The position numbers and the translations under genes are program-made. Positions 1 through 38,111 of a DNA stretch of 38,111 bases are shown piece by piece. The stretch covers positions 1-38,111 of the IMG/VR virus record IMGVR_UViG_3300027896_000111. One strand, given 5' to 3'. The notes below the pieces were generated by a model. That model had not been told where the DNA came from. It worked only from the letters and a program-made list of their open reading frames with translations, and searched no databases. The number at the start of each line of letters is the position of its first letter. Position 1 is the stretch's first letter. The DNA is from a virus.

Positions 1-498
1 TTTCATTCTATTGCTCAAGAGGTGAATAGGCTTGCAGGAATAGAGGTGGAATACTATAATTTTAATGTGAATGATATGAAGACAATGAGTGGTGATCCCG
101 GCTATGATCCTTTGTATTCGGAAAAGATGTGTGATTCTTCTTGGGGAATAACTGGAAGAGGTGGTGTTTCTACTGAAGGTCTTGGTAAGCCATATATTGT
201 AAATGCTGTATACGAGAGTGATGAGCCAAACGTGAATGCGACGGAGAAGGGTAGAACAAAGGATTCAGATACTCAGTTATGGTTTGCAAAGAAGGATTTT
301 GATTTGCTTGCAATTGGTGCTCCAGTGATGGGGGCAATTGTTAAATATAGGCAGTTGTATTGGAATGTTACGAGGGTTATTGGAGATGGATGGATTGATA
401 TGTCACACAAGAATTATTCGCTTTACAAATTGAATATAGCGTATAATACTAAATTTAATGCAAGTGTCAGGGTAAATGATCCGACCATAGTTCCTTAA
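1..498 (+). CDS. Partial virion structural protein (5' end outside window)
   Basis: The reading frame is open from the first base (it begins F-H-S-I-A-Q-E-V-N-R-L-A) and ends at TAA 496-498, so at least 165 residues of a longer protein are present. A GTG at position 22 could be read as a start, but nothing supports it and the frame continues upstream of it. The visible part has a DPLYSEK segment near residue 36 and a soluble, beta-rich C-terminal half. Lying upstream of other neck-like genes and the tail sheath, it is most likely a head completion or connector protein. That role is inferred from position; I do not recognise the family with certainty. Confidence 0.6.
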   Translation, partial: FHSIAQEVNRLAGIEVEYYNFNVNDMKTMSGDPGYDPLYSEKMCDSSWGITGRGGVSTEGLGKPYIVNAVYESDEPNVNATEKGRTKDSDTQLWFAKKDFDLLAIGAPVMGAIVKYRQLYWNVTRVIGDGWIDMSHKNYSLYKLNIAYNTKFNASVRVNDPTIVP

Positions 499-551
499 TT
501 TGTTGGATTGTGTATTGATTTAGATTATATTTAGAACAGGAGTGTAATAAT

Positions 552-1859
552 ATGGCAGGTTTAGTAAGTAAATTGAATGGTTTGGTAGTTAAACATCCTG
601 TTTATGGCGAGGGTGTTGTTATAGGAGAGGATAAGTATTCAAGGCTCATTATTAAGCTGGTTGGTGGACATCAAATAGGAAGTATTAGTGAGAGTGCGAT
701 AAAGATTCTCTCTGAAGGCGATGTTTTTGAGACAAGTCTTTTTGATAGACTAACAGCAACCGGAATGGTAGGATTTTTAAGAACACCATATTCTGAATCA
801 AAGGGTGAAAAAGGTAGTCTTACTGAGGGAGAGGTTGGGCCTTGGGCTTGCAAGAAGTGTCACCAGACGTTTGATCCTGATTTGCCAAGGGTAAGCTATG
901 ATAAGGGAGAAAAGGGGTTTGGTGATAGAAAGAACATGATTTGCCCTAATTGTGGTAGTATGGATGTGAAATACCTTGCTGACCCAGATGATAAAGCGGG
1001 TATGTATGCTGATACGAATAAAAAGGAAGTTGCATATAAGGAAAAAGAGGTTGCTTCGGAGCCTGATCTTTCAGCAGTTAGGATTTTTGAGAGTATTTTA
1101 GAGGATGTGAGTATACTTGAAGGATCGACACTTGCATACGATTTGATTAAGACTGGAAGAATTGGAACTGATGGTGTTAAGCAGCTTATTAAGGATAGCA
1201 TTTTAAAGAAAGAGGATTTTTTTACTGTTCCTTCCTTTGTTACAGAGGGGATAGAATTGTGGGAAGATGCGGTTGATATGGTGTGGAAATCCGGCAAGAT
1301 TTTTGATACCAGAGGAAGGCCGAATTATGATCTGGTAATAAATTCATGGAAGAATATGTATAAGAAGGATTCTGGTGGGTATCCACTGTCTGAGGATGAG
1401 GGAAGTTTGAGGGAGTATTTTGGCAGGCAGGGCAAAAAGGTTGGAGCTTTATTATTAAAAATGATGGAATCTTCTAAGAGTAATATAGGTGATAGGGGGA
1501 GTGAGGATAAGAAGACATATCTTCAGAACCTTGTTTCTGATATAGAGAGTGTCCGGGATAAGGTTATTGATGAAGATGTTGATGCAGTGAGCAAAATAGA
1601 TGAAATTCTGGAAAGATTGAATGAGGATAATCCGTGGCATAATGGTGGTGGAAGGTTTGCCAAGGGTGGACATAAAACTGCGGAGATGTGGTCACTATAT
1701 GGGCAGAGAAAGACAGTAAAAAGAGGTAAGGCTGGTCTTGTAAAATTCAGGAAAATGGGTGCTAAGAGGGCCGCAAAGATAAAAGAGTGGAGAAAGTCAC
1801 TTGGGCCTCATCCTGATGTTAAGAGCAGTCACAAACCACCGTATAGAGCAAAAAAGTAA
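552..1859 (+). CDS. Tudor-like/zinc-ribbon protein, probable virion or assembly protein
   Basis: This 435-residue protein starts at ATG 552 after an AGGAG-type ribosome binding site. Residues 14-25 (VKHPVYGEGVVI) resemble the 'hP-x-G-x-G-x-V' opening of small Tudor-like barrels, such as the C-terminal domain of UvrD/PcrA helicases. A CxxC...CxxC zinc ribbon lies near residues 100-134. A central helical part contains FESILEDVSILEG near residue 180. The C-terminus is strongly basic and carries NPWHNGGGRFAKGG, resembling the 'NPxH...GRF' tails of some phage head proteins. Function unknown. Its place among the neck genes suggests a structural or head-assembly role, and the basic tail may contact DNA. 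Confidence 0.6.
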   Translation: MAGLVSKLNGLVVKHPVYGEGVVIGEDKYSRLIIKLVGGHQIGSISESAIKILSEGDVFETSLFDRLTATGMVGFLRTPYSESKGEKGSLTEGEVGPWACKKCHQTFDPDLPRVSYDKGEKGFGDRKNMICPNCGSMDVKYLADPDDKAGMYADTNKKEVAYKEKEVASEPDLSAVRIFESILEDVSILEGSTLAYDLIKTGRIGTDGVKQLIKDSILKKEDFFTVPSFVTEGIELWEDAVDMVWKSGKIFDTRGRPNYDLVINSWKNMYKKDSGGYPLSEDEGSLREYFGRQGKKVGALLLKMMESSKSNIGDRGSEDKKTYLQNLVSDIESVRDKVIDEDVDAVSKIDEILERLNEDNPWHNGGGRFAKGGHKTAEMWSLYGQRKTVKRGKAGLVKFRKMGAKRAAKIKEWRKSLGPHPDVKSSHKPPYRAKK

Positions 1860-1888
1860 TAATTTTGAAATAAAATTCAGGAGGTTGT

Positions 1889-2383
1889 ATGTTAAAGAAT
1901 ATTTGTGAAGGAATGGAAAGAGTTGCCAATCTTAATGAGGCAGGTCTTAGTGGTTCTCATACCAGAAACAAGATGTTTGATATGTTTAAGACAATGATTA
2001 TCACTGTTGACGATGACGATGAAAGGTATGCCTCAAAACAGGATGTTTTTGATTCAATGCTGAGAGACGTTGGATCGAGTTTTGATGAGTTGGCAGATGC
2101 TCTTGACCAGATTGAATTCGATGACAGTGGAAAGTATGTTGGTGGTGGAGAAGCGGCGGCGAGGATATTGAATGCACCGGCACCAGCGATTGCTGAATTT
2201 CTTGATTCTTTGGAAGAAGATGCATGTGATAATATTGATAGGGTAATTTCTGAGTCTGCTTCTTCAAAGAAAAAGAGTAAAAAGTCAGGAAAGCAACCAA
2301 GCAAGAGCGGTAAGTCTCAGTGTGAAGATTTGACGGTTGATGATATTTACGACAAGATTGGTATTGGCTCTATAGAGGAATAA
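1889..2383 (+). CDS. Hypothetical acidic protein with LxE|A-type N-terminus
   Basis: This 164-residue protein has a strong AGGAGG site seven bases before ATG 1889. It is acidic and probably helical, with a Lys/Ser-rich low-complexity stretch near residues 130-150. The N-terminus, MLKNICEG...NLNEAG, has two matches to the (L/I)-x-E|(A/G/S) cleavage pattern known for T4 prohead protease, at residues 5-8 and 15-18. Its first eight residues match the pattern seen in three small proteins further downstream. The stop overlaps the next start (TAATG), so the two are translationally coupled. I do not recognise the family. A head-associated protein processed on maturation is an inference. Confidence 0.6.
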   Translation: MLKNICEGMERVANLNEAGLSGSHTRNKMFDMFKTMIITVDDDDERYASKQDVFDSMLRDVGSSFDELADALDQIEFDDSGKYVGGGEAAARILNAPAPAIAEFLDSLEEDACDNIDRVISESASSKKKSKKSGKQPSKSGKSQCEDLTVDDIYDKIGIGSIEE

Positions 2384-3201
2384 TGATTGAAGTCAAGAAG
2401 ACTGGGCCTTGGGTAGAAGTTCCTAAGAATCTTGGGAAGCATGGTATTGGAATTCTCAAGATTTTTGGAGAGGTAGAAAGGGATGTTTCGGAATATGTTC
2501 TTGATAAGGTTAAGAAGAGAATTCCGGCCCAAGGTGAGTATAAAAGATACCGTGATTCACTTACTGTTGTTCAGGTAAAGGGAATTAAGAGTCCGGCCAT
2601 TTATTCCAGTCCGAAGGCGGTTAGAATATCGGGTTTAGACCCAAGAACTCATGTGTTGTATTTCAGGCCAATACCGGGAACAACGCAGAGTGCAGTAGCA
2701 AAGATGCTGATTAATAATAGTCCGTTTGTGATAGGCGTTTTAGATAGCGTTCCAAGAACTCTCAAAGTGTATTATAGGAAGGTTAGTGAGAGTGAGGTGA
2801 ACAGGGCGAAGGAAAAGAATGAGGCTGTCGTAAATGACATTATAAAGAGAATTGAGAAAGAGAGTAAAAGTCCAGAACAGATACATGAGTCGAGTTGCGG
2901 GGGCAGGGGTTGCAGGTTGTGTGGTTTAAGAGAAGCTGGTTATGCAATGCCGGACATGGATTTTTTTGCAATACGAATGGAAAAGGGTAGTAATGGGTAC
3001 GAGAAGATAGCGCATTGGAAGCCTGTTATATCGCGGCTTGTAATAGAGGATGCTTTAACGCAAAGTACGAAGTTGATGATTTCTGAGATGAAGAAGCCGA
3101 GGAGTAGGCACCAGTTGGTTAAGGTAGACCAGAGGGCATTAAGTGACAACTTGGCAGTAAAAGTTTTGGGAAGATGGACGGATGACATAGAGAAGAGATA
3201 A
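2383..3201 (+). CDS. Hypothetical neck/virion protein with Cys-rich loop
   Basis: This 272-residue protein starts at an ATG that overlaps the previous stop by one base. The N-terminal half looks like a mixed alpha/beta fold. A short cysteine cluster (C-G-G-R-G-C-R-L-C) near residues 167-175 could bind a metal or form a disulfide. Around it the protein is highly charged and probably helical. There is no signal peptide or membrane segment. Lying between head-side genes and the sheath, it may be a head-tail connector or tail completion protein. This rests on gene order only. Confidence 0.55.
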   Translation: MIEVKKTGPWVEVPKNLGKHGIGILKIFGEVERDVSEYVLDKVKKRIPAQGEYKRYRDSLTVVQVKGIKSPAIYSSPKAVRISGLDPRTHVLYFRPIPGTTQSAVAKMLINNSPFVIGVLDSVPRTLKVYYRKVSESEVNRAKEKNEAVVNDIIKRIEKESKSPEQIHESSCGGRGCRLCGLREAGYAMPDMDFFAIRMEKGSNGYEKIAHWKPVISRLVIEDALTQSTKLMISEMKKPRSRHQLVKVDQRALSDNLAVKVLGRWTDDIEKR

Positions 3202-3203
3202 TT

Positions 3204-3575
3204 ATGGAATCAACAATAAATGCATATTTGGATTTGGGGCTTTTTGACGAGTCCGAAAATGTTTATGGTATTACAGAGGCTATGGATGCAAAGTCTATAG
3301 ATGATGGATACCGAATAGATCGTGTTGTTATTGAGAATCTTGCAGAAGATTATGAAATTGATTTCACAAGTAGTGTAGAGAATGCGAATTTCATAGTTTT
3401 TAGGACGAATGGAACTTTATTGATTAAGTTGGATGATGACGATGCTGTTCCGTTGAAGATATTGAAGGATTTTCCAACAGTATTGTGCATTCATGATTTA
3501 AGCAAGATATATGTATCAAACGAAGCAGATGAGCAAGTCGCATTGAATATGTTTGTTGCAAGAATGCAGGTGTAA
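3204..3575 (+). CDS. Hypothetical small acidic protein, possible tail terminator region
   Basis: This 123-residue acidic protein starts at ATG 3204, two bases after the preceding stop, with a GAGAAGAG-like binding site inside the upstream gene. The sequence predicts mixed alpha/beta structure, with an LLIKLDDDDAVP turn near residues 72-83. It has no membrane segment and no motif I recognise. Immediate coupling to both neighbours places it in the neck/tail-completion operon upstream of the sheath. Proteins at this position in myoviruses are often tail terminators or connectors, but that is positional inference. Confidence 0.5.
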   Translation: MESTINAYLDLGLFDESENVYGITEAMDAKSIDDGYRIDRVVIENLAEDYEIDFTSSVENANFIVFRTNGTLLIKLDDDDAVPLKILKDFPTVLCIHDLSKIYVSNEADEQVALNMFVARMQV

Positions 3576-3577
3576 GG

Positions 3578-4243
3578 ATGAATGATTTCTGGAAGAGTAC
3601 GACTCCCGGAAAGGGAATGGTTTATCCCAGAAATTTTGATGAAGGGCTTGTTCGTACAATGGGTGGAGTTTTAACGACCTTTAATGGCGTTCAAACTTAT
3701 GTAATACCGAATATTCCATGTGCAGGTCAGGTTCCGATTTATGTTTCCCCCCCCGACCCACTGATAGTTAGCGAAGTGATCCCACGAATAATTATTAACC
3801 CGTCTTCTATGGATGACGGTGGTACGAGAATCCATCCCGGTCATGTTCAATGGCAGGACAGGCATGACACATCACCGGAGATAGACCATTCAGGTTTTTA
3901 TCAAGAGATGGATGAGAGTTTACAAGCGTGGCCCTATGATATATCTTATGAAATAGAGATAAGTGGTTCTTTCAAAAAAATGGTGCAAGGAATCTGGAAG
4001 TGGATCATGGCGAATTCCACGATAAAGCCAAAGGGCTATATAACGGTGTGGGATGATGCTGGTGACCCAAGAGGGTATGATGTGATCTTTGATTCGATAA
4101 CTGAGTCTGATGCGATTGACGATATTTATTTACGTTTTCCGGGAATGACTGTAACATTAAGAGTGATGGGCGAAATTGACATTATGCCGATTGAAACATC
4201 ACGTCTTGTTGAACAGACTAATTTGACTGTTGAGAAGAAGTAG
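3578..4243 (+). CDS. Hypothetical virion protein upstream of tail sheath
   Basis: This 221-residue protein starts at ATG 3578, just after the previous TAA, and ends in TAG. The first 50 residues are Pro/Gly-rich and extended (FNGVQTYVIPNIP). The second half is beta-rich, including an IWKWIMANS segment near residue 140. A run of eight C at 3747-3754 lies in the coding frame, which stays open through it. The protein directly precedes the sheath, so tail terminator or neck roles fit, but I recognise no family. Confidence 0.5.
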   Translation: MNDFWKSTTPGKGMVYPRNFDEGLVRTMGGVLTTFNGVQTYVIPNIPCAGQVPIYVSPPDPLIVSEVIPRIIINPSSMDDGGTRIHPGHVQWQDRHDTSPEIDHSGFYQEMDESLQAWPYDISYEIEISGSFKKMVQGIWKWIMANSTIKPKGYITVWDDAGDPRGYDVIFDSITESDAIDDIYLRFPGMTVTLRVMGEIDIMPIETSRLVEQTNLTVEKK

Positions 4244-4286
4244 AAATATTAAATGTTAAAAGGAAATAAATAATAAGGAGGTTTCC

Positions 4287-6254
4287 ATGCCTAACTATGA
4301 TAGTGCTGGTGTTTTTATTGAAGAAAGAAGTTCTGGAGAGAAAGTAATATCTTCGGTCAACCCCTCTGTTTTGGGAATCGCAGGATTCTCTTTGAGAGGT
4401 GTCAGTGATAATCCAATATCGTTTGATAGCTATGATGAGTTCGAGAGGAGATGTGGTGGTTTTATAAAATCGGGTGAAGCCGCATATCAGGTGAAGGCGT
4501 TTTTTGATAATGGTGGTGGAAGAGGATGGTTTTCACGGGCCATTAAGTCTGCCGATGCTGTGAAAGCAGTTCATCAAGTATCGACAACACTTGCTACTGC
4601 CGGTACTGTAACTGGAAGCAAGGATCATGCTGGTGGGATTGTTGTTATAACGGGTGCGGCAAAAAACATCAAATTGACAATAGATACTATCTATATTGCA
4701 GATGATCTCAATGTTTGTGCCGGTGGTGCTGCTGGTAATTATGCCATTCAGACAATATGTGATAATATCAATAACGCATTGGTAGCATTGTTTGGTTCGG
4801 CATTCAGAAATGTGGCAACGGTTGTTGCTGGTTCTACTCCGGGAACGTATGCGATAGCGATTACTTCTCCGACAACTGGGACTGGTTCAAATGTTGATGT
4901 GGCTACTGCTACCAATAATGATGGTCTTGCAGATATTTTTGGTGCGGCAGATGATGATACTGGTTCTGCTGCTTCTGGAAATACGTTCAAGGTGAGAGCA
5001 AAATGGTATGGTGAAGATGGGAACAACATATCGTTTCAGATTGTTCCAAGTCCTAATGATCCGAATTCACCTGATCCGTTGCATGGTCATATTTTTGATC
5101 TTACCATTTTTTATAATGGATCGGCCATTGAATTTTACGAAGCCATTTCTTTCCATTACAGTGATAAGGATTTGTCGATTTATTATAAGACGGTTCTTGA
5201 GAATTCGTCACAATGGGTAGAAATTGTTGAAGAAACAGTTTTGTCAGGGTTGCTTGTTCCGGCAAATGGTATTGTGTATGTTGCGACTCCGACACCGCAT
5301 TGGACTGCTCAGTCTTTGGCGACAGGACATGAGGCTATCAGTAATGGTGATACCGTTAGGGATGATGATAAGGCAACTGCACTTATTAATGCGCTACAGA
5401 ATTTTAATGGTGTTGAAGAGATTCTGAATCTGATTTGTCCTGATGCTGAAAACCTTGCTGCAAGTAATTGTGCTTCTGTTCAGATTGCTTTTGCAAATTA
5501 TTATACCGATACTGAAAGAGCAAAGGACACTTTTGCGATTCTTGGAACACCGATTTCATTGGATAGTGCCCCAGATATGACAAGTGTGACTGCATATCTG
5601 AAAACGACTCTTGCTTTTTCGCACAGTTATGGAGCGATTTATTACCCGCCTGTTAAGATTTTCGATCTTCTGAGAAGGAAAGATAGGCGTGTATCAGTTT
5701 CCGGCCTTGTTGCTGGTATATACGCACGTACAGACAGCAATAAGAATGTAGGTAAGGCTCCCGGTGGTACTGAAGACGGTGCATTGGCTAATATTAGCTC
5801 AGTGTACAGAGTGCTTACCAAGGGCCAGAGGGACGTGTTGTACCAAGGAAGGGTAAATCCGATTATCAGTTCTTCGGATACTGGTCGTTGCGTGTGGGGT
5901 GTAAGGACTTTCTCTCTTGATTCTGAGTGGAGATACATCAATGCAAGAAGATTGTTCATATTCTGCGAAAGATCAGTTTACAAAGCAATCCAGTTCGCAG
6001 TTTTCGAAAATAACGGGCCGAGATTGTGGCTGATTTTGAGAACAACGATTGGATCGTTTTTGCAAGGTCTTTTCGTTGATGGATATTTTGCTGGTGCAAA
6101 CGAAAATGAAGCGTACTATGTAACATGCGATGATACGAATAATCCTACTTCGCAGATCAATCAAGGTTTCGTTACTGTTGATGTTGGTATCGCAGTGAAC
6201 AAGCCAGCGGAATTTTGCCGTATACGCTTTGCTCAGCGCACTAAGGGGAATTAA
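4287..6254 (+). CDS. Contractile tail sheath protein
   Basis: This 655-residue protein is preceded by an excellent ribosome binding site (AAGGAGG). The N-terminus (DSAGVFIEERSSG, then SSVNPSVLGIAGFS) is typical of sheath proteins, whose terminal strands join neighbouring subunits. The C-terminal third carries the classic sheath core: RRKDRRVSVSG, a region around GVRTFS, INARRLFIF and a late SFLQGLF segment. Residues about 98-235 look like an inserted, Gly/Thr/Ala-rich beta domain absent from minimal sheaths, probably exposed on the outer surface. The sheath contracts around the tube to drive it into the host envelope. The gene lies upstream of the tube genes, as usual, apart from the nuclease gene inserted between. 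Confidence 0.93.
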   Translation: MPNYDSAGVFIEERSSGEKVISSVNPSVLGIAGFSLRGVSDNPISFDSYDEFERRCGGFIKSGEAAYQVKAFFDNGGGRGWFSRAIKSADAVKAVHQVSTTLATAGTVTGSKDHAGGIVVITGAAKNIKLTIDTIYIADDLNVCAGGAAGNYAIQTICDNINNALVALFGSAFRNVATVVAGSTPGTYAIAITSPTTGTGSNVDVATATNNDGLADIFGAADDDTGSAASGNTFKVRAKWYGEDGNNISFQIVPSPNDPNSPDPLHGHIFDLTIFYNGSAIEFYEAISFHYSDKDLSIYYKTVLENSSQWVEIVEETVLSGLLVPANGIVYVATPTPHWTAQSLATGHEAISNGDTVRDDDKATALINALQNFNGVEEILNLICPDAENLAASNCASVQIAFANYYTDTERAKDTFAILGTPISLDSAPDMTSVTAYLKTTLAFSHSYGAIYYPPVKIFDLLRRKDRRVSVSGLVAGIYARTDSNKNVGKAPGGTEDGALANISSVYRVLTKGQRDVLYQGRVNPIISSSDTGRCVWGVRTFSLDSEWRYINARRLFIFCERSVYKAIQFAVFENNGPRLWLILRTTIGSFLQGLFVDGYFAGANENEAYYVTCDDTNNPTSQINQGFVTVDVGIAVNKPAEFCRIRFAQRTKGN

Positions 6255-6275
6255 TTAGAACTTAATTCTTACGCG

Positions 6276-6314
6276 ATGCTTCCAGAATTTATATTTAATA
6301 AAAACTGGAGGCAT
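6276..6314 (+). promoter_or_regulatory. Hairpin masking the ribosome binding site of the nuclease gene
   Basis: ATGCTTCCAG at 6276-6285 pairs with CTGGAGGCAT at 6305-6314: ten pairs including one G-U, with a 19-base AT-rich loop. The 3' arm contains the GGAGG (6307-6311) that serves ATG 6317. Folding of the transcript would therefore hide the translation start signal. A similar arrangement is known for the T4 homing endonuclease I-TevI, whose translation is blocked on long early transcripts. The pairing is visible; the regulatory effect is inferred. Confidence 0.7.
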
Positions 6315-6321
6315 TTATGGC
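6302..6321 (+). repeat. Direct repeat of translation start region, left copy
   Basis: The 20 bases spanning the binding site and start of the nuclease gene match 16 of 20 positions at 7449-7468, which spans the binding site and start of the tail tube gene. Shared bases are AAAC-GGAGGCA and ATGGC. Part of the match reflects the general ribosome binding consensus, but AAAC, GCA and GC lie outside it. Confidence 0.45.
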
Positions 6322-7450
6322 TGATGTAAGATTTGATAGTGTGATCTTTGAAAAATTTAGGAAAATGTACATTGACGAAAACATGAGTGTTTATATGATT
6401 GCTAATATTTTCAATAGAAGTAGATTTTATGTTGAAAGAATGCTGAAGAGCGGCGATATTATTTTGAGAGGTTCAAAAACCTTTAAGTTTGATAAAGATT
6501 TTTTTGAAAAAATAAGAATTATGTATATTGATGAAGGTAAGAGCACTTATGAAATAGCAAGAGAATTAGATAGATCATTTTCTTATATAGTAAAGATTTT
6601 GAAAATTGGTGGAGTTAAAATTAGAAATAAAAGTGAGAGAGCTATTTTTTCTAATGGAAATGTTGGTAGAGATAGTTCTTCGGAAATTATCGAATTATAT
6701 AAAAATGGAAAGTCTATAAAAGATATTTCCCAGGGTATAGATGGAATATCAAAGACTGGTGTTAGGCGTGTTCTTATTAGGGAAGGAATTAAGTTAAGAG
6801 AAAAGAAGAAGCCAAAATGTATTCCAGAAAACAAGATTCAAGAGGCAATTAGTTTGTATGATGCCGGTATGACGTATAGGCAGTTGGGAGAAAAGTATGA
6901 TGTGTCTGGAACTGCTATACATGATTTGTTGGTTTTGAATGGGGTTAAGTCAAGGCCGGGAAGTTGGGCAAAGATAAAAGATGAGGATGACAAGAAAGAG
7001 ATAATTGAGGAATACAAGAGGGGTGTTAGTAAATCGTATCTTGCGCTTAAATTTGAATGTAGCGGAGATGCTATTAGCAAAGTTCTAAGAGATGCAGGTG
7101 TAAAAATACGAAATTTTGACGAGGCTGTTGGAATTAAGTTCATTGATATAAAAGGTAGAGAGTTTTGGCTTAAGTCAACTTGGGAAGTTAAGTTTGCCCA
7201 ATGGCTTGATAGCAAGAATTATGAGTGGGGTTACGAGGTAGAGAAGTTTAAGTTGTATTATGGAATTGGATATACACCGGATTTTTGGATATATAGGAAT
7301 GGTGTTTTAAATAAATTGATAGATGTGAAGGGTTGGTTTAGGTCAAGTTCGCAAAAGAGAGTTAAAATGTTTAGAAGTAAGTATAAGAAATTAAGACTCT
7401 TTGTTTTTGACAAATTACATTTTGAAAAATGTGGAATTTTATTAAAGTAA
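6317..7450 (+). CDS. Homing-type endonuclease, five HTH repeats plus PD-(D/E)XK nuclease
   Basis: This 377-residue protein has two parts. Residues about 8-265 contain roughly five helix-turn-helix-like repeats, with motifs such as 'YxIAxxFxRSxxYVxxxL' and 'YRQLGEKYDVSGTAIHDLL', probably reading an extended DNA site. Residues about 275-377 form a small nuclease with a PD-(D/E)XK pattern: E290 in STWEVKF, D322 in YTPDFW, and D336-V-K338 in LIDVKGW. It interrupts the normal sheath-tube adjacency and has its own regulated binding site, as expected of a free-standing homing endonuclease. A Vsr/EDxHD-like or restriction-type nuclease is possible. Lys-rich and AT-richer codon use than its neighbours suggests separate origin. 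Confidence 0.75.
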   Translation: MADVRFDSVIFEKFRKMYIDENMSVYMIANIFNRSRFYVERMLKSGDIILRGSKTFKFDKDFFEKIRIMYIDEGKSTYEIARELDRSFSYIVKILKIGGVKIRNKSERAIFSNGNVGRDSSSEIIELYKNGKSIKDISQGIDGISKTGVRRVLIREGIKLREKKKPKCIPENKIQEAISLYDAGMTYRQLGEKYDVSGTAIHDLLVLNGVKSRPGSWAKIKDEDDKKEIIEEYKRGVSKSYLALKFECSGDAISKVLRDAGVKIRNFDEAVGIKFIDIKGREFWLKSTWEVKFAQWLDSKNYEWGYEVEKFKLYYGIGYTPDFWIYRNGVLNKLIDVKGWFRSSSQKRVKMFRSKYKKLRLFVFDKLHFEKCGILLK

Positions 7451-7468
7451 ACAGGAGGCAAAGATGGC
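7449..7468 (+). repeat. Direct repeat of translation start region, right copy
   Basis: This is the right-hand partner of 6302-6321 (16 of 20 identical). It includes the tail tube gene's AGGAGG site and ATGGC start. The two copies bracket the nuclease gene almost exactly, as expected if the element arrived with, or copied, the initiation region of its neighbour. Confidence 0.45.
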
Positions 7469-8009
7469 AAGAGCTATGTCGTCTGATTTTTTACAGTCAT
7501 ATCGTTTCACGGTGTCTTTCAAAGGGGCATCTTCTGATGTTCCCTTTGATAAGCTGAGTTCGGTTCCAGGTCAAGCAGGTGCGAATAGTGGTACACCTGC
7601 TTCCCAGAGCGAAGCTGCTTTTAACACGGTTACGGTTCCTGAAATCTCTGTCGAGAATGTAGAGTACAATGAAGGAATGAGAACGAACAGGTACAAACAG
7701 CCCGGCTTACCGACATATTCAGATTGCACAATGACCAGAGGTGTTGTGAAAACAGACTCGAAGATGTTTGAATGGATCAAGGCAATGCTTGATGGAAAGA
7801 GCTATCGTGCTGATATTACGATTAATCACCATGACCGCGCTGGTGTGATTCAGAGATCGTACACCATATTCGATGCGTTTCCGACTCGTTGTAAGTTGGC
7901 AGGAGATATGGATGCGACTTCAAGTGAAATATCCATTCAGGAAATGGATGTGGCATACGAGTCTATCAGCCTTGGTGTCGGAAATACCGCAGTACATATC
8001 GGTGAGTAA
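7464..8009 (+). CDS. Tail tube protein, T4 gp19-like
   Basis: This 181-residue protein has an AGGAGG site before ATG 7464. It shows the gp19/Hcp-like tube pattern: an N-terminal SYRFTVSFKG strand, a central IxVENVEYNEGxxTNRYKQPGLPTYSD region, TMTRGVVKTDSKMFEWI, and a closing segment SSEISIQEMDVAYE. These are hallmarks of the conserved phage tail region family, whose hexameric rings form the inner tube under the sheath. The stop overlaps the next start (TAATG), linking it to a second tube-like gene. Length is normal for the family. Confidence 0.9.
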   Translation: MARAMSSDFLQSYRFTVSFKGASSDVPFDKLSSVPGQAGANSGTPASQSEAAFNTVTVPEISVENVEYNEGMRTNRYKQPGLPTYSDCTMTRGVVKTDSKMFEWIKAMLDGKSYRADITINHHDRAGVIQRSYTIFDAFPTRCKLAGDMDATSSEISIQEMDVAYESISLGVGNTAVHIGE

Positions 8010-8596
8010 TGCGAGCTGGTAGCAAGATAAGGGCCTTAGAATTCTTGCAGAACTTCTCGTTCATGTTATGGGAAGTTCCTAATTTTTCTTTGGCAAGAAA
8101 TGCAGGTGTTAGAGTAGCTGATATGATACCTGTGCTTGCTCCGTTCGTAGGGTTCCAGGCTATTACTGCACCTGAGATGACTGCTGTAACTGACGAGATC
8201 AATGTTGGTAATTGGAATCATCCGTACAAGTATGTGAACAACTGGGGGTATGGTACGATTACTCTTTCAAGGGGATGTGCGATAAATAGGACGAGTTTCG
8301 GTACGTGGGTTAAGGAAATGATTGATGGACGGGCAATAAGAAGGAATTTTGTTCTTGTTCATTTTACCAGAAGTAGTTTAGCAACACTTAGCGTACCACT
8401 TGGCTTTGCAAGGTTGTTTACCATACCTGGAAAGGCATGGTTTCTTGAAGGATGCCAGCCGACAAGATTTAAGGCAGCAAGTGATTTTGATGCAAGTAGT
8501 TCAGATATAAGTATTGAGGAAATAGATATTGATCCATTGGTAATAACTGATGCTGGTGCTTCAAGCGTCAGTGCATTAAGAAATCTGGGAATTTAA
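8009..8596 (+). CDS. Second gp19-like tail tube or tube-cap protein
   Basis: This 195-residue protein is coupled to the first tube gene by TAATG. It keeps the same plan: an N-terminal strand (NFSFMLWEVPNF), the middle YKYVNNWGYGTITLSRGC and SFGTWVKEMIDG elements matching TMTRGVV and MFEWIKAMLDG of the first protein, and the ending DFDASSSDISIEEIDI matching MDATSSEISIQEMDV. It is therefore a diverged paralogue. Related contractile systems often have a separate tube protein for the baseplate-proximal ring (T4 gp48/gp54, CIS initiators), so a tube-initiating or terminal ring is a reasonable inference; a mixed tube is also possible. Confidence 0.8.
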   Translation: MRAGSKIRALEFLQNFSFMLWEVPNFSLARNAGVRVADMIPVLAPFVGFQAITAPEMTAVTDEINVGNWNHPYKYVNNWGYGTITLSRGCAINRTSFGTWVKEMIDGRAIRRNFVLVHFTRSSLATLSVPLGFARLFTIPGKAWFLEGCQPTRFKAASDFDASSSDISIEEIDIDPLVITDAGASSVSALRNLGI

Positions 8597-8608
8597 AGGA
8601 GAATTGTT

Positions 8609-8869
8609 ATGTTAGGAAGAATGTTACTTTCAGAGGATTTACAGAGAGAAATTGGTAAAAGATCATTGACTGAATCGACAATGCAGATCAGTACAAAACA
8701 GGCAAAGTATATTGTTGGTATCATGGAAGCTGTTGCTGGATGGAGTCAGTTTGAGACAAAGAGCAAAAGAGTTATGTCTCGTTTATCTATGAAACAGCCT
8801 ATGGTTGATGACCTTATGGGTAAGCTGAAAGATATTGCAAAGATGGAAGAAGAAACTCCGGAAGAGTAA
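8609..8869 (+). CDS. Small hypothetical protein with LSEDLQR N-terminus
   Basis: This 86-residue protein has an AAGGAGA site before ATG 8609. The N-terminus MLGRMLLSEDLQREIG closely resembles that of the protein at 9688-10002, although the bodies differ. An L-T-E|S site at residues 20-23 matches the T4-like prohead protease pattern. The rest is helical and charged, ending in an acidic tail (KMEEETPEE). The shared N-terminus suggests a targeting or docking sequence common to two virion-associated proteins. No known family recognised. Confidence 0.55.
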   Translation: MLGRMLLSEDLQREIGKRSLTESTMQISTKQAKYIVGIMEAVAGWSQFETKSKRVMSRLSMKQPMVDDLMGKLKDIAKMEEETPEE

Positions 8870-8900
8870 TTTGATAGATAGTTTTTAACAAAGAGGTGTT

Positions 8901-9242
8901 ATGGATGCTGTTGATATTAAAACTGATGTTGTTGATGTTAAAACTAATGCAAAAGAAGATGATCCAGTAATTGTAGCAAAAGATGTAAAGAACGAGACGT
9001 TTCTTAATAGAAATATTCGTTCTTTTTTGTCGTTGATAGTTATAGTGGCATCGTTCGCTTTCTTTGTTTTTGTGATAAGATTGAATGGGTTGTCGGCAGG
9101 AAATCAGGAAGGTAAAGATTTGATAATATTTGTGCTTGGTGTTATAACTTCGCAATTTGGAAATATTATTGGGTATTACTTCGGAAGTTCGAGTGGGTCT
9201 GATTCAAAGTCAAAGACACTTGAAAAAATGATTGGGAAGTAA
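8901..9242 (+). CDS. Small membrane protein, holin-like
   Basis: This 113-residue protein starts at ATG 8901 after AAAGAGGTG. About 34 charged N-terminal residues precede two hydrophobic stretches: a strong one at about 37-57 (LSLIVIVASFAFFVFVI) and one at about 74-92 (DLIIFVLGVITSQFGNIIGYY). These are followed by a GSSSGSDSKSK tail. A 'YYFGSSSGS...K' ending after a membrane helix is common among small phage membrane proteins annotated as holins or holin-like. No lysin gene is adjacent, so a role in lysis is not shown; a virion-associated or superinfection-exclusion membrane protein is also possible. Confidence 0.55.
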   Translation: MDAVDIKTDVVDVKTNAKEDDPVIVAKDVKNETFLNRNIRSFLSLIVIVASFAFFVFVIRLNGLSAGNQEGKDLIIFVLGVITSQFGNIIGYYFGSSSGSDSKSKTLEKMIGK

Positions 9243-9244
9243 TT

Positions 9245-9676
9245 ATGCTTAAGATGTTAATAGAAGCGTTGCAGAGTGAGGATGTTCCTGTTTTTGCTGA
9301 TTCTATTCTAAAGAGTAAGCTGATTAAGGTGTCGAATGATATAGCAAAAGATGTTTTCAGTGATAAATATTGGAAGCCAATAAATGAGATACAGAAGGCA
9401 GTATCAAAGGTACTTCCAACACTGGCTCTCTACAATTCAGAGTATGATTATAAAAATAGGCCGCCACAGTATAAGGATTGGTCTATGGTTGGTGGATTTG
9501 TTAATAAAGAAGGCAAGAAAAGGGCTGCTTGGGTTCATATAAGAGCTTCTGGAGCAGGATCGGTTGATGATCCAATGGATAAGTATGACGTGACGGTGAA
9601 TGTAGAGATTTTGTCACCAAATAATGTGGAAAACAAGGCGCAAAGCTACTTGAAGAATATTGGATTTATAGATTAA
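9245..9676 (+). CDS. Small hypothetical protein with MLKMLIEA N-terminus
   Basis: This 143-residue protein starts two bases after the previous stop. Its first eight residues (MLKMLIEA) match the M-(L/I)-(K/R)-x-(L/I)-x-(E/D)-(A/S/G) pattern shared with three other small proteins in this window, and L-I-E|A fits a T4-like prohead protease site. The body has a helical part (about residues 20-60) and a beta-rich C-terminal half with MVGGFVNKEGKKRAAWVHI. No membrane segment. Family unknown. Candidate head-packaged or virion-associated protein by N-terminal pattern only. Confidence 0.55.
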   Translation: MLKMLIEALQSEDVPVFADSILKSKLIKVSNDIAKDVFSDKYWKPINEIQKAVSKVLPTLALYNSEYDYKNRPPQYKDWSMVGGFVNKEGKKRAAWVHIRASGAGSVDDPMDKYDVTVNVEILSPNNVENKAQSYLKNIGFID

Positions 9677-9687
9677 GGAGAATTATT

Positions 9688-10002
9688 ATGTATAGTGGAA
9701 GATTTGTATTGTCAGAAGATTTGCAGAGAAAAGTTGGTGTTTTACATGAGAGCGAGCCACAAAAAATAGGAGATGCTTTAAGAAGTGTTAATGTTGCTGT
9801 TAAGCAAATAGAGATGGTTTTTGCTGTCTTAGGTAAAAACAAAATAGAAGCTAATTTTGGTATGAATATGAATGTGAATAAAGTTGATGTATCCATTTCT
9901 GTTTCTGGATTATTGAGTAAAGAAGTAAAAAAAGAAATTAAAGATGTTCTTCCTTCTGGTGCGAAGATAGCTGATGATTATGTGACTTTTGAAGTTTCAT
10001 AA
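9688..10002 (+). CDS. Small hypothetical protein, second LSEDLQR N-terminus
   Basis: This 104-residue protein has an AAGGAGA site before ATG 9688. Residues 5-17 (RFVLSEDLQRKVG) align with RMLLSEDLQREIG of the protein at 8609-8869. An L-H-E|S match to the T4-like prohead protease pattern lies at residues 19-22, at nearly the same place as in that relative. The remainder (about 80 residues) looks like one alpha/beta domain with SVNVAVKQIE and VDVSISVSGLL. Family unknown. Confidence 0.55.
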   Translation: MYSGRFVLSEDLQRKVGVLHESEPQKIGDALRSVNVAVKQIEMVFAVLGKNKIEANFGMNMNVNKVDVSISVSGLLSKEVKKEIKDVLPSGAKIADDYVTFEVS

Positions 10003-10010
10003 ATTTTAAG

Positions 10011-10043
10011 GTGCAATTAAGAAATTGATTGCACTATATTTTT
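10011..10043 (+). terminator. Candidate factor-independent terminator
   Basis: GTGCAAT at 10011-10017 pairs perfectly with ATTGCAC at 10028-10034 around a 10-base loop, and is followed by TATATTTTT (10035-10043). The stem is only seven pairs and moderately GC, so it would be weak. It lies in one of the few true intergenic gaps of this densely packed cluster, between two small genes. Confidence 0.45.
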
Positions 10044-10068
10044 AACTTGTAGTGTGCAAAATAGCCTT

Positions 10069-10305
10069 ATGTTAAAAAAGATAATAGAAAGTATTGTTGA
10101 TAAAAGTTGGAAAAGTGGAAAGCCTTCTTTTAAAACGACAAAGAAGATCAATTTAGACGATGCCTTTAGTGCTCTCAGAAGTCATGGTTATTCGATAAGT
10201 TATGCAGAGTCAATTCCACAGGGAACGTTTTATTGGGTAACTGATTCAAGTGGAAAGAAGATGAAAAAATCTGGTGCAGAAATAAATTATTTCTTGACGC
10301 ATTAA
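10069..10305 (+). CDS. Small hypothetical protein with MLKKIIES N-terminus
   Basis: This 78-residue protein is taken from ATG 10069. An in-frame GTG at 10054 would add five residues, but the ATG start gives an N-terminus (MLKKIIES) matching those of the genes at 1889, 9245 and 10316. I-I-E|S fits the T4-like prohead protease pattern. No clear ribosome binding site is seen before either start. The body is basic, with NLDDAFSALRSHGYSISYAE and a GTFYWVTDSSGKK hairpin. Family unknown. Confidence 0.5.
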   Translation: MLKKIIESIVDKSWKSGKPSFKTTKKINLDDAFSALRSHGYSISYAESIPQGTFYWVTDSSGKKMKKSGAEINYFLTH

Positions 10306-10315
10306 GTGAGGATTT

Positions 10316-10561
10316 ATGATAAGAAAGTTGATGGATAGCATTATGGACGTTTGTTGTAAGGATGCTGTTCTGTATGAAGATGTATCAGGTGTTGGGGAGA
10401 AAATTGCAAAGAAGTTGAATTTGTTTTTTAATGGGGTTTGGAAGGATGCTGGTAATTTATTTGTTTTTACGGATAAGGTTACCCAGTCTTCATTTACAGC
10501 ACGCGACGAGAAAGAGGCTGTGATTAAATTAAAAAATATGCGAGTAAGGTTTGGTGTTTGA
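10316..10561 (+). CDS. Small hypothetical protein with MIRKLMDS N-terminus
   Basis: This 81-residue protein follows a GTGAGGA site. Its first eight residues (MIRKLMDS) fit the shared small-protein N-terminal pattern, with Asp in place of Glu; a possible L-Y-E|D lies near residue 22. The C-terminal 50 residues form a compact domain (FFNGVWKDAGNLFVFTD, then SSFTARDEKEAV) resembling small 'FNG...FTD' phage domains of unknown role. The TGA overlaps the next ATG, so the two are coupled. Confidence 0.5.
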   Translation: MIRKLMDSIMDVCCKDAVLYEDVSGVGEKIAKKLNLFFNGVWKDAGNLFVFTDKVTQSSFTARDEKEAVIKLKNMRVRFGV

Positions 10562-10776
10562 TGAAAGAGTCAATGGAATCTGTGCGATGGAATATGTGGA
10601 TGCCACGGTGGCTTCATCGTGGTCTGACTAATTTTGCGGAGCTTGACGGAAGAGATGCGGCAGATGTGGTTAGACAGTTGGTTTCGGAATGGATAGTATA
10701 TAAAAAATCTGCGGTGCAGTATCGCGGATTTTCTGATAAACCGAGCGACATGATAAAAGGAGATGATGAAGTATGA
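10561..10776 (+). CDS. Ribbon-helix-helix-like small protein
   Basis: The start is taken as ATG 10561, which overlaps the previous TGA (TGATGA); a TTG three bases upstream is less likely. The 71 residues contain a strand (VRWNMWMP), then WLHRGLTNFAELDGRDAADVVRQLVSEWI, matching the spacing of an Arc/CopG-type ribbon-helix-helix fold. Such proteins usually dimerise and bind operator DNA, so it may regulate late genes. The family match is by pattern only. Its stop overlaps the start of the tail chaperone gene. Confidence 0.5.
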   Translation: MKESMESVRWNMWMPRWLHRGLTNFAELDGRDAADVVRQLVSEWIVYKKSAVQYRGFSDKPSDMIKGDDEV

Positions 10777-11639
10777 GTAACAAGATTGCTTTAAAGCCAG
10801 AGGTAGTGAAAGAAGCCGATGTTGCTGTTGAAGGGACAGCTTCACTTATTGAGAAGGAAGTGCAGGAAGAGTCAAAGAGTTCGTATGCAGAATATGAATT
10901 GCCACTTGGATTTTTGAATCCAGAAGGTAAGCTGTACGATAGTGTTTTAGTACGTGAGATGACCGGTGAGGAAGAGGATGTTTTTGCTTCCAGGAAGATG
11001 TCCGTTTCAAAGAAGATAAATATTGTGATTTCTAATTGCACAATGGAGTTGATAAGCAAAGAGATACCGAATCCGATTAAGGACAAAAAGTATTTGGAAG
11101 AGATAGTCGCAGGACTTCCTTCTATTGATAGGATGTTTTTGCTTGTAAGGATAAGACAGCAGACGTATGGTGATTTGTTCAAGTTTGAATATGAATGCCA
11201 GAACACCATTGAGGATAAGGATGGGGAGCGTAAGTGTGGTTCAAAGCAGTTGGTAAGTGTGAATTTGGCTGATTTGGATGTGAAGATACCTGCTGATAAA
11301 CGTAAGAGAACTTTTGATCTTGTTTTATCTAATGGTAAGAAACTTGAATTTAGGATAATGACAGGTCTTGATGATTATGCATTATCTGGTAATGCTGATA
11401 TTACCATTTCCGATATGATGCTTAGAAGGGTTTTAAGAATAGGGGATAAGCCTGCGAGTTTGGATGATTTGAAAAAAATGTCCATGAAGGACAGGAAGAA
11501 GCTAAGGGATGAAATGTCGAAAGCTGATTCCGCAGGAATGGATAATGAGATAGAAATAGAATGTAAGGATTGTAAGAAGATCGTGAAAGAAACATTAAGG
11601 TACGATAGTGCCGATTTTTTCTTTCCAGAGGGCCAGTAG
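10773..11639 (+). CDS. Tail assembly chaperone (short product of frameshift pair)
   Basis: This 288-residue protein lies immediately upstream of the tape measure, where myoviruses and siphoviruses encode a tail chaperone (lambda G, P2 E, Mu gp41 type). Its mid part (LVREMTGEEEDVFASRKM, then IDRMFLLVRIRQQTYGDLFKFEYEC) is typical of baseplate/tail chaperone proteins with a zinc-binding segment. Cysteines occur near residues 142-157 and in IECKDCKK near residue 265. The short form ends DFFFPEGQ. A slippery heptamer eight codons before the stop gives access to a -1 extension, so a long product of about 342 residues is expected in minor amount. Confidence 0.75.
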   Translation: MSNKIALKPEVVKEADVAVEGTASLIEKEVQEESKSSYAEYELPLGFLNPEGKLYDSVLVREMTGEEEDVFASRKMSVSKKINIVISNCTMELISKEIPNPIKDKKYLEEIVAGLPSIDRMFLLVRIRQQTYGDLFKFEYECQNTIEDKDGERKCGSKQLVSVNLADLDVKIPADKRKRTFDLVLSNGKKLEFRIMTGLDDYALSGNADITISDMMLRRVLRIGDKPASLDDLKKMSMKDRKKLRDEMSKADSAGMDNEIEIECKDCKKIVKETLRYDSADFFFPEGQ

Positions 11640-11665
11640 ACTTAGAGGAGGAGATATTTGCCCTC
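11615..11665 (+). promoter_or_regulatory. Programmed -1 ribosomal frameshift signal
   Basis: T-TTT-TTC at 11615-11621 is in the correct phase (codons GAT TTT TTC) for tandem slippage. Six bases further on, GAGGGC (11628-11633) pairs perfectly with GCCCTC (11660-11665), giving a GC-rich stem around a 26-base loop that holds the zero-frame stop TAG. Slippery site, 6-base spacer and stem meet the known requirements for -1 frameshifting. The -1 frame is open from 11609 to 11800. Confidence 0.82.
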
Positions 11666-11800
11666 ATGCATTATTTTGGTACTCCTTATTCAGATGCTAT
11701 GAGAATGCCTGTTTCGAGAAGAGGTAGAATGGTTGAAAGAGAAAATTTAGCGCGAGAGAAGGAACAGGAAGCGATTAAAAACGGTAGGAAAAGAAGATGA
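11621..11800 (+). CDS. -1 frame extension of tail assembly chaperone
   Basis: After slippage, 59 residues are added, beginning L-S-R-G-P-V-D-L-E-E-E-I and ending at TGA 11798-11800. The extension includes FALMHYFGTPYSDAMRMPV followed by a basic/acidic helix (RRGRMVERENLAREKEQ). The pattern 'hxLHYxxxxSYxxAxxMPVxxR...E' is typical of the second chaperone segment in tail operons, which in lambda GT binds the tape measure. The TGA overlaps the tape measure start (ATGA). Separate initiation at ATG 11666 is possible, since an AGGAGGAG lies upstream, but its spacing is long. Confidence 0.75.
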   Translation, partial: LSRGPVDLEEEIFALMHYFGTPYSDAMRMPVSRRGRMVERENLAREKEQEAIKNGRKRR

Positions 11801-14322
11801 AAGCTCTGTCGTTAATTTTTAGAGGTGTTGATAAAGGTGCCATTAAAACAGCTTCACGTCTTAATGAGCAGATGGGTAGTCTCAATAAGAATGTTGATAA
11901 GTCGCCAAAGCTGTTTTCGCGTCTTGGTCTGGCTATGGGTGCTCTTGGATTGTCGAATCTTGATAGAATAGCTGATAGAGTTTCTACGCTTGAAGGTGCG
12001 GTTACTGGTGCTGGTGCTGGTGTTGCAGATCAGATAGTTTCGTGGAAACAGCTTGCTGGTAGGCTAACTGCTGGTGGTGAATCTGCGCAAGCTGTAGGTA
12101 ATGTTTTCGGAACTATAAACAGTTTGATGATGCAGACGAACAAGAGTTCAGATGAATTGTCTAGTATGTTTCTTGCTTTTAGAGAAGAGTCTGGTAGTGC
12201 AGAAGATGCCGCTGATAATATGAAGAGGTATGGGGCTTTTGTAGCTGCTTCAGATATTGATGCAAAAGAGTTTGCTTCATCGCTGTCTACTTTGTCTGGT
12301 ACGTGGAAATTTACAAACGAACAAACGCAGGATGCTATAGATAGAACTGTGGCTACGGCTAAAGCATGGAAGATGGGTGATAAGGCTGCTTTACTTTTTA
12401 CAAAGGCAGTTGATTCGGCAGATAAGGTGTATAATTCACTTACTGGTGATTTTGCTTTGTCTGAAGATATAATGAAGAATGTTGGTCAGCAAACGGCTAA
12501 TATTGCAGGGTTGATGAGAAAGATGAATAAGTCCATTAATCCTGAAGAGGCTGTTGGTATGACGGATGCTTTTTTCAAAATGAGGCAGGAGTTCCAGAAT
12601 ATAGGGGCAGGACAGATTCCAGATTATCTCGATCAAGTTGCTATTGGTGTCGGGATGGGTGTTGATAGGATGAGAGAGTTGGTGAAAACCGATCCTCAGA
12701 CATTTTTTAATGAGTTAATGACCTCTATAAAGAAACAGCCCAAAGAGATATTTAACAATGTTAAATTGATGGGACTTCTTAAAGATAATCTTGGATTAAG
12801 CGAGAGTGCGATTTATGCTCTTAAGGAAGGTCTTGATGCAGGAAATTTAAGTATTGGTGATTTGAGTAAAAATCTTATTGGTTCAAAGAGTGCTTTTGGT
12901 GCAACTGACAAGTTTGTTAAGAAAAGTAATATTGGAATGAAGACTTTTAATGAGACACTTTCAAAAACAAGAGAAATTACAGCAAGAAAGATAATGAGTG
13001 GGCTTAACAAGGATTTGAATGAGACTGCAAGAACAATTTCAAAGTTCTCTTCAAAGGCTGGAAATGATATAGGTAGAATGATCGCAAGTGGCGGCCCTAT
13101 AGGGGAGCTTTTGAAGTTCACATTTTTATTAAAAGAACAAGGTGCTACAGCAGCTTTTTCTGTAATAGGAAATGACATAATAAAATTTGCAAAGAAGACA
13201 AAGTCTCTTGAAGGTGTAGTTCCGTATCTTGAGTCATTCAATAAGCATTTCAGTTTTTTTACGACAATGATGGCTGGTATAGACCCTGTACAATTTGCGG
13301 CCATAACCTTTGCGGTTGTGCAGTTTGGGAAAATACTTGGAGGTGTTTTGCCAATGCTTGCTAGAATACCAATGATGCTCGTTGGATTAGCGCCGTGGTT
13401 ATTGGCTATTGGAGGAGCGTTTCTTCTTGTAAACAGTGCAATGGATAAAGCGGGAGTTAAGTTTGGGGATTTTTTTGATAAGAAGAAGTCGAAAGATGCT
13501 TTTGAGAAAACATTTAAGGCAATACCAGATGTTTTGGATGATGTGTTTAAAAAGTATCTTCCAATTGTTGCGGATAAGATTGTTGATGTATTAGGGTATC
13601 TTGGAAAGATGTTGCCAAAGATAGGTGATTTTTTAGTAGAAAACATGCCAAAGATAAAGGACAAGTTAGCCATTGCTGTTGAGTGGTTGACACAGAATAT
13701 AACGAAGTTGGTTGCAGAGAAGTTTCCAATGATTGTAGATAAGGCGTTAGTGATTTTAGGTGGAATAATGTATTACATGTGGAAATTGTTTCCTGTAGTA
13801 CTTGATACATTGCTTGTAATTATTGGTGGACTAATGGTTGGAGCATTTAAAGTTGTAATAGAACTTCTTAAACCTGTATGGAAAGAGGTCGGGGAGTCTA
13901 TTAAATGGTGGGTTGACGGACTTAGTAAAATATTTGGTGGAATAGGAGATGCTATTGTAAATGCTTTTATTGGTGTAAAGGATTTTCTTGGTGATTTCTT
14001 TAAAGCACTCGGAGCTGGATTTGCAGCAGCAGTTAATCCGTTTAGTAAGATGACTGGAGGAGAGGCTTTTCAGAAGTCTGTAAATGAAAGTAAGAAGTCA
14101 AGGTTGGTTTCAAGATTTAAGGAATTGTCTTCTGGTGGGATAACTTCTGGTGAGCAGTCAGAGGCGCAATCAATTGCGGATCAGATAGCGGCTTTGACAC
14201 AGGCAATAAATGGACAAAGTGGTCAGTCTATAAAGGTAGAAATAGGTGCTAATGAGGGAGGGCTATTGAAGTGGCTTGAAATAAAAGAGAAGTCTGCTGT
14301 AAGATACCAAGGAGCGCAATAA
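11797..14322 (+). CDS. Tail tape measure protein
   Basis: This 841-residue protein directly follows the chaperone pair. It is long, mostly helical and low in Cys and aromatics, with an amphipathic N-terminal part (SLNKNVDKS, AGAGVADQI), hydrophobic segments at about 498-548 and 646-690, and a low-complexity C-terminus. These are hallmarks of tape measures, which set tail length and help DNA pass the inner membrane. At roughly 0.15 nm per residue the length predicts a tail of about 120-130 nm, which is an estimate. No lysozyme or peptidase motif was seen. Confidence 0.88.
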   Translation: MKALSLIFRGVDKGAIKTASRLNEQMGSLNKNVDKSPKLFSRLGLAMGALGLSNLDRIADRVSTLEGAVTGAGAGVADQIVSWKQLAGRLTAGGESAQAVGNVFGTINSLMMQTNKSSDELSSMFLAFREESGSAEDAADNMKRYGAFVAASDIDAKEFASSLSTLSGTWKFTNEQTQDAIDRTVATAKAWKMGDKAALLFTKAVDSADKVYNSLTGDFALSEDIMKNVGQQTANIAGLMRKMNKSINPEEAVGMTDAFFKMRQEFQNIGAGQIPDYLDQVAIGVGMGVDRMRELVKTDPQTFFNELMTSIKKQPKEIFNNVKLMGLLKDNLGLSESAIYALKEGLDAGNLSIGDLSKNLIGSKSAFGATDKFVKKSNIGMKTFNETLSKTREITARKIMSGLNKDLNETARTISKFSSKAGNDIGRMIASGGPIGELLKFTFLLKEQGATAAFSVIGNDIIKFAKKTKSLEGVVPYLESFNKHFSFFTTMMAGIDPVQFAAITFAVVQFGKILGGVLPMLARIPMMLVGLAPWLLAIGGAFLLVNSAMDKAGVKFGDFFDKKKSKDAFEKTFKAIPDVLDDVFKKYLPIVADKIVDVLGYLGKMLPKIGDFLVENMPKIKDKLAIAVEWLTQNITKLVAEKFPMIVDKALVILGGIMYYMWKLFPVVLDTLLVIIGGLMVGAFKVVIELLKPVWKEVGESIKWWVDGLSKIFGGIGDAIVNAFIGVKDFLGDFFKALGAGFAAAVNPFSKMTGGEAFQKSVNESKKSRLVSRFKELSSGGITSGEQSEAQSIADQIAALTQAINGQSGQSIKVEIGANEGGLLKWLEIKEKSAVRYQGAQ

Positions 14323-14756
14323 TGTCCGTAGAAATTGAAAGAAATTCAATGTTAAGACTTTTCACTCTTGGAACTATTGATGGAATAGAGTTTTGGACGG
14401 ATGATACTCTTCCTAATTTTTCGGTTGATGATACTGATGGGATTGACACGTATACCGAGTTTGATTTGATAGATAGCATAGCTTCAAAGAATTACATAGA
14501 TGAAGTTTTATGGTGGGGAATTGCTTTATTGAATCAGTTTTGGGATGCGTTAAGGTCGCTGGAGAAGTATTCGGTAAAGTGGACAGACCAAAGAGGATTT
14601 GAGAATGAAGACATTGTTTATGGTAAGGAATTGGCAGATGATTTGGTTTCATATTTGGTAAGTAGTGGAGTTAATAGTAGTACGATTGTAAACAATAGAT
14701 TGTTTGATACGGTGAGAATTGCGTCACCAAGAAGGTTGTCTGGGTTGTTTCAATGA
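14322..14756 (+). CDS. Baseplate protein, gp53/LysM-like
   Basis: This 144-residue protein is coupled to the tape measure gene by TAATG. The segment TYTEFDLIDSIASKNY followed by LWWGIALLNQFWDAL fits the 'YDxLAxxxY...LWWxIAxxN' pattern of T4 gp53-like wedge proteins and related LysM-containing tail proteins. These sit between tube and hub and help join wedges. Here it lies between tape measure and hub, the usual place for small LysM proteins (P2 X-like). Its stop overlaps the hub start. Confidence 0.6.
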   Translation: MSVEIERNSMLRLFTLGTIDGIEFWTDDTLPNFSVDDTDGIDTYTEFDLIDSIASKNYIDEVLWWGIALLNQFWDALRSLEKYSVKWTDQRGFENEDIVYGKELADDLVSYLVSSGVNSSTIVNNRLFDTVRIASPRRLSGLFQ

Positions 14757-16021
14757 AGTCTGATTTTAATAATCCGGTAATGTATGTGAGTTTTAATGGA
14801 GAGGACTTTCAGGCGGTTTTTGGAGGCCCGAAGCCTAATGGTTTTATTAATTCACTGACTGTTTCGCTTAAATTAGGTGGTGTTGGAGAATTCGATATTA
14901 ATTGTGTGATGCCGTTTAATGATGGATTGGATTTGCTTGAAAAGTTTATAACTGGTTCTCAGAAGTTAGATTTTACGACTGATAAAATAGCTGTTAAGAT
15001 TGGGTATCTTCCTAATTATCAGACACCAATGATTATCGGATTGATAACGTCTTTTCCAGAATTTGTTTTTGACAATCAGTGTACTATTTCGTTTAGATGC
15101 ACGTCATTGGCGAGTGTTTTATACAATGATTCTGTTCCTTTGACGTTAGAAAACGCGAGTTATCTTGATGTTTTAAGAAAATTATGCCGTGATAATAATA
15201 TTGTATTAAAAACCTATGAATCATTAAGTATGATGACGAATGATTTTAGAAATGCAAATGACAGTAATGGCTTGAAGATGTATATGACAAGTGGGGTTGA
15301 AAGTAAGTTGGATTTGTTTAAGTTTGAATATATATCAAAGAATGGAAATAGCTGGAATTTAATAAAAGAGATTTTTGATAAGTGTGGGATTGTTTTTACG
15401 GTGTCTGGTACTTCTGTATTTGCATTTACGATATTTGAATCTTCTGATAATGTTCCTGTTTTGACATTTAAGTGGAATTGTAATTTTGATGTTTCAAAAA
15501 GAATAATTCCAATAGATTCTATTGAAATGAATTTGTTGCCTACAACTTTTATTGCTGCGAATACTGTTGTGAGGGATACTGGTTTTGATGCAACTGTCGC
15601 TGGTTTTGGAACGGTAATAAATAAGAATGATATGAACTCTGTTACGAAGGCAGGTGCGAATGTATCTGTTGATGCAGAAGTAGAAAAAAAGAAAGACATG
15701 GTAACTATGTCTGGAGAAGGTGGTGTAGATCAGGCAAAGTTACTTTCTGAGAGTGTGACAAGCGGGAACAAGGTAGCGTCTTTATCGTGTACGATAAATT
15801 CAATTGGGGTTCCAGATGTTCTTCCCGGTGATAGTGTTGTTGTTGATCTTGGGAGAGAGAAGTTAATGTGGACATATAGGGTGATGGAGGTAAAGCATAA
15901 TTGGGATGGAAAGTATAGGAGTACCTTTGAATTGACATATTGTGGTAATGTTTCAGATGGTGTTAATAAAAATAAGGCGAAAACTACTGACACAATTACT
16001 ATTGGTGGGGATATAGGATAA
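14753..16021 (+). CDS. Baseplate hub protein, gp27/gpD-like
   Basis: This 422-residue protein starts at ATG 14753, overlapping the preceding stop (ATGA). The N-terminal region (SLTVSLKLGGVGEFDINCVMP, then an IAVKIGYLP barrel strand and MIIGLITSFPEF) matches the first barrel of hub proteins. A middle part holds YLDVLRKLCRDNNI, as in gpD-like hubs. The end (VLPGDSVVVDLG...WTYRVMEVKHNWDGKYRSTFEL) is typical of the last hub barrel. A trimer of this protein would bridge the hexameric tube and the trimeric spike encoded next. Confidence 0.82.
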   Translation: MKSDFNNPVMYVSFNGEDFQAVFGGPKPNGFINSLTVSLKLGGVGEFDINCVMPFNDGLDLLEKFITGSQKLDFTTDKIAVKIGYLPNYQTPMIIGLITSFPEFVFDNQCTISFRCTSLASVLYNDSVPLTLENASYLDVLRKLCRDNNIVLKTYESLSMMTNDFRNANDSNGLKMYMTSGVESKLDLFKFEYISKNGNSWNLIKEIFDKCGIVFTVSGTSVFAFTIFESSDNVPVLTFKWNCNFDVSKRIIPIDSIEMNLLPTTFIAANTVVRDTGFDATVAGFGTVINKNDMNSVTKAGANVSVDAEVEKKKDMVTMSGEGGVDQAKLLSESVTSGNKVASLSCTINSIGVPDVLPGDSVVVDLGREKLMWTYRVMEVKHNWDGKYRSTFELTYCGNVSDGVNKNKAKTTDTITIGGDIG

Positions 16022-16725
16022 TGTCTGTAATATCTGATTTGATTAATAATGTGAGAAGGCTTGGGATTGAATTTGTATTTGGAAGATATTATGGTATTTA
16101 TCCTGCTGTTGTAACTGACAATAAAGACCCAAAGGGAATGGGTAGAGTGCAGGTAAAGAGTTCTATTTTTGGGCATGTTAATCCTGTGAGAAATTGGATT
16201 GCACCGTTGTTTTCTGATATGATGTATGATCCACCTGAGATAGATTCGGATGTGTGGATTCAATTCATTTCTGGGAATATAAATTCGCCGGTATATGTAG
16301 GAACAAGAAAGATTCCCGGAGACGCAAGATTTAGTGAGTTTCAAGAGAGTAATACAGAGCCTAAGAAGCGTGGTTTGAAGACTAAATACGGTCATAAGAT
16401 AATGTTCTTTGATAGTGATGATGAGCCAAAGATAGAGGTCACTACAAAGAACGGAGAAAAGATTATATTAAGTGATAAGAGCGGTTCTGAGAGCATAACG
16501 ATAGAGGACGAGGTGAATGGTAATAGGCTTGTTATGGATAGTTCTGGGGTTAAGGTGAATGGGTTATTTCTTGTGACAGAGAAGTACCTTGATTTCATGA
16601 ATAAGCATATAGCCGATTTTGGTCTTGGGAACATGGGCAGTCCTGTACCATTAAACCCTGCTGGGACGGCACCTGATTTTACAACAGGGTACACAACGAA
16701 GAAAGATTTTAAAACGAACATATAA
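16021..16725 (+). CDS. Baseplate spike protein, gp5/gpV-like
   Basis: This 234-residue protein is coupled to the hub gene by a one-base overlap (TAATG). Residues about 23-100 form an OB fold (YPAVVTDNKDPKGMGRVQVK...WIAPLF...DVWIQFISG...PVYVGT), as in gp5, gpV and VgrG. A repetitive beta-rich segment follows (KIEVTTKNGEKIILSDKSG, SITIEDEVNGNRLVMDSSG), as in the triangular needle that pierces the outer envelope. No lysozyme domain as in T4 gp5 is present. The tail end (PLNPAGTAPDFTTG) may bind a PAAR-like tip. The gene directly precedes the IscB element. Confidence 0.85.
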   Translation: MSVISDLINNVRRLGIEFVFGRYYGIYPAVVTDNKDPKGMGRVQVKSSIFGHVNPVRNWIAPLFSDMMYDPPEIDSDVWIQFISGNINSPVYVGTRKIPGDARFSEFQESNTEPKKRGLKTKYGHKIMFFDSDDEPKIEVTTKNGEKIILSDKSGSESITIEDEVNGNRLVMDSSGVKVNGLFLVTEKYLDFMNKHIADFGLGNMGSPVPLNPAGTAPDFTTGYTTKKDFKTNI

Positions 16726-16726
16726 C

Positions 16727-16739
16727 CCTACAATGACAC
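16727..16739 (+). repeat. Left arm of imperfect inverted repeat around iscB
   Basis: CCTACAATGACAC pairs with the right arm GTATCGTTGTAGG at 18216-18228 (11 of 13, the two mismatches being G/A differences that leave wobble pairs in RNA). It lies just after the spike gene stop. It could be an element end, or half of an ancestral intergenic hairpin. Confidence 0.5.
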
Positions 16740-16969
16740 TTTAAAAGGTGAAGTTGTGGGAGTCTAGAGGGCTAAAAGGTAATACTTTTATGCAGAAGTT
16801 TAAAGTAAAGTTAAAGAACGTACCAATGGATACTCCACTAGTCCATTGCTCTACAAATTTATCTTTAAACAGAGAAGAAATTCTCAGTGAGATAGATAAC
16901 CTGAAAAATGGTAAACGGGCTTTAAACAACCTCGAAGTGGATCAACTCCAGCATAAGGGAGGACAGGGC
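16737..16969 (+). ncRNA. Candidate omega RNA (HEARO-like) of IscB
   Basis: IscB genes are preceded by a structured RNA (HEARO, or omega RNA) that carries the guide at its 5' end. This roughly 230-base region sits in that place and is rich in local hairpins: TAAAAG/CTTTTA (16773-16790), CAATGGA/TCCATTG (16824-16848, seven perfect pairs), GAGAA-GAAA-TTCTC with a GNRA-type tetraloop (16872-16885), and TGGA/TCCA (16938-16950). It can be translated in frame with iscB from ATG 16748, but that peptide has no family resemblance. The exact RNA ends and guide are not determined; the guide should come from sequence near the spike stop. Confidence 0.72.
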
Positions 16970-18166
16970 TTGCGAGTTCCTGTTAAGGCTTATGTACTTA
17001 ACAAAAGAGGAAAACCATTAATGCCTTGCTCTGCGAGAAAAGCAAGGATGTTGATTAAGAAAGGAGAAGCAAGGGCAGTAAAAAATTATCCATTTGTAAT
17101 ACAGTTGACAAGAGCTACAGGTGAACAGGTTCAAGATTGTTCATTAGGTGTAGACAGTGGCTTTAAGAATGTAGGTTTTTCAGTGATAACAGAGAAAAAA
17201 GAGATAATAGCAGGAACACTTGTTTTAGATCAAAGGACATCTGAAAGATTGACAGAAAAGAGAATGTATCGAAGGCATAGAAGAAATAGGCTATGGTATC
17301 GTAAACCAAGATTCAATAATAGAAAAATAAATCAAGGTTGGCTACCACCTTCAACGCAGAGAAGATTTGATACACATTTAACTCTAATTAATAGATTAAA
17401 GAGTCTTTTACCAATAAAGAATGTTATAATAGAAGTAGGTAATTTTGATATACAGAAAATAGAGAATCCAGATATAACAGGTATTCAGTATCAACAGGGG
17501 TCATTGTTTGAATATCAGAATATGAGAAGTTTTTTAATGTCAAGAGAACATGGTAAGTGTCAGTTGTGTGGTAAGGAATTTTCAAGGGGTAATGGTTCTC
17601 ATATACATCATATTATATCAAGAAAAGATGGTGGTACTAATAGGGAAAAGAATTTAGCTTTGTTGCATGAAAAATGTCATAAGAAGTTGCATAAAAACAA
17701 GTTGTATGGTTTATTAAAAAAGAATAATGTTTACAAAGACGCAACATTTATGAATATAATAAGGAATAAATTTAGAGAGATTTTGGAAGATTGTAAGATA
17801 GTTTATGGAAATGAGACTTTTGTAAAAAGGAATATTTTAAGATTGGAAAAAATGCATTATAATGATGCTTTTGTAGTAGCAGGAGGTACAAGTCAAGAGA
17901 AGGTAGTTCCTGTTGATGTTGAACAGAAAAGAAGAAACAATCGTGAATTACAAAAAAACAGAAAAGGTTTTATTCCCTCAATTAGAAGAAAAAGGTATAA
18001 AATTCAGAATAGGGATTTTATTTGGATAAAAGGGAAAAGATTTTTGTGCGGTGGTATTCAATGCAAAGGAGCTTCTGTTTATGTTTTTGACAATAAAAAA
18101 GTTAAAAGTTTGATTTCATCGAAGAAAGTAGAAAGAATATATCATACTGGAAGTTTAGTGTGGTAG
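16970..18166 (+). CDS. iscB: IscB RNA-guided endonuclease
   Basis: This 398-residue protein is taken from TTG 16970, preceded by GGGAGGA at six-base spacing; the frame is open back to ATG 16748 but that part is assigned to RNA. Order: PLMP domain (GKPLMPCSARKARMLI, about 15-29); RuvC-I with D62 in LGVDSGFKNVG; Arg-rich bridge helix about 98-118; RuvC-II with E155 in NVIIEVGNF; HNH with C197/C200, H213-H214 and C236 in the zinc/active site; RuvC-III with H296 and D299 in MHYNDAFVVAGG; and a C-terminal domain for target-adjacent motif reading. All catalytic positions are intact, so both DNA strands could be cut. IscB is the ancestor-like relative of Cas9. It lies alone, without TnpA. Confidence 0.93.
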   Translation: MRVPVKAYVLNKRGKPLMPCSARKARMLIKKGEARAVKNYPFVIQLTRATGEQVQDCSLGVDSGFKNVGFSVITEKKEIIAGTLVLDQRTSERLTEKRMYRRHRRNRLWYRKPRFNNRKINQGWLPPSTQRRFDTHLTLINRLKSLLPIKNVIIEVGNFDIQKIENPDITGIQYQQGSLFEYQNMRSFLMSREHGKCQLCGKEFSRGNGSHIHHIISRKDGGTNREKNLALLHEKCHKKLHKNKLYGLLKKNNVYKDATFMNIIRNKFREILEDCKIVYGNETFVKRNILRLEKMHYNDAFVVAGGTSQEKVVPVDVEQKRRNNRELQKNRKGFIPSIRRKRYKIQNRDFIWIKGKRFLCGGIQCKGASVYVFDNKKVKSLISSKKVERIYHTGSLVW

Positions 18167-18215
18167 ATTGTGTATGTTATTGATTTGTAATTAAGTAGGT
18201 ATTTATTAATACTAA

Positions 18216-18228
18216 GTATCGTTGTAGG
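18216..18228 (+). repeat. Right arm of imperfect inverted repeat around iscB
   Basis: This is the partner of 16727-16739. Just upstream is a separate small hairpin, GTATT-TATT-AATAC (18199-18212), in the AT-rich tail between iscB and the next gene. Either could mark the 3' end of the element. Confidence 0.45.
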
Positions 18229-18242
18229 AATAGAGGTTTGAT

Positions 18243-18617
18243 ATGGGAATGTCTGCTGGTGATGTGAATGCTACTTCTGGTATGTCAAATACTATTTATG
18301 TGGCTATTGAGAGGGAAATAATAGACAAATTGCATCCAGACACGCCTTCTTCTGTTAAAGATGATTTGAAAACACAATTGAAAAAGTTGTCTTTTTGTAT
18401 AGCAGAGGGAGTGATAGGTCATATTAAGTCGAATATGGAAATTAAAGGAATTAAAAGTTCGCTTGATTCTCCAGGTTTAAATGGTATTTTTGTAACAGGT
18501 GTTCCGGTTCCACAAGATGGTGGAGCAGCATTGAAAACTGCTTGGATTGCAGCAACTACTGGAGGAACAAAAGACAAGTCTACGCAAACAAATGATGGAA
18601 CTGGACATGTGGAGTAA
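18243..18617 (+). CDS. Hypothetical baseplate-region protein
   Basis: This 124-residue protein starts at ATG 18243 after AGAGG; a second ATG six bases on is also possible. The N-terminal half is helical. The second half holds GIFVTGVPVPQDGGAALKTAWIAATT, a motif that seems typical of small phage baseplate-region proteins, though I cannot name the family. The C-terminal 20 residues are low-complexity (Thr/Gly/Asp). It would have followed the spike gene directly before the IscB insertion, so a role near the baseplate hub is likely. Confidence 0.55.
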   Translation: MGMSAGDVNATSGMSNTIYVAIEREIIDKLHPDTPSSVKDDLKTQLKKLSFCIAEGVIGHIKSNMEIKGIKSSLDSPGLNGIFVTGVPVPQDGGAALKTAWIAATTGGTKDKSTQTNDGTGHVE

Positions 18618-18620
18618 GAT

Positions 18621-19100
18621 ATGGGACTAATAAAGCAACAGACCTCAATTTCAGCAAAGCCGATTATATGGTATGGTGTTGATGATATAACTGGTTTAAA
18701 GGCCATTGCGCTTGCTGACAGGGCCGAGAAGCAACTTAGGCTTGTGAAGGATAGTAAGACCATCTTCTTCTTTGATGCAAGTTCTATAGAGGTTCCTGAT
18801 GATTTTTTTGTGGTAAAGCCTGATGATGTTACATTGCCTGCTCCCGGAAGATGGATAAGAACGACAGCGAATAGCGTCACATTCACAGAAACGATAGATG
18901 TTGTTTCAAATGGACAGACTTCTTTTGAATTATCGTATGTTCCTATTGACGAGACTAAGGTTTTAATGGTTCCTATCGGTGGGCCATTGCAGGCTTATGC
19001 AATTGATTTCACGATAGCGTCAAAAACTGTGACATGGTTAAGTTCAGTTTCGTTTGAGTCTGGCGAGAAGATAGTTTTTACTTACGAGATTAATCTTTAG
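18621..19100 (+). CDS. Hypothetical baseplate/fibre-associated protein
   Basis: This 159-residue protein starts at ATG 18621, three bases after the previous stop, with GGAGTAAG upstream. Residues about 20-90 (KAIALADRAEKQLRLVKDSKTIFFFD, then LPAPGRWIRTT) resemble the short domain found at the base of many phage fibres and baseplate appendages. A C-terminal beta domain follows (VVSNGQTSFELSYVPID...KIVFTYEIN). It is probably a small structural protein of the baseplate edge. Confidence 0.55.
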   Translation: MGLIKQQTSISAKPIIWYGVDDITGLKAIALADRAEKQLRLVKDSKTIFFFDASSIEVPDDFFVVKPDDVTLPAPGRWIRTTANSVTFTETIDVVSNGQTSFELSYVPIDETKVLMVPIGGPLQAYAIDFTIASKTVTWLSSVSFESGEKIVFTYEINL

Positions 19101-19109
19101 GAAGTAGTT

Positions 19110-19613
19110 ATGATTCAGATATTGCAAAAGGTTGGAGAGACGAATGTTGTTCTGGAGCTTTGGGTATATGATTCTGGAAACATAGGAGTTCCCGGTCTTA
19201 CCCCAAAAATGGCGATAAGGAGAACGACAGACAACAAGTTTCTTGATTTTCATGATAATGTGTTTAAGGCTTTGGGGTGGGTTACAAGACAGGTTGAAAT
19301 GATACCGATAGATACGGTTCTTTCTCCCGGTGGTTATAGGTATTCATGGAATTCTCATTTATCGGTTGTTGGTGAGGGGTCTTATGCGGTAGAGTATGAT
19401 AGTAATAGTCCTGGGTATGGTTTCGATGCAGATTATGTGACGTTTACTATTTCAGATGTTTCTGATGTACGAAAGTTTCTTTTGAACAAGAGGGTTATAG
19501 ATAAGACAGGTTCAGTTCCAATAGAGAAATTATATGACGACAATGGTGTCACTGTTATTAAAGAGTGGAAGTTGGAACACAGTGTAGAGCAGGATTCAAG
19601 GATTCCGCAATGA
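19110..19613 (+). CDS. Hypothetical baseplate-edge beta protein
   Basis: This 167-residue protein starts at ATG 19110 after AGGAAG. The sequence is beta-rich with an Ig-like pattern (NVVLELWVYDSGN, PGLTPKMAIRRTTDNKFLDF, GYRYSWNSH, GSYAVEYDS), as in the N-terminal domains of upper baseplate proteins. The C-terminal helix ends in KEWKLEHSVEQDSRIPQ. The TGA overlaps the next ATG. Function is inferred from context and fold impression. Confidence 0.5.
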   Translation: MIQILQKVGETNVVLELWVYDSGNIGVPGLTPKMAIRRTTDNKFLDFHDNVFKALGWVTRQVEMIPIDTVLSPGGYRYSWNSHLSVVGEGSYAVEYDSNSPGYGFDADYVTFTISDVSDVRKFLLNKRVIDKTGSVPIEKLYDDNGVTVIKEWKLEHSVEQDSRIPQ

Positions 19614-20071
19614 ATAGTAGAATCGTAGATTGGAACACATTGACTTTTGGTTTATACCAAGAGGGAGAGGTTGCATACGGTATGAAGGCTGTTATAACTG
19701 AAGAATATGCAGAATCGCTTGAAAATGTTGATGGGAAGATAATAATTCACAAGTTAGATCAGTTTCAGCTTATTGTTACAGTTTATGATGCGTTTTTACA
19801 GCCGATAGATATTACGCTTAATTCTTTTGTATTTACAGTAAGAGAAAGAAATTATGATCGAGTAGGAAAGATTTTGTTTCAGAAGAAAACCGGTGGTGAG
19901 GGGATAGAGTTTATTGATGCTCAGAATGGGGTTATTGGAATAGATTTTCTTACTGATGATTTGATAAATGCAAAGACCAATATTCAGTATAATTATGAGT
20001 TGGAGATTCTTGGTGTTGGCTCTGACAGATTGACCATTATGACTGACTTCTTAATAGTGAGGGAAGTGTAA
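19610..20071 (+). CDS. Hypothetical BppU-like baseplate protein
   Basis: The start is taken as ATG 19610, overlapping the previous TGA (ATGA); the frame is open upstream to an ATG at 19565, but coupling favours the later start, giving 153 residues. HKLDQFQLIVTVYDAFLQPIDITLNSFVFTV resembles the first strands of BppU-type baseplate domains ('F.l...v.d..g..vDLt...v.F.v'). It ends at TAA 20071, one base before the short leader of tnpB. It probably shares a role with the preceding gene. Confidence 0.5.
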   Translation: MNSRIVDWNTLTFGLYQEGEVAYGMKAVITEEYAESLENVDGKIIIHKLDQFQLIVTVYDAFLQPIDITLNSFVFTVRERNYDRVGKILFQKKTGGEGIEFIDAQNGVIGIDFLTDDLINAKTNIQYNYELEILGVGSDRLTIMTDFLIVREV

Positions 20072-20073
20072 AT
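20062..20073 (+). repeat. Left copy of 12-base direct repeat around tnpB
   Basis: GGAAGTGTAAAT here matches GGAAGTATAAAT at 21320-21331 in 11 of 12 bases. The left copy covers the last codons and stop of the upstream gene; the right copy covers the binding site and first bases of the gp25-like gene. Together they bracket the TnpB unit. Confidence 0.5.
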
Positions 20074-20092
20074 TTTAAGTGAACAAAAAGAT

Positions 20093-21238
20093 ATGTTAAT
20101 ACAAAAAGCATTCAAGACAGAATTAAATCCTAATAACAAGCAACGTACTTTTCTTGAGAAAAGCATAGGGGTAGCACGTTTTGCATGGAATTGGGGTTTA
20201 GCTCAAAGAATTAGTTTTTATGAAAAAGAGAAGAGGTCTTTAAGTGCTATAGATCAACATAAGATATTGTGTTCAATGAAAAAAGAAGAGTTTCCGTGGA
20301 TGTATGATATTAGTAAATTAGCACCACAAGAAGCATTGAGAGATTTGGATTCTGCTTTTAAAAATTTTTTTAATAAGAAAAAATGTTTTCCTAAATTTAA
20401 GAAAAAGCATGGGAATAAACAGTCTTTCAGAATGACTGGTGATAAATGTTATATTTCTGAATCGACTATAAAATTGCCTAAAATTGGAGAGATAAGGTTA
20501 AAAGAGAAGAATTATATACCAGTCGAAGGGGTTAAATATAATTCGGTAACAGTTTCAAAGATTGCGGATAGATGGTTTGTTTCAGTTCAATGCGAAGTAA
20601 ATATTTTAGAACCATCCAAACCAGAAACAGTAATTGGTGTTGATGTTGGAATAAAAACATTAGCTACATGCTCTAATGGACAAGTTTTTGAGAACAACAA
20701 ATATTTAAAGAAGTCACAAAAGCATTTGTCTTTACTTCAGAGAAATTTAAGTAGAAAAGAAAAGGGTAGTAGAAATAGGTTAAAAGCGGTTAAGAAAGTA
20801 CAGAAAATTCATTATAGAATATCATGTCAGAGAAAAGATTCAATTCACAAAATGACAAGTATTTTGGCGAAAACCAAACCAAGGTATATTGTATTAGAAG
20901 ATTTGAATATTTTTGGTATGATGAAAAGCCACAAACTTGCTGGTTCTGTATGTGATGCGTCTTTTGGCGAAATAAGAAGACAATCAGAATACAAGACTAA
21001 ATGGTATGGTGGAGAGGTAATTGATGCAGATAGATTCTTCCCTTCAAGTAAATTGTGTTGTGTTTGTGGTAGACTGAAAGATGACTTGATGCTTGAGGAT
21101 AGAATTTACAGATGCGAGTGTGGAAATGAAATTGATAGAGACAAAAATGCGTCAATTAATTTAGAGAATTATGGTTTGAGTACCCTTAGTTCGCGGGGAA
21201 TTAAAGCCTGTGGAGAAAGTGTAAGACTTTATGAGTGA
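20093..21238 (+). CDS. tnpB: TnpB RNA-guided endonuclease
   Basis: This 381-residue protein starts at ATG 20093. It has the full TnpB layout: N-terminal helix-turn-helix/wedge region (KAFKTELNPNNKQRTFLEK, then ARFAWNWGLA); RuvC-I D184 in IGVDVGIKTLAT; RuvC-II E269 in YIVLEDLNI; zinc ribbon with Cys at 322/323/325 and 341/343; and RuvC-III Asp in IDRDKNASINL (348-350). The length is typical. TnpB is guided by an RNA from the 3' end of its own element and cuts DNA next to a short adjacent motif; it is the Cas12 ancestor type. All catalytic residues are present, so it is probably active. It shares its operon with baseplate genes and has only a weak binding site. Confidence 0.93.
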   Translation: MLIQKAFKTELNPNNKQRTFLEKSIGVARFAWNWGLAQRISFYEKEKRSLSAIDQHKILCSMKKEEFPWMYDISKLAPQEALRDLDSAFKNFFNKKKCFPKFKKKHGNKQSFRMTGDKCYISESTIKLPKIGEIRLKEKNYIPVEGVKYNSVTVSKIADRWFVSVQCEVNILEPSKPETVIGVDVGIKTLATCSNGQVFENNKYLKKSQKHLSLLQRNLSRKEKGSRNRLKAVKKVQKIHYRISCQRKDSIHKMTSILAKTKPRYIVLEDLNIFGMMKSHKLAGSVCDASFGEIRRQSEYKTKWYGGEVIDADRFFPSSKLCCVCGRLKDDLMLEDRIYRCECGNEIDRDKNASINLENYGLSTLSSRGIKACGESVRLYE

Positions 21239-21310
21239 AAACTTAAAAAGCTGTTTTGATGAAGCAGGAAATAAACACAGCATCTACCCTATGGTAGAGA
21301 TTGATAAGTT
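21130..21310 (+). ncRNA. Candidate omega RNA (reRNA) of TnpB
   Basis: In TnpB elements the guide RNA scaffold overlaps the end of the gene and runs past its stop. Here the 3' gene end and the 91 bases after it keep typical marks: GGGGAATTAAAGCCTGTGGA (21196-21215), the post-stop sequence GATGAAGCAGGAA (21258-21270), and a terminal hairpin TCTACC-CTAT-GGTAGA (21283-21298). The guide should begin just after the scaffold, within about 21300-21330, i.e. the leader of the gp25-like gene. The 5' end is approximate. Confidence 0.7.
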
Positions 21311-21319
21311 TTATAGAAC

Positions 21320-21331
21320 GGAAGTATAAAT
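21320..21331 (+). repeat. Right copy of 12-base direct repeat around tnpB
   Basis: This is the partner of 20062-20073 (11 of 12). It contains the GGAAG that serves as ribosome binding site for ATG 21330, so the gp25-like gene keeps a start signal despite the insertion. Confidence 0.5.
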
Positions 21332-21695
21332 GGCTTTTTATAAAGGGTTTTCTGCTGATATGAGTGGCCTTGCGATGTTTAATAAGAAGGTCGATGGAGA
21401 GCTTGTTAAGAAAAGTATGCAGCAAATAGTTGTTACCGGTGTTGGCGAGAGAGTCATGAGGAGAGATTTTGGTTGCGAGATACTAAAAACTGTTTTTGAT
21501 AATATGGGGGATTTTCTTGACGAGGTTCAAGCTGATTTTATAAGAACGTCTATAAAGAAGTTTGAGCCAAGGGTTGATGTGGATAATATAACTGTGACGA
21601 GCAATGATACTGGGCTTGTTGATGTAGTAGTAGAGCACACGTTTAATGGAAGAGTGGATAATACGAGATTTCCGATAGAGAAAGATGTTATTTAA
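21330..21695 (+). CDS. Baseplate wedge protein, gp25-like
   Basis: This 121-residue protein has the gp25/IraD-like pattern: an N-terminal FSADMSG, then QQIVVTGVGERVMRRDFGCEILKTVFDN, corresponding to the 'LLTxxGERxxxxxFG' signature, and a C-terminal beta sheet (VDVDNITVTSNDTGLVDVVVEHTF). gp25-like proteins are the most conserved wedge component of contractile tails and start sheath assembly. It precedes the gp6-like gene as usual. Its binding site lies in the repeat copy adjoining the tnpB element. Confidence 0.85.
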   Translation: MAFYKGFSADMSGLAMFNKKVDGELVKKSMQQIVVTGVGERVMRRDFGCEILKTVFDNMGDFLDEVQADFIRTSIKKFEPRVDVDNITVTSNDTGLVDVVVEHTFNGRVDNTRFPIEKDVI

Positions 21696-21710
21696 TAAGA
21701 GGAAAATATT

Positions 21711-24700
21711 ATGTCGATAATAGGCGTAACAGAATGGGGAACACCAAGCGATAAGACGAGGTATCCAACGCTGAGAGATTTTTTTGATTCTCTTGTCGAA
21801 GGTGATGGAATTAATCTTTTGGAGAATTTCGGTGCTGGTATGCCGTTGGATTATCAGGGTGACAAGGTTTATGTATTCGATAAGCATGGTCCTGTTTCTG
21901 GTTTAGAGTCACTGTTCGTTACCAATGCTTTGTGTGATATTCTTTCTACTAACAAGGCAAAGATTTTTAATCCAATTAATTTTCAGTTTTACAATGGAAT
22001 GAAGATTATTATTGGAGTTGGCGATCCTTCTAATAGTGGAATATATGAAATTACTGCGGTTGATGATAAAATTTTTGCTGTTTATATAAGTTCGGTTGTT
22101 GAGTCTGGAACAATAGACCTTGATAATAGTGATCCTGCAAAGCCAAGTTATGTAAAGATAGCAATTGACAATTATGATAAGATTTATAATGGAAGTTCTT
22201 TCTCTGGAAGTTTAGTAATAGATTGTTCTGCAAATTCCCCTGTTCCTGCTACTCTTGCAACTATAGCTCATAGGATAAGTTTGAAACTTGAATATATTCA
22301 TCCTGATTTGAAAGATATTTGTTTTGTTGATGGTGATAGGTTAAGGATAAATGGTGTTGATACTTCTGGTAATGGGAAAATAAAGTTTGAGACACCTGCT
22401 GGTGAAGTTGATGATGTGAGTGCGACAACTACGAAATTTAAAACTGATTTGACTGGGTATGGTGATGGATACCTTGAGAACATGTACATCATTATTGACA
22501 CGCAGAAGGTTAAAATAACGGATTACACGTCTTTAACTGGTGAGTTGACAGTTACTCCTGCGCTTATTTCTGCGCCTGCTAATGGAACTTATTTTGAGTT
22601 TGCTGGAAATGCGACAGAGGTTTTGTTTGGGATAACCGTAAAGAGTTTTCCTCAATTATTGGCTCCTTATGTAAATGATGCGAGTGCAACAACCAGTGTG
22701 TTTAAGACGAGTTTGACTGGGTATGGGGATGATTATTTTAATGGTTTAGACATAGTGATTAATACACAGCAAGTGCAGATAACGGATTATGTTTCGTTGA
22801 CTGGTGAACTGACAGTGACACCGGCATTGTCTGCTTCTCCGATAAATGGTACGGATTTTGTTTTTATTGGAAGTGCTGGAACGACTGATTTACCAAAGAC
22901 GATAACAAGTGAATTGGTAGCTACTCTTGATCGTGAGATGTCGGCTGCGTTGAATGGTCAGAAAGCGTATGTTTTATATCCAAGGCTTCTTGAGGTGAAT
23001 GATGTTGCCGCAATAAGAGAGAATTTGAGAAATACGGTTTCTCTTGCAAGAACTAAATATGCTGGAAGGGATTTTAACACGTATGTTGATGAGGCATTGT
23101 CATATTTAAGATTTTACTATGGGGATAAGTTTAATAATTTTTATGCCAGTGATTATGGCATAATGCTTATTGAGGCTATGGCATTCATGCTTGATACGAT
23201 GAGTTTCTATTTGTCGTTTAAGGCGGGAGAAAATTATTTCGATACTTTGAGGTTGGATGCAAGTGCTGCAAAAATAGCAAGACAGAATGGTTATAAGGCA
23301 AAAGGTGCTGTGGCGGCAGTAGCGAATATTACCATTGGTATAACACGACTTTCAAGTACGCCGGTTTCTTTTTATATAGGCAAGGGTTCTGTTTTTAGTT
23401 TTGGGGGTAAAGTTTTTAGTCTTGCAAATGATGTGTTTGTTGATGGAAGATCGTGGACTACTCCGTCAGTTGCTCTTGAAGCTGTATGCTTTGAGGGAGA
23501 GTTATTGTCGCTTGATAAGGTTGGAACTGGTAACGCGAATCAGAAGATAAATATAATTGTAACTGAGGGGAAGTTTCTAGCATCGAATTATCCCGGTGAA
23601 ACAGATCCGAATGGTGTGAAATTAATAGAAACACTTGTTGCCGGGAGTGAGTATGCATACGTTGAATTTTTGAGTTTTGATGAAAGTTTGCAAGATGCTT
23701 TTGAGATAGAGTTTAATAATGATCCACCGTATATTCTTTTTGGAGATGGTGTTGCCGGTACGATTCCACCGGACGGTGCTTTGATTAATGTGGAGTATGC
23801 GATAACCTCTGGGCTTGATGGTAATGCATCTATAGAATCTGAGGTTACTGGTTTTGATTCGATAATTGTTAAGAATACGGGTAGAGATGTTGCGAGTGAT
23901 GATTATAGAACAGATGTGTATAGCGGTTATTCGATTGATAATATTGTAATAACTGCAACGTCACCTGCAACTGGAGGTGCGAATCCTGAGACTGTTGATG
24001 AGATTAAGGTAAATGCTCCTGCGTCTTTTGCAACAGCAAGAAGGGCAGTAACACCAGATGATTATGTTTATTTCATAAGTAGATATAGTTCTTCGATAAA
24101 AGGGGCTGCAATTCCCAATCATGGTTTAGAAGATAATGGTGAGATTGAGCAACAGATAAATAATGTTTTTGGTAGTATGCAGACTGCTTTGCTTAATGTT
24201 TCTGGTTTATCTGAGAGCCAGAAGACAAAGATTATAGATGCTTTGAATAGCGGTGAACTGAGTATGATGAATGGTCTTAGTCCGATAGTGTCCGAGGATG
24301 GAAAGGTCAACCATGTACTTGTTTACATAGTTGCCCTTGCGAGTGACGGAAGTTACATTTCACCGGCAGATGCGACATTGGATGGATTGAAGGCTTATTT
24401 GACGACAAAGAAGATGGTGACTACTTCTTTAACGGTAAGGGATGGGATAGAGTTTGTAATAAGCGTAGATGCGTTGATAGGTATAAAAGTAAAGCCATTC
24501 TATAATACCGATGAGGTAAGAAGCAAGGCAGAAGATGAAGTTAGAACGCTGATGAAAGGCAAGAATTTTGGTGATGATTTGTTCCTTTCTGTGTGTGAAG
24601 AAAAAGTGCAATCAGTTGCGGGAACCAAGTATTGTCATATAGACCTTATTCCGTTTAGGACAACGAAATTGGGTGGGGTTGGAAATTTGAATGATCCGAA

Positions 24701-26480
24701 TGATAATGTAATTAATGGTGATGGTAGTTGGTATGATGTTTATGCTGGTGGGTCGAAGGGTTTCAAGTTGTCAAGCGATATGGTTGATTTTGTTGAAGTT
24801 ATTTGTGTTGGAATGGCCGGATATGGTGATGGGTTTTGGAATGGTTGCAAGATAACTGTTGTTGAAACAGGGGATATTGGAATAGTAGAAGAGTATAGTT
24901 CTTTTGGGGGTGTTTTTACTGTCTATGGGTTTACTGGTGGGCCATACTTGATTAGCGATAGGTACACTTTTTTGTTGTCTAAGCAGTATAACTTTATGAG
25001 AATAAAGAATACTTTGAATAGTGGGTTTTATGAGATTGGTGCTGTAAGAAAAATTTTAAGTGATTTGGAGAAGACAGAGGTGGAGCTTGGTGTTTCAACT
25101 TCTGTTATTGCGGTCGGAACGGAGCCGAAGAGGATTTTATATACAGGACTTGGTGCGCTTGGATATAATAATGATTTTTGGAATAGTGCGAAGTTGAAGT
25201 TTACGCCTGTTTATGGAAGTGTAAGTAGAAAGAATGGTGGGCCAGAATATAGAGTTATTGATACTTATAATGCTGCTCTTGGTACAGTAATTCTTCCTTC
25301 TGGAAACCAGTTAATTATTGATTCTGCGAGTACGGATGGAATATTTGTTTCAACGGTTTTGTCGAAAAGGCAGTTTCTTGGGCATATACTTCAGTATCCA
25401 AGTGAAGGCATAAACATGGAGTGCGTTCTTGGTGGAGTTGTTGATGTGTCAGAAAGACTTGGAGCACTTGGGAATGCTACAAATAGTACGACAATAGTTT
25501 TTGTTGGAAGTACGAAGCCTAAAGATTGGTATGTTGATGGAGATTATTTATTTATAAAGCATACGGATGCAAGTGGTAATTATGGGATTTACAGAATTGA
25601 TTCGGTTGAAGCAGATACTCCGAATGCAGGAGATACAACGATAATACTTGTTGATGACTTACTTGGTTCTTCTGGTGGTAGTATTTATGTTTCAGTATGC
25701 TATTTGAGAATGCATGATACGGATGCTTTAAAAGTAGCAAAGTTAGAAGGGTATGGTGCAGTTGATGATTTGAATACTGATGAAGTTAAGGGAAATCCAG
25801 ATTGGTTTGCATTTTACAATGAAAATTTACCTGAAGATATTCTGATTCCTGTTGATGGACTTGGCGTTGCTCTTTATAATGATCTTCCTGTTAAAAAGTA
25901 TACTTTCCAAGGGTCTGCAAATTGGAAAAAGATTTTTGACGATAGACCGATAGGGCAGACATTTAATGTAAAGGTTTTAGCGGATAATGGTTCTGTTTTG
26001 TCGAAGATTTATAGAATAAGGCAGGATAGTCTTGGAAATTATATGGTTTATAGCCATGTTGCTTCTGGAACTACTTACACAAGAATAGAAGTTGATAAGA
26101 TGTGGAATGATTTGACGAGTTCTTGGGATGACATAGGTACACAATTTAGTAATCAGTCAAATGTTGCGGTGTCGTATCATAGTTTTGGGTATCCGTACAA
26201 GTTATTGATAACAGATGGTGTAAACATTGGAAGATATGATGTTTTATCTGTTACAATGAAAGAGGGCGGTGGAAGTACGATTGTTAAGTTAAAGAATGAA
26301 TTGATAGGATTGGATGCTGACGGTTCTGCTTTGAGTGATATGTCGTGCTGTTTTATGAGGCAGAGTGATGAGGACAAAGATGGAGATGGAAATGTAATAG
26401 CTGAAAATCCAGAAAACAGTAAGTTTGAGATAATAAGCATGGGTAGTGTTTCGTCTTACCTGATAACAAAGGAAACGTAA
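21711..26480 (+). CDS. Baseplate wedge protein, gp6/gpJ-like, with extra repeat domains
   Basis: This 1589-residue protein is preceded by AAGAGGAA. The core at about residues 420-950 is a baseplate J/gp6 protein: FYASDYGIMLIEAMAFMLDTMSFYL, KIARQNGYKAKGAVAA, PYILFGDGVAGTIPP, and ATGGANPETVDEIKVNAPASF...RRAVTPDDY. It dimerises with gp53/gp7-type partners to form the iris of the baseplate. It is far longer than gpJ (about 300) and T4 gp6 (660). The N-terminal part carries two near-identical 66-residue beta repeats; the C-terminal 600 residues carry more divergent 'GYGDGFWNG'-like units and other beta domains, perhaps external decorations or fibre attachment points. The stop is followed at once by the next start. 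Confidence 0.85.
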   Translation: MSIIGVTEWGTPSDKTRYPTLRDFFDSLVEGDGINLLENFGAGMPLDYQGDKVYVFDKHGPVSGLESLFVTNALCDILSTNKAKIFNPINFQFYNGMKIIIGVGDPSNSGIYEITAVDDKIFAVYISSVVESGTIDLDNSDPAKPSYVKIAIDNYDKIYNGSSFSGSLVIDCSANSPVPATLATIAHRISLKLEYIHPDLKDICFVDGDRLRINGVDTSGNGKIKFETPAGEVDDVSATTTKFKTDLTGYGDGYLENMYIIIDTQKVKITDYTSLTGELTVTPALISAPANGTYFEFAGNATEVLFGITVKSFPQLLAPYVNDASATTSVFKTSLTGYGDDYFNGLDIVINTQQVQITDYVSLTGELTVTPALSASPINGTDFVFIGSAGTTDLPKTITSELVATLDREMSAALNGQKAYVLYPRLLEVNDVAAIRENLRNTVSLARTKYAGRDFNTYVDEALSYLRFYYGDKFNNFYASDYGIMLIEAMAFMLDTMSFYLSFKAGENYFDTLRLDASAAKIARQNGYKAKGAVAAVANITIGITRLSSTPVSFYIGKGSVFSFGGKVFSLANDVFVDGRSWTTPSVALEAVCFEGELLSLDKVGTGNANQKINIIVTEGKFLASNYPGETDPNGVKLIETLVAGSEYAYVEFLSFDESLQDAFEIEFNNDPPYILFGDGVAGTIPPDGALINVEYAITSGLDGNASIESEVTGFDSIIVKNTGRDVASDDYRTDVYSGYSIDNIVITATSPATGGANPETVDEIKVNAPASFATARRAVTPDDYVYFISRYSSSIKGAAIPNHGLEDNGEIEQQINNVFGSMQTALLNVSGLSESQKTKIIDALNSGELSMMNGLSPIVSEDGKVNHVLVYIVALASDGSYISPADATLDGLKAYLTTKKMVTTSLTVRDGIEFVISVDALIGIKVKPFYNTDEVRSKAEDEVRTLMKGKNFGDDLFLSVCEEKVQSVAGTKYCHIDLIPFRTTKLGGVGNLNDPNDNVINGDGSWYDVYAGGSKGFKLSSDMVDFVEVICVGMAGYGDGFWNGCKITVVETGDIGIVEEYSSFGGVFTVYGFTGGPYLISDRYTFLLSKQYNFMRIKNTLNSGFYEIGAVRKILSDLEKTEVELGVSTSVIAVGTEPKRILYTGLGALGYNNDFWNSAKLKFTPVYGSVSRKNGGPEYRVIDTYNAALGTVILPSGNQLIIDSASTDGIFVSTVLSKRQFLGHILQYPSEGINMECVLGGVVDVSERLGALGNATNSTTIVFVGSTKPKDWYVDGDYLFIKHTDASGNYGIYRIDSVEADTPNAGDTTIILVDDLLGSSGGSIYVSVCYLRMHDTDALKVAKLEGYGAVDDLNTDEVKGNPDWFAFYNENLPEDILIPVDGLGVALYNDLPVKKYTFQGSANWKKIFDDRPIGQTFNVKVLADNGSVLSKIYRIRQDSLGNYMVYSHVASGTTYTRIEVDKMWNDLTSSWDDIGTQFSNQSNVAVSYHSFGYPYKLLITDGVNIGRYDVLSVTMKEGGGSTIVKLKNELIGLDADGSALSDMSCCFMRQSDEDKDGDGNVIAENPENSKFEIISMGSVSSYLITKET
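22408..22610 (+). repeat. Tandem domain repeat, copy 1 (inside gp6-like gene)
   Basis: It encodes DDVSATTTKFKTDLTGYGDG followed by a matching TDYTSLTGELTVTPAL section. Copy 2 is at 22672-22874. Both DNA and protein are clearly similar, with the same ending NGTxFxFxG. Confidence 0.75.
22672..22874 (+). repeat. Tandem domain repeat, copy 2 (inside gp6-like gene)
   Basis: It encodes NDASATTSVFKTSLTGYGDD then TDYVSLTGELTVTPAL, matching copy 1 with an 88-residue period. More divergent units occur near 24830-24980 and 25140-25230. Confidence 0.75.
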
Positions 26481-26482
26481 TA

Positions 26483-27940
26483 ATGTCTTTGTATGTAGCA
26501 AGAATAGAGGAAACTAAGCGTAGGTTATATGACCTAGTTCCTGCTTATTATAGAAACAATGATACTGGTGAGATCATGAAGGGCTTTATCTATGCTATGG
26601 CAAGAGTGCTGGAAGGCCCAAGAAACCTCACAGAGAACTTTGAGTCAGTGATAGACCCTCGAAGGATGAGGATTGATCTATTGGAGTTTTACGCAAGAAA
26701 TTATGGGTTTGAAATAGATAGAGAGGATTTGCTTAAGCAGAGAGCGTTTGTTGATTTGGCAGCGCAGTATGCAGATATTAAAGGAACATTTGATTCGATT
26801 AAGTCTTTGATGAGAAGTTATGGTTTTAAGTCTGATATAGTAGAGCTTTATTTCACGAAATTGCTTTATGGTGCAAAGTCTGATGGTGATATTAAGTTGA
26901 CTGCTGGTTCTACAAGGATAAAGCAGGAAAGAATATACATACCTGAGATAATAGAGATTGGTAATACAGCAAAAAGGACTTTTTATATAAATCCTAACGG
27001 ATCGAATGAGTCTCCGTATGATACATTTGCTAAAGGTGCTTTGAATTTTTTTGAGTTATTTTATGGCGGGATATTTCCTGCTTCTCCGAGAGTTGATTTT
27101 GGTAAGTGGAATATAGTCGAGGTTGGAGGGGCAAGTATTTCGGAGTTGTTTGATCCCACTGATTTTGGTGGTCTTCCTGCTGATAGTCATATTGAGTTTC
27201 CAAAAGATATGATTATCAAGATGTATTCTGGGAATGTTGACAAGCCAATAATTACGATGCGTAGGGCATTATTTTATAGAATGAATGGCGGGGTATTTAA
27301 TGATATTGTAATGATTAAGGATATGTCAAGTGCTCCACCGAATTCAACGTCTTTGATGATAGCAGATACTTCTGAAGAAGAATTTACGAATATTGAGAGA
27401 TGTTCTTTCAGATATGAAAATGTTGATTTTGGATCAGATGCGTCTTTGTATATAGCGAATAAAAAAGCGATGATTACCAACAATACGTTTATTGGAAGTG
27501 GTTCTGGTTTTATGCGATTGTGGAATACAAAGAATGCAATTGTAGCCAATAATAGCATGTATGATTTTTCGAGTAAGGTTGCAAATTCTGATGGGATATT
27601 GATATTTAATGATCCGGGAGCAAAGATTTTTAATAATATAATTCAAGGAATTGGTTATGGTAGAGGGTTGACAATGTTAGGTGTTCAATGCATTGCCGAC
27701 TATAATTGTTTTTATAATGTGGGAAGTAAATATGGCGGCCTCGCTGTTGCTGGTGGGAATGATATTGAGGCTAATCCATTGTTTAATGATCCATCTGGTT
27801 TTGATTTAACATTACAAGATGGGAGTCCGTGTATTGATGTTGGTGCTGGTTATGGTATTTATAAAGAGTCTCCGTTGATTGATTATAATGGTGTTGTAAG
27901 ACCGATCAACATAACTGATATTGGGGCGTTTGAAAGGTAG
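26483..27940 (+). CDS. Tail protein I-like baseplate protein with beta-helix module
   Basis: This 485-residue protein starts two bases after the previous stop. Residues 1-150 (RRLYDLVPAYYRNND, MARVLEGPRN, RIDLLEFYARNYGFEID, YADIKGTFDSIKSLMRSYG) fit the P2 gpI/tail protein I family that links gpJ-like proteins to fibres. From about residue 166 (FYINPNGSNESPYDT) to the end lies a right-handed beta-helix module with repeated N-N-x(F/I) rungs (ITNNTFIGSGSG, IVANNSMYD, KIFNNIIQGIG) and the closing SPCIDVGAG...DIGAFER. Such modules are common in surface glycan-binding or degrading proteins. The same module occurs in the next genes. Confidence 0.8.
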   Translation: MSLYVARIEETKRRLYDLVPAYYRNNDTGEIMKGFIYAMARVLEGPRNLTENFESVIDPRRMRIDLLEFYARNYGFEIDREDLLKQRAFVDLAAQYADIKGTFDSIKSLMRSYGFKSDIVELYFTKLLYGAKSDGDIKLTAGSTRIKQERIYIPEIIEIGNTAKRTFYINPNGSNESPYDTFAKGALNFFELFYGGIFPASPRVDFGKWNIVEVGGASISELFDPTDFGGLPADSHIEFPKDMIIKMYSGNVDKPIITMRRALFYRMNGGVFNDIVMIKDMSSAPPNSTSLMIADTSEEEFTNIERCSFRYENVDFGSDASLYIANKKAMITNNTFIGSGSGFMRLWNTKNAIVANNSMYDFSSKVANSDGILIFNDPGAKIFNNIIQGIGYGRGLTMLGVQCIADYNCFYNVGSKYGGLAVAGGNDIEANPLFNDPSGFDLTLQDGSPCIDVGAGYGIYKESPLIDYNGVVRPINITDIGAFER

Positions 27941-27945
27941 TTTAA

Positions 27946-29772
27946 ATGTCTTATACTACACTTGGTTCGGTTCAAAATGGCACTGGTGGGTGTGTTGCCA
28001 ATAATGCCACTGGTAGGGTTTTTACATTGGGTAATTATGCCTATTGGACATGTGTTGATGTTTCAGGAAAGCCAGCTATTCAGATTTGGAGAATTTCTAA
28101 TCCAGCAATTCCTGTTTTTTTGTCTCATATTGTAATTGGTGATAGTGGGTATATAGGCAATGCCATTAACGACCTTTTTGTTGTTGGCAACTCTCTTTAT
28201 GTGACTATTGAGGTTGCCAATGGGGGTGTAGGTGGTGCTTTTGGTGCTTTTGTCATAATTGATGTTAGCAGCAAAACAAGTCCTTCGGTTGTTGCTATAT
28301 ACACAAGTGCAAGCATGGGAGGAACAATAACTGGTTTAGACAACCCCACCTGTTTAAAAGTTAAGGGTAGCTACGCTTATATTGGATGTTATACTGGTAG
28401 ATTGCTAATTTTAGATATTTCTAATCCATTAAGTGTTTATGTTAAGGGGTACTTTGATTGCAACCCTAATATTGTGGGATCGTGCTTCTATCAGACCAAT
28501 TACATAATACTCTGTACAATGGGAACTGGATTTATTGAGATAATTAACATTTCTAATCCAGCCGCACCTTTTAGAGATGGTCAACATGCCCCTGGTTATT
28601 ATGACAGGTGGGCAAGTAATTTTAGATGCTGTTTCTCGATGGGAACATTCCTTTATGGGGTATGTAATTGGGTATATGGCGGGAGGGTTTTATGGGGCTT
28701 GGATATATCAGATATTCATAATATACCTGCATTATCAGGGGCGGTAACCTCTGGTGGAAATCCTTCGTGCTCTATTTATTCTGTAGGTGATAATGTTCTT
28801 GGTAATATTTTCTATGTTATTGGTTGGAGTGATACAGAAGCAAGTGATATAATAACTAACATCAATGGTGGGTATGGATATTTAAACCATAATACGATAA
28901 TTCCGATTTTTTCAGGTGTTGGGACTGATATAAAATATAATAGCCATGATTTTATGGTTTTTTTGATGAGTAATGGCATTATGCTTTATGGAAATCCTGT
29001 TTCCCCATCATTAACTGTTAGCTATAATGGTAATGGAAGTATGGGAGGCGTGACACCTGATCCTGTTAGTTATTATGGCGGTGAGACTATTACGGTATCG
29101 GGTAATACTGGTTCTTTGACTAGGACTGGATATTCGTTTAATGATTGGAATACCGCTGCTGATGGTTCTGGTGATAGTTATAGTGGTGGGGATACCTTTA
29201 TTTTAGGAGATTCTAGTGTAGTTTTGTATGCACAGTGGGTAAGACTGCCTTCGATCTTGTATGTGAATGCTTCAGGTTCAAGTACATATCCCTACGATAC
29301 GCCGGAGAAAGGTGCGACAAATTTTGGTGAATTGATTGAAGGCATTGGTCTTTCTGATGGTGATATAGTCAATGTAGTTAATGATGGTATTATAGATAAT
29401 TCTAATTTTGACGAGATAATAGTTAATGCTGCTGTTACCATACAATCGTATTCTGGGAATGATAGTAAACCAACTATTAAGGTTAAAAATGATTCTGGAC
29501 TTTTCCTAGTGACAAATGCAGTTTCGTCTTATTTTGGAAAATTGAAAATGATAAAAGATGGTCCCTATTCAACAGGTAATTTTATAAATTTTGTCAATGG
29601 TGTCGAGGACAGTGCTGTTGTTTTTGAATGTGAAACAGGATATAGTGATTCGACTGGTTGTTCTGATGTATCTGTATATGTTGCCGGATCGACTTTTAGT
29701 ACCTTGCTTGATATTAGGGGTAATAGTTTCAAGACATTCAGGGGTATTGTTATAGAAGGGGCACCCGCTTAA
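27946..29772 (+). CDS. Adhesin-like tail protein, propeller + Listeria-Bacteroides repeat + truncated beta-helix
   Basis: This 608-residue protein has three parts. Residues about 25-330 contain LVIVD-type propeller repeats (IQIWRISNPAIPVFLSH, LLILDISNPLSVYVKGYF, IEIINISNPAAPF). Residues about 355-430 form a Listeria-Bacteroides (InlB B/Flg_new) repeat: VSYNGNGSMGG...GYSFNDWNTAADGSG...VVLYAQW. From about 437 (LYVNASGSSTYPYDT) starts a beta-helix module that is complete in the preceding gene but here stops at TAA 29770-29772, partway through the rungs. The next gene starts at the following base in the same frame and holds the rest of the module. Likely receptor-binding or glycan-binding tail protein. 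Confidence 0.75.
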   Translation: MSYTTLGSVQNGTGGCVANNATGRVFTLGNYAYWTCVDVSGKPAIQIWRISNPAIPVFLSHIVIGDSGYIGNAINDLFVVGNSLYVTIEVANGGVGGAFGAFVIIDVSSKTSPSVVAIYTSASMGGTITGLDNPTCLKVKGSYAYIGCYTGRLLILDISNPLSVYVKGYFDCNPNIVGSCFYQTNYIILCTMGTGFIEIINISNPAAPFRDGQHAPGYYDRWASNFRCCFSMGTFLYGVCNWVYGGRVLWGLDISDIHNIPALSGAVTSGGNPSCSIYSVGDNVLGNIFYVIGWSDTEASDIITNINGGYGYLNHNTIIPIFSGVGTDIKYNSHDFMVFLMSNGIMLYGNPVSPSLTVSYNGNGSMGGVTPDPVSYYGGETITVSGNTGSLTRTGYSFNDWNTAADGSGDSYSGGDTFILGDSSVVLYAQWVRLPSILYVNASGSSTYPYDTPEKGATNFGELIEGIGLSDGDIVNVVNDGIIDNSNFDEIIVNAAVTIQSYSGNDSKPTIKVKNDSGLFLVTNAVSSYFGKLKMIKDGPYSTGNFINFVNGVEDSAVVFECETGYSDSTGCSDVSVYVAGSTFSTLLDIRGNSFKTFRGIVIEGAPA

Positions 29773-32700
29773 ATGATTAATAATATTAATATATCAGGGA
29801 ATACATTTCGTTTGTCAAGTGACGGAGATGTTGCAATAAAGATTGATGATGATTATGGCCCTAATATTACAATTAGCAAAAATATTTTTGGTATTCCCTT
29901 TTCAGGTTATCACCAATACATTGAGTTTAATGGTGTTGGTACTGGGGTTTTAATAGAAAAGAATATTTTTGATTATGTTATGAGATTCGCCTTATTATTT
30001 GATAGTGATGTCAGTGGTGTAAAAATATTCAATAATATTTTTTCGTTAGGCGGGGAAGATGCCATTCATTTTAGCGGGGATGCGAGTAATGGATGTATTA
30101 TAAATAATACAATCAGAAATTATTTTACCAATGGTATTGTTTGTGCTGGTGAATTTACCGATGTTGATGTTTTGAATAATATCATAAAGGGAGAAAATTT
30201 TTATGGTACCGGCATAAGTGTTGGTACTTATACTTCAGGAGTTTTGGATTGCAATAATGTTTATGGATTTGAGACATTGTATGCTATTTATAGTGGGACT
30301 GTTTTTCCTGGTAGTAAGAGTATGTCGGCAGAACCACAGTTTGAGTCGGACAATAAATTTATTCATGATGTTTATGCCATAGGATTGTTAAAGAGCGATA
30401 GCCCATGCATAGATGCTGGTGTCGGTATTGGTTTTAATGCTTCCGTTCCAACGGATGATTTTAGGGATGGTACAAGACCAATATCAATTCCTGGGAACTG
30501 GATAGTTCCTGATGGTACTTCGGATGATTATTGGTCTTCTATTAGGATGTCGCCGGATGGAAAGTATCATGTTGCCATATCTGGTGGGAGTGGCTCTAGT
30601 GGCTATTTGAATATTTCTGTCGATTATGGAAAAGCATTTACGAGAAAAGGCGATGAAAGGGTATGGTGGGATGTCGCTATTTCTCTTGATGGTAGTTACA
30701 TAGTTGCCGTGTCTAGTGATGGAATATATTTATCGACAGACAAAGGTGACACTTGGACTAAAAAGGGCGATGATGGTATTTATATTTGTGCGAAGATTTC
30801 GGAATCTGGTCAATATGTAACGATTGCTTCTGGGGGTTCAGGCACTTTTCAGCCGATTTTTGTTTCTAATGATTATGGAGAGAATTTTACACAGATACCA
30901 GTAATTCACCAAGTTCTTGGTATTGCAATGTCTTCTGATGGTAAACATCAATCAGTTGTCTTAGCGAATGGTTTTTATAGGGTCTATGTGTCTGATGATT
31001 ATGGTGCAACATGGTCTTCGCAGCATGATTGGACAGAACCGGAAGGGTATATATGTGAAACAATAGCAATGTCAAGCGATGGTGTTATTAGGGTCATAGG
31101 ATGTTATAATAAATTCCTTTATTCTGACAATTCAGGTGTTGATTATAGTGAGATTGTTGTTGGTGGGGATCACTATAGAGATGTGTCAATGTCCTATGAT
31201 TCAAATGAAATATTGGTATGTGCAGACAATGGTGTTTATTTATCGGAAGATGGTGGTGGAAGTTTCAGGCTTGTTTATTTCGGATTTCCACTAACCAATG
31301 TTTTAAGATGTGCAACGTCTTCTAACGGAAAGAGGATGTCTTTTGCTGTTGTTCACGAATATTTAGACAATTTAGTACAGACTTATGGAGATTTATACGA
31401 GTATGGTGTTGCTGTTGATGATGGAACGGATATTGGTGCAATTGAATGCACTGCAAGAGAGGTTGGCTTAAGACCAGAGATTTATTTTGTAAATGATTCT
31501 GGTTCAAATACTTCACCCTATGATACTCCGGGAAAGGGTGCTACAAGCCTATTAATGCTGTTTAATGGAAATTCCAATGATCCTCCATACGATAATACGG
31601 TGCCTTTTTACGAGAATGATATTGTTGAAGTGGTAAGTGGTTCAGAGATAAATAATTCATTGTATCCATATCCAGAGCAAATACCTTTGAGAGTGAAAAT
31701 AAGGTCATATTTTTTAAATTCAGAGAAACCGATTATTCGTATTAACAAGGATTCGGCCCTTTTTGCATGTTGTAGTTTTGAGAATATAAGGTTTTATAAA
31801 AACGGGGATGATATTGGCGATTTCTATGTTGGTGCTTTTATAATAAAAATGCCTGATAGTTTTAATGGATTATCAGTTTGTGGATGTGAATTTGAATGTA
31901 AAAATATTTTAATTGGGTCGAGAATTGGTATGGCGGTAGTAGATATTTACAAGTGCAAAGACGCTATTGTCGAGAATAATATTTTTATTAATACTATTGC
32001 TGCGTGTGTTGCAATTGAATCTTGGGGTGGTGGATCGGAGAGGGTTGTTGTTGCCAATAACAACACTTACAGGGCTTGTGCGGGTAGTATAATTGATAAT
32101 TATGGCCCTAGAGCGGCTATAATGATTGACAATACTGGAGGTGTAAATTCAAAGTCGTTGATTTTTAACAATATTATTTTTAGGGAGAGTGATGGAAAGT
32201 ATTGTGTAGGTATTTTGTTGCTTGGTGATAATTTGCCGGTTCCTTTTAGTTCTAGCGGAGGTATTGATTATAATTGCATTTATGGTGTGAGCAATGCGTA
32301 TCTTGGTGTAAGTCATGGTGAGCATGACATTTTTGTAGACCCAAAGTTTAAAGATGTTACGGTGCATGATTTTAGGCTTCTTTTTTTAAGCAAATGCATA
32401 GATAATGGTGTCGGATCCATTGATGTTGATAGACCTAAAAATGATTGTAGGGGTGTATGGAGGCCGAAATTGGTTGAAAGTGTTCATCCGGTAAATTTTG
32501 ATGATGGTACCGATATTGGGGCATTTGAGATGATTTTTGAGGAATTTAGTGTTCTTGGAGGAAAGCTAATTATTCTTGAAAATGGAAGATCGTATGTTCG
32601 AGGTGATGCAAAGTGGTGTACTGATTATTTTAGTCCATTTGCCAAAGAGATGATTAGTATTAGTGGGGCAAAGAGTCAGGATGATAACGGAGATTTTGAT

Positions 32701-33864
32701 ATAAAGTATGTTACTTTTGATGGAAAGTATTCAAGGGTGTATTTGAGAAACCATGAATTCAGTGTTAATGATGATGATGTAATCGTAAGATTCATGGATA
32801 GAAAAAGAGACTGGGTTAAGATAAGCGGTGATGGTAGTTACGCTCCGGGATCAATGTGGGAGGGTGACAAGATTGTGATAGGTACAGGTGGAGCAAATGA
32901 TGGAGAATATGTTTTAAGCAATATTGGTTTTGATGTTGATGGTCTTCCGATAGCAGAGATTGATAGGAATGCTGTGGCAACAGAAAGGGTATTGTGCAAC
33001 GAATTAAGGCCGCAAAAGTCAACTGAATATATTGCGCCAAAATACAATTTAATTCAGATGAGCAGAGTAACAGAGTATAATTCAATTGGTAGATACGATG
33101 ATATTATTACCTTTGACGAAGAGGTTGATGCACCATTCGTAGCGATTACAAATAGATTTCTTGTGAGATTTTTGAGTTTGCCGAACAATGAGTTGTTGAC
33201 AAATGCTTTGTTGGATAGAATGACGAGAAGGATCAAGTTGTTGTCTCCAATTGGTTCTATTTTTGAGGGTTTTGCATACAGAGTATCTTATGAGAATGCC
33301 AATAAGATTTCTTTGACTCAGGGGCAATATGATGGAGCGGAGAATATGCATGTTGGTGTTGAAATGGATGGAACAATTTCTTTTGATGATGGGGTGGACC
33401 CGAAAAAAATAGTTGGTGATGGAACACTTTTTAAGAGCCAGATAGTTGCCGGGGATTCTATAATTATAGGTGTAGATGGCGGTGGTTATAAAATAATAAT
33501 GACTGTCGCAAGTGTTATTGATGACGTTACGCTTGAAACGGCTGATAATTTGGTTGGTAGTACAACTGGGCTTAAGATAGCAAGAGAAATGTACCAGAAG
33601 AGGGTTGTAAAGTACAGTGAGTCACCATCAGTGGAGTATCCATATACGAGATATTTTATAAGATCAGAGATACCATCTTCCGAGTCGAATGATCCTGTTG
33701 TGTGGCCGAAAACTGATAAGATGATTGTAAGGGCATGTGTTAGTCCAGACCCTTTTGACCACCCTTATTATGTTACACCACTTACGTCAAAAGAGGTTGT
33801 TCCTTCTTTTGTGAAGTTGGATAGAATGACTATATTTTTCATATTTGAGGTTGAAATCGTTTAA
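29773..33864 (+). CDS. Large adhesin: beta-helix, BNR propeller, second beta-helix
   Basis: This 1363-residue protein begins at an ATG directly abutting the previous TAA, in the same frame. Residues 1-235 continue the interrupted beta-helix (NNINISGNTF, ITISKNIFG) and end with SPCIDAGVG. Residues about 235-550 contain six Asp-box-like motifs (SVDYGKAF, STDKGDTW, SNDYGENF, SDDYGATW, SDNSGVDY, SEDGGGSF), indicating a BNR/sialidase-type propeller. A second beta-helix module spans about 569-915 (YFVNDSGSNTSPYDT to DIGAFEM). The last 450 residues are beta-rich and unrecognised. It probably binds or degrades host surface glycans. The catalytic residues of a sialidase were not identified. Confidence 0.75.
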   Translation: MINNINISGNTFRLSSDGDVAIKIDDDYGPNITISKNIFGIPFSGYHQYIEFNGVGTGVLIEKNIFDYVMRFALLFDSDVSGVKIFNNIFSLGGEDAIHFSGDASNGCIINNTIRNYFTNGIVCAGEFTDVDVLNNIIKGENFYGTGISVGTYTSGVLDCNNVYGFETLYAIYSGTVFPGSKSMSAEPQFESDNKFIHDVYAIGLLKSDSPCIDAGVGIGFNASVPTDDFRDGTRPISIPGNWIVPDGTSDDYWSSIRMSPDGKYHVAISGGSGSSGYLNISVDYGKAFTRKGDERVWWDVAISLDGSYIVAVSSDGIYLSTDKGDTWTKKGDDGIYICAKISESGQYVTIASGGSGTFQPIFVSNDYGENFTQIPVIHQVLGIAMSSDGKHQSVVLANGFYRVYVSDDYGATWSSQHDWTEPEGYICETIAMSSDGVIRVIGCYNKFLYSDNSGVDYSEIVVGGDHYRDVSMSYDSNEILVCADNGVYLSEDGGGSFRLVYFGFPLTNVLRCATSSNGKRMSFAVVHEYLDNLVQTYGDLYEYGVAVDDGTDIGAIECTAREVGLRPEIYFVNDSGSNTSPYDTPGKGATSLLMLFNGNSNDPPYDNTVPFYENDIVEVVSGSEINNSLYPYPEQIPLRVKIRSYFLNSEKPIIRINKDSALFACCSFENIRFYKNGDDIGDFYVGAFIIKMPDSFNGLSVCGCEFECKNILIGSRIGMAVVDIYKCKDAIVENNIFINTIAACVAIESWGGGSERVVVANNNTYRACAGSIIDNYGPRAAIMIDNTGGVNSKSLIFNNIIFRESDGKYCVGILLLGDNLPVPFSSSGGIDYNCIYGVSNAYLGVSHGEHDIFVDPKFKDVTVHDFRLLFLSKCIDNGVGSIDVDRPKNDCRGVWRPKLVESVHPVNFDDGTDIGAFEMIFEEFSVLGGKLIILENGRSYVRGDAKWCTDYFSPFAKEMISISGAKSQDDNGDFDIKYVTFDGKYSRVYLRNHEFSVNDDDVIVRFMDRKRDWVKISGDGSYAPGSMWEGDKIVIGTGGANDGEYVLSNIGFDVDGLPIAEIDRNAVATERVLCNELRPQKSTEYIAPKYNLIQMSRVTEYNSIGRYDDIITFDEEVDAPFVAITNRFLVRFLSLPNNELLTNALLDRMTRRIKLLSPIGSIFEGFAYRVSYENANKISLTQGQYDGAENMHVGVEMDGTISFDDGVDPKKIVGDGTLFKSQIVAGDSIIIGVDGGGYKIIMTVASVIDDVTLETADNLVGSTTGLKIAREMYQKRVVKYSESPSVEYPYTRYFIRSEIPSSESNDPVVWPKTDKMIVRACVSPDPFDHPYYVTPLTSKEVVPSFVKLDRMTIFFIFEVEIV

Positions 33865-33873
33865 GGAGATTTT

Positions 33874-35835
33874 ATGTCATACGACCGTTTGTTTGATGAG
33901 ACAATTATTGACGGGTTTTATACAAAGTATAATGATGGTGAAAATCCAATACCTTCTACAGAGATAAATATTTATGATGTGAATGCTGGTGATATTGTTA
34001 CTGCTGATAGTGCGAATGGGCCTCATGAGAAAGATATGGCGTTAAAGGTTGCTATTCTTGCGCTTGATGACTGGTGTGCGAATAGGGCGGTGTGGAGGCT
34101 TAAAAACGAGAATATAATTACATCGACTTTTCGCTGGAGAATTGATGAATCTGGTGGGGATAATGTTGTAATAGAAGGAAATGGAAATGCGGTATTTGGT
34201 GGAATAGTGACAATAAATCAGGTTAAAAGTGATTCAATTTTGTATACCAGTGCTTTAACTTTTACGAAATCAGTTGCAGAAGATGTTGCACAGTTTGATG
34301 GGGGAGGAAATTTAGTTCCTATTGGAACGAGAACGCTTGGAGATTCTTCGCATATATGGGATGAAATATATGGTGATACTTGTTTTTGTGGAACATTGAC
34401 GCATGTAAGTGGAACAGTTGGGATTAATGCAAATTTTCAGCCAACAACAAATTTGGCAAAGAATATTGGTGGGGCATCAAATAAGTTTTTAGAAGCGCAT
34501 TTTTCTCAGTTGAATGTAGATGATGTGAGAACGAATTTAGTTCCATACAATAATCTTGCGCTTAATCTTGGTGACCCATCACATTATTGGAGTGTTGGTT
34601 TTATAGATCATTTATTTGCAACATTAATAGACGAGGCATTTGTTAAGACATTATTGCCGGTCGTTTCCTCTGACATTGATCTTGGAGCGGTGTCGAATAG
34701 ATTTAAGAATGGTTATTTCACGAATTTATACTCCGATGTGTTTAGTACGAATGAGCTTGATGATGACGGTGATGGATTTATCACTTTAAAATCGAGTATT
34801 GTTCCAGATACTAATGGAGCGTATCATATAGGGGAGGTTGGAAAGGCGTTGGATTATCTGCTTTCCAATGAGGCAAGGCTTGGCTCTCTTATTGGAATTG
34901 GTGGTAATGCAATAACTTTGAAAGCTGGTATTTTTCCTGATACCAATGATGCGTATGCTATAGGAGCGTTGTTTCCAGATAGAAAGCTGGCGAATGTAAT
35001 ATCAACGTATGCGACAATAGATGAGATTAAGGGATTTAATTGTGATGGTGATATAATACCTTCGGATAACCTTGCAAATGACCTTGGTGCTGCCAGTACA
35101 GGTATATGGGACAACCTTTTTGTTAATAGCTGTAGAACTGCTGATTTTTATATAAGTGGTTATTGTAAGAACAATTTTAATCCGGGTACAAATACAACTT
35201 TTAGTCTTGGAAATGGTTCTTATAAGTGGTTAAATTTATATGTTGACCATGCCTATCTTTTTGATCTATCTTCAAATTCTGGTGGTGATATTGGATTGTT
35301 GTCGAATTTGATTCCTGGCACTGATAATTCTAAGCAAATAGGTAAGGATAATTATGCTTTGAGTGAGGTGTTTTCTCATGGTTATAGAGATGTGAGAAAT
35401 ACGCTTGATATTGGAAAATGGGTGCATGACAAGACTGATTTTTTTACTATAGACAAAGTTGGAACTGGAACGATTGCTGAAAATGTAGGTGCATCTTATC
35501 CAAAATATCATATAGTTACTATCGGAGAGTTAGTTTTGGTAAGAGGAATAATTAATGTTACAATAGTGGGTAGTGTAACAAATATTCTTTTAAAACCAAA
35601 CCATGATTATGTTATGCCTGATTCAAATGAATCTTTGAATGCAATTGCGATAGTTGGGCATTTCAATAATATTCTTGGTGGTGGTGATAGGGATGTTTGG
35701 GGTGATATTATTGTAAATGCAGATGGATTGGGGGGCCAATTATTTAATTTGAAGAAGTACAATGCTGCTGATTTTGTGTCTGGGCATTATGCTTTTACGT
35801 TGCTGTTTAAAAGTTCTGCTGGGTATGATGCTTAA
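33874..35835 (+). CDS. Tail fibre protein with repeated 'LG...W' units
   Basis: This 653-residue protein starts after AAGGAG at ATG 33874. After an N-terminal attachment part, residues about 145-510 contain repeated units with an 'xLGxxxxxWxxxxxxxxx' signature: RTLGDSSHIWDEIYGDT, LNLGDPSHYWSVGFIDH, NDLGAASTGIWDNLFVN, FSLGNGSYKWLNLYVDH, and less clear copies (DLGAVSNRFKNGYF, QIGKDNYALSEVF). Such repeats form fibre shafts in many phages. The C-terminal 140 residues (VLVRGIINVTIV...HYAFTLLFKSSAG) look like a receptor-binding beta tip. It would be a trimeric fibre on the baseplate. Confidence 0.75.
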   Translation: MSYDRLFDETIIDGFYTKYNDGENPIPSTEINIYDVNAGDIVTADSANGPHEKDMALKVAILALDDWCANRAVWRLKNENIITSTFRWRIDESGGDNVVIEGNGNAVFGGIVTINQVKSDSILYTSALTFTKSVAEDVAQFDGGGNLVPIGTRTLGDSSHIWDEIYGDTCFCGTLTHVSGTVGINANFQPTTNLAKNIGGASNKFLEAHFSQLNVDDVRTNLVPYNNLALNLGDPSHYWSVGFIDHLFATLIDEAFVKTLLPVVSSDIDLGAVSNRFKNGYFTNLYSDVFSTNELDDDGDGFITLKSSIVPDTNGAYHIGEVGKALDYLLSNEARLGSLIGIGGNAITLKAGIFPDTNDAYAIGALFPDRKLANVISTYATIDEIKGFNCDGDIIPSDNLANDLGAASTGIWDNLFVNSCRTADFYISGYCKNNFNPGTNTTFSLGNGSYKWLNLYVDHAYLFDLSSNSGGDIGLLSNLIPGTDNSKQIGKDNYALSEVFSHGYRDVRNTLDIGKWVHDKTDFFTIDKVGTGTIAENVGASYPKYHIVTIGELVLVRGIINVTIVGSVTNILLKPNHDYVMPDSNESLNAIAIVGHFNNILGGGDRDVWGDIIVNADGLGGQLFNLKKYNAADFVSGHYAFTLLFKSSAGYDA

Positions 35836-35917
35836 TTAATAGGTGATAGGTCTTTTACGATGAATTATATTAATTGTTGTGTGATATTTTATTAACCTTT
35901 CGTGATAGGAGTTACAG

Positions 35918-36342
35918 ATGAAGTACGTTGCAATAGTTCCAAAAGCAAGAAATGCCGGTGATGGAAAGACAGATTTGTGGGTTACGACAATTGATTTGGT
36001 GAAGATGATCGTTCGTAATGGAAAGACGCTGAATACCGGTGTCAATGTTATTATTGCAAAGAAGATTAGTGATATTTGCGATGAGATTGTTATTGAGGCA
36101 AGAGAAAAGCTGACAAAAGATTCAACACAGATGGTGCTGAAGAGTAAGTTTATAGCCTTTGAGGACAATCATTATGAGATGTTCAAAAGAGATTTGATGG
36201 AGTTCAATTTTCAGGCATTTTCGTTAGTTGGTTATTCTTTTGCAGATGATGTTGAGGCAATGATTAGTCCAAAGGACAAGCTAAAGGATGATGAAAAGGG
36301 AGAGCTTGTTATTGAGCTTTCAAGAAAGAAGACTGTTGAATA

Positions 36343-36343
<1 letters not shown>
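35918..36343 (+). CDS. Hypothetical protein between fibre and tube-initiator-like genes
   Basis: This 141-residue protein has an AGGAG site before ATG 35918, after an 82-base gap in which I see no clear terminator or promoter. The fold looks alpha/beta: MKYVAIVPKARNAGDG, a long helical centre (KISDICDEIVIEAREKLTKD) and an acidic/basic C-terminus. The stop overlaps the next start (TAATG), so the two are co-translated. I do not recognise the family; a small tail assembly or chaperone role fits the context. Confidence 0.5.

Positions 36344-38111
<1,768 letters not shown>

What the first reader, a model, noticed from the sequence alone, without database searches (positions are those of the whole stretch)
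16727..18228. Apparently complete IscB-omega RNA unit inside a phage tail operon
Seen: a 398-residue IscB with PLMP, all RuvC residues (D62, E155, H296, D299) and an intact HNH, preceded by about 230 bases with several stable hairpins. Known: IscB is RNA-guided, with the guide at the 5' end of an RNA encoded directly upstream. Inferred: the phage carries an active RNA-guided nuclease used in homing-like spread, or co-opted against rival phages. Location between the spike gene and a baseplate gene of a structural cluster is unusual for a family best known from IS-like bacterial loci.
Basis: partly seen in the sequence, partly recalled or inferred. Interest (0 to 1): 0.88.

Follow-up and report, generated by a model that had tools for sequence, protein, structure and literature searches.

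The report
Phage IscB whose guide RNA is coding
A phage tail-gene cluster carries a complete RNA-guided DNA-cutting enzyme (IscB) with its guide RNA, probably a selfish homing element, and in this mostly viral family the guide-RNA scaffold is also read in frame as the start of the enzyme's own gene, so that one stretch of RNA is both message and guide.

Summary
The protein is a full IscB (NF040563 307.8 bits, cutoff 175; PLMP, RuvC, HNH and C-terminal domain intact; the fold search returns IscB-omega RNA structures first). The RNA upstream is a real omega RNA: HEARO at 16760-16946, E=1e-12, below Rfam's cutoff because its 5' stem differs. Across 30 relatives 28 of 39 pairs show compensatory changes. 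IscB in phages is not rare (79 IMG/VR loci in one search) and was reported in 2022. Homing-like spread is the best reading: guide = 3' end of the upstream baseplate gene, ends definable, putative TAM NTARA. No empty site was found for this phage, and nothing supports use against rival phages. The surprise is elsewhere: the IscB frame starts at an AUG inside the omega RNA (16790) and runs through the scaffold. In 31 relatives this leader is always 3n long and stop-free, while the other two frames always contain stops; its length changed at least 16 times without a frame change. Third codon positions are not freer, so the frame is selected but the peptide is not. Translation and guide use of one transcript should exclude each other (inferred). 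New variant of a known kind.

The parts
16706..16726 (+). putative guide of the omega RNA; lies over the last codons and stop of the upstream baseplate gene, outside the element
   Evidence: immediately 5' of the scaffold's first stem; in relative L105 the HEARO match starts at the exact base where homology to an IscB-less allele ends; no second copy in the window
16727..16760 (+). 5' stem P1 of the omega RNA (16727-16734 with 16753-16760) enclosing a small hairpin (16737-16741 with 16746-16750); short version shared with L055, L056, L074
   Evidence: fold z=-4.4; alignment A2; aligned as a deletion by Rfam HEARO
16760..16946 (+). omega RNA (HEARO) scaffold
   Evidence: RF02033 E=9.9e-13, model 1-211; RNAalifold on 30 relatives, 28 of 39 pairs with compensatory changes
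16790..18166 (+). iscB reading frame from the conserved AUG inside the omega RNA; residues 1-60 are encoded by scaffold and linker
   Evidence: 31 of 31 clade members: AUG in frame, no stop; other frames 31/31 with stops
16970..18166 (+). IscB protein proper (PLMP, RuvC I-III with HNH insert, C-terminal TAM-interacting region); in-frame TTG at 16970 is an alternative start
18220..18229 (+). right end CGTTGTAGGA, inverted repeat of the left end 16726-16735
   Evidence: score reached by 13 of 300 shuffles here, 0 and 1 of 300 in relatives L056 and L074
18230..18234 (+). putative TAM ATAGA in the right flank (NTARA: ATAGA here, CTAAA in L056, TTAAA in L074; ATAAA in the empty allele of L105's site)
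   Evidence: reading of the right ends and empty allele; inference
16021..16725 (+). upstream gene, baseplate/spike OB-domain protein, stop codon directly before the element
   Evidence: PF04717 E=7e-11
18243..18617 (+). downstream gene of unassigned function, its AGAGG ribosome site just outside the element

Best explanation
A free-standing IscB-omega RNA homing element (about 16726-18229) sits between the stop codon of a baseplate gene and the ribosome site of the next gene. One transcript carries, 5' to 3', the guide (the end of the baseplate gene), the omega RNA scaffold and the IscB message. IscB loaded with the omega RNA would cut the uninterrupted site (guide sequence followed by an NTARA motif) in co-infecting phage genomes lacking the element, and repair from the intact copy would spread it; the resident copy is safe because the element separates guide match and TAM. 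Translation of IscB starts at an AUG in the nexus of the scaffold, and ribosomes must pass through the scaffold to reach the IscB domains. So a given transcript is either translated or folded and bound as guide RNA, and IscB bound to its own scaffold should cover its start codon and limit its own synthesis. Shown: protein family and intact residues, omega RNA by covariation, in-frame stop-free leader kept through at least 16 length changes with no peptide-level constraint, clean ends. Inferred: cleavage, homing, TAM, mutual exclusion and autoregulation.
For: IscB identity. Omega RNA. Frame: all 31 clade members have the ATG in frame at 156-192 nt and no stop, other frames always stops; leader length changes 16 times by parsimony with zero changes of the remainder mod 3, whereas the stretch just upstream of the AUG changes 23 times with remainders 8/9/14; codon-position differences 0.324/0.366/0.305 in the leader against 0.361/0.281/0.544 in the body; AF2 leaves residues 1-64 disordered. 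The AUG's G and the next C pair with the G-box of the nexus. Several relatives (e.g. L079) have no start codon near the IscB domain. Homing anatomy: stop codon/ribosome site flank the element; relatives sit next to SSB, primase, terminase, baseplate genes; L105 left end equals the point where homology to an IscB-less phage stops, and the HEARO match starts there. IS200/605 TnpB acting as a gene drive on IS-less plasmids is published (PMC11870625).
Against: No empty allele or protospacer for this phage in IMG/VR, so guide and TAM are deduced. The TAM is read from three loci. W keeps a TTG at 16970 with a good ribosome site, so some IscB could be made without crossing the scaffold. Three members of the clade (L080, L081, L083) have stops in the frame. 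No expression data.
Confidence: 0.7

Rival explanations
1. Ordinary IscB homing element; the open frame is a passive by-product of RNA conservation, and IscB is translated only from the TTG at 16970 or a GTG nearby.
For: W and about nine clade members have TTG at that place; the leader peptide is not conserved as a peptide.
Against: RNA conservation does not explain 16 length changes all of 3n when the adjacent stretch of the same RNA shows no such rule, nor why loci without a nearby start keep the frame, nor why loci with the ancestral motif CUACGUU instead of AUG (L080, L083) have stops.
Confidence: 0.12
2. Co-opted weapon against rival phages: the guide targets other viruses and the unit is kept for the phage's benefit (superinfection exclusion).
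For: Cutting IscB-less relatives is itself a form of exclusion; phages with IscB are frequent.
Against: The guide is the flank of the insertion, as in a mobile element; no viral protospacer beyond chance; insertion sites differ in every relative.
Confidence: 0.1
3. Remnant of an IS200/IS605 insertion moved by TnpA in trans, with IscB only preventing loss of the element.
For: Relatives such as L049 and L057 have IS605-like end hairpins, and C. difficile phage relatives carry TnpA pieces.
Against: W's own subgroup has lost the long 5' hairpin and has terminal inverted repeats instead; no TnpA in the window among the ORFs examined.
Confidence: 0.12

Closest known systems
IscB / HEARO with omega RNA (OgeuIscB, TbaIscB, KraIscB; Rfam RF02033)
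   Same: Domains, residues, RNA architecture, guide at the 5' end, single locus; best fold matches are 8csz, 9liq, 9k30
   Different: Short alternative 5' stem with terminal inverted repeats; iscB start codon lies inside the scaffold and the frame crosses it; no TnpA seen beside it
TnpB, whose omega RNA is cut from its own mRNA (Nety et al. 2023, PMC10278001)
   Same: Guide RNA and message overlap in one transcript; a cis-regulatory inhibition by the mRNA was reported there
   Different: There the RNA comes from the 3' end of the message and carries the guide downstream; here the scaffold is at the 5' end and contains the start codon
Viral and prophage HEARO nucleases (Goltsman et al. 2022, PMC9755519) and PHROG phrog_119
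   Same: IscB in phage genomes, active in E. coli when tested
   Different: An overlap of the reading frame with the RNA is not mentioned in the passages read; they describe the RNA as the 5' untranslated region
Group I intron/HNH homing endonucleases of phages
   Same: Insertion beside conserved phage genes, presumed spread by cutting uninserted alleles
   Different: Recognition by a guide RNA copied from the flank, not by the protein alone

Membership tests
IscB (guided_IscB, NF040563) | PLMP domain, split RuvC with HNH insert, arginine-rich bridge, score above cutoff | tested here: met
   307.8 bits vs 175; PF14239 and PF01844; residues in A1
IscB (guided_IscB, NF040563) | IscB fold including C-terminal TAM-interacting region | tested here: met
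   AF2 model pLDDT 68.8 overall, body mostly 70-92; Foldseek best hits IscB-omega RNA complexes, E=5e-26
IscB (guided_IscB, NF040563) | RNA-guided DNA cleavage | not testable with these tools
   needs biochemistry
HEARO omega RNA (RF02033) | match at Rfam gathering score | tested here: not met
   63.9 bits vs 83; relatives including L056 and L074 of the same subgroup pass
HEARO omega RNA (RF02033) | consensus secondary structure with covariation | tested here: met
   E=9.9e-13 over the full model; 28 of 39 pairs with compensatory changes in 30 sequences including W
RNA-guided homing element | guide equals flank of the insertion; empty alleles carry guide + TAM | tested here: inconclusive
   Met on the left side for the distant relative L105; no empty allele found for W
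IS200/IS605 element | TnpA and subterminal end hairpins | tested here: not met
   No TnpA among the window's ORFs examined; right-end hairpin weak, ends are inverted repeats instead

The most novel reading that the evidence does not exclude
In this mostly viral IscB lineage the omega RNA is also coding sequence: the start codon sits in the scaffold nexus, so translation and RNP assembly compete for each transcript, and IscB shuts off its own synthesis by binding its own message. The RNA is under double constraint (structure and frame) without peptide constraint.
Probability: 0.4. Interest if true: 0.75.

Novelty: new variant of a known kind. Interest (0 to 1): 0.62.

Why it matters
How an IscB locus splits one transcript between message and guide RNA is, as far as the papers read here show, not worked out. 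This family gives a natural experiment: a start codon in the scaffold, a frame kept open through the RNA, and closely related loci with the ancestral arrangement. It makes autoregulation of a Cas9 ancestor testable with point mutations. Anyone using such loci as editors should note that trimming the leader or the omega RNA alters both parts.

Tried and rejected
Rfam at gathering score: no hit in the window. Empty-site searches: upstream baseplate gene against phage records and IMG/VR, downstream gene, guide 18-mer, the upstream genes of L056 and L054: none gave an IscB-less allele. The 18-mer hits L128/L129 are one unrelated virus, rejected as chance. Leader as a functional peptide: rejected because third codon positions are not more variable than the others and the model is disordered there. 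P1 as in Rfam (GUCAAC/GUUGAC): rejected for W, which uses CCUACAAU/GUUGUGGG. A subgroup-specific search for the W-type 5' stem found only one further contig, already known. Literature searches for an omega RNA overlapping the IscB frame found nothing in the open-access library; the original HEARO paper (2009) and the 2021 IscB paper were not found in it, so prior mention there cannot be excluded.

Full report
WHAT IS THERE. The window is a 38,111-base linear virus record with a contractile-tail gene cluster: sheath, baseplate hub and wedge genes. Between a baseplate/spike OB-domain gene (16021-16725, PF04717) and an unassigned gene at 18243 lies iscB. The protein scores 307.8 bits against NCBIfam guided_IscB (cutoff 175), with RRXRR and HNH domains. 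PLMP, RuvC and HNH residues agree with 11 relatives. AlphaFold2 on 22 family members gives an IscB body (mostly pLDDT 70-92) preceded by 64 disordered residues, and the best PDB fold matches are IscB-omega RNA complexes (E=5e-26; by sequence E=6e-39).

OMEGA RNA. Rfam HEARO matches 16760-16946 over the full model at E=9.9e-13, 63.9 bits, under the gathering score of 83, which is why the default scan is empty. The missing bits are the 5' stem. In typical relatives the scaffold starts GTCAACTACC-hairpin. In W and three others (L055, L056, L074, the last two from one 141-kb virus) it is replaced by a shorter stem, in W CCUACAAU/GUUGUGGG around a five-pair hairpin. W 16727-16950 folds 4.4 s.d. below dinucleotide shuffles. 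On 30 family members RNAalifold gives 39 pairs, 28 with changes on both sides that keep the pair, and 12 of 14 relatives searched pass Rfam's own threshold.

ENDS, GUIDE, TAM. The element can be read as 16726-18229. The left end follows the stop codon of the baseplate gene, and the right end CGTTGTAGGA (18220-18229) is an inverted repeat of the left end. The repeat is strong in L056 and L074 (0 and 1 of 300 shuffles reach it), moderate in W (13 of 300), not significant in L055 and absent in loci with the ordinary 5' stem. Beyond the repeat W, L056 and L074 continue ATAGA, CTAAA, TTAAA (NTARA). In the C. difficile phage relative L105 (45% identical IscB) homology to an IscB-less allele in phage pCD1602_4 ends at base 3754; the HEARO match starts at 3755, and the empty allele continues ATAAA. 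So the guide is the left flank and ATAAA is a likely TAM; by analogy W's guide is 16706-16726, over the last codons of the baseplate gene. From memory, ATAAA-like TAMs are known for IscB; that was not checked here. No empty allele for W exists in the collections searched.

RELATIVES. One profile search of IMG/VR gave 79 loci and one of GTDB genomes 28. The tree (87 sequences) puts W in an all-viral clade of 11 (support 98/99) inside a clade of 37 with 33 viral members. Neighbours of the insertions include a gp32-like SSB, DNA primase, terminase small subunit, baseplate hub and virion proteins. W itself looks mosaic: residues 1-300 are mostly 71-86% identical to L049, with L050 similar except for the first 60 residues, but residues 331-397 only 40-46%. 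There W is closer (58-65%) to L055, L056 and L074, the loci with which it shares the 5' stem and right end. The C-terminal region, thought to read the TAM, thus seems to travel with the element's ends.

THE READING FRAME RUNS THROUGH THE OMEGA RNA. Every one of 31 distinct clade members, chosen for having ATGCAG/A at 150-200 nt without regard to frame, has this AUG in frame with IscB (156-192 nt upstream) and no stop between; all 31 have stops in both other frames. On a tree of these loci the leader length changes at least 16 times, always by multiples of three. The stretch between the G-box and the AUG, part of the same RNA but outside the frame, changes 23 times with remainders 8/9/14. A rough chance of 16 length changes all being 3n is (1/3)^16. 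Differences by codon position are 0.324/0.366/0.305 in the leader and 0.361/0.281/0.544 in the IscB body: the frame is kept open, but the peptide is not selected, and the RNA structure explains what is conserved. Several loci have no usable start near the IscB domain (for example L079). Outside the clade 43 of 86 IscBs scored have an open frame of at least 150 nt in total and 43 do not. Exceptions within the clade are L080, L081 and L083, of which L080 and L083 have the HEARO motif CUACGUU in place of the AUG.

MECHANISM. Shown: family, RNA, frame constraint. Inferred: the start codon's G and the following C pair with the G-box in the scaffold nexus, so a folded or IscB-bound scaffold should hide the start, and a translating ribosome should unfold the scaffold. 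One transcript cannot serve both uses at once; IscB binding its own message would limit its synthesis. For TnpB, processing of its own mRNA into guide RNA and a cis-inhibitory mRNA region are published (PMC10278001), and TnpB acts as a gene drive for its insertion sequence on plasmids (PMC11870625). IscB homing in phages is the analogous reading here.

WHAT IS KNOWN. Viral and prophage HEARO/IscB nucleases were described in 2022, with the RNA called the 5' untranslated region (PMC9755519). HEARO RNA was noted in Silviavirus phages in 2025 (PMC13346280). The presence of IscB in a phage is therefore ordinary. An in-frame coding omega RNA was not found in the open-access library, but the 2009 HEARO and 2021 IscB papers could not be read here.

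Noticed in passing
window 20093-21238 (+): A second RNA-guided nuclease gene, TnpB (NF040570 297 bits, cutoff 100), 1.9 kb downstream in the same tail operon; RuvC D/E/D look intact by eye; a possible 3' omega RNA and guide lie in 21239-21329.
   Followed up: no
window 6317-7450 (+): A third nuclease-like gene directly after the tail sheath gene: HTH modules with HNH-like and Holliday-junction-resolvase-like profile matches, perhaps a homing endonuclease. Three mobile nucleases would then share one tail cluster.
   Followed up: partly
window 18100-18166 and L055, L056, L074: W's C-terminal 67 residues, its omega RNA 5' stem and its right end all resemble L055/L056/L074 while the rest resembles L049/L050: a mosaic in which the TAM-reading part and the element ends appear to be exchanged together.
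   Followed up: partly
L056 and L074 (IMGVR_UViG_3300032070_000613): One 141-kb virus carries two related IscB elements with different guides, one among replication genes and one among tail/virion genes.
   Followed up: partly
L055 (26-kb viral contig): IscB lies after a DNA primase gene; the helicase-like genes on both sides seem to contain intein-like insertions, so several selfish elements share one replication module.
   Followed up: no
L070 2478-3488: A Volactin gene (PF25216 E=5e-70) lies two genes upstream of an IscB element in a 180-kb viral contig.
   Followed up: no
L105 5935-6053: Fusobacteriales-1 RNA (RF02920, 96.6 bits) in a C. difficile phage contig near an IscB element.
   Followed up: no
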